DNA of 64,000 nucleotides from Melioribacteraceae bacterium (GTDB taxonomy: Bacteria; Bacteroidota; Ignavibacteria; Ignavibacteriales; Melioribacteraceae): the NCBI GenBank assembly GCA_030584085.1, contig CP129490.1, forward strand, positions 1,211,511-1,275,510, given 5' to 3'. Within the stretch, counting starts at the first letter, position 1. Every line of letters starts with the position of its first letter. Shown piece after piece: positions 1 through 64,000 of the stretch. The position numbers and the translations under genes were made by a program. The notes below the pieces were generated by a model. The model did no database searches and had not been told where the DNA came from. It was given only the letters and a program-made list of their open reading frames with translations.

Positions 1-436
1 TTTTATCAATTCCGGTATTATTTCCCACATCAAACTCACCCGATATTATTTTTGATTTTACTCCCCAATCCGCTGATTGAAGATTGTCATCAATTCCTTT
101 TAAGTTTATTATCTCGTATGATTTTTTATTAAGTGCGATTATCTTCCCTTCGGCATAATATCCGATGTTTCGTATTGAATTGATTTTTGATATTTCATCA
201 ACAAGAATATTTTTATCACCATCGAAGCTATCAATATTTGTAATTCGGATATGGGGATCAAACTCAACTAAAAGAGATGTAACTAATGATCCGAAGCCGT
301 TAAATACAGAGAGCATTATCACCAATGCCGCAACACCGATCATTACTCCCAAAGACGAAAGCAAAGTGATAATCGTAATGAAATTAATCTTGTGCTTCGA
401 TTTCAAATATCTTTTTGCTATAAAAAATTCGAACAT
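1..436 (-). CDS. LolC/LolE-like (FtsX-family) ABC transporter permease, 3' part missing
   Basis: The minus strand reads open from an ATG at 436 to the left edge of the window, giving the first 145 residues. It starts MFEFFIAKRYLKSKHKINF and continues with a hydrophobic helix (about residues 19-45, ITIITLLSSLGVMIGVAALV) and the motif MLSVFNGFG, which is the N-terminal layout of lipoprotein-releasing or MacB-type permeases. A periplasmic loop follows. The ATG overlaps the stop of the upstream permease by one base (TAATG), so the two are probably translationally coupled and may form a heterodimer with an ATPase outside the window. The assignment to the FtsX/MacB permease family is good; a specific role in lipoprotein release is inferred. 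Confidence 0.8.
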   Translation of the reverse strand, partial: MFEFFIAKRYLKSKHKINFITIITLLSSLGVMIGVAALVIMLSVFNGFGSLVTSLLVEFDPHIRITNIDSFDGDKNILVDEISKINSIRNIGYYAEGKIIALNKKSYEIINLKGIDDNLQSADWGVKSKIISGEFDVGNNTGIDK

Positions 437-1659
437 TAATTAAACCTAATTGACGAAACAATATTCATTTTTGACGCAATATAACTTGGTATTAATGACG
501 CAAGTACACTTAGAAAAATTCCTACTCCGGCTACCAATAAATAATTTCCTAGATCAATTGAAATTGGAACAGACGAAATAAAATAAATTGAACCGGGAAG
601 TGAGATGATATTAAACTGCATCTGAATATAACTTAACACAAATGCAATTATACAACCGATTGTAATTCCCAAAATTCCTAAAAATAGTCCTTGAATAAAA
701 AATATTTTTAAGATATGTTTTTTTGAAAATCCCATTGATTTCAATATACCGATTGAACTTGTTCTTTCTAGTACTATCATCAACATAGTTCCGACTATAT
801 TAAAAATTGCTACGACTATGATTAATCCTAATACAATTGGAATCGGCTCTTTTTGAAGATCAAGCCAAGTAAAAATGTTCTGATGTACTTGAAAGATTGT
901 TCTCACATAATATGGATAGCCGAGATTATCTTGCAGAGAAACAGCAATCGAATCAATATTAGAAACACTATTTAAGCGAATATTGTAACCAGAAATACTA
1001 TTCTGAGTTTCGAACATTTCTTTAGCAGTCTCGAAAGATATGTAAACATGTAAATCATCGTATTCAGCCATTCCGCTTTCAAAAATACCGGAAATTATAA
1101 ACTGCTCAATAGCGGGTGGATTTGCAATACTTGGCATCTCATCTTTTCGCAATGAAAAGAGTGTAATTTTGTCTCCGACTTTAACATTAATCTTATCGGA
1201 TAACTTTTTACCTATAAGAATTTTTTTGTTATCCGTACTCTTTAAATTAAATTCACCATGGACCAAATATCTGGCTACTTCATTCTCAAGTGATTCTTCA
1301 TTAACACCGAATATTGTAACACCTTCTGATAAAGTTCCTGATTTTATGATCCCAAGTTTTGAAACGAATTCAGAAATAGAATTGAAATCCTCTCCAACAT
1401 CTGCGATGATTTCATTTTTAATTACGTCTGAATCGGGGAGGTTCCTATTACCAAATGATGTGATTTTAATATGCGAATTAAAATTTACAATTTTCTGTGC
1501 AACGACTTCTTCAAAACCATTTAAGATTGTAAGGGCAATAATTAAAACTGCAGTTCCGATTGCAATACCACCAATAGAAATAACAGAAATAAGCGATAGA
1601 AATTTAGAGGATTGCTTATTGGAGATAAATCTCTTTGATATGTATAGTGATATAGACAT
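436..1659 (-). CDS. LolC/LolE-like (FtsX-family) ABC transporter permease
   Basis: This 407-residue inner-membrane protein has the classic four-helix permease plan. There is one N-terminal transmembrane segment (about 20-48, SLISVISIGGIAIGTAVLII) followed by the conserved LTILNGFEE motif. A periplasmic domain of about 220 residues follows, then three C-terminal helices (about 270-300, 315-345 and 370-400). LolC/E proteins take lipoproteins from the inner membrane for transfer to LolA, powered by LolD. The length is typical. It is followed at once by a second permease of the same family with a one-base overlap, so the pair is likely a LolCE-like heterodimer. MacB or FtsX-like export functions cannot be excluded without the ATPase gene. 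Confidence 0.85.
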   Translation of the reverse strand: MSISLYISKRFISNKQSSKFLSLISVISIGGIAIGTAVLIIALTILNGFEEVVAQKIVNFNSHIKITSFGNRNLPDSDVIKNEIIADVGEDFNSISEFVSKLGIIKSGTLSEGVTIFGVNEESLENEVARYLVHGEFNLKSTDNKKILIGKKLSDKINVKVGDKITLFSLRKDEMPSIANPPAIEQFIISGIFESGMAEYDDLHVYISFETAKEMFETQNSISGYNIRLNSVSNIDSIAVSLQDNLGYPYYVRTIFQVHQNIFTWLDLQKEPIPIVLGLIIVVAIFNIVGTMLMIVLERTSSIGILKSMGFSKKHILKIFFIQGLFLGILGITIGCIIAFVLSYIQMQFNIISLPGSIYFISSVPISIDLGNYLLVAGVGIFLSVLASLIPSYIASKMNIVSSIRFN

Positions 1660-1711
1660 TATTCCTTGGTTAATCGATCGTCATAATTTAATAAAAATAC
1701 GGGACATTAGA

Positions 1712-1740
1712 TTGACATTAGGCGGGTAAAAATATATTTT
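1712..1740 (+). promoter_or_regulatory. Candidate sigma70-type promoter for the tRNA cluster
   Basis: TTGACA at 1712-1717 is followed after exactly 17 bases by TATTTT at 1735-1740, about 110 bases before tRNA-Pro. The same TTGACA-N17-TATTTT layout occurs before nuoA. No transcription data are available. Confidence 0.5.
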
Positions 1741-1849
1741 ACTTAGCCATTTTTGAATTAATTCGCAAAAGGTAAAAAGTAGTAAAATTCATTCCTTTTG
1801 CGTTTTGTTTTTTGATATGTTGAGCAGAAGATTGAGTGATAAATTTATC

Positions 1850-1923
1850 GGGGCGTAGCGTAGTCCGGTTAGCGCGCCTGCTTTGGGAGCAGGAGGCCGC
1901 AGGTTCGAATCCTGCCGCCCCGA
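1850..1923 (+). tRNA. tRNA-Pro (anticodon TGG)
   Basis: A 74-base cloverleaf. The 7-bp acceptor stem is CGGGGCG with CGCCCCG, the anticodon loop is CTTTGGGAG with anticodon TGG, and the T arm contains GGTTCGAATCC. The discriminator is A and CCA is not encoded. It is the first of five tRNA genes on the same strand. Confidence 0.97.
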
Positions 1924-1949
1924 CAACGAATTTATTTCAAAGCTTATTT

Positions 1950-2023
1950 GCGCCAGTAGCTCAATCGGATAGAGCAACAGCCTTCTAAGCTGTAGGTTAG
2001 TGGTTCGAGTCCACTCTGGCGTA
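1950..2023 (+). tRNA. tRNA-Arg (anticodon TCT)
   Basis: The acceptor stem GCGCCAG pairs with CTGGCGT (one G-T wobble). The anticodon arm is ACAGC-CTTCTAA-GCTGT, giving TCT, and the T loop is GTTCGAGTC. CCA is not encoded. It lies 26 bases after tRNA-Pro, so the two are probably co-transcribed. Confidence 0.96.
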
Positions 2024-2079
2024 CTTAGGATATGTTAAATCCTAACAAATAAGTTTAGTATTTAGGATTTGATTTACAT

Positions 2080-2154
2080 GGTGGGCGTAGCTCAGTTGGT
2101 TAGAGCGTCTGGTTGTGGCCCAGAAGGTCGTGGGTTCAATTCCCATCGCTCACC
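2080..2154 (+). tRNA. tRNA-His (anticodon GTG)
   Basis: The acceptor stem GTGGGCG pairs with CGCTCAC. An extra G at 2080 faces the C discriminator at 2154, the usual G-1:C73 identity pair of tRNA-His. The anticodon loop TTGTGGC gives GTG. The T loop is GGTTCAATTCC. Confidence 0.96.
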
Positions 2155-2209
2155 CACAATGTATTAGTCACTTTTTCCTTTGTACTTTGAACTTTTTAAT
2201 TGTTATCCT

Positions 2210-2281
2210 GGCCCCATCGTCTAATGGTTAGGACCTCGCCCTTTCACGGCGGTAATAGGGGTTCGAATCCCCTTGGGGTCA
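2210..2281 (+). tRNA. tRNA-Glu (anticodon TTC), copy 1
   Basis: A 72-base tRNA with acceptor GGCCCCA/TGGGGTC, anticodon loop CTTTCAC (TTC) and T loop GGTTCGAATCC. It is identical base for base to the second copy 190 bases downstream and has its own terminator. Confidence 0.97.
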
Positions 2282-2289
2282 CACTTATT

Positions 2290-2318
2290 AAGAGCAGTGT
2301 AATGCTGCTCTTTTTTTT
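2290..2318 (+). terminator. Rho-independent terminator after tRNA-Glu copy 1
   Basis: AAGAGCAG and CTGCTCTT form an 8-bp stem around a 7-base loop, followed by a run of T. It separates the first tRNA-Glu from the second. Confidence 0.85.
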
Positions 2319-2399
2319 GTACTTTAATTTATTTTGAATTTAGTAAATGGATTCTGATACACATTTACTTTTTCCTTTGTACTTTTTACTTGTTGCTAT

Positions 2400-2471
2400 G
2401 GCCCCATCGTCTAATGGTTAGGACCTCGCCCTTTCACGGCGGTAATAGGGGTTCGAATCCCCTTGGGGTCA
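2400..2471 (+). tRNA. tRNA-Glu (anticodon TTC), copy 2
   Basis: Identical over all 72 bases to the copy at 2210-2281. The 5' flank also repeats CTTTTTCCTTTGTACTTT, seen before both copies, which points to a local tandem duplication of gene plus leader. Confidence 0.97.
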
Positions 2472-2477
2472 CAAACT

Positions 2478-2507
2478 AACCCTCTTTCTTGAGGGTTTTT
2501 CTTTTTT
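2478..2507 (+). terminator. Terminator after tRNA-Glu copy 2
   Basis: AACCCTC and GAGGGTT form a 7-bp stem around TTTCTT, followed by T-rich sequence. It closes the tRNA cluster. Confidence 0.8.
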
Positions 2508-2549
2508 AAATCTTATTCCTATTTTTTTGCACTTAAAAAATGGCTGAAT

Positions 2550-3356
2550 ATGAAAAATCATACGGACTACCCAATATCATTTGCAGGACACTCAGAATAC
2601 AAAACTGATAGGACAAAAATTAAAAGTAGTTTTTTAGGCAGAAGATTATTCTATCCAAGAATGATAAGAATCGTTGCCGAAAGTAATCTCTTCACAAAAA
2701 GGAATCTTTATAACAGATATAACTGGGTAGCTTCTTCACTCTATACAATTCGTGCGATGGAAAAAGCCGGACTTGATATTCATGTTGAAGGAATTGATAA
2801 CTTAAGTAAATTTGAAGGCCCGGCTGTTTTTGTCGGGAATCACATGAGTACTTTGGAAACACTTGCACTTCCAACTTTTATTCAACCAATTAAGTCGGTT
2901 GTATATGTAATAAAAGAAGAGTTAGCACGTTATCCATTGTTTGGGGCTGTAGCTGCAGCCAGGCATCCAATTTTAGTCGGAAGGGAAAATCCACGTGAAG
3001 ATTTACAAATTGTATTAAATGAAGGTTCTGCAAGATTACAAGATGATCGATCAGTCATAATTTTTCCGCAAAAAACACGCAGTGCTTTTTTTGATGCTAG
3101 TTCTTTCAACTCACTTGGTATAAAATTGGCAAAGAGAAATGATGTATATGTGGTTCCGCTCGCACTTTTAACCGATGCATGGGAAAACGGCAAAATAGTT
3201 AAAGAATTCGGCAAGCTTGATACATCAAAATCTGTTCACTTTGCATTTGGTGAACCATTTAAAGTTGAGACAAACGGGACAAAAGAAAACCAAACTGTAA
3301 TAGAATTTATTCAATCCAAATTAAAAGAATGGGGAAGACCTGAATATGTAATGTAA
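2550..3356 (+). CDS. PlsC-like 1-acylglycerol-3-phosphate acyltransferase family protein (variant motifs)
   Basis: A 268-residue lysophospholipid acyltransferase-like protein, expected to transfer an acyl chain at the inner face of the membrane. The catalytic block reads VGNHMSTLET: His98 is present, but the usual HX4D acid is Glu103. The second hallmark block, normally FPEGTR, reads FPQKTRS (172-178), so the Glu-Gly pair is replaced by Gln-Lys. The remaining length and block spacing fit the PlsC family. The start is the ATG at 2550; an ATG at 2540 is in another frame, and no clear Shine-Dalgarno sequence is visible. Because two signature positions are changed, either the substrate differs or the fold is used in another acyl transfer. 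It stands alone between the tRNA cluster and the TonB receptor. Confidence 0.75.
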   Translation: MKNHTDYPISFAGHSEYKTDRTKIKSSFLGRRLFYPRMIRIVAESNLFTKRNLYNRYNWVASSLYTIRAMEKAGLDIHVEGIDNLSKFEGPAVFVGNHMSTLETLALPTFIQPIKSVVYVIKEELARYPLFGAVAAARHPILVGRENPREDLQIVLNEGSARLQDDRSVIIFPQKTRSAFFDASSFNSLGIKLAKRNDVYVVPLALLTDAWENGKIVKEFGKLDTSKSVHFAFGEPFKVETNGTKENQTVIEFIQSKLKEWGRPEYVM

Positions 3357-3470
3357 CAATTCCCATTTTTCTCACTCCTTCCACATAAAATTGTCTAATG
3401 GCTGAATTGTCGCATTGTTTTTATCTATATAGCAATCAGACTATGTAACACTTCAACCATTCTCCTTTTC

Positions 3471-3509
3471 TTAACAATTCCTTAACACTCCGTTAATCAC
3501 CAGTTAACA
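3471..3509 (+). promoter_or_regulatory. Pho-box-like array of four 11-bp direct repeats
   Basis: TTAACA at 3471, TTAACA at 3482, TTAATC at 3493 and TTAACA at 3504 begin exactly 11 bases apart, on one face of the helix. PhoB/PhoP-type regulators bind such 11-bp direct repeats (TTAACA-like in Bacillus, TTAACC-like in cyanobacteria). The last repeat lies 17 bases before TATCGT (3527-3532), so it could replace the -35 box of a promoter for the TonB receptor gene at 3566. Phosphate control is inferred. Confidence 0.6.
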
Positions 3510-3565
3510 TTCGATCCTTAGGTTCGTATCGTAAGTTTTAAACCACAATAAAGAGAGAGAAAAAA

Positions 3566-6481
3566 ATGTATTACCAAACCAAACTAAAATTTGGCGGAGC
3601 TGTATTGCGTACTCTAATTAACCTATTGATCTTAATTTCTATATCTACTGCTGCATTTGCTCAGTCAGGGAAAATCTCCGGGAAAATAGTTGATGCAGAA
3701 AGCGGCGATGCAGTTATTGGATGTAATGTTATTGTAGAAGGTACATCTATTGGGGCAGCCGCCGACATAGATGGTATTTATACTATTCCGAATGTGCCGG
3801 TAGGAAATTATAATCTTGTTTTTACTTCGGTCGGATATTCAAAAAAGACCGTAACAAATGTAGAAGTGAAAGCAAGCCAACTAACGGTTATCGACATAGT
3901 ATTGCCGATTGAAAGTTTTGAAACCGACGAAGTAATAATTACAGCAGAAGCTGCGAAGAATACTGAAGCTGGTTTGTTGGTCAATAGACAAAAATCAAAT
4001 GTAGTTAGTGATGCAATCAGTTCAGAACAGTTCAGTCGTTCAGGTGCAAGTAGTGCGGCTGACGCTGTTAAGCAAGTTGTTGGTGCTTCGATCGTTGACG
4101 GAAAATATGTTTTTGTGAGAGGCTTAGGTGATCGTTATAGTTCTACTCAATTAAACGGTGCCGAACTTCCAAGTTCAGACCCAAATAGAAAAGCATTCCA
4201 AATGGATTTACTGCCGACCAATCTGTTAGATAATATTGTTACAATAAAAACATTTACTCCCGACAAACCCGGAAACTTCAGCGGTGGAATTGTCGATATA
4301 GGTACTAAAAATTTCCCAAAGCAATTCACACTCAAGGTTTCGACTTCATCTTCATATAATTCATACGCTACTTTTAATGACAACAATATAGATTACACGG
4401 GTGTTAAAGGTAATTTTTTTGGATTTGATGACGGAACCCGCAATCTTCCAAGTTTCTTAAGCGACCCAAATTTAGTTTTACCCGTTGTGCAACAGGCAAG
4501 ATTTGATGGTGAGTTGGCAGCAAAACTCGATAATGCGAGCAGAGCATTTAATAATGTTATGGATTTCTCTAGAGGAACTGTTCCGCTTAGTAATAACTTT
4601 GCTATTTCTGTCGGTGAAGAGATTGCAACCGGGATTGAGTCTTCATTCGGTTATTTAGGTAGTGTAACATATTCACGTGATCATAGTTTTTATGATGACG
4701 GTTCAATCGGACGATACATATTAACCGGTCAAGGTGAGAATCAACTAACACCAAACTTATTACTTGATGATACTCGATCAACAGCAGAATCAAATTTAGG
4801 TGGCTTGGCAAATCTTTCCTATAAATTTTCAAATTATCATCAAATACATACAAACTTGTTTTATACCAAAAGTGGTACTTCCGAAACACGTTTTATGGAA
4901 GGTGGATGGCCGCAAGAATTTGGCTCGGGCGCTGATGCTCCAATATATTTCAATAGAGTTCTTTCATATACTGAAAGAGATATTCGTTCGTTGCAATTCA
5001 GTGGTGAGCACTTTTTCGAATCTATTTTAGGACTAGGATTCGATTGGAACGTTTCACTATCAAAAACCACTCAAGATGAACCTGATAGAAGACTTATAAC
5101 ATCAGCCGAACAAAAAATTAATGATCAAGTAAATCATATTATAACCGGTTCCGGTTTTGACAGCCCTTCAAGGTATTTTAGAAACTTAGAAGATAACAGC
5201 AATACATATAGTTTTAACATCAAACTTCCGTTCAAACAATGGGATGGTAAGAAAGCGGAATTTAAAGTTGGTGCATTCTATCAAGAAACCGATCGCAGTT
5301 TTAACGAAAGAATTTTTACATATAATATCGACAATAGATTGTTTAATAAACTCGATGGAAACATTACCGAAATATTCTCACCTCAATATATGGGTATTAC
5401 TTCAATTGATACAATGAGCAACGGAAATCTTAGATATAATTTTGGGAATACTATTTCCGACAACACTCGTTTAAGAAACCAATACAACGGTGATCAAAAA
5501 GTTACAGCTATTTACGGAATGATTGACATCCCGATTTTTGCTTCTCTTAATTTAGTTACGGGTGTGCGATATGAGACAACAGAACTCTCTCTACTTAGTG
5601 CAGACCCGACTATTAATGAAGGCAGGATTGATGAAGCTGATTTACTACCATCTCTTAATATAATTTATCGGCTAAACGATGAAATGAATTTTAGAGCAGC
5701 ATATACTAAAACTTTAGCGCGACCAACATTTAGAGAGATAGCTCCATTTTCCACTAAAGAATTTGTTAATGACGTTGAACTACAAGGTAACCCGAATCTA
5801 AAAAGAAATTTAATCACAAATTATGACATTAGATGGGAATGGTTCATAAATCCCGGTGAAATATTTGCTATTAGTGGGTTCTACAAAGAAATGGAAAATC
5901 CGATAGAATTAGCATTTGCTGAAGGCTCGAACAGATCAAATCCAATTATAAATTACGTGAACGTTCCGAAGTCAACATTATTAGGTGCAGAATTTGAAGC
6001 AAGAGTTGGTTTAAGATACATATCTGATTTATTCTCAAACTTTTTCTTCAGTGGTAATCTGTCATTAGTTGAATCTACAGTTGATATTGCAGGGGCTGAG
6101 CTTCAACAAAGACTTGGGATTGACTCAACTGCAAGCCGAGAACGTCAATTACAAGGACAGTCACCATTCATTCTTAATCTAGGTATTAATTATATCAATT
6201 ACGATTTTGGTACATCCGTATCGCTCGATTACAATGTTTTCGGAGAAAGACTTTCCAAAGTATCGGCAAATATTACTCCTGATGTTTTCGAACAACCTGT
6301 ATCAAGACTTAACCTCAACATATCACAAAAAATTATTGACAACTTCACTTTAAAATTTGCTGTTAAGAATATACTTAACTCCAGCTATAAAGAAGTTTAC
6401 AAATACAACGGTCAAGAATACATATATCGTGAATACACAAATGGAATTAATTATTCAGTAGGTATTAGTTATGAACTATAA
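3566..6481 (+). CDS. TonB-dependent outer-membrane receptor with N-terminal carboxypeptidase-regulatory-like domain
   Basis: A 971-residue outer-membrane beta-barrel receptor. A signal peptide (about 1-33, ending STAAFAQ) is followed by a CarboxypepD_reg-like domain (about 36-115, KISGKIVDAESGDAVIG). The plug comes next (about 140-260, with QVVGASIVDGKYVFVRGLGD), then a long barrel with many alternating strands and an aromatic C-terminus (GINYSVGISYEL). Such receptors import large ligands using TonB energy; the ligand cannot be read from the sequence. The start follows AGAGAGAG. A secreted protein gene begins 32 bases downstream and is probably co-transcribed. The upstream 11-bp repeat array suggests control by a PhoB-type regulator, so a role in phosphorus acquisition is an attractive inference. 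Confidence 0.9.
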   Translation: MYYQTKLKFGGAVLRTLINLLILISISTAAFAQSGKISGKIVDAESGDAVIGCNVIVEGTSIGAAADIDGIYTIPNVPVGNYNLVFTSVGYSKKTVTNVEVKASQLTVIDIVLPIESFETDEVIITAEAAKNTEAGLLVNRQKSNVVSDAISSEQFSRSGASSAADAVKQVVGASIVDGKYVFVRGLGDRYSSTQLNGAELPSSDPNRKAFQMDLLPTNLLDNIVTIKTFTPDKPGNFSGGIVDIGTKNFPKQFTLKVSTSSSYNSYATFNDNNIDYTGVKGNFFGFDDGTRNLPSFLSDPNLVLPVVQQARFDGELAAKLDNASRAFNNVMDFSRGTVPLSNNFAISVGEEIATGIESSFGYLGSVTYSRDHSFYDDGSIGRYILTGQGENQLTPNLLLDDTRSTAESNLGGLANLSYKFSNYHQIHTNLFYTKSGTSETRFMEGGWPQEFGSGADAPIYFNRVLSYTERDIRSLQFSGEHFFESILGLGFDWNVSLSKTTQDEPDRRLITSAEQKINDQVNHIITGSGFDSPSRYFRNLEDNSNTYSFNIKLPFKQWDGKKAEFKVGAFYQETDRSFNERIFTYNIDNRLFNKLDGNITEIFSPQYMGITSIDTMSNGNLRYNFGNTISDNTRLRNQYNGDQKVTAIYGMIDIPIFASLNLVTGVRYETTELSLLSADPTINEGRIDEADLLPSLNIIYRLNDEMNFRAAYTKTLARPTFREIAPFSTKEFVNDVELQGNPNLKRNLITNYDIRWEWFINPGEIFAISGFYKEMENPIELAFAEGSNRSNPIINYVNVPKSTLLGAEFEARVGLRYISDLFSNFFFSGNLSLVESTVDIAGAELQQRLGIDSTASRERQLQGQSPFILNLGINYINYDFGTSVSLDYNVFGERLSKVSANITPDVFEQPVSRLNLNISQKIIDNFTLKFAVKNILNSSYKEVYKYNGQEYIYREYTNGINYSVGISYEL

Positions 6482-6513
6482 ATTATTTTATCAAAAATCA
6501 TAAAGGAGAAGTA

Positions 6514-8151
6514 ATGCTTAAAAAACTTTCCATCTTTATAATGTTGCTTTTTGCCACTAGATCATTTGCTCAAGTAGTAGTATCGAATGATATAGTAGGT
6601 AATGTAACCTGGACATCGAATAATGAATATATATTAGACGGATTAATATTTGTAGATTCATTATCTACATTAACAATTGAAGCCGGGACTGTAATAAAAG
6701 GAAGATTACAATCAAACATAACAACCGGCGATGGAGCCAGTGCATTGGTTGTAAGACGCGGCGCTCAAATATTTGCAGAAGGTACACCTGAAAGTCCGAT
6801 CATATTCACAAGTGAATTGGATGACGTAACAGTACCTGATGATTTACTACTTACAGATAGAGGATTGTGGGGAGGATTGATAGTATTAGGTGAAGCAACA
6901 ACAAACCAACCAACAACCCAAAATCAAATAGAAGGAATTCCGGGAGAATTTAACGCAAGATACGGTGGAAATGATGATAGCGATAACTCTGGAGTATTAA
7001 GATATGTATCAATCCGTCACGGAGGATTTTCAATCAGTGGAGTTCCCGGGGATGAAATAAACGGATTAACGATGGGCGCAGTAGGAAGCGGCACAACGAT
7101 AGAATATATAGAAGTAATAGCAAACTTTGATGACGGCTATGAATGGTTTGGCGGAACAGTAAATACAAGATACTTAGCGGCAATCATGTGCGGGGATGAT
7201 GCATTTGATTATGATCAAGGCTGGAGAGGCAAGAACCAGTTTTGGTTTGCACTTCAAGGTGAAGATGAAGCCGGAAGAGGAGGAGAACACGACGGTGGGG
7301 ATGACTGTGAAACATGTGAGCCATATGCAATCCCGATGATATCAAATGCAACATACATTGGTTCTGGTGCAAGTTCAGTTGGAGTAGGTGGAGATGGAAA
7401 CGATAGAGCAATTTATTTTAGAGATAATGCAGGTGGAAAATATTACAATAGTATATTCACCGATTATGTTGGCGTAGGTTTGAAGATAGAAGATATAGAT
7501 GGACAAGACAGTAGAACACAGATGGAAAACGATAATTTAGTATTATCAAATAATATTTGGTTTGGTTTTGGAGCAGGTAATGATTTATTAACTATTGCAT
7601 CGGGAGATCAATGGGCGGCAGATCATTTAGCTGCAAACGGAAATCAAATAGTTGATCCACAATTAAGAGGAATAAGCAGAACAACTGATCGAGGATTAGA
7701 TCCTAGACCACAATTAAATTCAACTCCAGTCGAATTAGAAGATCAATTTTTCACAAATGTGAATTATCACGGTGCATTTGATCCTGATAATGGTTTGTGG
7801 ACTGAGGGATGGACAGCAGCATCTTCCTATGGAATCACTACAACAACAGTTGTTGGGGTAGAAACCGAATACGAAAGTTCAATCCCAAACAATTTTGAAC
7901 TATCACAAAACTATCCGAATCCATTTAACCCAACGACTAAAATTCAGTTTTCTTTACCACAAGCTGATAATATAAAGTTAAGAGTTTACAACGTGCTGGG
8001 TCAGCAAGTTGCTGAATTGATTAATGACTTCAAGGCTGCAGGAACTTATACGGTTGACTGGAATGCTGAGAATTTATCATCCGGTATGTATATATATAGA
8101 CTAGAAGCCGGTGCAAATATCATTACAAAGAAAATGACTTTATTAAAATAA
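6514..8151 (+). CDS. Secreted protein with type A T9SS sorting domain, beta-helix-like
   Basis: A 545-residue exported protein of unknown function. The signal peptide is MLKKLSIFIMLLFATRSFAQ. The body opens with repeated short beta motifs (LDGLIFVDSLSTLTIEAGTV) and includes LRYVSIRHGG and TIEYIEVIANFDDGYEWFGG, the look of a right-handed parallel beta-helix. Residues from about 460 form the type A sorting domain (NFELSQNYPNPFNPTTKIQF, ending KKMTLLK), which directs export by the type IX system and cleavage or anchoring at the cell surface. It begins 32 bases after the TonB receptor with the leader AAAGGAGAAGTA, so the two likely act together as a surface binding and uptake pair. No catalytic motif is recognisable. 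Confidence 0.8.
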   Translation: MLKKLSIFIMLLFATRSFAQVVVSNDIVGNVTWTSNNEYILDGLIFVDSLSTLTIEAGTVIKGRLQSNITTGDGASALVVRRGAQIFAEGTPESPIIFTSELDDVTVPDDLLLTDRGLWGGLIVLGEATTNQPTTQNQIEGIPGEFNARYGGNDDSDNSGVLRYVSIRHGGFSISGVPGDEINGLTMGAVGSGTTIEYIEVIANFDDGYEWFGGTVNTRYLAAIMCGDDAFDYDQGWRGKNQFWFALQGEDEAGRGGEHDGGDDCETCEPYAIPMISNATYIGSGASSVGVGGDGNDRAIYFRDNAGGKYYNSIFTDYVGVGLKIEDIDGQDSRTQMENDNLVLSNNIWFGFGAGNDLLTIASGDQWAADHLAANGNQIVDPQLRGISRTTDRGLDPRPQLNSTPVELEDQFFTNVNYHGAFDPDNGLWTEGWTAASSYGITTTTVVGVETEYESSIPNNFELSQNYPNPFNPTTKIQFSLPQADNIKLRVYNVLGQQVAELINDFKAAGTYTVDWNAENLSSGMYIYRLEAGANIITKKMTLLK

Positions 8152-8463
8152 GCTTAACAAACTATCACGATGGTACTCTAGCTGCCATTGTGGTGTACAA
8201 AAATCTCTCTCCTTCCTGTATTGTGGTTGATGGGGCACTTTAGGGTGTTCCTTTTTATTTGTACTAATTTGAATATAAAGAAATAATTTCCACCTGATTA
8301 TCTGAATACATGAAGTAAGATGTAATATAAATCACACTAAGTTGTTATGGGGAAAAAAATTATAATTTTTCTTGTTTTATTTAACCTTTAGTTATATATT
8401 AATTCCAATTTGTAAAAGATTTTTAAACTTTGCTGATTATTAATCACTTGTTTTTATAAATTA
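8152..8463. other. 312-base intergenic region, mostly featureless
   Basis: AT-rich spacer. The only symmetry is a 16-base palindrome of A and T at 8355-8370, which is likely chance at this composition. I see no RNA gene and no convincing terminator. Confidence 0.4.
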
Positions 8464-9405
8464 ATGAAAATACTAAAACCCAAAAGGTTACAAAAAGGTG
8501 ATGTAATCGGGATTATTTCTCCCGCTTCTTCTCCTTTAGATTCTTCTTTAATCGAGAAAGGTACTAGTTATTTAGAACGCCTTGGTTATAAAGTCGAAAT
8601 TGGTAAATCTGTTGGTAAAGTGTTAGGATATTTGGCCGGCAGTGATGCTGAACGTCTTAATGATATTCATTCAATGTTCCGCAATAAAAATATTAAAGCT
8701 GTTTTTTCTTTGCGCGGAGGTTACGGCTCGGCTAGATTATTAGATAAATTAGACTATAACTTGATTCGTAAGAACAATAAAATTTTTGTAGGTTTTAGCG
8801 ATATCACGGCATTGCAATTAGCACTTTATCATAAAGCCGGAATAATTACATTTGCAGGACCAATGGTAGCGACAAATTTTTCGGCTGAAATAAATTCATT
8901 TTCTGAAGAATTTTTTTGGGATTTGATTACAAAAAATCGTAAAATAGGAAAGTTGAAAAATCCGAATGAGGAAAAATTTTTCGTGTTGAATAAGGGTAGA
9001 GGTGAGGGCAAACTTCTTGGCGGTAATTTATCAACAATCATATCAATTATGGGTTCTAAATTCTTCCCATCTTTTAGGAATTCGATTTTAATGTTAGAAG
9101 AAATAAATGAACCCCCTTACAAAATTGATCGTATGTTTAATCAACTTAGATTAGCAAATATATTTAACAGTGTAAAAGGAATAATTCTTGGAAGATTTGT
9201 TGATTGTTATGAAACTGACAAATCTAAAAATACACTCTCTTTAAACGAAATTATTGTGGACTATTTCAAAAATCTAAAAATTCCTGTAATTTACAACGTT
9301 AAACATGGGCACATTAGTGATCTTATCACTTTACCGATAGGATTAAATACAAAGTTAAATGCATCAAAAGGTTTTATTGAAATAGCAGAAACCGGAGTAT
9401 TATAA
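8464..9405 (+). CDS. LD-carboxypeptidase, peptidase family S66 (LdcA/MccF type)
   Basis: A 313-residue serine peptidase expected to remove the terminal D-Ala from tetrapeptides during murein recycling. It has the family N-terminus GDVIGIISPASSP, the substrate-loop motif SLRGGYGSAR (82-91) and the nucleophile Ser112 in VGFSDITAL. The acid lies in LEEINEPPYKIDR (about 211-223) and His283 in VKHGHISD, the Ser-Glu-His triad of the family. The length is typical. There is no signal peptide, fitting a cytoplasmic enzyme. It sits alone, with a 52-base gap to the next gene. A microcin-immunity (MccF-like) role is the alternative. Confidence 0.9.
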   Translation: MKILKPKRLQKGDVIGIISPASSPLDSSLIEKGTSYLERLGYKVEIGKSVGKVLGYLAGSDAERLNDIHSMFRNKNIKAVFSLRGGYGSARLLDKLDYNLIRKNNKIFVGFSDITALQLALYHKAGIITFAGPMVATNFSAEINSFSEEFFWDLITKNRKIGKLKNPNEEKFFVLNKGRGEGKLLGGNLSTIISIMGSKFFPSFRNSILMLEEINEPPYKIDRMFNQLRLANIFNSVKGIILGRFVDCYETDKSKNTLSLNEIIVDYFKNLKIPVIYNVKHGHISDLITLPIGLNTKLNASKGFIEIAETGVL

Positions 9406-9457
9406 AAAACTATCAGAAAACAAATTAATTAATTAACAATAACCTTAAGGAGGTTAC

Positions 9458-12163
9458 ATGAAAAAACTACTCACTTTAGTAGTTATTTTACTTTTTGCTT
9501 CTAACTTCTTCGCTCAAGAAGAAATTAAAAGTTTAAAAGACCAACAAGTGCAAACGGAAAAGGCCATTAAAGCCGGTGAGATTGATGCGAGAGGCATGAA
9601 TCACTTGTTGTTTAACAAAAAGAAAGAGCTTGGTAAATTAGCTGACCAAACTCAAATTCCTCATGGCCCACAAAATAATGATGTGGTTGTTTATTCAGAA
9701 AATTTTGAGGAATTACCTGGATTCCAAGTTGTAAACCACAGAACAGATGCTGGTGTTGGTGATACAACTACTTTTAATGCTTTTAAAGGTGAAGGTGGAG
9801 AATATTCATGGTGGATTGGCTCAAATGATCCTTCATTTTTACAACCAGGTTACGGTCATAACTGGAGAGTAGCTCTTGAAACATTCAAATCCTTCCAAGT
9901 GCAATCAAGCTTAACTTCAGCTGTTGTTGAATTTGATGCTTTCTACAATCTTGAAGAAGGTTGGGATGGAGTTCACCTACAAGTTGCATCAGCTGCTACT
10001 TCAGCTGGTCCTTTCACTAACTGGGCATATGTTGCTTGCTATACGGGCGATACTGGTGGTCAGTGGTTAGAAAACGTTCAAGTTAATATTTCTAGCTATA
10101 TTGCTTCTCCTGCAAAATGGGTTAAATTCAGATTTGTACTAGTTTCTGAAAGCTCATATGATAGCCAAGATGGCGAAGTTGGCGGATTCAATAATCCTGG
10201 TGGTTTCTTCTTCGACAACTTAAAATTAAGAAGAAACAACGTCCCTGAATTAATTTCTGATGGTGGTGACAATAAGTATGAATTCTTACCTTCATATATT
10301 GTTGGACCGAATACTGCTTGGGCATTAACAGGAGCAAAATTCAGTAGTGCTGACACGAGCATGGGACACCGTAGTTATCAACCAGGTGAATATCAATCTT
10401 TCCGTGTAAGTGGTCCTCCTGCCGATTTATCAGTTGCGGCTCTTGGCGGAAATGATGTTGCACCTCTTTGGTTTGATTTTAAAGTTTTCTCAAATATTCC
10501 TTATGATGCAAACGCTCCAGGTGGTGCTTTCACTTATTGGAGACCTTATGCAAGAGTAACAGGTCACCCTGTGTTACCTACTGGTAATTATTTCTTGACA
10601 AGCAGTGTTTATGTTGGCCCGTTCAGAAATGGTGATGCAATGGTCAATTATTCAGATAACTTCGGATACATCGATGTTACCGCATTAATTGGTGCTCCGG
10701 ATGTTAGATTTGGTATTATGTATTTCTCAAATGGTGGATGTACGTTTGATGCGGGACAACTATACTTTGATGATTTTAAAGTTATTCAGAAGAACGATCC
10801 ATACGAATGGAACGACTATTGCGATACAGCTACATTAGTTGAATATGGGTTTGTTTCAGAATTTGCAAATATTTGGGATGCTTCTGATGTAGATTATTTC
10901 TACTTTGAAGGCGAAGCTGGTGACTGGGTTGACATTTATGTTGATAATTCTCAGATCGACGCTATGGTATCATTATTACCACAAGTTGGTCCTTTCAATT
11001 CAGTAATTGACAACAGCTCTTGCGGATCACCTATGGTGGCTGGTGCTCCATGCTGTGAATTGTGGTCATATCACGATGGTTATTTCTATGATAGAGTTAT
11101 CTGGAGATTACCATATACTGGTGGATATTTCATTGAAGTGTACGGTTTTGGTGACACAGGTGGTTATGTAATGTATGTTGATCAATTAACAGCTACTGCA
11201 GAAATTGCAAGTATTGCAGATGTACCTGGTGACCAAGGTAAAAATGTTAAGATTCAATTCTCTGCTCCTCAACTAGATACTAAAGATGATGCTGATTTCG
11301 ATTTCTGGGGTGCTGATGTTGATTTCTATCAAGTTGAAAGAAGAAAGAATCCTATTTCTAACGATTGGGAATACGTACGTGACGTATTAGCATCTGGTAA
11401 AGCTGGTTCTACATATACTGTTGAAGCTAACACAGTGTTTGATAGTACAAGTACTACATTCAGAATTAGAACTGTTGGTGGTAATGAAGACAGACAAGGT
11501 GAATTTGTTACTGTCAGTGCTAACGCTTTAGGTCAATCATATGACAATATTGCTCCTAGATTTGACGCTGAATACACTGCTGCTGCTCAATCAGGTACAG
11601 GTATTGACGTTGGCGCTGAAGTAGATTACGGTGGTGGAAATAATGGTGTTTCTGATATCAGATTCTACAACATCTACAGAGGAACTGAAGCTGGTTTCAC
11701 ACCTGCTGCTGCTAACATGATTGCTACACTTGAAACAAGTGCACTTTCAATCCGTTACAATGACCAAGATTACGATGGTAATGATGAATTCTACTATGTA
11801 ATTCAAGTTGTTGATGATGGTGGTAACAAAGTTTACTCTAAAGAAGTTAATACAACTACAAATGTTACGGACGAAGCAGTTCCAACTGTTTACAGCTTAT
11901 CACAAAACTACCCGAACCCATTCAACCCATCTACTACTATTAAGTTCGGTATTCCTCAAGCTGCAGACGTTACTGTTAAGATCTATGACATCTTAGGACA
12001 AGAAGTAAAAACATTAATGAACAGAAACTTAGCTGCTGGTTTCCATACAGTTAACTTCGACGCTTCTAACTTGATTTCTGGTATGTACATCTACAGAATC
12101 CAAGCAAACGGTGTTGACGGTTCTAACTTCACAGACGTTAAGAAAATGTTGCTTGTTAAGTAA
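9458..12163 (+). CDS. Large secreted multidomain protein with type A T9SS sorting domain
   Basis: A 901-residue exported protein of unknown function. It has a signal peptide (MKKLLTLVVILLFASNFFAQ), then a jelly-roll-like region (about 80-265) with many Trp and Tyr. A stretch resembling a PPC domain follows (about 450-580, ASDVDYFYFEGEAGDWVDIY), then two fibronectin-III-like segments (about 585-810) and a C-terminal sorting domain (about 815-901, SLSQNYPNPFNPSTTIKFGI). No protease triad is visible. The Shine-Dalgarno TAAGGAGG lies just before the ATG. The codons favour C-ending Asn, Phe and Tyr (AAC, TTC, TAC) much more than neighbours do, and a strong terminator follows. These traits suggest a very abundant surface or extracellular protein, which is an inference. 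Confidence 0.8.
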   Translation: MKKLLTLVVILLFASNFFAQEEIKSLKDQQVQTEKAIKAGEIDARGMNHLLFNKKKELGKLADQTQIPHGPQNNDVVVYSENFEELPGFQVVNHRTDAGVGDTTTFNAFKGEGGEYSWWIGSNDPSFLQPGYGHNWRVALETFKSFQVQSSLTSAVVEFDAFYNLEEGWDGVHLQVASAATSAGPFTNWAYVACYTGDTGGQWLENVQVNISSYIASPAKWVKFRFVLVSESSYDSQDGEVGGFNNPGGFFFDNLKLRRNNVPELISDGGDNKYEFLPSYIVGPNTAWALTGAKFSSADTSMGHRSYQPGEYQSFRVSGPPADLSVAALGGNDVAPLWFDFKVFSNIPYDANAPGGAFTYWRPYARVTGHPVLPTGNYFLTSSVYVGPFRNGDAMVNYSDNFGYIDVTALIGAPDVRFGIMYFSNGGCTFDAGQLYFDDFKVIQKNDPYEWNDYCDTATLVEYGFVSEFANIWDASDVDYFYFEGEAGDWVDIYVDNSQIDAMVSLLPQVGPFNSVIDNSSCGSPMVAGAPCCELWSYHDGYFYDRVIWRLPYTGGYFIEVYGFGDTGGYVMYVDQLTATAEIASIADVPGDQGKNVKIQFSAPQLDTKDDADFDFWGADVDFYQVERRKNPISNDWEYVRDVLASGKAGSTYTVEANTVFDSTSTTFRIRTVGGNEDRQGEFVTVSANALGQSYDNIAPRFDAEYTAAAQSGTGIDVGAEVDYGGGNNGVSDIRFYNIYRGTEAGFTPAAANMIATLETSALSIRYNDQDYDGNDEFYYVIQVVDDGGNKVYSKEVNTTTNVTDEAVPTVYSLSQNYPNPFNPSTTIKFGIPQAADVTVKIYDILGQEVKTLMNRNLAAGFHTVNFDASNLISGMYIYRIQANGVDGSNFTDVKKMLLVK

Positions 12164-12179
12164 GATTTTTCTTACTGAT

Positions 12180-12212
12180 AAAAAGCCGGACTGTATATGT
12201 CCGGCTTTTTTT
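12180..12212 (+). terminator. Strong rho-independent terminator
   Basis: AGCCGGAC and GTCCGGCT pair around TGTATAT, with A-rich and T-rich flanks. It lies 17 bases after the 901-residue secreted protein gene. Confidence 0.93.
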
Positions 12213-12420
12213 ATGCACTTTTTAACCCTCACATCTTATCCCATATTGCTTAACACTTAGAATAAATATCTAGATTAGTTCTCTCCTTTAAGAATTTTTG
12301 TGAAATTCTGAATAAAAATCGCACTTCTTTGTTTGTGGATAGCTTGGTATGTTTATTGTTCATGTGATTGTGAGCTTTTCTTCATAAATATATTCTTTAC
12401 TGGCTAAAGCAGATTTCCGA

Positions 12421-13470
12421 ATGAATGACAAGATTTTAAATGAAATCCTAGAAAAAGAAAATTTCAGCAGTGATGAGCTTAAGTCCCTCCTAGAACTTGG
12501 TGAAAAGCATCAAGTTGAGATGCTATTTAATCGTGCGGACTTGCTAAGGAAAAACTATTTCGGAGATGAAATTCATTTACGGGGAGTGATTGAAATCTCT
12601 AATTATTGTAGAAAGAATTGTAATTACTGCGGTTTACGTGATGAAAATTACACTATTAAACGCTACAGAATGGAGCCTGATGAGATAATCGAAATTGCCT
12701 CTCAGATTGCCAAACTTGGTATTTATACAATTGTTCTTAAATCCGGTGAAGATGAAAAATTAGATTTAGATTTTATTTCTTATCTAATCTACTCTATTAA
12801 AAGCCATACCAATTTAGCAATAATGCTCAGTTTAGGTGAAAGAGGTTTCGATGAATATAAATCATGGAAAATCGCCGGTGCTGATCGATATATACTTAGA
12901 CACGAAACTTGCGATAAAAAGAAGTATTCACTATACACGAATAAGCAATCTTTCATAAACCGTGTTCAACATTTAAAATATCTTAAAAGATTAGGGTACC
13001 AAGTCGGAACCGGTAGCTTAATTGGACTGCCCCTGCAGACTATCGATGATATAATTGATGATATTCTATTGATGAAACAATTAGATGTTGATATTGCTTC
13101 ATTTGCACCATTTATACCAACGCCACATACACCCTATGAAAATAGACCGGCTGGCGATGTTCTAACTACGTTAAAAGCTATTGCAGTTGCCCGCTTGGTA
13201 TTAAAGAATACACATATCCCGGCTACTACATCTCTTGATTCACTTGACTTTGAGGGAAGGGAAAAGGGGCTAAATTGCGGCGCTAATGTTGTCATGCCGG
13301 ATTTCACTCCGCAGCCATACCGGGAGAAGTATTTGTTGTATCCCCAACGAAGATATTCCGAATCTGATCCCATTTCTTCTCATAGAAATTTGCGTCAAAG
13401 AATTGAAAAACTCGGTCGTCAAATATCCTTTTCTCGTGGTGATTCATTAAAAAATTCAGTTAATATTTAG
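12421..13470 (+). CDS. hydE: [FeFe] hydrogenase H-cluster radical SAM maturase HydE
   Basis: A 349-residue radical SAM enzyme. The [4Fe-4S] motif is CRKNCNYC (Cys63, Cys67, Cys70), followed by GLRDEN as in HydE. The block GANVVMPDFTPQPYREKY near the C-terminus is characteristic of HydE. The optional second cluster seen in some homologues is absent. HydE acts in building the dithiomethylamine-bridged 2Fe subcluster of [FeFe] hydrogenase. HydF, HydG and hydrogenase genes are not in this window, so it is unlinked here. PylB and BioB are relatives, but the sequence fits HydE better. No clear Shine-Dalgarno precedes the ATG. Confidence 0.85.
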   Translation: MNDKILNEILEKENFSSDELKSLLELGEKHQVEMLFNRADLLRKNYFGDEIHLRGVIEISNYCRKNCNYCGLRDENYTIKRYRMEPDEIIEIASQIAKLGIYTIVLKSGEDEKLDLDFISYLIYSIKSHTNLAIMLSLGERGFDEYKSWKIAGADRYILRHETCDKKKYSLYTNKQSFINRVQHLKYLKRLGYQVGTGSLIGLPLQTIDDIIDDILLMKQLDVDIASFAPFIPTPHTPYENRPAGDVLTTLKAIAVARLVLKNTHIPATTSLDSLDFEGREKGLNCGANVVMPDFTPQPYREKYLLYPQRRYSESDPISSHRNLRQRIEKLGRQISFSRGDSLKNSVNI

Positions 13471-13588
13471 ATCATTTCTGCAAAATTTAGGGAACATTTC
13501 ACTCTGGAATTTGTATTTCTTTGGAGGTATTTTTGAAGCCAAACGAAATATAGTTATCTTAATTCTTTAATTAAAATTGGTAAGGAAA

Positions 13589-14095
13589 ATGAGAAAAATT
13601 ATTGTATTAATGGTAATGTTTAGTATAATATTTGTCGCATGTTCAGGTGAAAATGAAAAAGATTTGATGAATTCGGCAAAGACTAAAATTCAAGATCAGT
13701 TGTACGCAGAGGCATTAGTAGATTTTGAAAAAATAGTGAACGATTTCCCCGAAACGGATGAAGCGGGTCTAGCTTTTTTAGAAATGGCAAAACTATATCA
13801 AGGTAGAGCGATTAAGACCTTGAGTGAAAAAGAATCATATATAAAGGCTGTTGAATATTATCAAGTTGTTAGTAACGAATACTCTCACATTGAGGAAGCC
13901 CCTGGTGCATTATTTATGAGTGGATTTTTATTAGCGAATGAAATTCATGATTTAGATAATGCGAAATTAGCTTATGAATCTTTTCTTTCAAAATATCCCG
14001 AGCATGAGTTAGCACCATCTGCACAAAGTGAATTGGATAATCTAGGTTTGACCCCCGAAGAAATCCTAGAAAGAGCAGTTGCACAGCCTAAATAG
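13589..14095 (+). CDS. BamD-like tetratricopeptide lipoprotein
   Basis: The chosen ATG at 13589 gives a short lipoprotein signal (MRKIIVLMVMFSIIFVACSG) with the lipobox VAC. An in-frame TTG at 13577 would add four residues and is less likely. About 168 residues follow the YfiO/BamD plan: helical repeats such as YAEALVDFEKIVNDFPETDE and YIKAVEYYQVVSNEYSHIEE, and SKYPEHELAPSA. It is shorter than BamD (about 245 residues), so it has roughly three TPR units. It overlaps the next gene by one base (TAGTG). A role in outer-membrane assembly is possible but not shown; a stand-alone TPR lipoprotein is the safer description. Confidence 0.75.
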   Translation: MRKIIVLMVMFSIIFVACSGENEKDLMNSAKTKIQDQLYAEALVDFEKIVNDFPETDEAGLAFLEMAKLYQGRAIKTLSEKESYIKAVEYYQVVSNEYSHIEEAPGALFMSGFLLANEIHDLDNAKLAYESFLSKYPEHELAPSAQSELDNLGLTPEEILERAVAQPK

Positions 14096-15003
14096 TGGCA
14101 CTAGATAAATCGCAATATCGCAGTTATTTAGAGCCGGCACTCATATCAAAATTAGCCTCTCTCGAACTAAAAGCACGTAATGTTGTTGAAGGTTTTATGG
14201 TGGGACTTCATAAAAGTCCCTACCATGGTTTTTCTGTTGAATTTTCGGAACACCGTCCCTATATGCAAGGCGATCAATTAAAAGATATTGATTGGAAGGT
14301 TTACGCAAAAAGTGATCGTTACTATATCAAACAATATGAAGAAGAGACAAATCTAATTGCTCATATATTTTTAGATGTAAGCAAGTCAATGGATTTTAAA
14401 AACCAAGGCAGTATAACAAAGCTGGAATACGCAAAAATATTGGCAGCATCATTATCATATATGTTAATACAGCAGCAAGACTCGGTAGGTCTAGGTCTAT
14501 TCTCCGATAGATTGGAAACTTATCTTCCTCCAAAATCATCTAGAATTTATTTGAAAAATATTTTAACGGAGATAAATAATGTTTCAGCATCAAATAAAAC
14601 AAATACGGCTGACTGCTTAAGTCAAGTAAGTGAGAAAATTAAAAGAAGGGGAATGGTAATATTAATTTCGGATTTTTTTGATGACATTGCGAAAGTTCTA
14701 TCCGCATTAAAGAAACTTCACTACAAAAAGAACGATGTAATTCTTTTCCAAATACTTGATCCGATTGAACAAAGTTTTGCATTTGATCGGAGCGGAGTAT
14801 TCGTAGATTTAGAAAGTGGTGAGGAGATGACAACACAACCATTGCAGATTAAAGCCTCTTATCGTGAAGCCTTCATTGAATATTTAGCAAAACTTAAAAA
14901 GGAATGTTTAAGTTTTGGAATTGAATACAATCTTATAAATACCAACGAATCGTTCGATACAGCTTTATTGAGTTTTATTAAACGTCGAGCAAAAATCTTA
15001 TAG
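14095..15003 (+). CDS. DUF58 domain-containing protein
   Basis: A 302-residue cytoplasmic protein of the DUF58 family, which is usually encoded beside MoxR ATPases and has a von Willebrand A-like fold. It shows the family blocks SVEFSEHRPYMQGDQLKDID and DWKVYAKSDRYYIKQYEEET, then the metal-site-like segment FLDVSKSMDF. Translation starts at a GTG overlapping the upstream lipoprotein stop, so the two are coupled. No MoxR gene is adjacent. Its end overlaps the end of glmM on the other strand by six bases. Biochemical function is unknown; a chaperone-like role with MoxR is the usual proposal. Confidence 0.85.
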   Translation: MALDKSQYRSYLEPALISKLASLELKARNVVEGFMVGLHKSPYHGFSVEFSEHRPYMQGDQLKDIDWKVYAKSDRYYIKQYEEETNLIAHIFLDVSKSMDFKNQGSITKLEYAKILAASLSYMLIQQQDSVGLGLFSDRLETYLPPKSSRIYLKNILTEINNVSASNKTNTADCLSQVSEKIKRRGMVILISDFFDDIAKVLSALKKLHYKKNDVILFQILDPIEQSFAFDRSGVFVDLESGEEMTTQPLQIKASYREAFIEYLAKLKKECLSFGIEYNLINTNESFDTALLSFIKRRAKIL

Positions 15004-16350
15004 CAGTTTCTTTAATTCATTAAAATAATTTTTCATATACTTTTCTGCGTTTTCTTTTGTCTCAGCTTCAACAATGCATCTAATAATTGGTTCTGTATTC
15101 GATTTACGGAAATGCACCCAATGATCTTCGAAATCTATTCTTAACCCGTCTTCTGTGTTAATATTGTCTTCTTTATATATATCAATTAACTTGTCAACAA
15201 TCTCATCCGGTTTTCTATTGCCTGTTTCAACTTTCCCTTTTACGATGTGATACTGAGGTAGACTATTTTTCAACTCGCTCATACTTCCGCCGAATTCTAA
15301 TAAATGTTGGAGAGTGAGAACAGTTCCGATTAATGCATCTCTTCCATAATGTAACTCCGGTAAAATTACACCACCGCTTCCTTCACCTCCGATAATTGCA
15401 TTGACTTCCTTCATCCTTTTAACAACATTAGCTTCACCAACAGCTGAACGATGAACTTTCACAGCAAATTGATTTGCAATATCGTCAACAGCGCGAGTTG
15501 TCGATAGATTAATAACTACATCACCTTTAGCTTTTCCTAAAACAAATTTTACTGCTTGAGTGATTGTATTTTCTTCAATAAACGGCTCACCATTTTCTGT
15601 TATTAAAACAAGCCTGTCAACATCCGGATCAACGACAATTCCAATATCTGAATTACTTTCTTTTACGGCTTGCAAAGTTTCGGTTAAATTTTCGGGAATT
15701 GGTTCTGGGAGTCGAGGAAATATGCCACTTTTATCGCAGTTTAGTTTTACAATATCACAACCAAGTTCTTCCAATAACTGCGGCATTATATAACTTCCTG
15801 CACCATTTACACAATCGAGTAACACTTTAAATTTTCTTTTGCGAATTGCATCAACATCTATATACTTTGATATAAGTACATCTTCTAAATGATTTTTTAA
15901 TGCTTCATCAGAAACTGTAAGTTTTCCTAATTCATTCCAACTAGCTAGCTTACCGGGCTTTTCTAACAAATGTAACATCTCTTTATTTTGTTCGGGAGTC
16001 ATAAACTCGCCTTCACTATTTAATAGTTTTAGTGCATTCCATTCATTCGGATTATGACTCGCGGATATTTGAATTCCGCCAATACAATTAAGTTTTTTTA
16101 CGTTATATAAAACTGTAGGAGTAGGAGTAATGCCAATATCAACAACATCATTCCCTTTTGCTAAAAGTGTACCGACAATTAAATTCTTTACCATTGTTCC
16201 GGTGATTCTGCCATCGGAACCAATTACAATTTTTCCTCTTCCGCAAAAATCGGCATATGCTTGAGTATATTTTACAATTGTTTCGGGATCTAATCCATCA
16301 CCAACAATTCCTCGTATTCCGGATACACTAACCATCAATGTCGGCATCAT
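14998..16350 (-). CDS. glmM: Phosphoglucosamine mutase / phosphohexomutase, archaeal-type
   Basis: A 450-residue alpha-D-phosphohexomutase, expected to convert glucosamine-6-phosphate to glucosamine-1-phosphate for UDP-GlcNAc synthesis. It has the phosphoserine loop ISASHNP (Ser98), the Mg-binding loop DPDVDRL (Asp241, Asp243, Asp245) and the sugar-binding loop GGEGSGGVI (321-329). The C-terminal phosphate-binding segment is FRKSNTEPIIRCIVEAE. The GEGSGG loop, in place of GEQSGH or GEESGH, resembles archaeal-type GlmM. It starts MMPTL; the second ATG is also possible. It converges on DUF58 with a six-base overlap and no terminator between. Phosphomannomutase or phosphoglucomutase activity cannot be excluded. 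Confidence 0.82.
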   Translation of the reverse strand: MMPTLMVSVSGIRGIVGDGLDPETIVKYTQAYADFCGRGKIVIGSDGRITGTMVKNLIVGTLLAKGNDVVDIGITPTPTVLYNVKKLNCIGGIQISASHNPNEWNALKLLNSEGEFMTPEQNKEMLHLLEKPGKLASWNELGKLTVSDEALKNHLEDVLISKYIDVDAIRKRKFKVLLDCVNGAGSYIMPQLLEELGCDIVKLNCDKSGIFPRLPEPIPENLTETLQAVKESNSDIGIVVDPDVDRLVLITENGEPFIEENTITQAVKFVLGKAKGDVVINLSTTRAVDDIANQFAVKVHRSAVGEANVVKRMKEVNAIIGGEGSGGVILPELHYGRDALIGTVLTLQHLLEFGGSMSELKNSLPQYHIVKGKVETGNRKPDEIVDKLIDIYKEDNINTEDGLRIDFEDHWVHFRKSNTEPIIRCIVEAETKENAEKYMKNYFNELKKLL

Positions 16351-16467
16351 TACTCCATAATATTATTTTAATTGAACAAAGATAACACAAATGGACTTTA
16401 GTTTAAAAGAAGTTGGTCTTATTGATTGTATCAATTATCTTAATGAATAACAAAAATCTACTTACTT

Positions 16468-17184
16468 ATGAATGAAAAAAATAAACTAATTAAAAAAGTA
16501 GATGCACTTCTGGTAAAACATTTTGGAATTCCAAAACGTGCATCAAAACTGCCGAATCCTGTTGATATGCTTATTGCTACAATTCTTTCGCAGAATACAA
16601 ATGATAATAATTCGTACAAAGCTTTTCAAAAATTAAAAGAAAAATATCCGACATGGGAAGAAGCAGCCAAAGCAAAAAGGATTTCAATTGAATCTGTTAT
16701 AAAAATTGCGGGATTAGGAAAGCAAAAATCTCATGCTATAAAAAATTTCTTAAGTGAAATAGTTAAAAAGGAAAATGAAATTTCGTTGGAATATCTTAAA
16801 GATATAAACGAACAAAAAGCAATTGAAGCATTGATGAGTTATAATGGAGTTGGAGTTAAAACCGCTAGTTGTGTTTTACTTTTTGCGATGGATAGAAATA
16901 TTTGCCCTGTTGATACACATGTGCATCGAACGGTAAATAGGATTGGCATTGTCTCGGCAAAAACTCCCGACAAAACTTTTGAAAAATTAAATAAGGATTT
17001 CCCGCCGAAAATTGCTCATTCATTTCACACAAATCTTATTCGTCTTGGTAGAGAAATATGTAAACCGAAAAATCCAAGTTGTGGAATCTGTCCGCTTAAT
17101 AAAATTTGTAATTACGAAGAAAAAAACATGCTATTAAAATGTTCATACAAAAAAAATGATTTTATGCTGCTCGATCACGTATAG
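16468..17184 (+). CDS. nth: Endonuclease III (HhH-GPD DNA glycosylase/AP lyase)
   Basis: A 238-residue base-excision repair enzyme that removes oxidised pyrimidines and cuts at abasic sites. The helix-hairpin-helix LMSYNGVGVKTA carries the catalytic Lys131, and Asp149 is in CPVDTHVHR. The [4Fe-4S] loop has Cys198, Cys205, Cys208 and Cys214 (C-X6-C-X2-C-X5-C). It is slightly longer than the E. coli enzyme (211 residues), with a short extra basic C-terminal tail. It is divergent from glmM and stands alone, with 213 bases before the next gene. Confidence 0.93.
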   Translation: MNEKNKLIKKVDALLVKHFGIPKRASKLPNPVDMLIATILSQNTNDNNSYKAFQKLKEKYPTWEEAAKAKRISIESVIKIAGLGKQKSHAIKNFLSEIVKKENEISLEYLKDINEQKAIEALMSYNGVGVKTASCVLLFAMDRNICPVDTHVHRTVNRIGIVSAKTPDKTFEKLNKDFPPKIAHSFHTNLIRLGREICKPKNPSCGICPLNKICNYEEKNMLLKCSYKKNDFMLLDHV

Positions 17185-17397
17185 ATATTATTCATACAAT
17201 AGTCATAATAACTAAAGCTTAGCTCTATGGTTATCAATTCAATACAAACTCTCAACAAACTATAAATCGTAAAATCGAATAAAACGGTCGAATTTGACAC
17301 TTTATAATCAGATTCATTGTTTTATTTTGAGTGGTATCTTCACTATATTTAAAATCTTCATCTAATCGTTTTGGGCAATCGAAAGGAACAAAAATTC

Positions 17398-18801
17398 ATG
17401 AGTAAAAGTTATGATATTGTAGTTTTAGGCGGTGGACCCGGCGGATATGTTGCCGCAATTAGAGCCGCTCAACTTGGGTACAAAACTGCTATTATTGAAA
17501 AAGATAATTTAGGCGGTGTTTGTCTGAATTGGGGTTGTATCCCAACGAAATCACTGCTAAAAAATGCAGAGCTGTATGATTTGGCAAAGAATCATTCTGA
17601 TGAATATGGACTATCATTTACCGACTTAAAATTCGATTTCGCAAAAATTATCCAAAGAAGCCGGGGAGTTTCTGAAAAAATTGTAAAAGGTGTTCAATTC
17701 TTAGTTAAGAAAAACAAGATCGATCACATCCAAGGATTCGGGAAATTTATTTCAAAAAATAAATTAGAAGTTCTTGATTCAAATAAAAAAAAGATTGAGG
17801 AAGTTGAAGGTAAACATATCATCATTGCAACAGGAGCAAGACCACGTTCAATAGATGCAATTCCAATCGATCATAAAAATATTATTACTAGTACCGAAGC
17901 AATGAGTTTAGATAAACAACCAAAAGATCTAATTGTAATTGGTGCGGGCGCAATAGGTGTTGAGTTTGCGTATTTCTACAATGTGCTCGGTACTGAAGTA
18001 ACTATTATTGAAATGATGGATAACATTTTACCAATTGAGGATAAAGAAGTGTCCGACACTTTAGCTCGAAGTTTCAAAAAACGTGGTATAAAAATTCATA
18101 CTGGAACAAAAGTAGAAAAAGCTGAAACTAAAGGTAAAAGTGTTGTTGTAACAATTGAAAAGAATGGGAAAAAGGAAGAACTGAAAGCCGAGAAAGTTCT
18201 TAGCGCCATTGGTGTTCAAGGAAACGTTGAAGGAATCGGATTGGAAGAGATAGGTGTAGAAATTGAAAAGGGCCATATAAAAGTAGATAAGCATACTTAC
18301 AAAACCAACATCGATGGAGTTTATGCTATTGGCGATGTTATCGGTGCTCCATGGCTTGCTCATGTCGCTTCACACGAAGGTGTTCATTGTATAGAAAAAA
18401 TTCATGGCATAAATCACGGCTCCATTGATTACAACTCAATACCCGGATGTACTTATTGTCAACCTCAAGTTGCAAGTATCGGATTAACCGAAGCAAAAGC
18501 AAAAGAAAAAGGATACGAATACAAGGTTGGTAAATTCCCTTACTCTGCAAGCGGTAAAGCAGGTGCAATTGGTGAACGCGAGGGATTTGTTAAAATTATT
18601 TTTGATTCTAAATACGGTGAAATATTAGGTGCGCATATTATCGGTGCGGAAGCAACTGAATTAATTGCTGAAATTGGAATTGCTAAATCACTTGAAGCAA
18701 CTTACGAAACAATATTAGGAACGGTACACGCTCATCCAACATTATCCGAGATGGTGATGGAAGCTGCAGGACAAGCTTATGGCGAAGCAATCCACATATA
18801 G
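17398..18801 (+). CDS. lpdA: Dihydrolipoyl dehydrogenase (E3)
   Basis: The ATG at 17398 is preceded by AAAGGA and gives a 467-residue flavoprotein; an upstream in-frame TTG would add nine residues and is less likely. It has the FAD motif GGGPGG (11-16), the redox disulfide VCLNWGCIPTKS (Cys42, Cys47), the NAD motif IVIGAGAIGVEFA and the C-terminal catalytic block HAHPTLSEMVMEAA. It reoxidises the dihydrolipoyl arms of E2 with NAD. It begins a five-gene lipoate cluster, and its last 23 bases overlap the start of lipB. Confidence 0.95.
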   Translation: MSKSYDIVVLGGGPGGYVAAIRAAQLGYKTAIIEKDNLGGVCLNWGCIPTKSLLKNAELYDLAKNHSDEYGLSFTDLKFDFAKIIQRSRGVSEKIVKGVQFLVKKNKIDHIQGFGKFISKNKLEVLDSNKKKIEEVEGKHIIIATGARPRSIDAIPIDHKNIITSTEAMSLDKQPKDLIVIGAGAIGVEFAYFYNVLGTEVTIIEMMDNILPIEDKEVSDTLARSFKKRGIKIHTGTKVEKAETKGKSVVVTIEKNGKKEELKAEKVLSAIGVQGNVEGIGLEEIGVEIEKGHIKVDKHTYKTNIDGVYAIGDVIGAPWLAHVASHEGVHCIEKIHGINHGSIDYNSIPGCTYCQPQVASIGLTEAKAKEKGYEYKVGKFPYSASGKAGAIGEREGFVKIIFDSKYGEILGAHIIGAEATELIAEIGIAKSLEATYETILGTVHAHPTLSEMVMEAAGQAYGEAIHI

Positions 18802-19477
18802 AACTTTTGATTATATTGATCTTGATTTCATTGATTACGATAAAGCATGGGATTTACAGAAAGAGATATTCAAATTGAGAACAGGTGACGAAATAAATGA
18901 TACTTTCTTTTTGTTGGAACATCCTCATACATATACTTTGGGTAAAACAGCAGATAAGAAAAATTTAATAAGCAATGAAGCTTTCTTAAACAAGTATGGT
19001 ATTAAGGTTTATGATATTGATCGTGGTGGTGACATAACTTATCACGGTCCGGGACAAATTGTTGGTTATCCCATAATAAAATTAAGTGAATGGAAAGAAG
19101 ATACTCATCTTTACCTTCGTAACTTAGAGCAAATTATTATTGATGTTTGCTCGGATTATGGACTTCAAACCGGAAGAATTGATGGTCTAACCGGGGTCTG
19201 GATTGAAGATCGTAAAATTGCGGCAATCGGTATTAAGGTCTCACGATGGATAACAATGCACGGTTTTGCTTTCAACATCAATACGGATTTGAATTTATTT
19301 AATGGAATTATTCCTTGCGGTATTACGAATAAAAAAGTAACATCGTTACAACATGAACTTGGTAAAGAAGTAAGTATAAATGAAGTGAAAGAGAAATTAG
19401 TAGAAAAGTTTAAACATGCATTTAGTTATGATACTTATAAGGTTGTTCTAAAAGATTCATTTGAAAAAGTAAATTGA
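18779..19477 (+). CDS. lipB: Lipoyl(octanoyl) transferase LipB
   Basis: A 232-residue enzyme that moves octanoyl groups from acyl carrier protein to lipoyl-domain lysines. It shows the family blocks LEHPHTYTLGK (47-56), DRGGDITYHGPGQ (81-93), the catalytic pair Lys153 (GIKVSRW) and Cys180 (IIPCGI). The start lies within the end of lpdA (23-base overlap), which implies tight translational coupling. Placement among E3, E1, E2 and LipA shows it serves the neighbouring dehydrogenase complex. Confidence 0.94.
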   Translation: MAKQSTYRTFDYIDLDFIDYDKAWDLQKEIFKLRTGDEINDTFFLLEHPHTYTLGKTADKKNLISNEAFLNKYGIKVYDIDRGGDITYHGPGQIVGYPIIKLSEWKEDTHLYLRNLEQIIIDVCSDYGLQTGRIDGLTGVWIEDRKIAAIGIKVSRWITMHGFAFNINTDLNLFNGIIPCGITNKKVTSLQHELGKEVSINEVKEKLVEKFKHAFSYDTYKVVLKDSFEKVN

Positions 19478-19498
19478 AATTAGATAAAGGATTTTCTA

Positions 19499-21607
19499 AT
19501 GGCAAAAGAGAATAAAGAAGAAATAATAACGGAAGAACAAAATACTTCCAATAAAAAAAATGGTAAAGCTCCTACCGGTAAGTTAGATCACTTTGGGGGA
19601 ATGACTAAAGAAGAATTAATGAATATTCTTCGTTTGATGTCGCTCGGACGTCAAATGGATAATAAAATCATGAATCTTCTCAAACAAGGTAAAGTCTTTT
19701 TCCACATTGCCGGTTCTGGTCATGAAGCAACTCAAGTTGCATTCGGACTCGCAATGAAACCTAAAAAAGATTGGGCATTCCCTTATTATCGAGACATGGC
19801 ATTTATGTTAGCGCTTGGGACAAAAATTGAAGATGTGTTCCTCGCCCAAATGGGTAAAGCCGATGATCCAATGACCGGTGGTAGACAAATGCCTTGTCAT
19901 TGGGCATCAAAGGAGTTTAATGTACCAACGCAATCAAGTCCTACCGGTACTCAATTCTTACAAGCTGTCGGTGCTGCTTTAGCTGGAAGAAAAAAAGGTG
20001 ATGATACAGTAGTTTATGTAAGTGCCGGCGAAGGTACAACGAGTGAAGGTGAATTCTATGAAGCAGTTAATTGGGCGGCTCGTGAAAAACTTCCGGTTGT
20101 TTTTGTAATTCAAAATAATAAATGGGCAATTTCTGTCCCTGTACAAGGTCAGAATTCAGGAAGAAATAACTCGGTTGCAGAGATGATGAAAGGTCACGAA
20201 AATTTATTGCGAATGGAAGTTGATGGAACTGATTTTTTCAAAGTGAATGCTGCAGCTCAATCCGCATTTAAATATGCCAGACAAGGAAAAGGACCTGCTT
20301 TAATTGAAGCTCATGTTGTTAGACTTCTTTCTCATTCATCTTCTGATGATCAAAAAAAATATAGACCACAAGATTCGCTTGAAGAAGATCTCAAAAAAGA
20401 TCCTATTGAACAGTTCGCTAATAAATTAATTGAGAAGGGAATCCTTACTGAATTAGCGTATAAAGAATTCCAAAAAGAAATTAAAAATCACATTGATGAA
20501 GCAGCCGATTGGGCATTAAAGCAATCTGATCCCGAACCGGAATCAGCTATTAAATATGTATTAGATGAAAGCGGCAAACGTGATAAACTTGAATATGAAA
20601 AAGGTAAACTCGATGGTAAACCGGCTGTAATGGTTGATGCCATTAATCATGCACTTCGTGAAGAAATGGAGCGAAACGAAAAAATTTATGTTTTTGGTGA
20701 AGATGTCGCTGATGGAAAAGGTGGAGTATTTACTGCAACAAAAGGTTTATCGACTCAATTTGGTAACGATCGTGTTTTTAATTCGCCTCTTGCCGAAGCA
20801 AGCATTATGGGTGTTGCGATTGGTATGGCTTTAACGGGATTAAAACCTTGTGTTGAAATTCAATTCGGCGATTACATTTGGCCTGCATTCATGCAGATGC
20901 GTGATGAACTTGTAATGTATAGATATCGTTCAAATAATTTGTTTGAAGCTCCGGTTGTTACAAGAGTTGCCGTCGGTGGTTATATTCATGGCGGACTTTA
21001 TCATAGTCAGAATATTGAAGGATTTTTCTCACATATGCCCGGAATATTAATTGCTTATCCTTCAAATGCAGCTGATGCAAAAGGATTATTAAAAACTGCA
21101 TTACGATTGAATGACCCGGTACTCTTCTTGGAACACAAAGGATTATATAGACAGAGTCACTCAACCGCACCTGAACCTTCAGCAGAATATTTATTGCCTT
21201 TTGGTAAAGCTAATGTTGTAAAAGAAGGAACTGACTTAACAATTATCACATGGGGCGCAATCGTTCATGAAGCTAAGTTTGCGGTAAAAAAAGTTGAAGA
21301 GGAAGAAGGTTGTTCAATTGAAGTAATTGACATCAGAACTATTCATCCGCTCGATGAAGAAACAATTTACAAATCGGTACGAAAAACCGGTAAAGCAATT
21401 ATCATGCATGAAGATACACTTACCTCCGGATTTGGTGCCGAAATTGCTGCAAGAATTTCCGCAAATTGTTTTGAAAGTTTAGATGGACCGATCATGAGAG
21501 TTGGTGCGAAAGATACACCGATTCCTTATCATCCAAATCTTGAAAGTTATATACTTCCTACAAGAAATAATATTGTTGAATCAATCAGAAATATAATTCG
21601 TTATTAA
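19499..21607 (+). CDS. Fused E1 alpha-beta subunit of a 2-oxoacid dehydrogenase complex
   Basis: A 702-residue thiamine-diphosphate enzyme that joins the E1 alpha chain (about 30-350) and beta chain (about 372-702), normally two proteins. The alpha half has the ThDP motif GEG(177-179)...NN(206-207), and the phosphorylation-loop-like LSHSSSDDQKKYRPQ. The beta half has VFGEDVADGKGGVF, EIQFGDYIWPAF and ITWGAIVHEA. The first 30 residues are charged and low in complexity. The E1 decarboxylates a 2-oxoacid and loads E2. The fused layout resembles enzymes annotated as branched-chain (2-oxoisovalerate) or pyruvate dehydrogenase in FCB bacteria, and the substrate cannot be decided here. E2 follows after 24 bases. 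Confidence 0.9.
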   Translation: MAKENKEEIITEEQNTSNKKNGKAPTGKLDHFGGMTKEELMNILRLMSLGRQMDNKIMNLLKQGKVFFHIAGSGHEATQVAFGLAMKPKKDWAFPYYRDMAFMLALGTKIEDVFLAQMGKADDPMTGGRQMPCHWASKEFNVPTQSSPTGTQFLQAVGAALAGRKKGDDTVVYVSAGEGTTSEGEFYEAVNWAAREKLPVVFVIQNNKWAISVPVQGQNSGRNNSVAEMMKGHENLLRMEVDGTDFFKVNAAAQSAFKYARQGKGPALIEAHVVRLLSHSSSDDQKKYRPQDSLEEDLKKDPIEQFANKLIEKGILTELAYKEFQKEIKNHIDEAADWALKQSDPEPESAIKYVLDESGKRDKLEYEKGKLDGKPAVMVDAINHALREEMERNEKIYVFGEDVADGKGGVFTATKGLSTQFGNDRVFNSPLAEASIMGVAIGMALTGLKPCVEIQFGDYIWPAFMQMRDELVMYRYRSNNLFEAPVVTRVAVGGYIHGGLYHSQNIEGFFSHMPGILIAYPSNAADAKGLLKTALRLNDPVLFLEHKGLYRQSHSTAPEPSAEYLLPFGKANVVKEGTDLTIITWGAIVHEAKFAVKKVEEEEGCSIEVIDIRTIHPLDEETIYKSVRKTGKAIIMHEDTLTSGFGAEIAARISANCFESLDGPIMRVGAKDTPIPYHPNLESYILPTRNNIVESIRNIIRY

Positions 21608-21631
21608 AACTGAACTCAAAAGGAAAATAAA

Positions 21632-23281
21632 ATGAAAGTTGATGTTGTAATGCCAAAAATGGGCGAAAGTGTTAACGAAGGAACAATTATTAAATGGCAT
21701 AAGAAAAAAGGCGATAAAGTTGAAAAGGATGAAATTATTTTTGAGATAAGTACCGATAAAGTTGATACTGAAATTCCAAGTCCCGAAAACGGAATTTTAT
21801 CCGACATAAAAGCTTTTGAAAACGAAACAGTTGAAGTAGGAGCGGTTGTTGCAGTTATCGAGACAAATGGCGAAGCTGCTGTTGAAGATTCGAAAAAAGA
21901 AGAAGAGACAAAAGCAGAAGAGGAACCTTCAACCACTCAAGTTGGCGGTGAGTTAGTTGATATACCAATGCCCAAAATGGGTGAATCGGTTATGGAAGGA
22001 ACAATTATCAAATGGCATAAAAAAGAAGGCGATAAAGTTGAGAGAGATGAAATTTTATTTGAAATAAGCACAGATAAAGTTGATACCGAAGTACCTTCAC
22101 CGGTTGAAGGAACTCTGGTTGAAATCATAACCGGGGAAAATGAAACTGTTGAAGTCGGACAAACAGTTGCAAGAGTATCATCAGGTTCGGGAATTGCAAG
22201 AAAGAAAGAAAGTATTTCAAGTAGTTCCAAACCAGAAAAAGCTAAAGAAGAAAAAGTTGATGAAGAAACAAAGACCGAAACACGAGAAAAACAATCTGAA
22301 CAAAAAGTAGATACATCTTCTTCGGATAGATTTTATTCACCGTTAGTTATGAAAATTGCCAACACCGAAAACGTTTCCTATGATGAATTAGAAACTATCG
22401 AAGGAACCGGAATAAACGGACGTGTTTCTAAGAATGATATACTAAAATATATTGAAGATAGAAAAAGCGGAAAGACTTCTGCACCTAAGAAACCTCAACA
22501 ATCTCAGCAAACAACCACTAGTCAAAAACCATCAGTTCCAAAAGAAACTGCACAACCAACCTGGGAAGCCGGTGAAGGTGTTGAATTGATACCGATGGAT
22601 AATATTCGTCAAAGAATTATGTATCACATGGTTAACAGTCGAGATACGTCGGTTCACGTCACGGCAGTAATTGAAACGGATATGACCAAAGTGCATAATT
22701 TTATTCAAAAGAATAAGCAGAAGTTTTTAGAAAGCGAAAGAATAAAATTAACTTATATGCCTTTCATATCTTATGCGGTCATTAAAGCTTTGAAAGAATA
22801 TCCGTTTTTGAATGCATCAATCGATGGGAATAACATTGCAGTTAAAAAGTATATAAATCTTGGTATCGCAGTTGCAGTAGAACCAAATGGACTAATTGTC
22901 CCGAATATTAAAAAAGCGGACGAAAAAAATATTCGTGGACTCACAAAATCTATTATGGAATTAAGTGAAAAATCGCGAACAAAAAAATTAATGCCTGATG
23001 ATATCATGAACGGAACATTTACTATTACGAATTATGGAGTATTCGGTTCATTATTCGGTACCCCAATTATTAATCAACCTGAAGTCGGAATTTTAGGAAT
23101 TGGATCGGTAACTAAAAAACCTGTCGTTGTTGAAGTTGACGGCACTGATACGATTGCAATAAAACCGATGATGTATTTATCACTAAGCCATGATCATAGA
23201 TTAGTTGACGGAATGCTTGGCGGTAAATTCTTAAAGTCAATTAAAGATACTTTAGAAAATTTTGATACATCTATTTTTTAA
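21632..23281 (+). CDS. Dihydrolipoyl acyltransferase (E2) with two lipoyl domains
   Basis: A 549-residue E2 core protein. There are two near-identical N-terminal lipoyl domains (about 1-78 and 107-184), each with the lipoylated lysine in STDKVDTE (Lys43 and Lys149). A Glu/Lys-rich linker follows, then a peripheral-subunit-binding domain (about 232-270, YSPLVMKIANTENV and GINGRVSKNDIL). A Gln/Thr/Pro linker leads to the catalytic domain (about 310-549) with the active-site block SHDHRLVDG. It accepts acyl groups from E1 and passes them to CoA; E3 then reoxidises it. It is followed by an AT-rich repeat and lipA. Confidence 0.93.
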   Translation: MKVDVVMPKMGESVNEGTIIKWHKKKGDKVEKDEIIFEISTDKVDTEIPSPENGILSDIKAFENETVEVGAVVAVIETNGEAAVEDSKKEEETKAEEEPSTTQVGGELVDIPMPKMGESVMEGTIIKWHKKEGDKVERDEILFEISTDKVDTEVPSPVEGTLVEIITGENETVEVGQTVARVSSGSGIARKKESISSSSKPEKAKEEKVDEETKTETREKQSEQKVDTSSSDRFYSPLVMKIANTENVSYDELETIEGTGINGRVSKNDILKYIEDRKSGKTSAPKKPQQSQQTTTSQKPSVPKETAQPTWEAGEGVELIPMDNIRQRIMYHMVNSRDTSVHVTAVIETDMTKVHNFIQKNKQKFLESERIKLTYMPFISYAVIKALKEYPFLNASIDGNNIAVKKYINLGIAVAVEPNGLIVPNIKKADEKNIRGLTKSIMELSEKSRTKKLMPDDIMNGTFTITNYGVFGSLFGTPIINQPEVGILGIGSVTKKPVVVEVDGTDTIAIKPMMYLSLSHDHRLVDGMLGGKFLKSIKDTLENFDTSIF

Positions 23282-23308
23282 AAACTTGCGAGCAATAAGC
23301 GGTAGTCT

Positions 23309-23376
23309 TACTCATAATCATAATCATAATCTTAATCTGATTTAAGAAATATAAAAAGTGATTAAGATTAAGAGTA
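23309..23376. repeat. Hexamer repeat and inverted repeat between E2 and lipA genes
   Basis: ATAATC occurs three times in tandem at 23314-23331. TAATCTTAATC (23327-23337) pairs with GATTAAGATTA (23360-23370), and an outer TACTC (23309-23313) pairs with GAGTA (23372-23376). The left arm is longer by the hexamer expansion. It could fold as an mRNA hairpin between two co-oriented genes. No known function. Confidence 0.6.
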
Positions 23377-23400
23377 GGATTAAGAATTAAAAGGACACTT

Positions 23401-24306
23401 ATGAAGATTAATCAACATCAAAAAAAATATGCGGAAACCTTAGAGAAAGAACAAATTCCTTTAGGTAAAAGACCTGAATGGTTAAAAGTAAGATTACCAA
23501 GCGGACAAAATTATAAAGATGTTCACAGTTTGATGCGCAATTCAAAGTTGAATACAGTCTGTGAAGAAGCACGATGCCCGAATATTGCTGAATGCTGGAA
23601 CGCACGTACTGCAACATTTATGATACTTGGTGATACATGTACACGAAGTTGTGGATTTTGTAATGTAAAACTCGGAATGCCGAACGAATTGGATTTAGAT
23701 GAACCACGTAGAGTCGCCGAATCTGTTGAGCAATTAAAACTTAGACATGTTGTTATTACTTCCGTTAACAGAGATGAATTAAAAGACGGCGGTGCATCTA
23801 TCTTTGCTGAAACTAATCGATTGATCAGAGAAAAAATGCCTGAGACTACTATCGAAATATTAATACCGGATTTCAAAGGAGAGAAGCATGCGTTTGAAAT
23901 AATAATGCAGAACCCGCCTGATATTTTGAATCACAATTTAGAAACGGTAAACCGATTGTACCACGCTGTTCGTCCCCAAGCAAAATATTCCAGAAGTTTG
24001 GAATTAATAACATGGTTTAAGGAAAAAGGATTACGTACCAAAAGCGGAATAATGGTTGGAATCGGTGAGAAGAAAGAAGAAGTATTTGAATTGATGAAAG
24101 ATCTTTACAACAGCGGTTGTGATATAATGACAATAGGTCAATACTTACAGCCAACCAAAAATCACTTAGCGGTTGACAGATTTGTAACTCTTGAAGAATT
24201 CAAAGAATACAAAGATTTTGGGATTGAATTGGGATTTAAAGCTGTAGAATCTTCACCCCTTGTAAGAAGTTCCTACCACGCAGATAAGCATGCGAGATTG
24301 GTTTAA
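23401..24306 (+). CDS. lipA: Lipoyl synthase LipA
   Basis: A 301-residue radical SAM enzyme that inserts two sulfurs into octanoyl-lysine. The auxiliary cluster ligands are Cys54, Cys59 and Cys65 (VCEEARCPNIAECW). The SAM cluster is Cys80, Cys84 and Cys87 (CTRSCGFC), and the end has the conserved SSPLVRSSYHA with its Ser ligand. Length and motifs are standard. It completes the lipoate cluster with lpdA, lipB, E1 and E2. An upstream AAAAGGA serves as Shine-Dalgarno. Confidence 0.96.
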   Translation: MKINQHQKKYAETLEKEQIPLGKRPEWLKVRLPSGQNYKDVHSLMRNSKLNTVCEEARCPNIAECWNARTATFMILGDTCTRSCGFCNVKLGMPNELDLDEPRRVAESVEQLKLRHVVITSVNRDELKDGGASIFAETNRLIREKMPETTIEILIPDFKGEKHAFEIIMQNPPDILNHNLETVNRLYHAVRPQAKYSRSLELITWFKEKGLRTKSGIMVGIGEKKEEVFELMKDLYNSGCDIMTIGQYLQPTKNHLAVDRFVTLEEFKEYKDFGIELGFKAVESSPLVRSSYHADKHARLV

Positions 24307-24331
24307 AATTGATCACAAACTAAAAAGAACC

Positions 24332-24358
24332 AAGCCGACTCAAAGTAGTCGGCTTTAT
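24332..24358. terminator. Bidirectional terminator between lipA and the subtilisin gene
   Basis: AAGCCGACT and AGTCGGCTT pair around a 6-base loop in the gap between two convergent genes. The T tract on the plus side is short. Confidence 0.7.
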
Positions 24359-24362
24359 CTTA

Positions 24363-27300
24363 TTACTTAAGTAAAATCATTTTTTTTGTTGCATTATATA
24401 TTTTGCTTTCAAGTCGGTAAATATAAATATTAGAAGCAAGATCAACTACATTCAAGTTTACTTCATGATAACCTGCATCATAAATACCCCTGGTAATAGT
24501 TTTAACTTTTTGTCCTAAGATGTTGAATAAGCTAATTGAGATATCCGATTTTTCGGGTAAATCAAATTTAATTGTTGTTGTGGGGTTAAATGGATTTGGA
24601 TAATTTTGATGGAGAGAAAATTGAGTTGGTATTTGATCTTCAACTGATGTAACAGAGGCATTTACTTTTGCCGTTTCCCTAAAATATTCAAAAGTTCCGT
24701 CATTATCGATTTGCTTTAATCTGTATTCCAATTCTTCGGCTGGAGGAGATACGTCCAGATATTCATAGTATTTTGGTGAAGCAGTCGTTCCATGGCCATC
24801 GACAAAACCTATTTTTTCCCATTTTGATTCATCAGTTAGAACTCGTCTCTCAACATCAAAACCAAAATTATTTATCTCAATTGCTGTTTCCCATTCTAAT
24901 AAAACATCTCCGTCAATTAGCTCTCCCGAAAAAGAAACTAGTTCTACTGGTAATACTGAACTTTCGGTTGATACAACACCGCGTATTCTATAATCACCTG
25001 AGCCGACTGCGGACCAACCAGCTCCTGTGTTTATTGAAGACCGATTATCAACGTTTCCATCATCTACCCTAATAAAGAATGAAGTACCTGTGGCAAAGTA
25101 TAAAACTAAGTGATAATCAGTCCCGACGGACAAACTAGTTACACCGGAAGATTGCATATCAGCATAATTCCAACTAAAGTTCAAAATATTATCCTTATCG
25201 AATGTAACAGTACTTCCAAGTTTTGAGTCTGGTAAACCAGAGCCATTATCAGACCAAATTTCCAAAGAGAGATCGCTTGTTATATCTATGGTGGTTGAAG
25301 GGTGGAAGAAGAGTCCTGTCAAACTGCCAGCAATAGTGGGAGTAATTTTAACGGCAATCATAACAGTCGCCCCGATTCCTGTTGATGCATCTGATGCAAA
25401 TTCATCATAAACTAGTATCTCTTGATTGGGTGTCCATGAGGAGTTAATCGACTCGGCCAAAGCTTTAAAGATATTCAATTTACCGGCACCCCAAAAGAAA
25501 TCGGGCAAACTTCCACCTGTATAGGAATCGGAATCGGTGTTATCAGTTAAGAGAGTTTTTATGGCAGACCCGGTTAATGTCCCATCATGCTCAAGCAACA
25601 ATGCAACCGCTCCAGTTACAACCGGGCAGGACATGCTGGTTCCTTGGCTTAAAATATGCTTATCTCCTGGTAAAGTGCTAGTTGTAGAAGGGCTTGAATC
25701 ATCAGCAGATAAAGATGAGGCGATCCTCTGACCCGGTGCAGCAAGGTCGGGTTTTTGACTTCCTGTTCTCGTTGGCCCTATACTACTGAACTTTGCGATA
25801 TCGTCAGATTGATCATAACTACTACTAACCAGATAGCCTGATCCATTTGTTGATAACCATCTCCATCTACTTGCATAGGCTCCGACCGTAATTGCTTCAG
25901 CAGATGTACCAGGTGAGCCGACGGTTCGTAAAGAATCGCCTCCTACAAGAGTCGCCTCCTTTGAACCAAGAGCTGACCCAAATAACCATCCATGATAAGT
26001 TACAGAAGATGCTGTATTATTTGAAATCACCAGTTCCCAAGTTCCGACTGCTGGGGTTTTAGTTGCATCATCGTCGTCAATATACATATAAATCTCTCTA
26101 TCCGAATTAGTGGCATTAACATCATTAAATAAGTATATAGTACCGTCTGAAGCATCGCTTTCTTTACCTGATTGACTGTCGGAACGGGTATATGTAACAC
26201 CGTTTGGCGAAGTTACAGTAGCATCCGCATCGGTATCATCATCGAGCCAAAGATCAAATCCAAAATAATCATTATCAGTGCCAGAATTGGGCGTATAGGA
26301 GGGTATGGTAAATTCTATTGTCGAAGAGCCGCTACTGGGAAGTGTCCGCGATATATGTATATTATCACCGCCTTCGTTTCCTGCAGATATGACAACTACT
26401 CGTCCTGATAAACCGATAAATGCATCAACTGCTTGAGCTAAAGTTGATGTGCCGTCATGAGGAGCGGAATGCCCTCCCAAGCTCATATTCACTACAACTG
26501 GTTTTCCTTCATCCTCTGCAACTTCTCTTGCATATGTTAAAGCATCAACCGTGTTAGAGGTGGGGAAAGAGCCATTGCCGGCTTTTATAATTAGTAAATC
26601 TGCATTAGGAGCTATACCAGCATACTTGTTAGAGGTTAATGCAGCTCCATTTCCAGCAGCTGTTCCTGCAACATGAGTACCATGACCGTTTGTATCTTCC
26701 TCTCTAACAAACCCGGCGGGAGAGCCATCAATCTCATCTTGAATATGGGTTTTGGTGTATTCTACACCATAATCTAACCCAGAAAAATCAGTTGCATCCC
26801 TGTCTTCTGGAGTCCCTTCAGCTCCGGTTTTGCTTAGAGTTTGATCCCAAATGTAGAGTATTCTGCTTTTGGTGTCATCAACTGCATCTCTAAAATCAAG
26901 GTGCTCCCAATCAATTCCAGTATCAATGATACAAACAATAACACCATCACCTTCATAAGATGTGCTATTTATATAGCCATCGTGTACTAAATCGGCTCCT
27001 ATTAAACCGGTTGCCACATCATTCGTCGGATAGTAAATTTCACCAAGAGTAATGTATTCAACTTCATCCATTTTAACAGCCGAAATAATTTGTGCAGCTG
27101 TTAAGCGAGCAGTGACAAAATTTTCATAGACACTATTTACGGGTATTCCATTTCTTTTTAATTGGGAAGGTTGGTTAGATCTGATTACTAAACCAAATAC
27201 CTTCTGACCCTGTTCATTTAAAGAAAATAATTCATCAATTTTTTGAGCAGTCAAATAGTTTTTACTCTCCTTAGCCTTATGATCTAAGAATTCCTCGATT

Positions 27301-27419
27301 ACAAAGTGCATTCTTGGATCGATTTTATTGTAATCATTGTAATCTATATTTAATGATTGAGCGAATAAGCTAGCAGAGAATAGTAAAAAAAGTAAAAATG
27401 CTGTTATTGATTTATACAT
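24363..27419 (-). CDS. Secreted subtilisin-like S8 serine peptidase with type A T9SS sorting domain
   Basis: A 1018-residue exported protease. A signal peptide (1-20, ending ASLFA) and an inhibitor-like propeptide come first. The S8 domain holds Asp166 (CIIDTGIDWEHLDF), His246 (NGHGTHVAG), the oxyanion Asn348 (ISAGNEG) and Ser595 (GTSMSCP). An insert of about 130 residues with a PPC-like fold lies between Asn348 and Ser595, as in large surface subtilisins. A beta-rich region (about 650-790) and a type A sorting domain (about 930-1018, LHQNYPNPFNPTTTIKF) complete it. The C-terminal domain indicates export by the type IX system. It is convergent with lipA and has two 11-bp direct repeats upstream. 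Confidence 0.93.
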   Translation of the reverse strand: MYKSITAFLLFLLFSASLFAQSLNIDYNDYNKIDPRMHFVIEEFLDHKAKESKNYLTAQKIDELFSLNEQGQKVFGLVIRSNQPSQLKRNGIPVNSVYENFVTARLTAAQIISAVKMDEVEYITLGEIYYPTNDVATGLIGADLVHDGYINSTSYEGDGVIVCIIDTGIDWEHLDFRDAVDDTKSRILYIWDQTLSKTGAEGTPEDRDATDFSGLDYGVEYTKTHIQDEIDGSPAGFVREEDTNGHGTHVAGTAAGNGAALTSNKYAGIAPNADLLIIKAGNGSFPTSNTVDALTYAREVAEDEGKPVVVNMSLGGHSAPHDGTSTLAQAVDAFIGLSGRVVVISAGNEGGDNIHISRTLPSSGSSTIEFTIPSYTPNSGTDNDYFGFDLWLDDDTDADATVTSPNGVTYTRSDSQSGKESDASDGTIYLFNDVNATNSDREIYMYIDDDDATKTPAVGTWELVISNNTASSVTYHGWLFGSALGSKEATLVGGDSLRTVGSPGTSAEAITVGAYASRWRWLSTNGSGYLVSSSYDQSDDIAKFSSIGPTRTGSQKPDLAAPGQRIASSLSADDSSPSTTSTLPGDKHILSQGTSMSCPVVTGAVALLLEHDGTLTGSAIKTLLTDNTDSDSYTGGSLPDFFWGAGKLNIFKALAESINSSWTPNQEILVYDEFASDASTGIGATVMIAVKITPTIAGSLTGLFFHPSTTIDITSDLSLEIWSDNGSGLPDSKLGSTVTFDKDNILNFSWNYADMQSSGVTSLSVGTDYHLVLYFATGTSFFIRVDDGNVDNRSSINTGAGWSAVGSGDYRIRGVVSTESSVLPVELVSFSGELIDGDVLLEWETAIEINNFGFDVERRVLTDESKWEKIGFVDGHGTTASPKYYEYLDVSPPAEELEYRLKQIDNDGTFEYFRETAKVNASVTSVEDQIPTQFSLHQNYPNPFNPTTTIKFDLPEKSDISISLFNILGQKVKTITRGIYDAGYHEVNLNVVDLASNIYIYRLESKIYNATKKMILLK

Positions 27420-27459
27420 AGAGACCCCATACTGATGTTTCTAAAGAATTTAGTGATTA

Positions 27460-27489
27460 TTTGAGAGATATGAAATAGTTTGAGAGATA
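27460..27489 (-). repeat. Two 11-bp direct repeats upstream of the subtilisin gene
   Basis: TTTGAGAGATA occurs at 27460-27470 and again at 27479-27489, 19 bases apart and about 40-70 bases before the start codon of the S8 peptidase. It may be a regulator site. No matching regulator is known. Confidence 0.4.
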
Positions 27490-27753
27490 AGTCACAATTT
27501 TTGTTCGGTTGCTTGTTTTGTTTTAAAGGGATAATTTCGAATAAATATAAGTTTTAGACGCCAATTTCCTTTCACGGGAAGTATTCTTCTCAATAATGAA
27601 AAAGAATTCTTGTTTCAAATTAAAATTATCGATTAGGGTGACTTAAAACCTATTTAATTATTGATTTTTTTGGTACGTTCTCTGCTTATAAATAAGTGTT
27701 CAGTATCTTAAATAAAATAAGACTACAACTACTATTTACCAAATGAGGTAGCT
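27490..27753. other. Divergent promoter region, nothing definite
   Basis: AT-rich spacer between the minus-strand subtilisin gene and the plus-strand ferredoxin gene. TTGATT at 27661 and TATAAA at 27687 are too far apart to call a promoter. No RNA gene was seen. Confidence 0.35.
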
Positions 27754-28041
27754 ATGGCAAAAGTAAAAGGGGATATTTTAATTGACATCGAGAAATGTAA
27801 AGGGTGTGAATTATGTGTTGCAGCCTGTCCTCAAGAATCGTTAGAAGCATCACGCAAAATAAACAGTAAAGGTTATCATTACATTGTTAAAATTGAGGAT
27901 AATTGTACAGGGTGTACAAACTGTGCGCTTGTTTGTCCCGAAGGTGTTATTAAAGTTTATCGCAAGGTTGAAAAGAAGAAAGAACACCTTGCAACAATTT
28001 CAAATGTGTCCAAAGATATTAATATTACGGTGAGCGAATGA
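27754..28041 (+). CDS. 2xFe4S ferredoxin, delta subunit of a 2-oxoacid:ferredoxin oxidoreductase
   Basis: A 95-residue ferredoxin with two cluster motifs: Cys15, Cys18, Cys21 and Cys25 (CKGCELCVAACP), and Cys51, Cys54, Cys57 and Cys61 (CTGCTNCALVCP). It passes electrons from the thiamine-diphosphate core to ferredoxin. Its stop overlaps the alpha-subunit start by four bases (ATGA), the first of three such overlaps in this operon. Confidence 0.9.
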   Translation: MAKVKGDILIDIEKCKGCELCVAACPQESLEASRKINSKGYHYIVKIEDNCTGCTNCALVCPEGVIKVYRKVEKKKEHLATISNVSKDINITVSE

Positions 28042-29117
28042 AAAAAGAACTTAGATTAATGAAGGGTAACGAAGCAATGGCAGAAGCTGCAATTCGTGCA
28101 GGTGCCGATGCTTATTTTGGCTATCCGATAACACCGCAATCAGAAGTATTAGAGTATCTCGCTGCAGAAGCAGAAAGAAGAACCGGAATGGTAATTTTAC
28201 AAGCAGAAAGTGAAATTGCTGCAATCAATATGATATACGGTGCAGCCGGAACCGGTAAAAAAGTTATGACATCTTCCTCCTCTCCGGGTGTTAGTTTAAT
28301 GCAAGAAGGTATTTCTTATATCGCATGTGCAGAACTTCCTTGTTTATTAGTTAATGTTGTAAGAGGCGGTCCGGGTCTTGGAACTATTCAACCTTCACAA
28401 GGTGATTATTTCCAATCAGTAAAAGGTGGCGGACACGGTGATTATAAAATGATAGTTCTTGCACCTTCAACTGTTCAAGAAATGGTAGATTTTGTAAAAC
28501 TCGGTTTTGATTTAGCATTTAAGTGGAGAAATCCTGTTATGATGCTTACTGATGGTGCACTTGGTCAGATGATGGAAAAGGTCGAACTTTTTGAACAAGT
28601 TCAACGAAGCGATGCTGCGGATATAGAAAAATGGGCGACAATCGGCAAGAAGAAAAATCGTGAAAGAAATGTAATTACTTCACTTCACATCCAACCGGAT
28701 AAGATGGAAGAAATAAACCTTCATCTTCAAGCTAAATATAAAAAAATCGAAGAGGAAGAAATTCGTTTTGAAGAATTTATGATGGAAGATGCAGAATATA
28801 TAATTACCGCATATGGTTTAGTCGCGAGAATTTGTCAGAAAGCTGCTACGTTGGCTCGTGAAAAAGGGATTAAGGTTGGAGTATTTAGACCTCAGACTGT
28901 ATCTCCATTCCCATATAAGCAGATTGCAAGTTATACAGATAGAGTGAAAGGAATCCTTGATGTTGAGATGAGTGCCGGTCAAATGGTAGAAGATGTTCGA
29001 CTAGCTGTTAACGGTAAAGTGCCTGTTGAATTTCATGGAAGAATGGGTGGAATTGTTCCTTCACCGGAAGAAATATTAGAGAAAATTGAAGAAAAATTTG
29101 TAGGAGTTCCGGCATGA
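28038..29117 (+). CDS. vorB: 2-oxoacid:ferredoxin oxidoreductase alpha subunit (VorB-like)
   Basis: A 359-residue subunit with the pyrimidine-binding and CoA-side domains. Characteristic stretches are GNEAMAEAAIRAGADAYFGY, PITPQSEVLEYLA, MTSSSSPGVSLMQEGISY and RGGPGLGTIQPSQGDYFQ. The layout and size match VorB of 3-methyl-2-oxobutanoate (branched-chain) ferredoxin oxidoreductase, and 2-oxoglutarate (Kor) enzymes are close. The reversible reaction gives acyl-CoA, CO2 and reduced ferredoxin. It overlaps both neighbours by four bases. The substrate is uncertain between branched-chain 2-oxoacids and 2-oxoglutarate. Confidence 0.85.
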   Translation: MKKELRLMKGNEAMAEAAIRAGADAYFGYPITPQSEVLEYLAAEAERRTGMVILQAESEIAAINMIYGAAGTGKKVMTSSSSPGVSLMQEGISYIACAELPCLLVNVVRGGPGLGTIQPSQGDYFQSVKGGGHGDYKMIVLAPSTVQEMVDFVKLGFDLAFKWRNPVMMLTDGALGQMMEKVELFEQVQRSDAADIEKWATIGKKKNRERNVITSLHIQPDKMEEINLHLQAKYKKIEEEEIRFEEFMMEDAEYIITAYGLVARICQKAATLAREKGIKVGVFRPQTVSPFPYKQIASYTDRVKGILDVEMSAGQMVEDVRLAVNGKVPVEFHGRMGGIVPSPEEILEKIEEKFVGVPA

Positions 29118-29938
29118 ATGAGAAAAGAATGATTGAAGAAGAAAAACATTTTGAAGAAGTAATTGCCGAAGAAAGTGTCTGTATAAATGACAACCTTGTT
29201 TATGAAAAACCGGCTACACTTCTTGACACACCAATGCACTACTGTCCGGGATGTGGACACGGTGTTGCACACCGCTTAATTGCAGAGGTAATTGATGAAC
29301 TCGGAATTCAAGAGGAAACAATTGGAGTTGCACCTGTCGGTTGTTCGGTTTTTGCTTATAATTATCTTGATATTGATATGTCCGAAGCTGCTCACGGCAG
29401 AGCCTCTGCTGTTGCAACCGGCATTAAAAGAGTACTTCCCGATAAATATGTTTTTTCGTATCAAGGCGATGGTGATCTAGCTGCAATTGGTACGGGCGAA
29501 ACACTTCATACTTGTAATCGTGGAGAAAACATACTAATCATATTTATCAATAACGGTATTTATGGTATGACGGGTGGACAAATGGCACCCACAACATTGC
29601 CAGGCATGAAATCTACCACAACACCTTACGGACGTGATACAAAATTAATGGGAAATCCATTGAAGATTACAGAACTTATTGCACAACTTCCCGGGGTTTA
29701 CTATTGTACTCGGACAGCGGTCAACAATCCTAAAAATGTTCGAAAAGCAAAAAAAGCTATAATGAACGGTTTCCAATATCAGAAAAGAGAAAAAGGACTT
29801 TCCTTTGTTGAAATAGTTTCGAACTGTCCTTCAAATTGGAAAATGACACCACTTGAATCCAATAAATGGATGGAAGATAATATGTTCTCATTCTATCAAC
29901 TTGGTGATTTGAAAGTACCGGAAAAGGAGGATGAATAA
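29114..29938 (+). CDS. 2-oxoacid:ferredoxin oxidoreductase beta subunit (ThDP-binding)
   Basis: A 274-residue ThDP subunit. It has YCPGCGHGVAHRL near residue 45, then VGCSVFAYNYLD, the Mg/ThDP block QGDGDLAAIGTGETLHTCNR and the family signature FINNGIYGMTGGQMAPTTLP. The N-terminal 35 residues are acidic and may be a family variation. The stop and the next start overlap (TAATG), so the four subunits are translated in step. Confidence 0.9.
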   Translation: MNEKRMIEEEKHFEEVIAEESVCINDNLVYEKPATLLDTPMHYCPGCGHGVAHRLIAEVIDELGIQEETIGVAPVGCSVFAYNYLDIDMSEAAHGRASAVATGIKRVLPDKYVFSYQGDGDLAAIGTGETLHTCNRGENILIIFINNGIYGMTGGQMAPTTLPGMKSTTTPYGRDTKLMGNPLKITELIAQLPGVYYCTRTAVNNPKNVRKAKKAIMNGFQYQKREKGLSFVEIVSNCPSNWKMTPLESNKWMEDNMFSFYQLGDLKVPEKEDE

Positions 29939-30486
29939 TGACTGAAGAAATAATTATATCCGGATTTGGAGGACAGGGTGTTCTATCAATGGGACAAATT
30001 CTCTGCTACTCCGGCGTTGTTGAAAATAAAGAAGTTAGTTGGATGCCTTCATATGGTCCGGAAATGCGTGGTGGAACGGCAAATTGTATTGCAATTATTA
30101 GTGATCAAAAAATCAGTTCACCCATTCTTACAAAATTTGATACGGTAATTGCACTTAATCAACCATCAATTGACAAATTCGAAAAAGCTGTTAAGCCTGG
30201 TGGATTAATGATATATGAAAGTAGTACAGCTCTACATCCGCCGACAAGATCAGATATTGATATTATACCGATAGAAGCTGCAAATGAAGCAACAAAACTG
30301 GAAAATCCAAAAGTTATGAATATGATAATCCTTGGTGCATTCCTTAAAAAGAAACCAATACTGGACTTTGATAATGTACTTGCGGGATTAAAGAAAGTAC
30401 TTCCTGAAAGATATCATCATTTACTTCCTCTTAATGAAAAAGCTCTTAGAAGAGGTATGGAGATTGTAGAAGAAGTAACAGCGTAA
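29938..30486 (+). CDS. 2-oxoacid:ferredoxin oxidoreductase gamma subunit
   Basis: A 182-residue gamma subunit with the family start IIISGFGGQGVLSMGQILCY and the block WMPSYGPEMRGGTANCIAII. It forms the last gene of the operon (order delta, alpha, beta, gamma) and is followed by a strong terminator. The split four-subunit form is the anaerobic, archaeal-like type, in contrast to the lipoate-dependent complex encoded a few kilobases upstream. Confidence 0.9.
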   Translation: MTEEIIISGFGGQGVLSMGQILCYSGVVENKEVSWMPSYGPEMRGGTANCIAIISDQKISSPILTKFDTVIALNQPSIDKFEKAVKPGGLMIYESSTALHPPTRSDIDIIPIEAANEATKLENPKVMNMIILGAFLKKKPILDFDNVLAGLKKVLPERYHHLLPLNEKALRRGMEIVEEVTA

Positions 30487-30509
30487 ATTATAATATTAAT
30501 TTAGTAAAG

Positions 30510-30545
30510 AAGCCCGTCATGTCTTTTATGGCGGGCTTTTTTATT
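30510..30545 (+). terminator. Terminator of the ferredoxin oxidoreductase operon
   Basis: AAGCCCGTCAT pairs with ATGGCGGGCTT (11 bp, one G-T) around GTCTTTT, with a T run after it. Confidence 0.93.
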
Positions 30546-30597
30546 AACAAATAGATATTTGCAAGTAAATTTGATTGAAATATTTAGTGTTATTGTC

Positions 30598-30605
30598 TAA
30601 TTTTG
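30598..30605 (+). promoter_or_regulatory. Possible Bacteroidota-type -7 box (TAATTTTG) before atpD
   Basis: TAATTTTG matches the TAnnTTTG -7 consensus of Bacteroidota. A TTGATTG lies about 20 bases upstream as a possible -33 element. It is 33 bases before the atpD start. The match is partial. Confidence 0.3.
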
Positions 30606-30628
30606 TATTCTATATTTTATTTAGATAA

Positions 30629-32047
<1,419 letters not shown>

Positions 32048-32054
32048 GGAAGTA

Positions 32055-32462
32055 ATGAAAGAACTTAATTTAGAAGTTATAACACCATCAAAAAAAGCTT
32101 ATTCCGGTAAAATACAAAGTATTACATTACCCGGAACACTGGGTTCTTTCCAAGTTTTATTCAATCACGCACCTATTTTGAGTTCTTTGGAAATCGGTGA
32201 AATAAAAATTGTTGACTCATCTTCGAACGTTTCGCATTATGCTGTTGGTGGTGGAACCGTAGAAGTTTTGGATAACAATGTTTTAGTTCTAGCCGAAAGT
32301 TTTGAAGATCCTGCCGATATTGATGATAAAAGAGCTGAAGCTGCCAGAGAAAGAGCTAAAGAACGACTAAAATCTCATAGCCATGAAGTTGATGATTTAA
32401 GAGCTGAAGTGGCTTTGAAACGAGCAATTAATAGATTGAATGTGAAGAAGAAATATTTTTAA
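32055..32462 (+). CDS. atpC: F1Fo ATP synthase epsilon subunit
   Basis: A 135-residue epsilon subunit. The N-terminal beta-sandwich (about 1-85) starts LEVITPSKKAYSGKIQSITL and includes GSFQVLFNHAPILSSLEIG and the YAVGGGTVEV strand. The helical C-terminal hairpin (about 90-135) is rich in Ala, Glu and Arg. It forms the central stalk with gamma and can inhibit ATP hydrolysis. It is co-transcribed with atpD. Confidence 0.94.
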   Translation: MKELNLEVITPSKKAYSGKIQSITLPGTLGSFQVLFNHAPILSSLEIGEIKIVDSSSNVSHYAVGGGTVEVLDNNVLVLAESFEDPADIDDKRAEAARERAKERLKSHSHEVDDLRAEVALKRAINRLNVKKKYF

Positions 32463-32481
32463 TGAAGATTTTATTTTATTG

Positions 32482-32516
32482 AAAAGGGATTGTGATTATT
32501 CATGATCCCTTTTTTA
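32482..32516 (+). terminator. Terminator after atpC, reaching the convergent gene's stop
   Basis: AAAAGGGAT pairs with ATCCCTTTT, extended inward by TGTG/CATG with wobbles, loop ATTATT, then T residues. Its T tract touches the stop codon of the LON-domain gene on the other strand. Confidence 0.85.
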
Positions 32517-33140
32517 GTTTATATAACCATCACCTGAAATTATATCCTTTAATACCTCTGTTCGGTCTAAATATTCTTCAAGTTTTCTAAAGTGTTCAAA
32601 TAAAAATTTCAATCTATCCGATTCACTACGAAGAGATAAGAGACTCTGTTGTTGTTTTAAATTCATGCCGGATTTTTCAGCAATCTTGAATGACTTGAAT
32701 GTTGAGCGATCAAAGTTAGTCCAATATTTATTATCGAACTGAATCTCTGTCCTTTCTAATATTCCCTTGAATTTAGATACAGTTTCACCTTCTAAAGCTG
32801 TAGGCTGTATGTATTGTACGTCATCCAAATAGGGGACAACATTTGCAGTAATGTAACCATGTTCATGCAAGTTAGTTGAAACTGTCTGGAATCTTTCTCT
32901 ACCTCTAATAAGAATATCCATACTTCCGTTTTCAAATATATTAATTACTTCTATCACTTCTACGTAACAACCGATTGTTGAGATCGTAGTGTCAATTTTC
33001 GAAACTATCCCGAATCCGGTATCATTACTTTTACACCAGTGAATTAATTTTTTATAACGTTCTTCAAAAATATGAAGTGGATATACTGCTCCCGGATACA
33101 TTACTAAGTTTAACGGAAATATAGGTATAGTGGAATTCAT
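32514..33140 (-). CDS. LON peptidase N-terminal (substrate-binding) domain protein
   Basis: A 208-residue stand-alone LON domain, lacking the AAA and protease parts of Lon. It opens with the family signature IPIFPLNLVMYPGAVYPLHI and FEERYKKLI, then VEVIEVINIFENGSMDILIRG and RERFQTV. Such proteins bind unfolded or specific substrates, and the role is unproven. It is convergent with atpC, and on its upstream side lies the terminator of the SOD gene, so it probably has its own promoter. Confidence 0.88.
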   Translation of the reverse strand: MNSTIPIFPLNLVMYPGAVYPLHIFEERYKKLIHWCKSNDTGFGIVSKIDTTISTIGCYVEVIEVINIFENGSMDILIRGRERFQTVSTNLHEHGYITANVVPYLDDVQYIQPTALEGETVSKFKGILERTEIQFDNKYWTNFDRSTFKSFKIAEKSGMNLKQQQSLLSLRSESDRLKFLFEHFRKLEEYLDRTEVLKDIISGDGYIN

Positions 33141-33170
33141 TTTTAATCAAGTTTAATTTCTAAAATATAA

Positions 33171-33203
33171 AAAAGCCCGGAAGTTTTTACAACTCCGGGC
33201 AAT
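33171..33203 (-). terminator. Terminator of the rrf2-iscA-sod operon (minus strand)
   Basis: On the minus strand GCCCGGA pairs with TCCGGGC and is followed by a T run. It lies 21 bases after the SOD stop codon. Confidence 0.88.
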
Positions 33204-33223
33204 TTACAATTGAGGTGAAAAAA

Positions 33224-33958
33224 TTATTTTGCTTCAGAATATCTTTTAGCTACTTCATCCCAATTAATTACATTCCAGAAAGCAGCAATATAATCAGGTC
33301 TTCTGTTTTGATAATTTAGATAGTATGCATGTTCCCAAACATCAATGCCCAGTACCGGTGTACCTTTTACTTCGGTGAGATCCATAACAGGATTATCTTG
33401 ATTTGGAGTTGAAGTTACAGCCAGAGAACCATCAGCTTTAACAATCAACCAAGCCCAGCCTGAACCGAATCTTGTTGCTGCGGCATTTGAGAATTCTTCT
33501 TTGAACTTATCAAAGGAACCAAATTGTTTATTTATGGCATCTGATAATTCACCGGAAGGATTTCCACCTTTATTCGGCCCCATTACTGACCAAAACAATG
33601 AATGATTATAATGACCACCGCCGTTATTTCTTACGGCAGTTGAGTATTTTGACATATTTTGCATCAATTCTTCAAGAGATTTTCCTTCAGCTTCGGTTCC
33701 TTCAACTGCTTTATTTAAATTGTTAACATAACCGGCATGGTGTTTACCATGATGAATTTCCATTGTTCTCGCATCAACATGCGGTTCTAAAGCATCAAAA
33801 GCATATGGTAATGCTGGTAATTCGAATTTAGCCATTGTATCGTTACTCCTTACATTTTTATTATTGATTGTATTAATTTTTGTAAAACCACTAATATTGT
33901 TAAAAGACATTGCGGCTGATGCAAGTCCAAGTGAATAAATAAATTTTCTTCTATCCAT
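33224..33958 (-). CDS. sodA: Superoxide dismutase (Mn/Fe) with Tat-like leader and a second internal start
   Basis: A 244-residue product whose core (from about residue 42) is a normal Mn/Fe superoxide dismutase. Metal-site blocks are [27 protein letters not shown] and [12 protein letters not shown]. The first 41 residues are extra: [19 protein letters not shown] is a twin-arginine-type leader with a hydrophobic stretch, which suggests export. Both possible starts have ribosome sites: AGAGG six bases before Met1, and AAGGAG ten bases before Met42 (33833-33835), where [10 protein letters not shown] is the usual SOD start. Two forms, exported and cytoplasmic, are therefore possible. It ends the rrf2 operon. 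The GGGHxNHSLFW pattern favours manganese, but the metal cannot be fixed. Confidence 0.92.
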
Positions 33959-33979
33959 TTTTTCCTCTAATTATTAATT

Positions 33980-34330
33980 CTAAACGCCGAATGATTCTCC
34001 GCAACCACAAGTCTTTGCCGCATTGGGATTATTAAAAACAAAACCCTTTCCATTTAAACCATCGCTAAAGTCTAACGTTGTGCCGGTCAGGTAAAATAAA
34101 CTTTTACCGTCAACAAAAAGTTTAATGCCGTGCTGTTCAATTATTGTATCGCCATCTTTTTTAATTCCGTCAAAACCGAGTTGATAGGTTAAACCTGAAC
34201 ATCCACCGCCTTTGACTCCAACACGCAGTCCAAATTCTGAATCAATATTATTTTCTTCCATAACTTTTTGTATTTGTTTTGCGGCTTTTTCTGTAATTGT
34301 TATTTCTTGCATTAATGTTTTTTCACTCAT
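33980..34330 (-). CDS. A-type iron-sulfur carrier (IscA/SufA/ErpA family)
   Basis: A 116-residue Fe-S cluster carrier with the three invariant cysteines: Cys44 (GGGCSGLTY), Cys108 and Cys110 (TCGCGESF). The FVFNNPNA block is typical. It delivers clusters to apo-enzymes, and this window encodes many (Nuo, LipA, HydE, ferredoxin). It sits two bases after an unknown 100-residue gene and 21 bases before SOD. Confidence 0.93.
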   Translation of the reverse strand: MSEKTLMQEITITEKAAKQIQKVMEENNIDSEFGLRVGVKGGGCSGLTYQLGFDGIKKDGDTIIEQHGIKLFVDGKSLFYLTGTTLDFSDGLNGKGFVFNNPNAAKTCGCGESFGV

Positions 34331-34332
34331 AA

Positions 34333-34635
34333 TTATACCTTTTCTTCAACTGTCTTTTCTTCTTCAACAATATTTGGTTTAAAAAAATTCACTTTCCACG
34401 AGTTTGATGTTAATTTAGAGAGATCACCTTTTCCCTCAAGATAAGTAGTGAATTTTTGCATTAACTCCTCTGCGACAGGATACGTAAGATGAATGTCTTT
34501 CTTTTCAAAATAATGTTTAATTGCATATTGCAGATCTCTAGAAAAAATATTTGAGTTGTAAAAAATTTTGTACTTTTCTTTCATGAAATTGAAAAACATT
34601 TCTTGATTTTTTTGAAGTTCCTCAAAGTGGTTCAT
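34333..34635 (-). CDS. Conserved-looking 100-residue protein of unknown function
   Basis: I do not recognise this protein. It is helical and rich in Phe, Lys and Glu (HFEELQKNQEMFFNFMKEK, YNSNIFSRDLQYAIKHYFEK). It has no cysteines, no signal peptide and no membrane segment, and ends in a Glu/Lys/Val-rich tail. Tight packing between an Rrf2 regulator (15 bases) and the A-type carrier (2 bases) makes it a real gene and ties it to Fe-S or redox stress functions by context only. Confidence 0.65.
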   Translation of the reverse strand: MNHFEELQKNQEMFFNFMKEKYKIFYNSNIFSRDLQYAIKHYFEKKDIHLTYPVAEELMQKFTTYLEGKGDLSKLTSNSWKVNFFKPNIVEEEKTVEEKV

Positions 34636-34650
34636 TACTGTATTCCGATT

Positions 34651-35061
34651 TTAGTTTAGAATTTCTTTTAGTGTTGTCTGCTTAAAAAGATCAATTATTT
34701 TTTCTTGCATTTTACTTAGCGGACTTCTCAAACAGCAATTTGTTACTCTTCCGCAATCATGTTCTGTTGGATTCAAAACCATGCAATCAGTTAACTGAAC
34801 TTTTTCATCCAGTGCTAAAATAACATCATTTATTGAAAGATTTTCCGGTGAAATGTTTAATGCATAACCGCCTAACTTACCTTGCTTAGAAATTATTATT
34901 TTATTTCTTACCATTTTTTGCATCAACTTCGCTAATAAATCATAAGGAATATTCTCACGTATTGATATTTCCTTCGTACTAATACATTCTAAAGATTGAT
35001 TGTTAGCAATAAATCTCAAAGCTAATATCGAATATTCAACTGATTTTGCAATTTTTAACAT
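34651..35061 (-). CDS. Rrf2-family transcriptional regulator (IscR/NsrR-like)
   Basis: A 136-residue winged-helix regulator. The DNA-binding half has IAKSVEYSILALRFIA and the wing block ISKQGKLGGYALN. Cys93, Cys103 and Cys109/Cys110 form an IscR-like cluster-binding pattern with slightly wider spacing (C-X9-C-X5-C). It heads the operon with the unknown 100-residue gene, the A-type carrier and SOD, so it probably senses Fe-S status or oxidants and controls its own operon through the inverted repeat upstream. Confidence 0.88.
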   Translation of the reverse strand: MLKIAKSVEYSILALRFIANNQSLECISTKEISIRENIPYDLLAKLMQKMVRNKIIISKQGKLGGYALNISPENLSINDVILALDEKVQLTDCMVLNPTEHDCGRVTNCCLRSPLSKMQEKIIDLFKQTTLKEILN

Positions 35062-35068
35062 AAATACG

Positions 35069-35100
35069 ACTTATTTAGTCCGATATAAAACTAAGAAAGT
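35069..35100 (-). promoter_or_regulatory. Candidate Rrf2 operator (imperfect inverted repeat)
   Basis: ACTTATTTAGT (35069-35079) and ACTAAGAAAGT (35090-35100) are inverted repeats matching at 9 of 11 positions, with a 10-base spacer. They overlap the likely -10 region of a promoter whose TTGACA lies on the minus strand at 35112-35117. The site is eight bases from the rrf2 start codon. Autoregulation is inferred. Confidence 0.5.
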
Positions 35101-35127
35101 TAAGCAAAAATGTCAAATAAAAATAAA

Positions 35128-36639
35128 TTAGATTCCTAAAAGAGTTATGCAGTCTTTTGCAAAATTTACGATTGGTGTGAAATAAATACCAAATACTAGA
35201 ATTGGTATAAGTAAAACCAAGACGTACGCAAATCCGCCAAGAGTAGGAGAGATGTTCTCTTGCTCGCGTTCTGAATTGGTTAGGTACATATGCTTGAGAA
35301 CTCTAACATAATAATAAAGTGAAACTACCGTATTTAATAAAGCAATAATTGCAACACCAATCATGTTGGCATCAACAAGTGCAATAAATAAATAAAGTTT
35401 GGCTATAAAACCTGCGGTTGGAGGAAGACCGGTTAGTGAAATTAAAAATATTGCAAGTGCAACTCCAAGAAACGGAGCCTTTGCTCCGAGTCCGTCATAA
35501 TCATCAATATTTTCCGAACCGGTCTTGTTTGCGATTAACATAACAACATAAAATGCGCCTAGATTCATTAACATATAAACAAAGAAATAAATCAATACAG
35601 CAATCAATCCTTGGTTAGAAAGCACAGCAACACCAAGAAGTATATAACCGGCATGAGCTATACTTGAATAAGCCAGCATTCGTTTCAAATTATCCTGCCA
35701 AAGAGCCGAAAAATTACCGAGAGTCATCGTTAATATTGAAATAGCAATTAATAGTGCTTGCCAATCAAAGACATTAATTAATGACCAATTACCTTGATCA
35801 TCAATAAATGCTGTAAATCCTGTTTGAATAAATCTAACTAGCAAAGCAAAACCCGCTGCTTTACTTGCAACTGATAAATATGCAGTAATTGAAATTGGAG
35901 CGCCTTCATAAACATCCGGCGTCCAAAAATGAAAAGGTGCGGCAGATATTTTATAACCAATTCCGACAAAGATTAAAATCGCAGCAAAAGATAGAGTAAA
36001 TAAATTAATCTGCGGACCTTGTATCAACGAATTGATTATATATAGATTTGTACTTCCAGTTATTCCATAAACAATAGAAATTCCGAATAACATTAATCCA
36101 GAAGAGACAGAACCATAGATTAAATATTTCAAAGCTGCTTCGCTATTACGGTCACGTAATTTGGTGAATCCGGCCAGAACATATGATGATAGAGATAATA
36201 ACTCAAGCGAAAGGTAAATTAAAATTAGGTCGGTTGCGGAAATCATTACCATCATTCCGAGAACCATACCGTAGACTAGCGCATAAAACTCACCAAGTCT
36301 ATTATCAATTTTTTTAATTTCATCGGAAGCTTGAGCAAAGAAAACAATCAAAATAGAAGTAACTATGACAAGTAATTTAAAAAATGAACCAAAAGGATCA
36401 ACGGCAATCATACCAAATTTTTGAGTACCCGACAATTGTGGAGTAAAAGCTAATGTGGTAACGCCAAGTTGATCGAGTGTTAAAATGCCTGTAATCACTA
36501 AACCGACTACAGCAATGTAGGGGATGATTTTTTTATTCAGATGAAAAATTAAATCGAAAGTTACAATGAGTAATAAGAAAACTGAAATTGCAATTTCCGG
36601 TAAAATAAAACCAATAGAATTTAATATATCCGCTGTCAT
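35128..36639 (-). CDS. nuoN: NADH-quinone oxidoreductase subunit N
   Basis: A 503-residue multi-pass antiporter-like subunit of complex I, with the blocks YGSVSSGLMLFGISIVYG, ISAAPFHFWTPDVYEGAP and MLAYSSIAHAGYILLG. About 14 helices fit the length. It is the last gene of the nuo operon, 12 bases after nuoM. No terminator is visible before the divergent-looking rrf2 promoter 66 bases on, so some read-through is possible. Confidence 0.95.
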   Translation of the reverse strand: MTADILNSIGFILPEIAISVFLLLIVTFDLIFHLNKKIIPYIAVVGLVITGILTLDQLGVTTLAFTPQLSGTQKFGMIAVDPFGSFFKLLVIVTSILIVFFAQASDEIKKIDNRLGEFYALVYGMVLGMMVMISATDLILIYLSLELLSLSSYVLAGFTKLRDRNSEAALKYLIYGSVSSGLMLFGISIVYGITGSTNLYIINSLIQGPQINLFTLSFAAILIFVGIGYKISAAPFHFWTPDVYEGAPISITAYLSVASKAAGFALLVRFIQTGFTAFIDDQGNWSLINVFDWQALLIAISILTMTLGNFSALWQDNLKRMLAYSSIAHAGYILLGVAVLSNQGLIAVLIYFFVYMLMNLGAFYVVMLIANKTGSENIDDYDGLGAKAPFLGVALAIFLISLTGLPPTAGFIAKLYLFIALVDANMIGVAIIALLNTVVSLYYYVRVLKHMYLTNSEREQENISPTLGGFAYVLVLLIPILVFGIYFTPIVNFAKDCITLLGI

Positions 36640-36651
36640 TCTTTATCCAAA

Positions 36652-38253
36652 TTATAAACCACTATTTGAAATATTAGCTGCACCATTAATCATAAATTCA
36701 ACGAGAGTATTCACAGATGTATTCATTATATCCAACATTGCCGAAGGATATATACCAAGGAATATTATGATTATAGTTAGAGGAATAAACATAATATATT
36801 CTCTAGAATCTAAGTCGGTTAACTGTGCCCATTTCTCATTTAATTTCCCGAAGAAAATTCTTTGGAATGTCCACAGCATATAACCCGCACCTAATAATAT
36901 TCCGAGAGTAGAAATTATTGCTAATATTCTGATACTACTTTCTCCGAATGCTCCGACAAATACGAGTGCTTCAGAGATAAATCCGCTTAAACTTGGTAAT
37001 CCGATTGCGGCAAAAAATGCAACAGTAACAAATCCTGTATAAACCGGCATTTGATTAGCTAGTCCGCCAAAATCATTTATTCCCCTTGTATGTGCTCTAT
37101 CATAAACAACACCTACAATTAAGAATAGCATTGCTGTTATTGTTCCGTGATTGAACATTTGGAATATCGCACCATTAATTCCTGTCGTTGAAAGTGAAGC
37201 CATTCCGAGAAGAACATAACCCATGTGGGAGATAGAAGAATAAGCTATCAATTTCTTGAAGTCTTTTTGAGCTAAAGCAACTAGAGCACCGTAGATAATA
37301 TTTACCATTCCGAACAGAGCAATGTACCACATCAGATCACGAGTAATATCCGGGAAGATTGGATAACTAATTCTTAGAATACCATAAGTACCCATCTTCA
37401 AGAGAACACCGGCAAGAATAACTGAGATTGGTGTCGGTGCTTCAACGTGTGCATCCGGTAACCATGTGTGAAACGGGAACATTGGAATCTTTATAGCGAA
37501 GCCGACAAATAATGCAATGTATGCTATTAATCTAAGATTATGCGGATTGAAAGGAGAAAGTATTCCATCTGCGTTATAATTTGCCTGATCCATCAAAGCA
37601 AGTATATTAAAAGTGAAAACTCTATCACCGCCGTTGATAACTTCGGTAGCCGAGAAGTAAAGTCCGATCATTACTAAAAGAATAAAAATAGATCCGAATA
37701 AAGTATAGATGAAAAACTTAATTGCAGCATATTCTTTTCTTGGTCCACCCCAAATACCGATCAAGAAATACATCGGTAATAACATTAATTCCCAAAATAC
37801 GTAGAATAAGAATAAATCTAACGCAACGAAAACACCCATCATACCGGTATCTAAAAGCAAGAAGAGTGCAAAATAACCTTTTATTGATTTATTGATATTC
37901 CAAGAAGAAATGGTCGCAATAAAACTAACCAGAGCCGTTAAAAGTACCATCGGCATACTTAAGCCGTCAATACCTAGGAAGTAATCTACTTTAACAGTTC
38001 CTAACCAAGATAGTCCGGTAATTTCGATCCATCTAAATTTTTCGATGAACTGAAAACTCTCTTCTTGAAATACACCGGCTGCCGAATAATCATAATTACC
38101 TAAAAGTATTACTGCAAGTACAACTTGAAGCCCTGTTGCAGCTAAAGCTGTGTACTTTACCCAAAGAGTTTTTTCTTTTGGTAAAGCAAGGATTATGATC
38201 ATCCCTATTACCGGTAAGAATGTTATCAACGATAAAATTGGGAATCCAATCAT
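36652..38253 (-). CDS. nuoM: NADH-quinone oxidoreductase subunit M
   Basis: A 533-residue proton-pumping antiporter-like subunit. It has YFLGIDGLSMPMVLLTA, the helix-5 block YVFWELMLLPMYFLIGIWGG (conserved Glu), MFPFHTWLPDAHVEAPT and LIAYSSISHMGYVLLG. Length is standard. The gap to nuoL is 33 bases. Confidence 0.96.
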   Translation of the reverse strand: MIGFPILSLITFLPVIGMIIILALPKEKTLWVKYTALAATGLQVVLAVILLGNYDYSAAGVFQEESFQFIEKFRWIEITGLSWLGTVKVDYFLGIDGLSMPMVLLTALVSFIATISSWNINKSIKGYFALFLLLDTGMMGVFVALDLFLFYVFWELMLLPMYFLIGIWGGPRKEYAAIKFFIYTLFGSIFILLVMIGLYFSATEVINGGDRVFTFNILALMDQANYNADGILSPFNPHNLRLIAYIALFVGFAIKIPMFPFHTWLPDAHVEAPTPISVILAGVLLKMGTYGILRISYPIFPDITRDLMWYIALFGMVNIIYGALVALAQKDFKKLIAYSSISHMGYVLLGMASLSTTGINGAIFQMFNHGTITAMLFLIVGVVYDRAHTRGINDFGGLANQMPVYTGFVTVAFFAAIGLPSLSGFISEALVFVGAFGESSIRILAIISTLGILLGAGYMLWTFQRIFFGKLNEKWAQLTDLDSREYIMFIPLTIIIIFLGIYPSAMLDIMNTSVNTLVEFMINGAANISNSGL

Positions 38254-38286
38254 GATTTTATAAATACCTATTTTTATTAATTTCTT

Positions 38287-40386
38287 TTAGAACGGTCTAA
38301 ATAACAATAATAGAATTAAGACCGCGAATACTACAAAAACTACATATGTCTGAACTTTTCCTGTTTGTAATCTGCGGAATGTTAATCCCACAAATCCGCT
38401 GAACAAAGCAGTAAAGTTAACAAATCCATCTACTACGAAAGTATCAAACCAACCACTGATACGTGATATAAATCTTGTTGCTGAAGCACTTGCATTTACT
38501 ATTCCGTCGACTATATAATAGTCAAACCAGGATAATAATCCGGCGCCTTTTAACGTTCCTCCAATAAATGTAGCATGATAAAATTCATCAACGTACCATT
38601 TATTAAGCGAAAATTTATATAGTGAATTTAGTTTTGTCGCTAATTTATCCGTATCGACTTTTTTCCATTGATAGAAGGTAAATGCCATCAAAATACCTAA
38701 TCCGGCTAAAACCAAAGAGAGAATCATTGCCGGATAGTGTGCGTGATGCATTGCTTCTGTATATTGAACCGAATGAGTAATCCCAGCTTCCTGTGCTAAA
38801 CCGGCTTCATGTGAATTCATACCTGATTGCATAAAATCAAAACTTGCTGAAGCAGGAACGACAGTCTGTGGTGTTTGTACCCAGTCACTTAAAAACCAAC
38901 CGGCATCGGAGGAAAGTGGATTAGGCGTATAAAAAATAAAAATAGAAAGTAAACTAAGTACTGCAAGCGGGGCTGTCATTACCCATTTACTTTCATGCAC
39001 GTGATCATATTTTTCTTTATTCCTGGGTTCACCATGGAAGGTAATGATTACCAATCTAAACATGTAGAAAGCAGTCATTGCAGCGACTGTGAATCCAATT
39101 ATTGGTAATAGCCAATGTCCTGTTAAATTACCGAATGCAAGTGTTCCTGCTAGAATTCCATCTTTACTTAAAAAACCTGAAAATAATGGAACACCGGAAA
39201 TTGCAAGAGTGGAAATTAGAAAAGTATAATAAGTCAAAGGCATTTTCTTTCTTAAACCACCCATATGGCGAATATCTTGTTCATGATGCATAGCATGAAT
39301 TACAGAACCGGAACCAAGGAATAAGCATGCTTTAAAGAATGCGTGAGTGACTAAATGAAAGAATGCGAACGCATAAGCGCCAACACCTATTGCAAGAACC
39401 ATATAACCAAGCTGACTTACAGTAGAATAAGCTAAAACCTTTTTGATATCATTTTGTGTTAATGCGATTGTTGCTGCAACAAATGCAGTTACTCCACCGA
39501 CGACAGCAATAACTAACATTGCATCTGCAGTAAGCATTACAAAAATCTTAACAATAAGATAAACACCGGCGGCAACCATTGTGGCAGCATGGATTAAAGC
39601 ACTAACCGGAGTCGGGCCTTCCATAGCATCAGGCAACCAAACATGCAATGGAAATTGAGCTGATTTTCCTATGGCTCCCATAAAAATTAAAATGCCGGCC
39701 GCAGTTAAGATAGTAGTACTATCAAATGGAAGATTACCAAGTGAAATTTGTTCAAATATTTCGGAGAATTTGAATGTTTCGTAACTGGTGAATAAAATCA
39801 GAATTCCGATGAACATTCCAATATCACCAACACGGTTGACAAGGAAAGCTTTTTTACCAGCATCCGCTGCAGAATCTTTCTCAAACCAAAAACCAATTAA
39901 TAAGTATGAAGAAAGTCCAACGAGTTCCCAAAATATATACATCATTAAAATGTTATCGGTGAGGACAATTCCCAACATCGAAAATGTAAAAATTCCTAAA
40001 TAAGCGAAGTATCTTGTATATCTTATATCGCCATGCATGTATTCAATTGAGTATAGGTGTACTAAGGCGCTGATAAGATTTACAACAATTAACATCAGTG
40101 CTGTGATGTTTGTTATTTCTATACCGAGGTCGATTGAAAGGGGACCGATATTAGCAACTTCACCAAAATCAATCCATGTAAATGAAAAACCGATTGTCTC
40201 TCCGGAATAAGAAGATAACATTGAATATGCAACAGCAATTGAAAGAGCTAAGGTTGCAAATAAAATCCCGGTACCGAGTAAATATAATTTCGGAAACTTC
40301 TTGCCGAAAAAGATAAGTATGATAAAACTTATCAAAGGAAGTAATAAAATTGCGATCGAGCTATTTATAATTGAAATTTCCGACAT
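38287..40386 (-). CDS. nuoL: NADH-quinone oxidoreductase subunit L
   Basis: A 699-residue subunit with the distal antiporter channel and the long lateral helix. Blocks include YIFWELVGLSSYLLIGFWFE, FPLHVWLPDAMEGPTPVSAL, VLAYSTVSQLGYMVLAIGVG and HAFFKACLFLGSGSVIHAMH. A loop near residues 490-550 contains several His (THSVQYTEAMHHAHY). It is slightly longer than the E. coli protein (613 residues). Three bases separate it from nuoK. Confidence 0.96.
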   Translation of the reverse strand: MSEISIINSSIAILLLPLISFIILIFFGKKFPKLYLLGTGILFATLALSIAVAYSMLSSYSGETIGFSFTWIDFGEVANIGPLSIDLGIEITNITALMLIVVNLISALVHLYSIEYMHGDIRYTRYFAYLGIFTFSMLGIVLTDNILMMYIFWELVGLSSYLLIGFWFEKDSAADAGKKAFLVNRVGDIGMFIGILILFTSYETFKFSEIFEQISLGNLPFDSTTILTAAGILIFMGAIGKSAQFPLHVWLPDAMEGPTPVSALIHAATMVAAGVYLIVKIFVMLTADAMLVIAVVGGVTAFVAATIALTQNDIKKVLAYSTVSQLGYMVLAIGVGAYAFAFFHLVTHAFFKACLFLGSGSVIHAMHHEQDIRHMGGLRKKMPLTYYTFLISTLAISGVPLFSGFLSKDGILAGTLAFGNLTGHWLLPIIGFTVAAMTAFYMFRLVIITFHGEPRNKEKYDHVHESKWVMTAPLAVLSLLSIFIFYTPNPLSSDAGWFLSDWVQTPQTVVPASASFDFMQSGMNSHEAGLAQEAGITHSVQYTEAMHHAHYPAMILSLVLAGLGILMAFTFYQWKKVDTDKLATKLNSLYKFSLNKWYVDEFYHATFIGGTLKGAGLLSWFDYYIVDGIVNASASATRFISRISGWFDTFVVDGFVNFTALFSGFVGLTFRRLQTGKVQTYVVFVVFAVLILLLLFRPF

Positions 40387-40389
40387 ACT

Positions 40390-40701
40390 TTATTCTTTTA
40401 GATTATTGATTTCGTCAACGTTTACGTTTGTAAATGTCTTATATAAATTGAGAACTATTGCCAATGCAATTGCGGCTTCCGCTGCGGCAAGGATAATTAC
40501 GAATAGCGCCATTACTTGTCCGCCTAAACCAAAATTTCCGTACTTAGCAAATGCAACAAAATTAATATTTGCCGCATTTAGGATTAGCTCAATGCCCATT
40601 AAGACCATAACGGCATTTTTTCTAGTAACAACACCGTAAATTCCCAACGAGAATAAAATCGAACTAATGACAAGGAAATGATTTAATCCAACTTCTATCA
40701 A
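40390..40701 (-). CDS. nuoK: NADH-quinone oxidoreductase subunit K
   Basis: A 103-residue subunit with three helices and the conserved membrane Glu residues in MGIELILNAANINFVAFA and AAAEAAIALAIVLNLYK. Typical length. It lies 14 bases after nuoJ. Confidence 0.95.
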   Translation of the reverse strand: MIEVGLNHFLVISSILFSLGIYGVVTRKNAVMVLMGIELILNAANINFVAFAKYGNFGLGGQVMALFVIILAAAEAAIALAIVLNLYKTFTNVNVDEINNLKE

Positions 40702-40715
40702 TTAAAAACTCCTAG

Positions 40716-41213
40716 TTATTCTGTATCTCTTCTTGCAATTGATGCAGCACCTATAAGTGCAATTAACAATAAGATTGCAAGCAGTTCAAAAACTAATACG
40801 TAATCCACCAGTAAAATTCTTCCTAAGCCGTACATGGTTGATATGGGTAATTCAGCTGGCTCAGATTTCCAATTAGTTCTTAACATCATAGAAACGATGA
40901 CTCCCATAAAAAGTCCGGTCCCGACTACAGCGGGAATTATATGAACAGTTCCGGTACGAATTTTTACATCGGTTATTCTATTTGTCAACATGACACCAAA
41001 TAAAAGTAAGATCAAGATACCGCCGACATAAACCATAAGTTGAACGATTGCTAAGAAATCAGCACCAAGTAAGACATAAATTCCGGCGACTCCGAAAAAT
41101 GTGAACAGTAAATAAAACGCAGCATGAACAATATTCTTGCTGGTTACAACCAAATATCCCGAACCAAGGGTTAGGATAGCAAAGAGATAAAATATTATAT
41201 CGTAAATTGACAT
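40716..41213 (-). CDS. nuoJ: NADH-quinone oxidoreductase subunit J
   Basis: A 165-residue membrane subunit with five predicted helices and the block FFGVAGIYVLLGADFLAIVQ followed by LMVYVGGILILLLFGVML, typical of NuoJ. It begins five bases after nuoI. Confidence 0.93.
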   Translation of the reverse strand: MSIYDIIFYLFAILTLGSGYLVVTSKNIVHAAFYLLFTFFGVAGIYVLLGADFLAIVQLMVYVGGILILLLFGVMLTNRITDVKIRTGTVHIIPAVVGTGLFMGVIVSMMLRTNWKSEPAELPISTMYGLGRILLVDYVLVFELLAILLLIALIGAASIARRDTE

Positions 41214-41218
41214 CTAAT

Positions 41219-41836
41219 TTATTCTGAACCTTTTTCGTTTTCGTCTTTTTTACCTGATGATTCTTTCTTCGGAGAATCATCTTTCTTTTCCTTTGCTGCA
41301 GTTTCAGCTTTAGCTTTTACCGCTGCTGCTTTTGCAGCTTCTTTTTCTGCCATCATTTTTTCATAATTTGCTTTTTTCTCTTCGGCTTCGGCAGCTGTTA
41401 GAGTAGCAAAATTAAACACTAAACTTGATCGTTCAAATTCGGCAAATTCATAAACATCAGTCATGTAAATGCATTCAGTAGGACATGGAAAAACACAAAG
41501 TTGACAGTAGCAGCATTTAGCTATATCAATATCAAATTGAGTAACCCAAAGTGCTTTCTTTTTACCGTTGGATGTTTTACCGAGATCTTCTTCCGGAAGT
41601 GACTTTACAGTTTCGATTGTTATACAATCAACCGGACATGCACGAGCGCATTGATCGCATCCTATGCAATCATCCATATTAACATACAAACGATTTCTAA
41701 CTCTTTCGGGAAGTGGAACTTTAACATCGGGATATTGAATTGTTACTGCAGGAGTGAACATATGCATGAATGTAATTTTCATTCCCACAAAAACTGTGTA
41801 AAGTCCTTCCCATGTATTTTTTAGGTATTGCTTCAT
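41219..41836 (-). CDS. nuoI: NADH-quinone oxidoreductase subunit I with charged C-terminal extension
   Basis: A 205-residue peripheral-arm ferredoxin. Cluster motifs are Cys57, Cys60, Cys63 and Cys67 (CIGCDQCARACP), and Cys108, Cys111, Cys114 and Cys118 (CYCQLCVFPCP). They hold the two [4Fe-4S] clusters N6a and N6b that lead to N2. Residues about 148-205 are an extra Ala/Lys/Glu-rich tail (TAAEAEEKKANYEKMMAEKE, KKDDSPKKESSGKKDENEKG) that looks helical then disordered and is not part of normal NuoI. It lies one base after nuoH. Confidence 0.94.
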   Translation of the reverse strand: MKQYLKNTWEGLYTVFVGMKITFMHMFTPAVTIQYPDVKVPLPERVRNRLYVNMDDCIGCDQCARACPVDCITIETVKSLPEEDLGKTSNGKKKALWVTQFDIDIAKCCYCQLCVFPCPTECIYMTDVYEFAEFERSSLVFNFATLTAAEAEEKKANYEKMMAEKEAAKAAAVKAKAETAAKEKKDDSPKKESSGKKDENEKGSE

Positions 41837-41837
41837 A

Positions 41838-42908
41838 TTAAATTAACGTGATGATTCCTACAATTATTAAATTAAGAATAGCATATGGTATTAAATATTT
41901 CCAGCAAAGTGCCATTAATTGATCTACTCTTAGTCGTGGCAAAGTCCATCTAAGCCACATCTGAACAAACACAAAGAAAATCCCTTTTGACGTAAACCAG
42001 AAAAGTTGTTCAATTGGAACTAACCATGTTAAGCCTAGTGTATTGCCTAAATAACCAAATGGTGATTGATAACCACCCAGAAAAATTGTTACAGCAATTG
42101 CGGAAACGGCAAACATATTTGCATATTCCGCTAAGAAAAACATTGCGAATTTCATGCCCGAATATTCTGTATGATAACCGGCAACTAACTCAGACTCGGC
42201 TTCGGGAATATCAAAAGGTGTTCTGTTAACTTCTGCGAGTGAACTTATATAGAAAATTATAAATGCTACTAACATGAACGGGATTAGTAAAAACTTTGTA
42301 ACACTCCAACCTGCACCACCAAAGATCATCCAATTCCAGAAATATGCTGTTTGCATTTCGGTCATTTCATGTAAGCTCAATGTTCCGGTAATCATTACGA
42401 TCGTTAATATCACTAGTGCGGTTGGGATTTCATAACTGATTATCTGAGCAGCTGATCTCATTGCGCCGAGTAATGAGTATTTATTATTGGATGACCAACC
42501 TGCCATCAATAATCCGGCTACAACAAGTGATGAAATTGCAACAATGAAGAATATTCCTACTTCTGCTCCGGTGCCAATATACATACCGGAAAAAGGAATT
42601 GCTGCAAAGGCAGCATAACTACCGGCAAATGTTAAATATGGTGCTAGATTAAAAAACTTTTTGTCAGTGTCCGAAGCCGTGATATCTTCTTTTTGAATGA
42701 GTTTTAAAATATCTGCAATAGTTTGTAATACACCATAGGGACCTGTTCTCATTGGTCCGAGACGGTCTTGCATAAATCCGGAGACTTTTCTTTCAAGATA
42801 AACTGCAAAAAGAGCAAAGGGGAGAATAAAAACGAACAGTGGTAATGCCCCGCCAATAATATAGGCAATAACATCATTGCCAAAGATATTTTTTAATAGT
42901 TCATACAT
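41838..42908 (-). CDS. nuoH: NADH-quinone oxidoreductase subunit H
   Basis: A 356-residue membrane subunit at the quinone-binding junction. It has AVYLERKVSGFMQDRLGPMR, LLKLIQKED-like ILKLIQKEDITASDTDK, SLAEVNRTPFDIPEAESELV and the C-terminal MWLRWTLPRLRVDQLM. It overlaps the nuoD stop by one base (TAATG). Confidence 0.96.
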   Translation of the reverse strand: MYELLKNIFGNDVIAYIIGGALPLFVFILPFALFAVYLERKVSGFMQDRLGPMRTGPYGVLQTIADILKLIQKEDITASDTDKKFFNLAPYLTFAGSYAAFAAIPFSGMYIGTGAEVGIFFIVAISSLVVAGLLMAGWSSNNKYSLLGAMRSAAQIISYEIPTALVILTIVMITGTLSLHEMTEMQTAYFWNWMIFGGAGWSVTKFLLIPFMLVAFIIFYISSLAEVNRTPFDIPEAESELVAGYHTEYSGMKFAMFFLAEYANMFAVSAIAVTIFLGGYQSPFGYLGNTLGLTWLVPIEQLFWFTSKGIFFVFVQMWLRWTLPRLRVDQLMALCWKYLIPYAILNLIIVGIITLI

Positions 42909-44023
42909 TATCGATCGACCTCACCAAGAACTATATCAATGCTTCCAAGAACCGCAACCACATCCGAAACCAAATGACCTTTGCAGAGTTCTCCCATTAA
43001 TTCTAAACTGACAAAAGAGGGTCCTCTGACTTTTACGCGGAAAGGATTTAATGAACCATCACTTATAATAAAATATCCTAATTCACCTCTGGGGTTTTCA
43101 ACTCTTGTATAAATTGTTCCTTTTGGCGGTTTAATTCTTTTAGGAATTGCAGAAGTGACGTCTCCTTCGGGTAACTGGTCTAATGCTTGTTCAATTATTC
43201 TTATACTTTGTTCCATCTCAAGAACGCGGACATAATATCTGTCCCAGCAATCACCAACAGTGCCATGAGTACCTTTACCGACCGGAATATCAAAGTCGAA
43301 TCTATCATATATTGAATATGGGTCTTCTCTTCTTAAATCGAATGCTAAACCACTGGCTCGTAAGTTTGGACCAGTCATTCCATAATTGATTGCCGTATCG
43401 AGTGGCAGAATTCCGACATTAGCAGTTCTTTCAATAAAAATTTTATTGTAACTAAGTAAGTTATTTAATTCTTTTATGTTCGGCTTAAAGTATTGTAGAA
43501 AGTCTCTAGTCAATCTCACAAAGTCGGGATGCAGGTCATGAGATAAGCCGCCGACCCAAATGTAATTGTAAAGTAAACGAGCTCCGCAAGTCATTTCAAA
43601 CAAACTAAGTATTCTTTCTCTATCTCTAAAGGTATATAAGAACGGTGTGAATGCACCGATATCAAGACCGTAAGTACCAACCGCAACCAGGTGAGAAGCA
43701 ATTCTTTGAAGTTCTCCCATTATCACTCTAATATACTCGACGCGTTCGGGGACTTCAATTCCTAATAATCTTTCAACTGCAACTGCATAACCAAAATTAT
43801 TATACATCGATGAAAGATAATCCATTCTATCGGTATAGGGAACAACTTGAGGATATGTCATTGCTTCACAATGTTTTTCGAAGCATCTGTGCAAATACCC
43901 AACGTGAGGTTTGACATCGACGATAACTTCGCCATTAAGTATTAACTCGAGTCTCAACACACCGTGAGTAGAAGGGTGCTGAGGACCCATATTTAATATC
44001 ATTTCTTCAGTTTTAAGAGGCAT
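42908..44023 (-). CDS. nuoD: NADH-quinone oxidoreductase subunit D
   Basis: A 371-residue 49-kDa-type subunit, separate from nuoC. It begins EEMILNMGPQHPSTHGVLRL, with the quinone-site His-Gly loop, then MDYLSSMYNNFGYAVAVERL and PRGELGYFIISDGSLNPFRV, the hydrogenase-like fold. It is normally next to nuoC, but here 486 bases with an S23 gene lie between them. Confidence 0.96.
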   Translation of the reverse strand: MPLKTEEMILNMGPQHPSTHGVLRLELILNGEVIVDVKPHVGYLHRCFEKHCEAMTYPQVVPYTDRMDYLSSMYNNFGYAVAVERLLGIEVPERVEYIRVIMGELQRIASHLVAVGTYGLDIGAFTPFLYTFRDRERILSLFEMTCGARLLYNYIWVGGLSHDLHPDFVRLTRDFLQYFKPNIKELNNLLSYNKIFIERTANVGILPLDTAINYGMTGPNLRASGLAFDLRREDPYSIYDRFDFDIPVGKGTHGTVGDCWDRYYVRVLEMEQSIRIIEQALDQLPEGDVTSAIPKRIKPPKGTIYTRVENPRGELGYFIISDGSLNPFRVKVRGPSFVSLELMGELCKGHLVSDVVAVLGSIDIVLGEVDR

Positions 44024-44035
44024 AAGTAACTAGAT

Positions 44036-44074
44036 GTGAGTATTGAGATCTGAGTACTGAGATCGTATACTCAC
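44036..44074. repeat. 39-base compound hairpin flanking the S23 gene
   Basis: GTGAGTAT (44036-44043) pairs with ATACTCAC (44067-44074). Inside, GATCT (44047-44051) pairs with AGATC (44060-44064) around a loop holding AGTACT. TGAGATC is repeated within it and recurs on the other side of the gene. Confidence 0.75.
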
Positions 44075-44082
44075 GAATTCCT

Positions 44083-44436
44083 TTATTTAGCTAAACTGTT
44101 TTTAAATCCATAAATCATTTTTTGTACTTCATCCAACTTTTTTATAATCTTATTAAAAACCAAATCATCGATATAATTTAATTCATGCGCTATTATAAGA
44201 TGAGTTTCTAACTCAAATGATGAACCATTCGCAATATCTAAAAACCGTATTAAATCTTTATTCGAATTTCGTCCGCATCCTTCTGCAATATTTGAAGGGA
44301 CGGACACTGAAGCTCTTCTAATTTGATCAGTAAGTCCGAAAATTTCTGTTTGAGGAAAATTCTCGGTGACTTTGTAAATATCAATAACGAGATTCTTGGA
44401 GTATTGCCATACTTTCAACTCTTTGAATTTATGCAT
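44083..44436 (-). CDS. Four helix bundle protein (S23 / 23S rRNA intervening-sequence family)
   Basis: A 117-residue four-helix protein with the family signature FKELKVWQYSKNLVIDIYKV, IFGLTDQIRRASVSVPSNIA and EGCGRNSNKDLIRFLDIANG, then SSFELETHLIIA. Family members are found in intervening sequences of 23S rRNA genes and as scattered genomic copies in Bacteroidota and relatives; the function is unknown. Here it lies in the nuo operon in the same direction, so it is probably transcribed with it. No rRNA gene is near. A possible ribosome site GAGAG precedes the ATG. Confidence 0.9.
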   Translation of the reverse strand: MHKFKELKVWQYSKNLVIDIYKVTENFPQTEIFGLTDQIRRASVSVPSNIAEGCGRNSNKDLIRFLDIANGSSFELETHLIIAHELNYIDDLVFNKIIKKLDEVQKMIYGFKNSLAK

Positions 44437-44509
44437 TCTTGATATCTCTCATTTTGTAAATGAACAAGCTTCATTCTCACATCTCAAATCTCTGATCTCA
44501 TATCTACTA

Positions 44510-45040
44510 CTAATACGGAACCTTCATACCTTTATAAAACTCAGGATTTTTGTAATCTTTTCTAAGTGGATAACCTGCATCCCAATCATACGGCATAAGA
44601 ATTCTTTGTAAATTCGGATGGTTGAGGAATATTATCCCAAACATATCATAAGCTTCGCGTTCATGCCAATCAGCGGTTTTCCAAACTCCTTCAACTGATT
44701 CAACTTCCGGACTTTCTCTTTCAGTTGATACTTTGAGGGTGATTTTATGCTTCAAAGAAGTTGAATGTAAATGATAGTAAACACTTAGTGTTCCGCCCTT
44801 AATTGATTCCGATTCATCTGCTTCTTTTATTTTTTCACCATTAGCATCATCAACGCCTGAGAGACACATTAAGCTATCAAATAATAGTTCTTCATTATCT
44901 CTCAAGAACACGCCAATTTTATCAATTTCTTTAGGTGGAACGGAAATTATGGGTTCGGTTGGAGTTTCTGAATCCATCTCTATTGGGAGATCAGGGAAGT
45001 TACTCTTTAGTAATTCTAAAATTTCGTCAGCTTTTTTCAT
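44510..45040 (-). CDS. nuoC: NADH-quinone oxidoreductase subunit C
   Basis: A 176-residue 30-kDa-type subunit. It has the hallmark end region [19 protein letters not shown] followed by [20 protein letters not shown] and KDY. The first half is acidic and more variable. The start overlaps the nuoB stop by four bases. The gene downstream is not nuoD but the S23 cassette. Confidence 0.94.
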
Positions 45041-45528
45041 GCAGATTTTTTGCTTAAAGATTCGGTCCTAATTTTTTCTTGTAATTTTAATAATCCTTCT
45101 AGTAAAGCTTCGGGACGAGGAGGACAACCGGGCACGTAAACATCTACCGGAATTACTCTATCAACTCCTTTTAACACATGATAGCCGTGCTCCCAATATG
45201 GTCCGCCGCAATTAGAACAGCTTCCCATAGAAATAATATATTTAGGATCAGGCATTTGTTCATACAAACGCTTGATTCTTAAAGCCATTTTTAAAGTTAC
45301 TGTACCTGAAATAATAATGATATCACTTTGACGCGGGGAAGGGCGGGGAATTACACCAAATCTGTCAAAATCATAATGAGAAGCAGATGTTGCCATCATT
45401 TCAATTGCGCAGCAAGCTAAACCGAATCCAAGTTGCCACAAAGATGAAAGACGAGCCCAATTTAACAAGTCTTCTGCTTTAGTAATTACAATATTGCTAT
45501 CTGAAAATTCTTGATCTAGTAAACCCAT
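45037..45528 (-). CDS. nuoB: NADH-quinone oxidoreductase subunit B
   Basis: A 163-residue subunit that holds cluster N2. Its ligands are the tandem Cys39-Cys40, Cys104 ([12 protein letters not shown]) and Cys135 ([12 protein letters not shown]). The [20 protein letters not shown] block is the typical quinone-side segment. It lies two bases after nuoA. Confidence 0.96.
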
Positions 45529-45530
45529 AT

Positions 45531-45974
45531 TTAGCTTATTACTTTCTTTACTTGTTCTTCTGCTTGTTGTTTTTTGTTTGATAATATTTTGGAAAGTTCA
45601 GGAATGTTAGGTTTTGAGCGGTCCCAGTTCAAGTCACCTTTCCGCCACTCATAAGCCATTCCGAGGGTAAGGATTAATAAGAATATTATTCCAACCCAGA
45701 AACCAAAAAATCCAAATTCTTTATAGACTAATGCCCAGGGGAACAAAAGCACAACTTCAACATCGAATATCAAAAAGATTAATGCCACAACATAAAATCT
45801 AATATTGAATTTTACCCAAGGTGAACCTTCGATGTTTTCACCACATTCATAAATAAGAAGCTTTTCTTTTGTAGGTCGGGCAGGTCTAATCAATTTTGCG
45901 GCAAAAAGTGCAATTCCAACGAATCCAACCGCGAGCAAAATGAAGATGAATATTTTTCCGAATTCTGTGAGCAT
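45531..45974 (-). CDS. nuoA: NADH-quinone oxidoreductase subunit A
   Basis: A 147-residue membrane subunit with three helices, the loop [20 protein letters not shown] and [20 protein letters not shown], which is the NuoA hallmark. A Gln/Lys-rich tail follows residue 125. It is the first nuo gene, with a good promoter just upstream. Confidence 0.95.
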
Positions 45975-45996
45975 ATATTAATAAATTTTGATGTTG

Positions 45997-46025
45997 AAAA
46001 TAGTATAACCATGTTCTAATGTCAA
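45997..46025 (-). promoter_or_regulatory. Candidate sigma70-type promoter of the nuo operon
   Basis: On the minus strand TTGACA (46025-46020) is followed by exactly 17 bases and TATTTT (46002-45997), about 20 bases before the nuoA start codon at 45974. The layout equals that of the tRNA-cluster promoter candidate. Confidence 0.55.
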
Positions 46026-46131
46026 GATATCTAAGATATTATAAATTAAGGCATTATGTCTTTTTATCGAATTTTTCTATAATACAAAAAATAATTAGTT
46101 TTGACTCAATTATAATCAATATGAGGTAGTA

Positions 46132-48696
46132 ATGTTAGTGAGAAAAAATCGATTTATTATGTTCTTATTTCTAGTTTCAATTCTTTTTGCCGAAGATTCA
46201 AAATTTACCTTAAGTATTGACAGCTTTCTTACATTTGGACCTATTAAAGTTACGTTAACATCCGGTGAAGAAAAAGTTACAAGCGAAAAATTACTTTATC
46301 AGGAGATGGATGTTGCTAAATGGTGGCCTAAAGCAAATGAAAAATTATTCGTTTACGCAAACTCAACTTTAGAATGGAAAGTAAAAAGTGGTGAACAGCT
46401 AACTTTCGATAAATCAAATTCAGCTTCAATTTATTATTCGGGATTTTATGTTGAAACAGATCGTTTCGTAGAAACTGAATTGGAAGTCAACTCTTGTAAT
46501 ATGTTCTCAATTTATTTGGACGGAAATAAAATATCTGATAAAACTACATTCGATGAGAATAAAGATGGGAAATGTGAACCAGGTAAATCTAAGACAACAC
46601 TTCAACTTGAAAATGGCAAGCATTTTATATTGATAAAAACTTTGTTCGACCCAACCATCAATTCCGATTGGTCAATAAATAGTAAGTTGATTTTTGACAA
46701 AAAGTACAAAGAAAATGTCAACATAACTTTAGACCCGATTCGTACAACTACAATTTCCGATTTACTTAATAATATAAATGTAACCGACATTTCCCTTTCA
46801 CCTGATGGTAAATACGTTGCCCTAAAGGTTAGAGAGAGGAATAAACTAAAAGATGCGTATGAAAATTGGATCGAACTTAGAAATGTTGATAACGGAAGTT
46901 TGGTTTGGACTTTTAAAGGTAGTATAAGTATTCCTGAAGTTGATTGGGCTCCCGATTCAAAATCATTTGCCTACACTTCAACTAACGGCGATAAAAAAAC
47001 TATTTGGAATATTAGCATCTCGAATGGAACAACTGAAGCATTAATACAAGATGTTAGTAATTTATCCGGATTTACTTGGTCGTCTAACGGAGATTATATT
47101 ATTTATACTGTAAATGAATCTTCAAAACAATCCGATCCTAACTTCAAAAAATATGAATATCCCGAAGACAGGTGGAGCAGTTTTAGAGACAAGACATCGA
47201 TCTATAGATTGTTCGTAAAAAGTAAAATGAGTGAACTTTTAATTCCGGCAGATATGAATCAGAGTTTTGTTGAGATTAGTCCTGACTCCAAGAAACTGCT
47301 TTTCTCCAAAACATATTATGGTGAATCTCAACGTCCATATAGCCGAACCGATTATCATATTTTGGATCTTGAAACAATGAAAGCCGATTCAATCTTGTCA
47401 CTTTATTTTGCGTCATCTGTTGCGTGGTCACCTGACAGCAAGCAATTATTAATATTAGGTGGTTCTTCAACATTTGGTGAAGTCGGCAATTCTCTATCGA
47501 AAGAGATTATCCCGAATGATTATGATACTCAAGCATATATATATAATATTGAATCGAAAAAAGTAGACGCTATCACAAAAAATTTCAAACCTCAGATTAG
47601 TAGTGCCGAATGGGATGGCAAAAATAATGTAATTTATTTCGTCACAACGGATGAATCTTATGAACATCTATATAGATATGATATTACTTCAAGTAATTAT
47701 GAAATGATTGATCTTAATGTTGAATCAATTGCCGAAATTGATTATTCGGAAAATTTTAAGACAGCGATTTTTAGAGCATCAAGTTCTGTGATTCCTGAAA
47801 AAGTCTATAAGATGGATCTCTTAACCGGGGAGATAAATTTATTTATGTTCCCTGAAGAAACGGAATATGTAAATATTAAACTCGGTGAAATCAAAGATTG
47901 GGATTTTACTGCTAGTTCAGGACAAAAAATCAAAGGAAGAGTTTATTTTCCGCCAAACTTTGATTCAAACAAAAAATATCCAATGATTGTTAACTACTAT
48001 GGCGGAACAAGTCCGGTCGGAAGAGATTTTGGTGGTCGTTATCCCAAAAATATTTATACAGCCAATGGTTACATCGTTTACATTTTGCAGCCAAGCGGTG
48101 CAACCGGTTTTGGTGTAGAATTCTCTGCAAAACACGTCAATGATTGGGGAGCAATAACTGCACAAGAAGTTATTGAAGGAACTCAAAAGTTCTTAGCAGA
48201 ACATAAATTTGTTGACCCCGATAGAGTCGGTTGTATTGGCGCTTCGTACGGCGGATTTCTTACCATGAATATTATTACCAAAACAGATATTTTTTCTGCC
48301 GCTATTTCCCATGCTGGGATTAGTAATCTGACTAGTTATTGGGGAGTTGGTCACTGGGGATATTTGTATAACGCAGTTGCCGGAGCCGAGAGTTTCCCAT
48401 GGAATGCAAGAGGCGAATATGTTGATAAAAGTCCGTTGTTTAACGCGGATAAAATTACAACTCCGTTATTACTACTGCATGGAAACATTGATCCAAATGT
48501 GCCGCCGGGTGAAAGTATGCAGATGTATGTCGCATTAAAACTTTTAGGGAAAGATGTTGAACTAGTCGAAGTTGATAAACAAGAACATTGGATATTAGAT
48601 TACGATAAACGAACAAAATGGACAAAAACAATTCTTGCGTACTTTGATAAGTACCTGAAAGATCAACCTGAATGGTGGCGTAATTTGTATAAATAA
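46132..48696 (+). CDS. S9-family prolyl oligopeptidase-like peptidase
   Basis: An 854-residue exported serine peptidase. It has a signal-like N-terminus (RFIMFLFLVSILFAEDS), an extra N-terminal beta domain (about 25-210), then a WD40-like beta-propeller (about 215-590) with motifs such as DISLSPDGKYVALKV and EVDWAPDSKSFAY. The C-terminal alpha/beta-hydrolase domain holds Ser705 (GASYGG), Asp787 (HGNIDPNVPPG) and His819 (KQEHW). These proteins cut dipeptides or short peptides after proline or other residues in the periplasm. It is divergent from nuoA and has its own terminator. Confidence 0.92.
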   Translation: MLVRKNRFIMFLFLVSILFAEDSKFTLSIDSFLTFGPIKVTLTSGEEKVTSEKLLYQEMDVAKWWPKANEKLFVYANSTLEWKVKSGEQLTFDKSNSASIYYSGFYVETDRFVETELEVNSCNMFSIYLDGNKISDKTTFDENKDGKCEPGKSKTTLQLENGKHFILIKTLFDPTINSDWSINSKLIFDKKYKENVNITLDPIRTTTISDLLNNINVTDISLSPDGKYVALKVRERNKLKDAYENWIELRNVDNGSLVWTFKGSISIPEVDWAPDSKSFAYTSTNGDKKTIWNISISNGTTEALIQDVSNLSGFTWSSNGDYIIYTVNESSKQSDPNFKKYEYPEDRWSSFRDKTSIYRLFVKSKMSELLIPADMNQSFVEISPDSKKLLFSKTYYGESQRPYSRTDYHILDLETMKADSILSLYFASSVAWSPDSKQLLILGGSSTFGEVGNSLSKEIIPNDYDTQAYIYNIESKKVDAITKNFKPQISSAEWDGKNNVIYFVTTDESYEHLYRYDITSSNYEMIDLNVESIAEIDYSENFKTAIFRASSSVIPEKVYKMDLLTGEINLFMFPEETEYVNIKLGEIKDWDFTASSGQKIKGRVYFPPNFDSNKKYPMIVNYYGGTSPVGRDFGGRYPKNIYTANGYIVYILQPSGATGFGVEFSAKHVNDWGAITAQEVIEGTQKFLAEHKFVDPDRVGCIGASYGGFLTMNIITKTDIFSAAISHAGISNLTSYWGVGHWGYLYNAVAGAESFPWNARGEYVDKSPLFNADKITTPLLLLHGNIDPNVPPGESMQMYVALKLLGKDVELVEVDKQEHWILDYDKRTKWTKTILAYFDKYLKDQPEWWRNLYK

Positions 48697-48705
48697 GATT
48701 AAGAT

Positions 48706-48738
48706 TCCCGCGATTTCAAAAATTGCGGGAGTTTTTTT
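48706..48738 (+). terminator. Terminator after the S9 peptidase gene
   Basis: TCCCGCGATTT pairs with AAATTGCGGGA (11 bp, one G-T) around CAA, with a run of T. Confidence 0.93.
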
Positions 48739-48810
48739 ACTTTATGCCAAATCCTTATTGTTTATAGCTACACTCATTTTTAATGCAGATTCCTCAGTCC
48801 GACGGTCATA

Positions 48811-48870
48811 ATTCTATTTGCTTTTATCAAATAAATTAATCATATTCTATTTGGTTATAACAAATAGAAT
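48811..48870 (+). promoter_or_regulatory. Two tandem AT-rich palindromes upstream of the DUF4143 ATPase
   Basis: Copy 2 has perfect 10-bp arms ATTCTATTTG (48844-48853) and CAAATAGAAT (48861-48870) with a 7-base centre. Copy 1 has the same left arm (48811-48820), centre CTTTTAT and right arm CAAATAAAT (48828-48836). The copies are 33 bases apart, three helical turns. Copy 2 ends eight bases before the start codon. They look like operator sites or an mRNA hairpin over the ribosome site. Confidence 0.65.
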
Positions 48871-48878
48871 GTAATGTG

Positions 48879-50060
48879 ATGGAACACCTATATGAAGATC
48901 TTTATAACTACAATCCATGGTGGGAAGAGGAATTCAAGCCCGAGTTAATTGTTCGCGAGAAATTTCTGAAAATTCTTCGAAGCTCTGAAAGAAGAAAAGA
49001 AATTTTAATTATTACTGGTTTGAGACGCGTAGGAAAATCTTCTTTAATGAAATTGTTTATCAAAGAACTTGCTGAACGAGTTGAACCGAAAAAAATCTTG
49101 TACGTATCGTTAGATTCTATTGCTATAGAAAAAATTAGTGTGCAAGATCTTGTACGTGAGTTTAGAAAACTACATCAATTCAGACGGAATGAAAAAATCT
49201 ATCTTTTTTTCGATGAGGCGGCTTACCGCGAAAATATTAACCAAGAATTGAAAACGCTTTACGACAATGAAAATGTAAAAATCTATGTCTCTTCATCATC
49301 GGCAACAATTTTACGAGATAAGAACTCACTACTAACCGGTAGATCGAAAATTGTTGAAGTACTGCCGCTAGATTTTTTTGAGTTTCTAAGTTTTAAAAAC
49401 TTCGCAGTAAAAAAATCTGAAGATTACTTAACTGAAAAATACTTCGAAGAATTTATGATGAAAGGTGGTATACCAGAATATATATTATCAGATGATTTTG
49501 AATATCTCGATAATTTGGTTGATGCAATAATCTACAAAGACATTGCCTTCTATCACGGTGTGAAAGATATAACTTCACTTAAGGAATTCTTCAGACTATT
49601 GATGGAACGTGCGGGTAAGCAGGCCTCATTGACTAAGATTTCGAAAGTGATGGGAATCTCTAGTGAGACAGCAAAAAGATATTTCGAATATTTTCAGAAT
49701 ACTTATCTAATCTATGCTATAGAGCGGTGTGGAAAATTAAATGAACGACTCCGAGCTCCTAAAAAAGTATTTGCTGCGGATTTAGGTATTAAAAATATGG
49801 TTACTGGATTCAGAGATAAAGGCGCAGTGTTTGAAAACCTTGTTTACTTTTTAATCAAGGAACATTCTCCTTGCTATATTTATAAGGATGGGATTGAACT
49901 TGATTTTCATTTCAACAAAACTTTGATAGAGGTTAAATACAACAGAGAAATTGATAATAAACAAAGGATGTTATTTGATAAACTAAATATTGAGCGGAAG
50001 ATTCTTGTCGCTAATGTAAAGGATTTTTTAAAACTTCAAAGTGAGATTGGTAAAAGGTAA
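48879..50060 (+). CDS. AAA-family ATPase with C-terminal DUF4143 domain
   Basis: A 393-residue ATPase of the AAA_14/DUF4143 family. Walker A is GLRRVGKSS (about residue 48, counting from the GTG at 48876), Walker B is YLFFDEA, and the sensor is YVSSSSA. The C-terminal half holds a winged-helix-like stretch (ISKVMGISSETAKRYFEYFQ) and a nuclease-like end with ELDFHFNKTLIEVKYN (the D-E-K pattern of PD-(D/E)XK proteins). Family members occur scattered in archaea and bacteria with no settled role. I chose the ATG at 48879; the GTG just before it is also possible. No Shine-Dalgarno is visible. Confidence 0.88.
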   Translation: MEHLYEDLYNYNPWWEEEFKPELIVREKFLKILRSSERRKEILIITGLRRVGKSSLMKLFIKELAERVEPKKILYVSLDSIAIEKISVQDLVREFRKLHQFRRNEKIYLFFDEAAYRENINQELKTLYDNENVKIYVSSSSATILRDKNSLLTGRSKIVEVLPLDFFEFLSFKNFAVKKSEDYLTEKYFEEFMMKGGIPEYILSDDFEYLDNLVDAIIYKDIAFYHGVKDITSLKEFFRLLMERAGKQASLTKISKVMGISSETAKRYFEYFQNTYLIYAIERCGKLNERLRAPKKVFAADLGIKNMVTGFRDKGAVFENLVYFLIKEHSPCYIYKDGIELDFHFNKTLIEVKYNREIDNKQRMLFDKLNIERKILVANVKDFLKLQSEIGKR

Positions 50061-50094
50061 GAAATTCTATACGGCTACGTAAAAGCCTCTATTT

Positions 50095-51180
50095 CTACTT
50101 TATCTCAAACCCTTCTTGTTTAATAATTTCTCCGGCTCTTTTTACATCTTCTATAGAATTAAAAGATAATCGAAAAGTACCACCGGTTCCTTCTCTTATT
50201 TTCAGAAGTTCGATATCTTTTATGTTAATGCTATTATTGAAAAGTGCTGTAGAAATTTTACTTATAACTCCGGGCTCATCTCTTACAAAAACAAATAAAT
50301 CATGAAGCGGAGTTAAAAAACCTTTTGTGTTTTTCGGGATCTCATCTCGTTTTTTTCTTGATGCTTCGAATTTATCAGCGAGTAATGAATAATTATCTTT
50401 GATTACAAATTCCTCTAAGGTATTCAACTCATTTTTAAGAGATTCAATTGCATTTGTAATTTCTTTTTTATTGAATTGAATAATCTTTTCCCAAATTGAA
50501 AAATCACTTGCGGCAATCCTAGTCATATCCCGAAAACCACCGGCGGCAAAATTACTAAAGTTAATATCGTCTTCTTTTTTTGCCGAAGTATTAACTAAAG
50601 AAATTGATAATAACTGCGGCAAATGACTAACGTATGCAACAACTTTATCATGAAGAAACGGATCGAGAAGAGTAATACTTGCTCCAAGAGATTTAATTAC
50701 TCTTGTAAATCTTGTGAATTGTGAATTTTCTATTTCCTTATTTGATAAAATGTAAACTGAATTTTCAAAAAGAAGTGGATCAGAATTTTCATAACCGCCT
50801 TTTTCTTTGCCGGTCATTGGATGTCCACCGATGTAGAGTCCTTTAGAATTGAGTTTACTCCATTCTTCTTGGAAAATCCCTTTTACACCTGAAACATCAG
50901 TGATAATTTGTCCGGTTATTAAAAGTGGTGCTAGTTGAATAAGATATTCTAAAGAGAGTTCAACCGGTAAGCACAAAAAAATTAAATCAGATTCAACTGA
51001 ATCCTTTATTGAAGAATGCTGCTTGTCGATAACTTTTTCTTCTAATGCTGCATCAAGAACATCCTTCTTATCGAAAGCATATAGTTGCAATTGAAGGTTA
51101 CTTTTCTTCAATGCTTTTGCTATCGATCCGCCGATAAGTCCCAAGCCTATAATAGATATTTTATTTATTGTCTTTTCCAT
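50095..51180 (-). CDS. tyrA: Prephenate dehydrogenase with C-terminal ACT domain
   Basis: A 361-residue enzyme that makes 4-hydroxyphenylpyruvate for tyrosine. It has the NAD motif IGLGLIGGSIAKALK (about 11-25), GGHPMTGKEKGGYENSD and SHLPQLLSISLVNT. The end (about 283-361, LHDLFVFVRDEPGVISKIST) is an ACT domain for feedback control. It lies 87 bases after the DAHP synthase gene, its pathway partner. Confidence 0.92.
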   Translation of the reverse strand: MEKTINKISIIGLGLIGGSIAKALKKSNLQLQLYAFDKKDVLDAALEEKVIDKQHSSIKDSVESDLIFLCLPVELSLEYLIQLAPLLITGQIITDVSGVKGIFQEEWSKLNSKGLYIGGHPMTGKEKGGYENSDPLLFENSVYILSNKEIENSQFTRFTRVIKSLGASITLLDPFLHDKVVAYVSHLPQLLSISLVNTSAKKEDDINFSNFAAGGFRDMTRIAASDFSIWEKIIQFNKKEITNAIESLKNELNTLEEFVIKDNYSLLADKFEASRKKRDEIPKNTKGFLTPLHDLFVFVRDEPGVISKISTALFNNSINIKDIELLKIREGTGGTFRLSFNSIEDVKRAGEIIKQEGFEIK

Positions 51181-51267
51181 CTAACAAAATGTCATTCTCG
51201 CATAATTTAACTGTGAATCTAGTGTGGAAAGAAAACTCCCACTTTCGCGGAAGTGACAGTTTAAAAT

Positions 51268-52284
51268 TTAGTTAATATCCCTTCCGATTGCGTTTGCAAT
51301 AGTTTTCAATTCATCAATTAATTTTAAGTATGTATCCGGTAATAGCGCTTGCGGTCCATCTGAAAAAGCATGTTCCGGATCATGATGAATTTCAATCATT
51401 AGTCCATCTGCCCCGGCAGCAACGGCGGCTCTAGCCATTGGCGGCACTTGATCACGATAACCTGTTGCATGGGAGGGATCGGCAATTACCGGTAAATGAC
51501 TTTTTTTATGAACAACGGGGATTGCTGATAAATCAAATGTATTGCGTGTATAAGTTTCAAAAGTTCTGATCCCGCGCTCACATAGTATTACATTTGGATT
51601 TCCGTTTGCCAAAATGTATTCAGCGGACATTAACCATTCTTCTATTGTTGCCGATAAACCGCGTTTCAACATTATTGGAATTTTAGTTGCACCAAGTTCT
51701 CTTAATAACGGAAAGTTCTGCATGTTTCTTGCACCAATTTGATAGATGTCAGTGTATTTCCCGATAATATCAATTTGTGCAATTTCCATTACTTCGGTTA
51801 TAACAAGAAGACCGAATTCGTCTGCAGCTTTACGAATAAGTTTTAACCCTTCTTCTCCCATTCCTTGAAAAGAGTATGGCGATGTTCTTGGTTTAAAGGC
51901 ACCGCCGCGCAAAATTTTTGCACCTGATTTTGCTACTATTTCGGCAAGTTTAAACATCTGTTCTTCACTTTCGATTGAACAGGGTCCCGCCATTATCGCT
52001 AAATTGTTTCCGCCGATTTTGATACCCTTGATATCAATGACGGTATCAACTTCACGAAAATTTCTACTAGCTAACTTGAATGGAGCAGTAACACGATAAA
52101 CATCCGCAACACCATCTAGTATTTTTATTTTACGTGTATCGAAATCTGGTTTTACACCGATCGCACCAATTATTGTGCTTTGAACACCGACTGACTTATG
52201 AATTTGAAATCCATACTCTTCTAAATGTGAAATTACATTCTGAATTTGTTCTTCGGTTGCATTAGGTTCTATTATTACTACCAC
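51268..52284 (-). CDS. aroF: 3-deoxy-7-phosphoheptulonate synthase (DAHP synthase, Thermotoga-type)
   Basis: A 338-residue first enzyme of the shikimate pathway. It has an N-terminal ferredoxin-like regulatory domain (about 1-70, MVVIIEPNATEEQIQNVISH) and a TIM barrel with AIMAGPCSIES (metal Cys102), RGGAFKPRTSPYSFQG, KRGLSATIEEW and PVIADPSHATGYR. The fused small domain binds aromatic amino acids in homologues. It is in an operon with mutS and the DUF1684 gene upstream and tyrA downstream. Confidence 0.95.
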   Translation of the reverse strand: MVVIIEPNATEEQIQNVISHLEEYGFQIHKSVGVQSTIIGAIGVKPDFDTRKIKILDGVADVYRVTAPFKLASRNFREVDTVIDIKGIKIGGNNLAIMAGPCSIESEEQMFKLAEIVAKSGAKILRGGAFKPRTSPYSFQGMGEEGLKLIRKAADEFGLLVITEVMEIAQIDIIGKYTDIYQIGARNMQNFPLLRELGATKIPIMLKRGLSATIEEWLMSAEYILANGNPNVILCERGIRTFETYTRNTFDLSAIPVVHKKSHLPVIADPSHATGYRDQVPPMARAAVAAGADGLMIEIHHDPEHAFSDGPQALLPDTYLKLIDELKTIANAIGRDIN

Positions 52285-52299
52285 TTTAATTCTCCAAAA

Positions 52300-52932
52300 T
52301 TAATCATGAAATTTTTTCTCGCCCGCTTTAATAGCGAAGCCAATATGATCTTCCTTACGAGGTATTGCACATGAATACTCTTTACTATAAGCACAATACG
52401 GATTATACGCAGCATTAAAATCTATCGTATAAGTATTCTCCGGAGCGTTAACAATTCTCACATTTAAATAACGACCTACACCATATGTTTCGTCATTGGT
52501 AGTCTCATCGGTGAACCAAACACTATAATAAACACCGATCTCTTCTTCATAACCTTGATACACATTCAATTTATAAACTTCATTTTCTTGTTCAATATTG
52601 AAATAACCGTATCTAACAAATTCTCTTTCTTCACCTTTTGTTCCAAAGACAACGACTGTATCTTTAGTATCATATTGATAAAGTTTGCTATTATAAATAT
52701 AGCGCATATCCGGTTCGAAATAATTTAAAGGATGAAATTCAACTTTACCTTTGTAATTAAAAGGTGAATTTGGATTTGTTTTCATATAGATATTGTGCTG
52801 CTCTCTAATATGAGCGATTTGTTCACTGTACTTTATTTCTTCCGGTGTCAGCACTCGTTTTTCTTCTTCCTTACAAGCAGAGATTATTAATAATACTGTT
52901 ACAAGTAAAACAATTTTGCTTAAGATTTTCAT
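52300..52932 (-). CDS. DUF1684 domain-containing lipoprotein
   Basis: A 210-residue lipoprotein with signal MKILSKIVLLVTVLLIISAC (lipobox ISAC). The DUF1684 body shows the family's hallmark AYNPYCAYSKEYSCAIPRKE and a C-terminal AIKAGEK. DUF1684 proteins are widespread in Bacteroidota and are thought to be outer-membrane or periplasmic; the activity is unknown. It lies 3 bases after mutS and 15 before the DAHP synthase gene. Confidence 0.88.
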   Translation of the reverse strand: MKILSKIVLLVTVLLIISACKEEEKRVLTPEEIKYSEQIAHIREQHNIYMKTNPNSPFNYKGKVEFHPLNYFEPDMRYIYNSKLYQYDTKDTVVVFGTKGEEREFVRYGYFNIEQENEVYKLNVYQGYEEEIGVYYSVWFTDETTNDETYGVGRYLNVRIVNAPENTYTIDFNAAYNPYCAYSKEYSCAIPRKEDHIGFAIKAGEKKFHD

Positions 52933-52935
52933 ACG

Positions 52936-55548
52936 TTATTTATTATCCTTAATTTTTTTCTGTAGTTCGTTTAATTTATTTAATGCGTCAAGGGGAGTAA
53001 GTCCTTCAAGCTGCATATTCGAAATTTCTTGCCGAAGTTTATCATCTTTTACTTCAAACATGCTTATTTGCATTTCGTCATGATTTTTAAATTTTGCAAG
53101 TTTTGCTTTCTTAATTTCATAAGGAGTTAATTCTTTGTCTTCCAAATTGAATAAAATTTCTTTTGCCCGTTTTGTAACAAATTCCGGAAGTCCCGCCATT
53201 TGCGCTACTTGTATTCCGTAGCTATGATCTGCTCCGCCTTGAGAAACTTTATGTAGGAAGATTACTTTATCGTCGTATTCTCTTACTTCAACTTTATAAT
53301 TTTTTATTCGAGGGAAAATCGATGCCATTTCATTCAATTCATGGTAATGTGTAGCGAATAAAGTTTTTGCGGATACATTTGGATTTTCATGAATGTATTC
53401 AGTTATTGCCCATGCGATGGAAATTCCATCAAATGTGCTGGTCCCTCGTCCGATCTCATCTAATAAAATTAAACTTTTATCGGTTGCATGGTTAAGAATA
53501 TTTGCTGCTTCTTGCATTTCTACAAGGAATGTACTTTCTCCGGCAGCTATATTATCACTAGCTCCTACACGTGTAAAAATTCTATCAACCAAACCAATTT
53601 TAGCTTCTTTTGCCGGAATGTACGAGCCAATCTGGGCTAACAATACTATTAATCCAACTTGACGAAGATATACCGATTTGCCCGCCATATTGGGCCCGGT
53701 TAAAATAATAATCTGGTTATCGCTATTACTCAAGCGACAATTATTTGGTGTGAATTTTTCACCCGGAGATAAAATTCTTTCAACAACCGGATGCCTACCG
53801 TTTTTAATATCTAATTCATCCGAATCATCAATAGTGGGTTTTACATAATTATACTGCTCTGCGCACTCGGCAAATGATAAATAGCAATCAAGCATTGCAA
53901 TTAAATTTGCGTTTAATTGGATTCTCTCAGTCTCAAGTGCAACTTCTTTCCTGATCTGATCAAAAAGGGTTGATTCTAATTTTAATATATTTTCTTGCGC
54001 GTTAAGCACTTTATCTTCGTAATCCTTTAAGTCCGGAGTTATATAACGCTCACTGTTTACCAACGTTTGCTTTCTTATATAATTATCCGGAATCTTATCC
54101 TTGTGTGCGTTGCTTATCTCAATGTAATAACCAAATACTTTATTGAAACTAACTTTCAGAGAAGAAATACCGGTTCTTTCTCGTTCGGTTTTTTGAAGAT
54201 TTGCAATCCAACTTTTTGCATTTGTCGAAAGATCACGAAGTTCATCAAGTTCAAGCGAAAAACCTTTACGAATAACACCACCGTCTACGATACTTAATGG
54301 TGGTTCGTCATTTATTGATGTTTCAATTTTTTCGATGAGGTTTTCTAAATCAATCAGCTTCTCATTTATCGCTTTAATCGTTTTTGAGCCGGCTTGATCT
54401 AAAAGCTGCTTTACTAATGGGATTTTTTTAAGAGAAAGTTTTACGTGTACGATTTCTCTTGGAGTTGCTCTACCGGTACAAATTCTTGAAATCAGTCTTT
54501 CCAAATCTCCGATTTCTTTGAATTCATTCTGTAGATTTTTTCTCAAAGTTTTATTTTCAAAAAATTCAGTGACGCATTCTTGTCTTTGCAATATTGGTTC
54601 AAGTTTTCTTAGTGGAGCGGAGATCCATTTCTTCAGCATTCTGCCGCCCATTGCCGTTTCGGTTTTATCAAGTATTGATATTAAAGAACCTTCTCTGGTT
54701 CCTTCCTGCATAGTGAAAGTTATTTCGAGATTTCGCTTTGTGGAATAATCCAATTGCATATAATCGGAAGGATTATAGAGAGCAATTTTATTGATATGAG
54801 TCAAATTTGCTCGTTGTGTATCGCGCAAATAATTAAGAATTCCGCCGGCGGCAATTAAACCGGCATCAAGATTTTCAATTCCGAATCCTTTTAACGTTTT
54901 CGTGTTGAATTGATCTCGTAAAATGTCATTTGCATAATCGTAATTAAAAATCCAATCGTCAATTTTGGTTACTCTGACCGAGTTAGTAGCTTTTTCTATA
55001 ATCGGTTCGATAATTGTTTTTTGTTTCTTTGAAATCAAAATTTCTGCGGGACTTATTAAACCAAATTGATTAACAAGTTCTCGTTGATGAACTTCATAAG
55101 CAAAAAATTCTCCTGTGGAAATATCGCAGAATGAAAGTCCGACGATATCGCTTTTTAAGTATATGGCAAGCAGATAATTATTTTTTTTGTGATCGAGTAA
55201 TTTATCCGAAAGAGCGACTCCGGGTGTAACGACTTCCACAACATCACGCCTAACTATTCCTTTAGCAAATTTCGGATCTTCAACTTGTTCACAAACCGCA
55301 ACTCTGTAACCCGATCTGACAAGTTTTGGTAAGTAAGTATCAATTGCATGATGGGGAAAACCGGCAAGAGGAACTTCTCCGGCAGCACCGTTTGCTCTTT
55401 TGGTTAAAGTAATACCCAATACTTTTGAAGCTAGCTTTGCATCTTCTTCAAATGTTTCAAAAAAATCACCGACACGAAAAAGCAAAATTGTATCGGGATT
55501 CTTCTCCTTAATCTTGTAATATTGAGTCATTAATGGAGTTACGGACAT
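52936..55548 (-). CDS. mutS: DNA mismatch repair protein MutS
   Basis: An 870-residue MutS1. The mismatch-reading motif is in RVGDFFETFEEDAK (Phe-X-Glu), then the connector, lever and clamp domains. The ATPase has Walker A GPNMAGKS (618-625), the block STFLVEMQE, Walker B LILLDEIGRGTST and ATHYHEL. A short dimer tail follows with LDALNKLNELQKKI. It heads the operon with the DUF1684 lipoprotein, DAHP synthase and tyrA. The Y1 transposase cassette lies just upstream of its start. Confidence 0.96.
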   Translation of the reverse strand: MSVTPLMTQYYKIKEKNPDTILLFRVGDFFETFEEDAKLASKVLGITLTKRANGAAGEVPLAGFPHHAIDTYLPKLVRSGYRVAVCEQVEDPKFAKGIVRRDVVEVVTPGVALSDKLLDHKKNNYLLAIYLKSDIVGLSFCDISTGEFFAYEVHQRELVNQFGLISPAEILISKKQKTIIEPIIEKATNSVRVTKIDDWIFNYDYANDILRDQFNTKTLKGFGIENLDAGLIAAGGILNYLRDTQRANLTHINKIALYNPSDYMQLDYSTKRNLEITFTMQEGTREGSLISILDKTETAMGGRMLKKWISAPLRKLEPILQRQECVTEFFENKTLRKNLQNEFKEIGDLERLISRICTGRATPREIVHVKLSLKKIPLVKQLLDQAGSKTIKAINEKLIDLENLIEKIETSINDEPPLSIVDGGVIRKGFSLELDELRDLSTNAKSWIANLQKTERERTGISSLKVSFNKVFGYYIEISNAHKDKIPDNYIRKQTLVNSERYITPDLKDYEDKVLNAQENILKLESTLFDQIRKEVALETERIQLNANLIAMLDCYLSFAECAEQYNYVKPTIDDSDELDIKNGRHPVVERILSPGEKFTPNNCRLSNSDNQIIILTGPNMAGKSVYLRQVGLIVLLAQIGSYIPAKEAKIGLVDRIFTRVGASDNIAAGESTFLVEMQEAANILNHATDKSLILLDEIGRGTSTFDGISIAWAITEYIHENPNVSAKTLFATHYHELNEMASIFPRIKNYKVEVREYDDKVIFLHKVSQGGADHSYGIQVAQMAGLPEFVTKRAKEILFNLEDKELTPYEIKKAKLAKFKNHDEMQISMFEVKDDKLRQEISNMQLEGLTPLDALNKLNELQKKIKDNK

Positions 55549-55623
55549 AACGCTTCAAATAAATTCAAACCAAAAATATACCTTAATAGATAGGGAATTT
55601 CAATTTGTGTTTTGGAATAGAAA

Positions 55624-55783
55624 AACGGTTAAAACCGTTATGGCGGATTTAGGGTTATCTTGCCCCAATGGCTAAAGCCATTGGTTAATGGGAAGGTGGA
55701 CTGAAGATTTTTTATTAACCCACGAATTAATTCGTGGGACAGGAGCAATTACCTCGATATTCCCAAAACCGATTCATCGGTTT
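55624..55783. repeat. Left four-palindrome array
   Basis: P1 has arms AACGGTT/AACCGTT (55624-55639). P2 has arms CCAATGGCT/AGCCATTGG (55665-55684). P3 is a 20-base perfect palindrome, arms CCCACGAAT/ATTCGTGGG (55719-55738). P4 has arms AAACCGAT/ATCGGTTT (55766-55783). GGTTAAT (55683-55689) also pairs with ATTAACC (55714-55720) between P2 and P3. P4 overlaps the stop codon of the transposase gene. Confidence 0.92.
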
Positions 55784-56211
55784 ACCACAACATTGTGTTT
55801 CTGCAGAAACTCCTCATACTCTTCTGCAAAACTCTTAACTCTGTGATGTTCTTCTTGATTCAAGATGTAATCAACCACTTTCTTAAGATTGGATTCCGAG
55901 ACCGAGAAAGCCGCATATCCCTTAGCCCAAGCAAATTTGAAGTTGATTTGCTTATTTATCCAATTTGATGAAGCACCTTTTAGGAGATGCAACGTATCTG
56001 CAATTGTTTTATCGGTAGGCAGATCAATTAATGCGTGAACGTGGTCGGAGTTAACATAGTTTACCTTCATATAGATTTCTTTTTCTTTCGAATAGTTATG
56101 AAAGAAATTTGATAGATTTTTTCTTAATTCTTTACCGACGAGAGATTTTTCCCTTTTCTGTGTTCCCCAAATTAGATGCAACCAGACTTTTGTGTATGAG
56201 CGGACAGACAT
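55774..56211 (-). CDS. Y1 (HUH) tyrosine transposase, IS200/IS605 TnpA or RAYT-like
   Basis: A 145-residue single-domain HUH endonuclease. The metal-binding pair is His57-Val-His59 (SDHVHALIDLP). The catalytic Tyr115 sits in VVDYILNQEEHHRVKSF with Gln119. The sizes of both halves fit IS200-type TnpA proteins common in Bacteroidota. The enzyme would nick and join single-stranded DNA next to palindromes. No tnpB is nearby, and the flanks are arrays of palindromes like the REP hosts of RAYTs, not simple ends. The gene appears intact. Its last residues (VVVNR) are encoded inside palindrome P4. Confidence 0.92.
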   Translation of the reverse strand: MSVRSYTKVWLHLIWGTQKREKSLVGKELRKNLSNFFHNYSKEKEIYMKVNYVNSDHVHALIDLPTDKTIADTLHLLKGASSNWINKQINFKFAWAKGYAAFSVSESNLKKVVDYILNQEEHHRVKSFAEEYEEFLQKHNVVVNR

Positions 56212-56249
56212 AAGTTCACCCTTTTTATTTTAATATAAGTAAAAACTAA

Positions 56250-56411
56250 AACGGTTGAAACCGTTAGATGAGTTTTGGTGGTTGGATTTATTACCACCAA
56301 TGGCTAAAGCCATTGGTTAATGGTAAGTATGTGTTAATTATATCATTAACCCACGGATTTATCCGTGGGTTTTTGACAACCAACCAAACACCCATAACCG
56401 ATTTATCGGTT
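56250..56411. repeat. Right four-palindrome array, direct copy of the left one
   Basis: P1 AACGGTT/AACCGTT (56250-56265); P2 CCAATGGCT/AGCCATTGG (56297-56316), identical in arms and loop to the left P2; P3 CCCACGGAT/ATCCGTGGG (56350-56369); P4 AACCGAT/ATCGGTT (56396-56411). The linker stem GGTTAAT (56315-56321) / ATTAACC (56345-56351) is kept. Start-to-start spacings are 47, 53 and 46 bases, against 41, 54 and 47 on the left. The rest of the spacer up to the GH13 start at 56524 is AT-rich with no other feature. Confidence 0.92.
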
Positions 56412-56523
56412 TCTAATTAAAAGTAAGATCACGATTAAGAGTTATTAATTTGACTAATTCAATTAATTCTCTTATTTAACTATATTGAACTATCGAAACA
56501 AAAATTCTTAACCGGAGATTTTG

Positions 56524-59500
56524 ATGCAGATATTAATCGAGAAATTAAGATTGATGAATTGTCATATTGTTAACAATGTTATCTACGAGTTTCACATTGC
56601 AAAAGAAATCCGAAAGAAATATGATATTGAAGATTCACTTTTTTCAACCAACGGCAATATCATAATTGCAAACTTTGCCGATGTTCGAAGCCTAGTTCAG
56701 AAGATTAATCTAAGAAGATTAGACAAAGATAAAATTACTCCCGGTTATATAAACGCAATGGGTTTACTTGATGAGATTTATCACTTTATCCTGAGAGAAT
56801 ATGAAGTAAATGTAAATCCCGGTGTATTTAAGAAAGCTTTAGTCGAATTGAACAAAAACTTAAGCGAAGAATCGTTCAATAAAATTTTATCCGAATTTGT
56901 CTCATTATTCCCACCGACGGATGTTTATAAAGGTAAATCAACAGTTCATGAATACCTGAATACATTTACTGAAGAGAGATCGAATGATGAGATTGCTTTA
57001 GAAGAAATGTTCATTCTTTATTTTGCTGATTATAACCCCGCAAACAAAAAGTTGAAAGAATTCTTCGATTCAAATTATTTCTCTAATAAAGATTTATTCG
57101 ATAAATCAATTTTCGAATTAGATAAGTTTTTCAAAAATGAAAAACCTTTCGGTCCCGATAATCAAGATATCTTTACATTATTTAAAACGCCAATTGATAA
57201 CAACCCGGATAATTTAGAAGCTCAACTTGATTTTGTTATACAAAAATGGGGAGTGATTCTTAAAGAGAAATTTTCCAATCGTGTTCTATCCAGCAAAGAT
57301 TTAATGAAAGAAGATATCCGCTTTGAAAGTTTTGGAGGTGGTGGTGGAGCTCCAACCGTTGTTCCAAAATATAAAGGTGGAATGGATGATGCAGATTTTT
57401 TGATGATTGGGAAATCTAAATATCAGTATGCTAAGGATGTGGATAATTTTTATGAAGAGCCGGAAAATTTCACTAAGGATATCCCTTGGATGCCAAATGT
57501 AATTTTGATGGCAAAGAATGCATTTGTCTGGCTCGACCAGCTTTCTAAAAAATATAAGAAAGAAATTAAACGTTTGGATCAAGTACCGGATGAAGAACTT
57601 GATCAACTAGCACGCTGGAATTTTAATGGTCTTTGGCTTATCGGAATTTGGGAAAGAAGTCCCGCTTCTAAAAAGATAAAACACATAATGGGGAATATTG
57701 ATGCCGTCGCCTCGGCATATTCATTATATGATTATCATATAGCTTATGACCTTGGTGGTGATGACGCCTACAATAATTTAAATGAAAGAGCAAAAGCAAG
57801 AGGACTTAGATTAGCAAGCGATATGGTCCCGAATCATACCGGAATTGTAAGTGATTGGGTAAAACACAGACCTGATTATTTTATTCAAGCCGATAATCCT
57901 CCGTTCCCCAATTACACTTTTAACGGACCGAATCTTTCCGAAGATCCGGATTACCAAGTAAGAATTGAAGATGGTTACTATGAACGTCGCGATGCGTCTG
58001 TAGTGTTTCAAAGGATCGATAACCGTAATGGTAGAGTTTCTTATCTATATCATGGTAACGACGGTACAAGTATGCCTTGGAACGATACCGCACAATTGAA
58101 CATGATGAAACCGGAAGTGCGCGAAGCAGTCATACAAAAAATATTTGACGTAGCAAGAAAGTTTTCAATCATTCGTTTTGATGCTGCGATGACGCTAACA
58201 AAAAAACATTATCAGCGTTTATGGTTTCCTCAACCAGGTACAGGCGGTGACATCCCTTCACGTTCAGATCACTCGATGACACGTTCGGAATTCGATAAAC
58301 AATTCCCCGAAGAATTTTGGCGTGAGGTTGTTGACCGTTTCAATAAAGAGATGCCGGAAACGCTTCTTCTTGCGGAAGCATTTTGGTTGATGGAAGGATA
58401 TTTCGTTCGTTCACTCGGAATGCATCGAGTTTATAACTCTGCTTTCATGCATATGATGATGAAAGAAGAGAATGATAAGTATCGTGATTTAATTACGAAT
58501 ACTCTCGAGTTTGAGCCGGAGATACTTAAGCGATACGTGAACTTTATGAGTAACCCGGATGAGGAAACTGCGATCAAACAATTTGGAAGTGATGATAAAT
58601 ATTTTGGCGTTCTTACTTTAATGATCACTTTGCCTGGACTTCCGATGTTCGGTCACGGACAAGTTGAAGGTTACACGGAAAAATACGGTATGGAATATAA
58701 GCGAGCTTATTATAATGAAACTCCAAATCAATGGTTGGTTGATAGACATGAAAGAGAAATTTTTTCATTAATGAGGAAAAGATATGTTTTTAGTGAAGTA
58801 GAAAATTTCTGGATTTTTGATTTACATAAACCTCACGGTGGAATTAACGAAAACGTATTTGCATATGTAAATTCTGCTAATGATGAGAAAGCGTTAGTGT
58901 TGTTTAATAATAAATTTGAAAATGCTGTCGGGGTAATTTATGACTCTGCTCCAAAACTTGTGAGTAAGGGTGGAAACAAAAATCCGGAGACCAGAAAAAT
59001 TTATGAGGTACTTGCCATTAAGGCTGAACAGAATTACTTCTATATTTACAAGGATTGCATTGCTAATCTCGAGTATATAATATCGGGACATGAAATTGTA
59101 TATAACGGATGGCGAGTTGAGCTTGGTGCATTCAAGTATAAAGTATTCATGAATTTTGTAGAGGTATATGACACAGCAGGTGAATACCGAAAACTTTATG
59201 AAGTAATAGGGAACAAAGGAGTTCCTAATATAAATAGAAAATTAAACGAGCTTAGATTCGAGCCGATTCATTCTGCGATGAGAAATATTTTTACGTCGGA
59301 GATAATTAAAGATTTTGTTGATGTAAATATTCTTTTTGAATCCGGGGAAAAAATAAAAGTTACTTCTGAGTTTGAAAAACTGATCAATGAGATTAGACAA
59401 TTTTACAATATTGATAGGGATGAAAAATCAATCACAAAATTTGAAAAATCAATAATAAATGTAAAAACAATTAATCAATTATTAGCAGAATTTTTATCCG

Positions 59501-60162
59501 TAAAAGAGAGCATCAAATACAAAGGTTTCAAAGAAGTATTCCGGCTATCTGATTCGTCAAATTATAACGAAACTTCAGTTATCTATTTGCTATATGCGGT
59601 AATAATTTCTGTTAAGGAATTTTTTAGTGAAACCGGTGAAGTTAATAAAGATAATTTTGAGCATGCGCTCTTACTTGATATTCCTCTGCATGATATTCTT
59701 CAACATTTAGGAAGGGGAGAACATGAGATATTTTCCGAGATGACATTATTAAATATTCTAACAGACCATTGCTGCAATGTATTCCAATCAGATGAGGCGC
59801 CGCAAGAATTTGAAATCACAAAAGAGAATACAGAGCTTAAAGAATTCCTAAAGAAACATAAAGCGAAAGAGTTTACTAAATTTTTGAATGATGATTATGT
59901 TAAAACTTATCTGGGAGTTAATTTTCATGAAGGTATTTGGTACTACAGCAAGGAAAATTTTGAAGAATTAATCGATTGGTGTTCCTCAATTGAATTAATA
60001 TCTTTTAATAAATCAAAGCTCTCATCTGATGAGATTTTGATTAGAACAAGAAATATTTTTTACATGAACCAATATTTAAAGGAAATTTCCATAAAATCAG
60101 GCTACAAATTAGAAGAATTTGAGCAGATGATTAATGTAGAAACTCGCGATGTAAAAAATTGA
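56524..60162 (+). CDS. Large cytoplasmic GH13 (alpha-amylase family) protein with long flanking domains
   Basis: A 1212-residue protein; the ATG at 56524 has GGAG seven bases upstream. The central part (about 290-790) is a GH13 barrel. Region I is DMVPNHTG (about 433), region II is IIRFDAAM with nucleophile Asp553, and region III is LLAEAFW with acid Glu618. Region IV reads SNPDEE with Asp679, where the usual His before the Asp is Pro. MITLPGLPMFGHGQVEG follows. The first 290 residues and last 400 match no domain I recognise. There is no signal peptide. It may act on intracellular alpha-glucans or trehalose-type sugars. The three carboxylates are kept, so activity is likely, but the substrate is unknown. 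Confidence 0.85.
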   Translation: MQILIEKLRLMNCHIVNNVIYEFHIAKEIRKKYDIEDSLFSTNGNIIIANFADVRSLVQKINLRRLDKDKITPGYINAMGLLDEIYHFILREYEVNVNPGVFKKALVELNKNLSEESFNKILSEFVSLFPPTDVYKGKSTVHEYLNTFTEERSNDEIALEEMFILYFADYNPANKKLKEFFDSNYFSNKDLFDKSIFELDKFFKNEKPFGPDNQDIFTLFKTPIDNNPDNLEAQLDFVIQKWGVILKEKFSNRVLSSKDLMKEDIRFESFGGGGGAPTVVPKYKGGMDDADFLMIGKSKYQYAKDVDNFYEEPENFTKDIPWMPNVILMAKNAFVWLDQLSKKYKKEIKRLDQVPDEELDQLARWNFNGLWLIGIWERSPASKKIKHIMGNIDAVASAYSLYDYHIAYDLGGDDAYNNLNERAKARGLRLASDMVPNHTGIVSDWVKHRPDYFIQADNPPFPNYTFNGPNLSEDPDYQVRIEDGYYERRDASVVFQRIDNRNGRVSYLYHGNDGTSMPWNDTAQLNMMKPEVREAVIQKIFDVARKFSIIRFDAAMTLTKKHYQRLWFPQPGTGGDIPSRSDHSMTRSEFDKQFPEEFWREVVDRFNKEMPETLLLAEAFWLMEGYFVRSLGMHRVYNSAFMHMMMKEENDKYRDLITNTLEFEPEILKRYVNFMSNPDEETAIKQFGSDDKYFGVLTLMITLPGLPMFGHGQVEGYTEKYGMEYKRAYYNETPNQWLVDRHEREIFSLMRKRYVFSEVENFWIFDLHKPHGGINENVFAYVNSANDEKALVLFNNKFENAVGVIYDSAPKLVSKGGNKNPETRKIYEVLAIKAEQNYFYIYKDCIANLEYIISGHEIVYNGWRVELGAFKYKVFMNFVEVYDTAGEYRKLYEVIGNKGVPNINRKLNELRFEPIHSAMRNIFTSEIIKDFVDVNILFESGEKIKVTSEFEKLINEIRQFYNIDRDEKSITKFEKSIINVKTINQLLAEFLSVKESIKYKGFKEVFRLSDSSNYNETSVIYLLYAVIISVKEFFSETGEVNKDNFEHALLLDIPLHDILQHLGRGEHEIFSEMTLLNILTDHCCNVFQSDEAPQEFEITKENTELKEFLKKHKAKEFTKFLNDDYVKTYLGVNFHEGIWYYSKENFEELIDWCSSIELISFNKSKLSSDEILIRTRNIFYMNQYLKEISIKSGYKLEEFEQMINVETRDVKN

Positions 60163-60305
60163 TACTGAAGGCATAAAGAAAGAATAGAAATATCTTCTTT
60201 ATCTTGAAATTCTTTTAATTCTTATCTATTTCCAAAGTTTTAATAGGCTTATTGAATTCAGCAATTAAAATAATGATCGATAAAACCACATAATCTTATT
60301 TTAAT

Positions 60306-60335
60306 TTGACAAAAAGGTGCGATTATTCGTAAATT
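60306..60335 (+). promoter_or_regulatory. Candidate promoter of the pnt operon
   Basis: TTGACA at 60306-60311, an 18-base spacer, then TAAATT at 60330-60335, about 36 bases before the GTG start. The -10 match is moderate. Confidence 0.4.
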
Positions 60336-60370
60336 TATAAAATAAATCAAAATACAAAAGGAGAGGTGTT

Positions 60371-61516
60371 GTGGTTATAGCAGTTCCTAAAGAAATCCTC
60401 CCCGGTGAAAATCGTGTCGGGATTACACCCGATGTCGCTTCAAAACTGATCAAAAAAAAATTTCAAGTTCATGTTCAAAAAGGTGCCGGATTAAATGCCG
60501 GTTATACTGATGATCAGTATGAAAAAGCCGGGGCTAAATTGTATGATAAGTTAACCGAGTTGTATGCTTCTGCGGATATCATAGCAAAGGTTCAGAGACC
60601 AATGGATCATCCCGAAGAAGGAAAACATGAACTCGACTTAATGAAAGAAGGAACAATATTAATAACATTCCTTTATTCATTGAACTACCCGGAATTAGCA
60701 AAGAAATGTGCGGAGAAAAAAATTAATACTATCTCAATGGATGCTATTCCGCGAACAACACTTGCGCAAAAAATGGACGCGTTAAGTTCACAAGCGAACA
60801 TAGCCGGATACAAAGCCGTTATTATGTGCGCAAATTCACTCGGTAAAATTTTCCCATTGATGATGACAGCCGCTGGTACTATCTCCCCGGCAAAAGTAGT
60901 TATCATGGGTGCTGGTGTCGCCGGACTTCAAGCACTCGGAACGGCAAAACGTCTCGGTGCTGTTGTCGAAGTATCTGATATACGTGCAGCAGTTAAAGAA
61001 GAAGTTCAATCACTTGGCGGTAAATTTATAGAAGTTGAAGGCGCAGAGGATATGCAGGATGCCGGTGGTTATGCTAAAGAAGCTTCTGCTGAATTTCTTC
61101 AAAAACAAAAAGACCTGATCTTTAAGCATGTTAATAATGCTGACATAGTTATTACAACTGCACTGGTTCCCGGCAAAAAAGCTCCTGTGCTTGTTACCGA
61201 AGACATGGTTAAAAATATGCGACCCGGTTCAGTGGTTCTTGATATGGCTGTTGAATTTGGTGGTAATTGTGAGGTAAGTGAAAAAGGTAAAACAGTTAAA
61301 AAGCATGGTGTAATAATTATTGGTGAACCTAACTTACCAAGCTTAGTTCCTACACATTCGAGTGATGTTTATGCAAAAAATATACAAGCATTGCTGGAAC
61401 ACATCAGCAAAGAAGGTAATGTTGAGCTTAACTTCGAAGACGAAATTGTTCAAGGTTCGGTTATATCATATAATGGTGAAGTTGTTCAAGAAAGAACGAA
61501 AGCGCTTTTACAGTAA
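60371..61516 (+). CDS. pntAA: Proton-translocating NAD(P) transhydrogenase, NAD-binding subunit alpha-1
   Basis: A 381-residue NAD(H)-binding domain I. It opens VIAVPKEILPGENRVGITPD, has the RQD-loop-like segment RTTLAQKMDALSSQANIAGY and the nucleotide motif VIMGAGVAGLQALGTAKRLG. The start is GTG, with AAAGGAGAGG just before it. The split of alpha into PntAA and PntAB is common outside enterobacteria. The complex uses the proton gradient to drive hydride transfer from NADH to NADP. Confidence 0.95.
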   Translation: MVIAVPKEILPGENRVGITPDVASKLIKKKFQVHVQKGAGLNAGYTDDQYEKAGAKLYDKLTELYASADIIAKVQRPMDHPEEGKHELDLMKEGTILITFLYSLNYPELAKKCAEKKINTISMDAIPRTTLAQKMDALSSQANIAGYKAVIMCANSLGKIFPLMMTAAGTISPAKVVIMGAGVAGLQALGTAKRLGAVVEVSDIRAAVKEEVQSLGGKFIEVEGAEDMQDAGGYAKEASAEFLQKQKDLIFKHVNNADIVITTALVPGKKAPVLVTEDMVKNMRPGSVVLDMAVEFGGNCEVSEKGKTVKKHGVIIIGEPNLPSLVPTHSSDVYAKNIQALLEHISKEGNVELNFEDEIVQGSVISYNGEVVQERTKALLQ

Positions 61517-61556
61517 TTGATTGATAAAAAATTGAATTAAATAGAAGGAATAGACA

Positions 61557-61841
61557 ATGGATTTACTCGCTCTGATAATGCAGATTTATGTTTTTGTGCT
61601 TGCAATATTTGTCGGGTTTGAGTTGATAACAAAAGTTCCCCCAACTTTACATACACCACTAATGTCAGGTTCAAATGCTATTTCCGGTATCACTATTGTG
61701 GGTGCGTTAATAGTTGCAGGTGAGGGACAAAATATGTTAAGCACAATACTCGGTTTGGTTGCTCTCATTTTTGCTACTATCAACGTTGTTGGAGGCTACC
61801 TAGTAACCGATAGAATGCTCAAAATGTTCAAAAAGAAATGA
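61557..61841 (+). CDS. pntAB: NAD(P) transhydrogenase subunit alpha-2 (membrane domain)
   Basis: A 94-residue membrane protein with three to four helices: LLALIMQIYVFVLAIFVGFE, a loop KVPPTLHTPLMSGSNAISGI and two more helices. The loop is the hallmark of the PntA membrane part. It lies between pntAA and pntB, 40 and 10 bases from them. Confidence 0.94.
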   Translation: MDLLALIMQIYVFVLAIFVGFELITKVPPTLHTPLMSGSNAISGITIVGALIVAGEGQNMLSTILGLVALIFATINVVGGYLVTDRMLKMFKKK

Positions 61842-61851
61842 GAGATATCAC

Positions 61852-63234
61852 ATGCTAATAGTATCTTATATAATTTATTTGATTGCTTCAATACTGTTTA
61901 TTTTCGGTATTAAAAAACTAGGATCTCCTAAGACAGCACGACAAGGAAACATGCTCTCTTCAATTGGCATGCTTCTCGCCGTTGTGATTACACTTTTCGA
62001 TCATATGATTATAACTTATGAGTGGATTATCGCAGGCCTAGTTGTAGGTTCTCTAATCGGTTCAGTTATGGCTACAAAAGTTCAGATGACTGGTATGCCT
62101 CAGATGGTTGGTTTACTAAACGGATTTGGCGGCGGTGCATCAGCTGTTGTTGCACTTGGTGAATATTACAAAGTTGAGACACCAAATTTCGAAATCAATA
62201 TTATAATAACAATTGTACTTTCCATATTAATCGGTGCAGTTACTTTCACCGGTTCGTTTATTGCATTCGGAAAATTACAAGGTATTGTAACTGGTAAGGT
62301 TGTTAAGTATCCTTTGCAGAATCCAATAAACGTTCTTCTCTTTGTTGCCGTAATTGTTGCCGGTGTCTTCCTTGTAATCGATCAATCGAGTGTTGAATTG
62401 TTAATTGGAATTGTTGCTGTATCATTAATTCTCGGAGTATTACTTGTGTTGCCTATCGGTGGTGCCGATATGCCGGTCGCAATTTCATTACTGAATTCAT
62501 ACTCCGGTATTGCAGCATCTATGACCGGATTTGTAATTAACAATAACATGTTAATTATTGCCGGTGCGTTAGTCGGTGCTTCCGGAATTATTCTTACTAT
62601 AATTATGTGTAAAGGAATGAATCGTTCCTTAATGAACGTTGTTCTTGGTGGTCGGGAATCTGCCGGAAGTGGTGGAGCTGCGGTAGGTGACGGCACACAA
62701 AAACCACATAAATCAATTGATTCGGAAGAACTTGCAATGTTGTTTGATTCTGCTAGTAATGTAGTTATTGTTCCCGGATATGGAATGGCAGTCGCCCAAG
62801 CACAACATGCAATTCGTGATCTTGCTAATGCATTGGAAGCAAAAGGAATTAACGTTAGATTTGCAATTCACCCTGTTGCCGGTAGAATGCCCGGTCATAT
62901 GAACGTACTTCTTGCTGAAGCTCAAGTTTCATATGATAAACTTTATGCACTTGAAGATATTAATGATGACTTCCCAAATACAGATGTTGTTTTGGTTATT
63001 GGCGCTAACGATGTTGTTAACCCAGCCGCTCGTCATGATAAAAATTCACCGATATTCGGCATGCCAATTTTAAATGTTGACTATGCAAAAACAGTAATAG
63101 TTAATAAACGTTCGATGAATGTTGGTTATGCCGGTATTGATAATGAATTATTCTATCTTGATAACACATTAATGTATTTTGGTGATGCAAAAAATGCAGT
63201 TGTTAAATTAGTTAATGAGTTGAAAGAATTATAA
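61852..63234 (+). CDS. pntB: NAD(P) transhydrogenase subunit beta
   Basis: A 460-residue subunit with about eight helices (1-265) and an NADP-binding domain III (about 280-460). Marks are MPQMVGLLNGFGGGASAVVA, GGADMPVAISLLNSYSGIAA, VIVPGYGMAVAQAQHAIRDL and FAIHPVAGRMPGHMNVLLAE. Length is standard. A strong terminator follows. Confidence 0.96.
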   Translation: MLIVSYIIYLIASILFIFGIKKLGSPKTARQGNMLSSIGMLLAVVITLFDHMIITYEWIIAGLVVGSLIGSVMATKVQMTGMPQMVGLLNGFGGGASAVVALGEYYKVETPNFEINIIITIVLSILIGAVTFTGSFIAFGKLQGIVTGKVVKYPLQNPINVLLFVAVIVAGVFLVIDQSSVELLIGIVAVSLILGVLLVLPIGGADMPVAISLLNSYSGIAASMTGFVINNNMLIIAGALVGASGIILTIIMCKGMNRSLMNVVLGGRESAGSGGAAVGDGTQKPHKSIDSEELAMLFDSASNVVIVPGYGMAVAQAQHAIRDLANALEAKGINVRFAIHPVAGRMPGHMNVLLAEAQVSYDKLYALEDINDDFPNTDVVLVIGANDVVNPAARHDKNSPIFGMPILNVDYAKTVIVNKRSMNVGYAGIDNELFYLDNTLMYFGDAKNAVVKLVNELKEL

Positions 63235-63260
63235 GACGTATTAAGAGAAATGTGAATTAT

Positions 63261-63291
63261 AAAAATCCCGCTTTTTAGCGGGATTTTTTTT
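63261..63291 (+). terminator. Terminator of the pnt operon
   Basis: AATCCCGCT pairs with AGCGGGATT around TTTT, flanked by A and T runs. Confidence 0.93.
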
Positions 63292-63360
63292 ACACAATTC
63301 TGACATTGCAGTGTCTTCACTTTTTCTTATACTTGCGATGAAATTAAATGAAAGTATAAA

Positions 63361-64000
63361 ATGAAATCTATTACAACGATCCTCTTAATTTTTATATCAC
63401 TATTTCTTCTATCTTGCAATAATAATTCGGTCGAAACTGATCCAATTGAGACATACGAACGTGGAGAGATAGTTGAAATCATTTCTGAAAAAGAAGTCAG
63501 TTTAGAAGAATTAGAAAATTTGATATCCACATTTGCCGGCTCAAATGACTTTGATATTGAATTAAAAAATGACATTAAGTATTACTCTGTTTTATATAGA
63601 ACTATAGATCATACTGGCAATCCAACCGATGCTTCCGGATTATTTGTTATTCCTTCTAGCGGCAATTTTTTCCCGCTGATAAGTCTTCATCATGGTACAC
63701 AATCAAAAAAGAATAACGTAGGATCTATAAACCCGCTTTCAAGTTTTGATGCATTACTATCCGGTGCACTTGGATACGTGGCTGTCTCTGCCGATATGCT
63801 TGGACTTGGATACTCTAACTTAGTTCATCCTTACCACATTGCTGATGTAAATGCCAACACGGTTATTGATTTTATTCGAGCTGTGAAGAAATTTGCAAAT
63901 GAAAAATCGATTGCCTTAAATGGTGATCTATTTTTGGGTGGTTATTCACAGGGTGGTTACACAACAATGGCGGTTCATAAAAAAATGCAAACGGAATTAT
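63361..64000 (+). CDS. Lipoprotein alpha/beta-hydrolase (lipase/esterase-like), 3' end missing
   Basis: The first 213 residues of an exported lipoprotein. The signal MKSITTILLIFISLFLLSCN has lipobox LLSC. The mature part shows an alpha/beta-hydrolase: ISLHHGTQSKK (oxyanion region), YVAVSADMLGLGYSN and the nucleophile elbow LGGYSQGGYTTMA near residue 201. This pattern resembles secretory lipases and prolyl-oligopeptidase-like esterases. Asp and His of the triad lie beyond the window. Confidence 0.82.
   Translation, partial: MKSITTILLIFISLFLLSCNNNSVETDPIETYERGEIVEIISEKEVSLEELENLISTFAGSNDFDIELKNDIKYYSVLYRTIDHTGNPTDASGLFVIPSSGNFFPLISLHHGTQSKKNNVGSINPLSSFDALLSGALGYVAVSADMLGLGYSNLVHPYHIADVNANTVIDFIRAVKKFANEKSIALNGDLFLGGYSQGGYTTMAVHKKMQTEL

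Follow-up and report, generated by a model that had tools for sequence, protein, structure and literature searches.

The window, by which we mean the whole stretch of 64,000 nucleotides analysed here, carries near its start a gene for a TonB-dependent receptor and, after an intergenic gap of 32 bases, a gene for a partner protein with a type IX secretion (T9SS) sorting domain. An array of four direct repeats ends 56 bases before the receptor start codon. The features of the locus are the following:

2550..3356, + strand: acyltransferase gene (PF01553), upstream of the box
3471..3509, + strand: putative PHO-type box, direct repeats TTAACA, TTAACA, TTAATC and TTAACA in 11-bp steps (sequence reading and searches)
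3519..3526, + strand: probable -10 element TAGGTTCG, of the TAnnTTTG type, at a distance from the array that 37 of 48 promoters share, the window's among them
3566..6481, + strand: TonB-dependent receptor, 971 aa, with a CarboxypepD_reg-like domain, plug and barrel (Pfam PF13715, PF07715, PF00593)
6514..8151, + strand: partner, 545 aa, a beta-helix with a T9SS sorting domain at residues 467-541 (PF18962; AlphaFold2 model)

The receptor also matched TIGR01782, below the cut-off of that model, and sequence searches against solved structures gave no relative of the receptor or of the partner.

Read from position 3470, the letters of the array are CTTAACAATTC CTTAACACTCC GTTAATCACCA GTTAACATTCG, and the repeat starts given in the first-pass annotation (3471, 3482, 3493 and 3504) are exact. 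The exact four-repeat pattern occurs once in the window and was absent from 100 dinucleotide shuffles. Across the 3,742,376-base genome, the pattern TTAAY-N6 taken four times has a single match without mismatches, the window array itself, and two further matches with one mismatch. With up to three mismatches the genome-wide counts were 70 for the real pattern and 93 for the reversed one; with counts so similar only near-perfect matches are informative, and the array-like matches found in the genome at three mismatches were discarded as noise. Pairs of the form TTAACA-N5-TTAACA, at up to two mismatches, were not above chance (18 found, 20.2 expected), and the exceptional feature is the run of four, not single pairs.

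We searched 77 genomes of the genus, family and order, the window's included, and found a receptor match at E 1e-30 or better in 56 of them. The 46 matches of at least 404 bits were taken as receptor orthologues and the 46 matches of at most 152 bits as a control, with one match of 214 bits in neither group. Upstream regions were read at 30 loci of the 46 strong matches, one of them the window's, and in 27 of these 30, again including the window's, the best four-repeat score exceeded the background maximum (3.2, the highest of 127,722 window positions). Three regions had no clear array at the expected place: that of L047 is degenerate, L050 has none, and L054 (genome G069) has a strict array 825 bp upstream, before another gene of the same strand. 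Within 300 bp upstream of the 30 receptors there were 165 pairs of TTAAY words 5-40 bp apart, and 143 of them lay at distances of 11 (64 pairs), 22 (50 pairs) or 33 bp (29 pairs); six units in a row occur in several relatives. Between species the repeats are kept and the spacers differ, and such constancy of repeats among varying spacers is the mark of a binding site.

A stricter pattern, three repeats with at most one mismatch, gave 116 raw matches in the 77 genomes against 34 for the reversed pattern, and 55 genomes had at least one. The window's own genome had no match to it because its third repeat is GTTAATC, a result that we count against a PHO reading. Merging the matches left 91 arrays. 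Of these, 26 stand upstream of a receptor orthologue at no more than 1.2 kb, 20 lie on the strand of a PstS gene and at most 3.5 kb ahead of it (the best 114 matches forming the PstS set, and the 68 matches over the cut-off the PhoU set), 5 are nearby and 40 elsewhere. Random placement predicts 0.009 arrays before the receptors and 0.06 before PstS. Among the zero-mismatch arrays, 15 of 20 stand before a receptor orthologue or PstS, and the 40 arrays away from the reference genes are about as many as the reversed control predicts, though some of them are meaningful, as set out below. Seen from the receptors, 26 of the 46 strong matches had a strict array within 1.2 kb upstream and 20 had none at this strictness, and none of the 46 weaker control matches had one within 2.5 kb upstream. 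Seen from the pst side, only 18 of the best 114 PstS genes had a strict array within 3.5 kb, which also counts against the PHO reading.

The array was found before other genes as well. In genome G043 it precedes a PiT gene and the gene for an acyltransferase with an Acetyltransf_5 domain, and in G002 an open reading frame (ORF) 54% identical to that acyltransferase. It also stands before a pair of glycosyltransferase-21 and metallophosphoesterase genes in G043 (L145:741-2917) and in G020 (L144). We take this pair to be PlcP/Agt-like and the acyltransferase to be OlsF-like, and both gene sets probably belong to phosphorus-free lipid synthesis, as expected of a phosphate-starvation regulon.

The last repeat had been proposed to occupy the -35 position of a possible promoter. 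It does lie 17 bp before a TATCGT in a sigma-70 scan, but the scan was near background for the region (2 sites, 1.3 in shuffles) and the sigma-70 reading of the promoter was set aside. The element TAGGTTCG is of the TAnnTTTG type, which we assume to be the -10 type of Bacteroidota, and begins after 9 bases from the last repeat, a distance that brings this repeat nearer to the -10 element than a classical -35 would be. To compare offsets we took 20 pst-side regions, drawn from 18 genomes, and the 30 regions upstream of receptors, allowing six offsets, taking the best-scoring register and counting TAnnTTTG at 4 or more of its 6 letters; the register could be set in 48 of these 50. In 37 of these 48 promoters, the window's included, TAnnTTTG starts five bases past the last 11-bp unit; on the pst side 13 of 20 regions show this, and among the receptor promoters 24 of 28. 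The seven pst-side regions without this common offset count against the PHO reading.

A profile was built from 28 of these 37 common-offset promoters, none of them of the window's genus, and run over the whole of the window's genome (G000); left out were three promoters of that genus and the weak or near-duplicate G041, G073, L043, L049, L052 and L058. The window array was the top match (47.3 bits, E 6.2e-12). In G001 and G002 the receptor array, whose spacers differ from those of the window, was among the two best profile matches, with 40.2 bits in each genome. The profile search of G077, a genome of the same species with 80% completeness, listed no receptor array, and this we count against the PHO reading.

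The second match in the window's genome (37.0 bits, E 1e-8, G000:C1:323605-323661) lies before an ORF of 41 aa for a membrane protein, at about 323,690. This array and its ORF are kept in G077 (C89:3643), with altered spacers; the second strong array of G001 and that of G002 lie before a different gene, which in G002 is a secreted-looking ORF of 115 aa. The third match was a partial one of 19 bases (E 0.165). The fourth, a weak three-repeat array before a PiT phosphate permease (E 0.225), and the fifth, before a cluster with CTP transferase and NeuB (E 0.322), are not significant alone. The array recurs before the latter aminosugar cluster in G025 and before its first gene in G001 and G002, where only that first gene was seen. 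In the window's genome (G000:C1:2878689; L136:4766-12765) the cluster consists of a weak epimerase match, the CTP transferase, an aminotransferase and NeuB; judged from these genes, it may make a glycan that the cell surface requires during phosphate stress.

The same genome has a phoB-phoR pair at 1066221, a regulator with an adjoining kinase, both of them open frames with their domains. With the regulator of G015 it shares 58% identity, the next candidate reaching 43%, and the regulator has 57 matches in its own genome. It stands one gene after what is presumably, from our reading of the protein, a deoxyxylulose-synthase-like gene, and such a gene directly precedes phoB in G015. Among the other phosphate genes, PhoU was not found in G000, G001 or G002, and PstA, sought in G000, gave one match of 39 positions with 21 bits against a cut-off of 193, so that none was over the cut-off; the usual signal route to PhoR is missing here because PhoU and PstA went undetected, and this too counts against the PHO reading. 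A PstS-like gene lies behind an M28 peptidase gene (L135:1939-4413; about 3317940-3320410 of the genome), with no transporter genes adjoining.

We then fetched 20 receptor neighbourhoods of relatives. The partner directly follows the receptor in 19 of them, and in the other (G007) the contig ends there. In seven of the 20 the pair has as cluster neighbours either pst genes and phoU, or phoB or phoBR. In G008 it is followed by one gene, and in G010 by two, before pstS, pstC, pstA and pstB, with phoU just past; in G018 the order is pstSCAB-phoU-receptor-partner; in G050 the pair is followed by a PstS gene, one other gene, pstC, pstA and pstB; in G036 by a PstS-like gene, phoU and a PhoB-like regulator; and the pair itself comes after phoB-phoR in G015 and after a regulator in G030. 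The receptor-adjacent regulators of G036, G015 and G030 are 60, 57 and 48% identical to the regulator at 1066221 of the window's genome. G060 has a regulator near the receptor too, but of another group, and we left it uncounted. An M28-like and PstS-like gene pair stands beside the receptor-partner pair in G003, G009, G036, G050, G053, G057 and G058, the label M28 being taken from the copy in the window's genome.

The receptor family is widespread. Among the best 80 named receptor loci, some of which are contigs of genomes already searched, a partner homologue was present in the fetched stretch in 73 and pstCAB-phoU in four (L196, L197, L232 and L261). A three-repeat score of at least 2.55, a level absent from the window background, was reached before 20 of these 80 loci, 14 of which belong to Ignavibacteria, Calditrichia or Chloroherpetonaceae, and none of the loci from Poribacteria, Verrucomicrobia and Myxococcota among the 80 reached it. 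From this distribution the operator word seems to be lineage-specific. No match to type II secretion genes was found in the 80 loci at E 1e-10 with E. coli GspD, GspE, GspF and GspG as queries.

An alignment-based AlphaFold2 model of the partner (48 sequences, mean pLDDT 87.6) predicts a long beta-helix and, after it, a distinct beta domain at the C-terminus; a single-sequence model was dropped (mean pLDDT 31). The solved folds nearest to residues 16 to 423, approximately, are alginate epimerases and lyases, polygalacturonases and phage tailspikes (Z 18.6-22.5), and the tail resembles T9SS substrate domains weakly (E 0.03-0.09). Superposition of the top Foldseek hits is poor (TM mostly 0.2-0.3), and we therefore rely on no more than the general beta-helix class. 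The family alignment has 24 invariant columns, including D206, D207, E210, D228, D232 and E258, and the module is present in two copies in all ten homologues of 900-1050 aa in the fetched neighbourhoods and in a homologue from Indioceanicola. The class IPR011050, which appears below, is presumably the pectin-lyase fold.

Several known systems resemble parts of this locus. In the E. coli sequence that we fetched, the pstS PHO box bound by PhoB is likewise made of tandem direct repeats in 11-bp steps, but its word is CTGTCAT where the window type has CTTAACA, followed by a -10 of the TAnnTTTG type. The PhoP box of Bacillus and the SphR box of cyanobacteria consist of TTAACA-like or CTTAACC-like tandem words at 11-bp spacing; these organisms belong to other phyla than the window's. 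A literature search for a printed box of the present kind found none within its scope, outside which most subscription papers lay; the passage on the Pho box in a Bacteroides fragilis PhoB study holds no motif (PMC3547664), and the term 'Pho box' is absent from a Flavobacterium johnsoniae study (PMC8115612).

The first-pass annotation had called the pair otherwise unknown, which is not quite right, since similar pairs have been described in Flavobacterium and Caulobacter. According to the F. johnsoniae study, a TonB-dependent receptor beside phoBR has a log2 fold change of 8.0 on phosphate depletion and a neighbouring lipoprotein, FII, of class IPR011050, one of 9.9; a TonB-dependent receptor also lies in the cluster of FI, the most abundant exoprotein, and the FI/FII lipoproteins are 31-36% identical to a Caulobacter low-phosphate lipoprotein (PMC8115612). 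As described there, the PUSIII and PUSIV loci likewise combine a TonB receptor with a surface protein of the beta-helix class, stand beside phoBR or with T9SS-domain proteins, and are strongly induced by phosphate depletion; FI and FII are termed lipoproteins, unlike the window partner with its T9SS tail. In Caulobacter, the literature places elpS (cc0170) and its receptor gene cc0171 adjacent to each other, upstream of type II secretion genes (PMC2996285), and includes TonB receptors and the type II system in the PhoB regulon (PMC11208175). ElpS is made on phosphate starvation; cc0171 was reported to be constitutive, with only elpS induced (PMC2996285), a point that counts against the PHO reading.

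The window has the same adjacency of receptor and extracellular partner genes as ElpS-Cc0171, but ElpS is a lipoprotein exported by the type II system and the window partner has a T9SS sorting domain. For this reason we file the window pair as one that works like ElpS-Cc0171 and is no member of that type. Indioceanicola has a homologue of the window pair ahead of its gsp genes, the gene order being the one reported from Caulobacter, and the protein in the cc0170 position, before the receptor and gsp, is 35% identical to the partner over 355 columns. By these sequences the Indioceanicola pair links the window pair to the Caulobacter family, the link running through Indioceanicola and not through the ElpS sequence. 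Phosphate utilisation systems of the SusCD/PusCD kind likewise join TonB-dependent outer-membrane transport to a surface protein, but the window partner has no SusD match and the receptor, with 48.9 bits against the TIGR04056 cut-off of 368.25, is far below that model.

Direct repeats that recur every 11 bp near a promoter, their position before the pst genes of relatives (20 of 91 arrays, 0.06 expected) and the phoB-phoR pair of the same genome are features of a PHO box. The geometry of PhoB/PhoP boxes that had been suggested is borne out by the pst operons of relatives, which this array likewise precedes, in most cases together with its downstream element. Since related bacteria carry this array in front of their phosphate-pump genes, it is very probably where PhoB, the regulator of phosphate starvation, docks in the window. 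The receptor and the surface partner encoded behind such a predicted PhoB site are then most likely a pair that scavenges phosphorus. On comparative grounds the proposed role in phosphorus acquisition holds up as well, with arrays before pst genes and with the pair clustered with pst/phoU or phoB/phoBR in 7 of 20 neighbourhoods. That the array is a PHO-type operator is in all likelihood correct, and that it is a PHO-type box which serves phosphorus acquisition is highly probable.

Taken together, the conserved array, its occurrence also in front of pst operons, the clustering of the genes and the protein domains suggest the following course of events. When phosphate is scarce, PhoB of the OmpR family, most likely the product of the gene at 1066221 beside the phoR-like kinase, would be phosphorylated and would occupy the four 11-bp half-sites, one next to the other along the same face of the helix. 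Bound PhoB would recruit RNA polymerase to the TAGGTTCG element and so switch on receptor and partner. The type IX system would then export the partner, which as a beta-helix at the cell surface may bind or process a phosphorus-bearing ligand, and the TonB-powered receptor would import phosphate, or a compound containing it, through the outer membrane. The step across the inner membrane is probably made by PstSCAB in most relatives and by the PiT transporter in the window's genus, as PhoU was not found in that genus nor PstA in the window's genome.

The alternative that survives best accepts a true PhoB site and lets the pair serve something other than phosphorus uptake during phosphate stress, such as a surface glycan, a metal or an organic nutrient. 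The folds nearest to the partner, largely polysaccharide lyases, epimerases, polygalacturonases and tailspikes, would suit it, as would the other PHO-type array before the NeuB/CTP-transferase aminosugar cluster; however, beta-helix folds say little about substrate and the pst/phoU clusters of G008, G010, G018 and G050 are hard to explain with a phosphorus-free cargo, so that we regard it as unlikely. A relic array in the genus, where Pst and PhoU would be gone, PhoB phosphate-blind and the operon constitutive or silent, agrees with phosphorus scavenging under PhoB on what the box is and would account for the failure to find PhoU in G000, G001 and G002 or a PstA over the cut-off in G000. It is distinctly improbable, given that the profile ranks the box first or second in these three genomes (47.3, 40.2 and 40.2 bits), although the boxes of G001 and G002 differ from the window's, as stated above, in their spacers, and that phoB and phoR of G000 are open with their domains. 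Many OmpR-family regulators bind direct repeats, and with 57 matches the genome has many receiver-domain proteins, so a different OmpR-type regulator could use the 11-bp repeats, with an indirect link to pst. This is very improbable when set against an array that precedes pst, receptor, PiT and probable lipid-remodelling genes, and against the PhoB-like group to which the regulator beside the receptor belongs in three genomes. Finally, TTAACA-like pairs at 11 bp are common by chance, but a chance run of four in AT-rich DNA can be dismissed on its absence from 100 shuffles, its fixed promoter offset and its conservation, which already refutes it.

If the PhoB reading is correct, a simple sequence rule emerges, CTTAACA-like words in 11-bp steps and then TAnnTTTG five bases past the last 11-bp unit, and with this rule DNA alone would suffice to recognise the phosphate regulon in uncultured Ignavibacteria and their relatives. 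Furthermore, a widespread and little-studied receptor/beta-helix pair becomes tied to phosphorus acquisition by promoter evidence that is independent of expression data. The results also point to a genus whose Pho regulon seems to do without Pst and PhoU, and where phosphate sensing by PhoR is directly testable. It is a bolder and rather doubtful proposition that the genus runs its Pho regulon without PstSCAB and PhoU, the TonB receptor being its main regulated phosphate gate; if true, PhoR must learn of phosphate by a different route, for which a small membrane protein, for example the one of 41 aa behind the second-best box, may serve.

Upstream of the box, a homologue of the acyltransferase is present in 9 of the 20 receptor neighbourhoods of relatives. 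Five consecutive tRNA genes (Pro, Arg, His, Glu and Glu; window 1849-2472) precede the acyltransferase gene, the two tRNA-Glu genes having an identical anticodon. After the operon comes an LD-carboxypeptidase (S66) gene (window 8464-9405), which has the same place in G005, G012 and G025.
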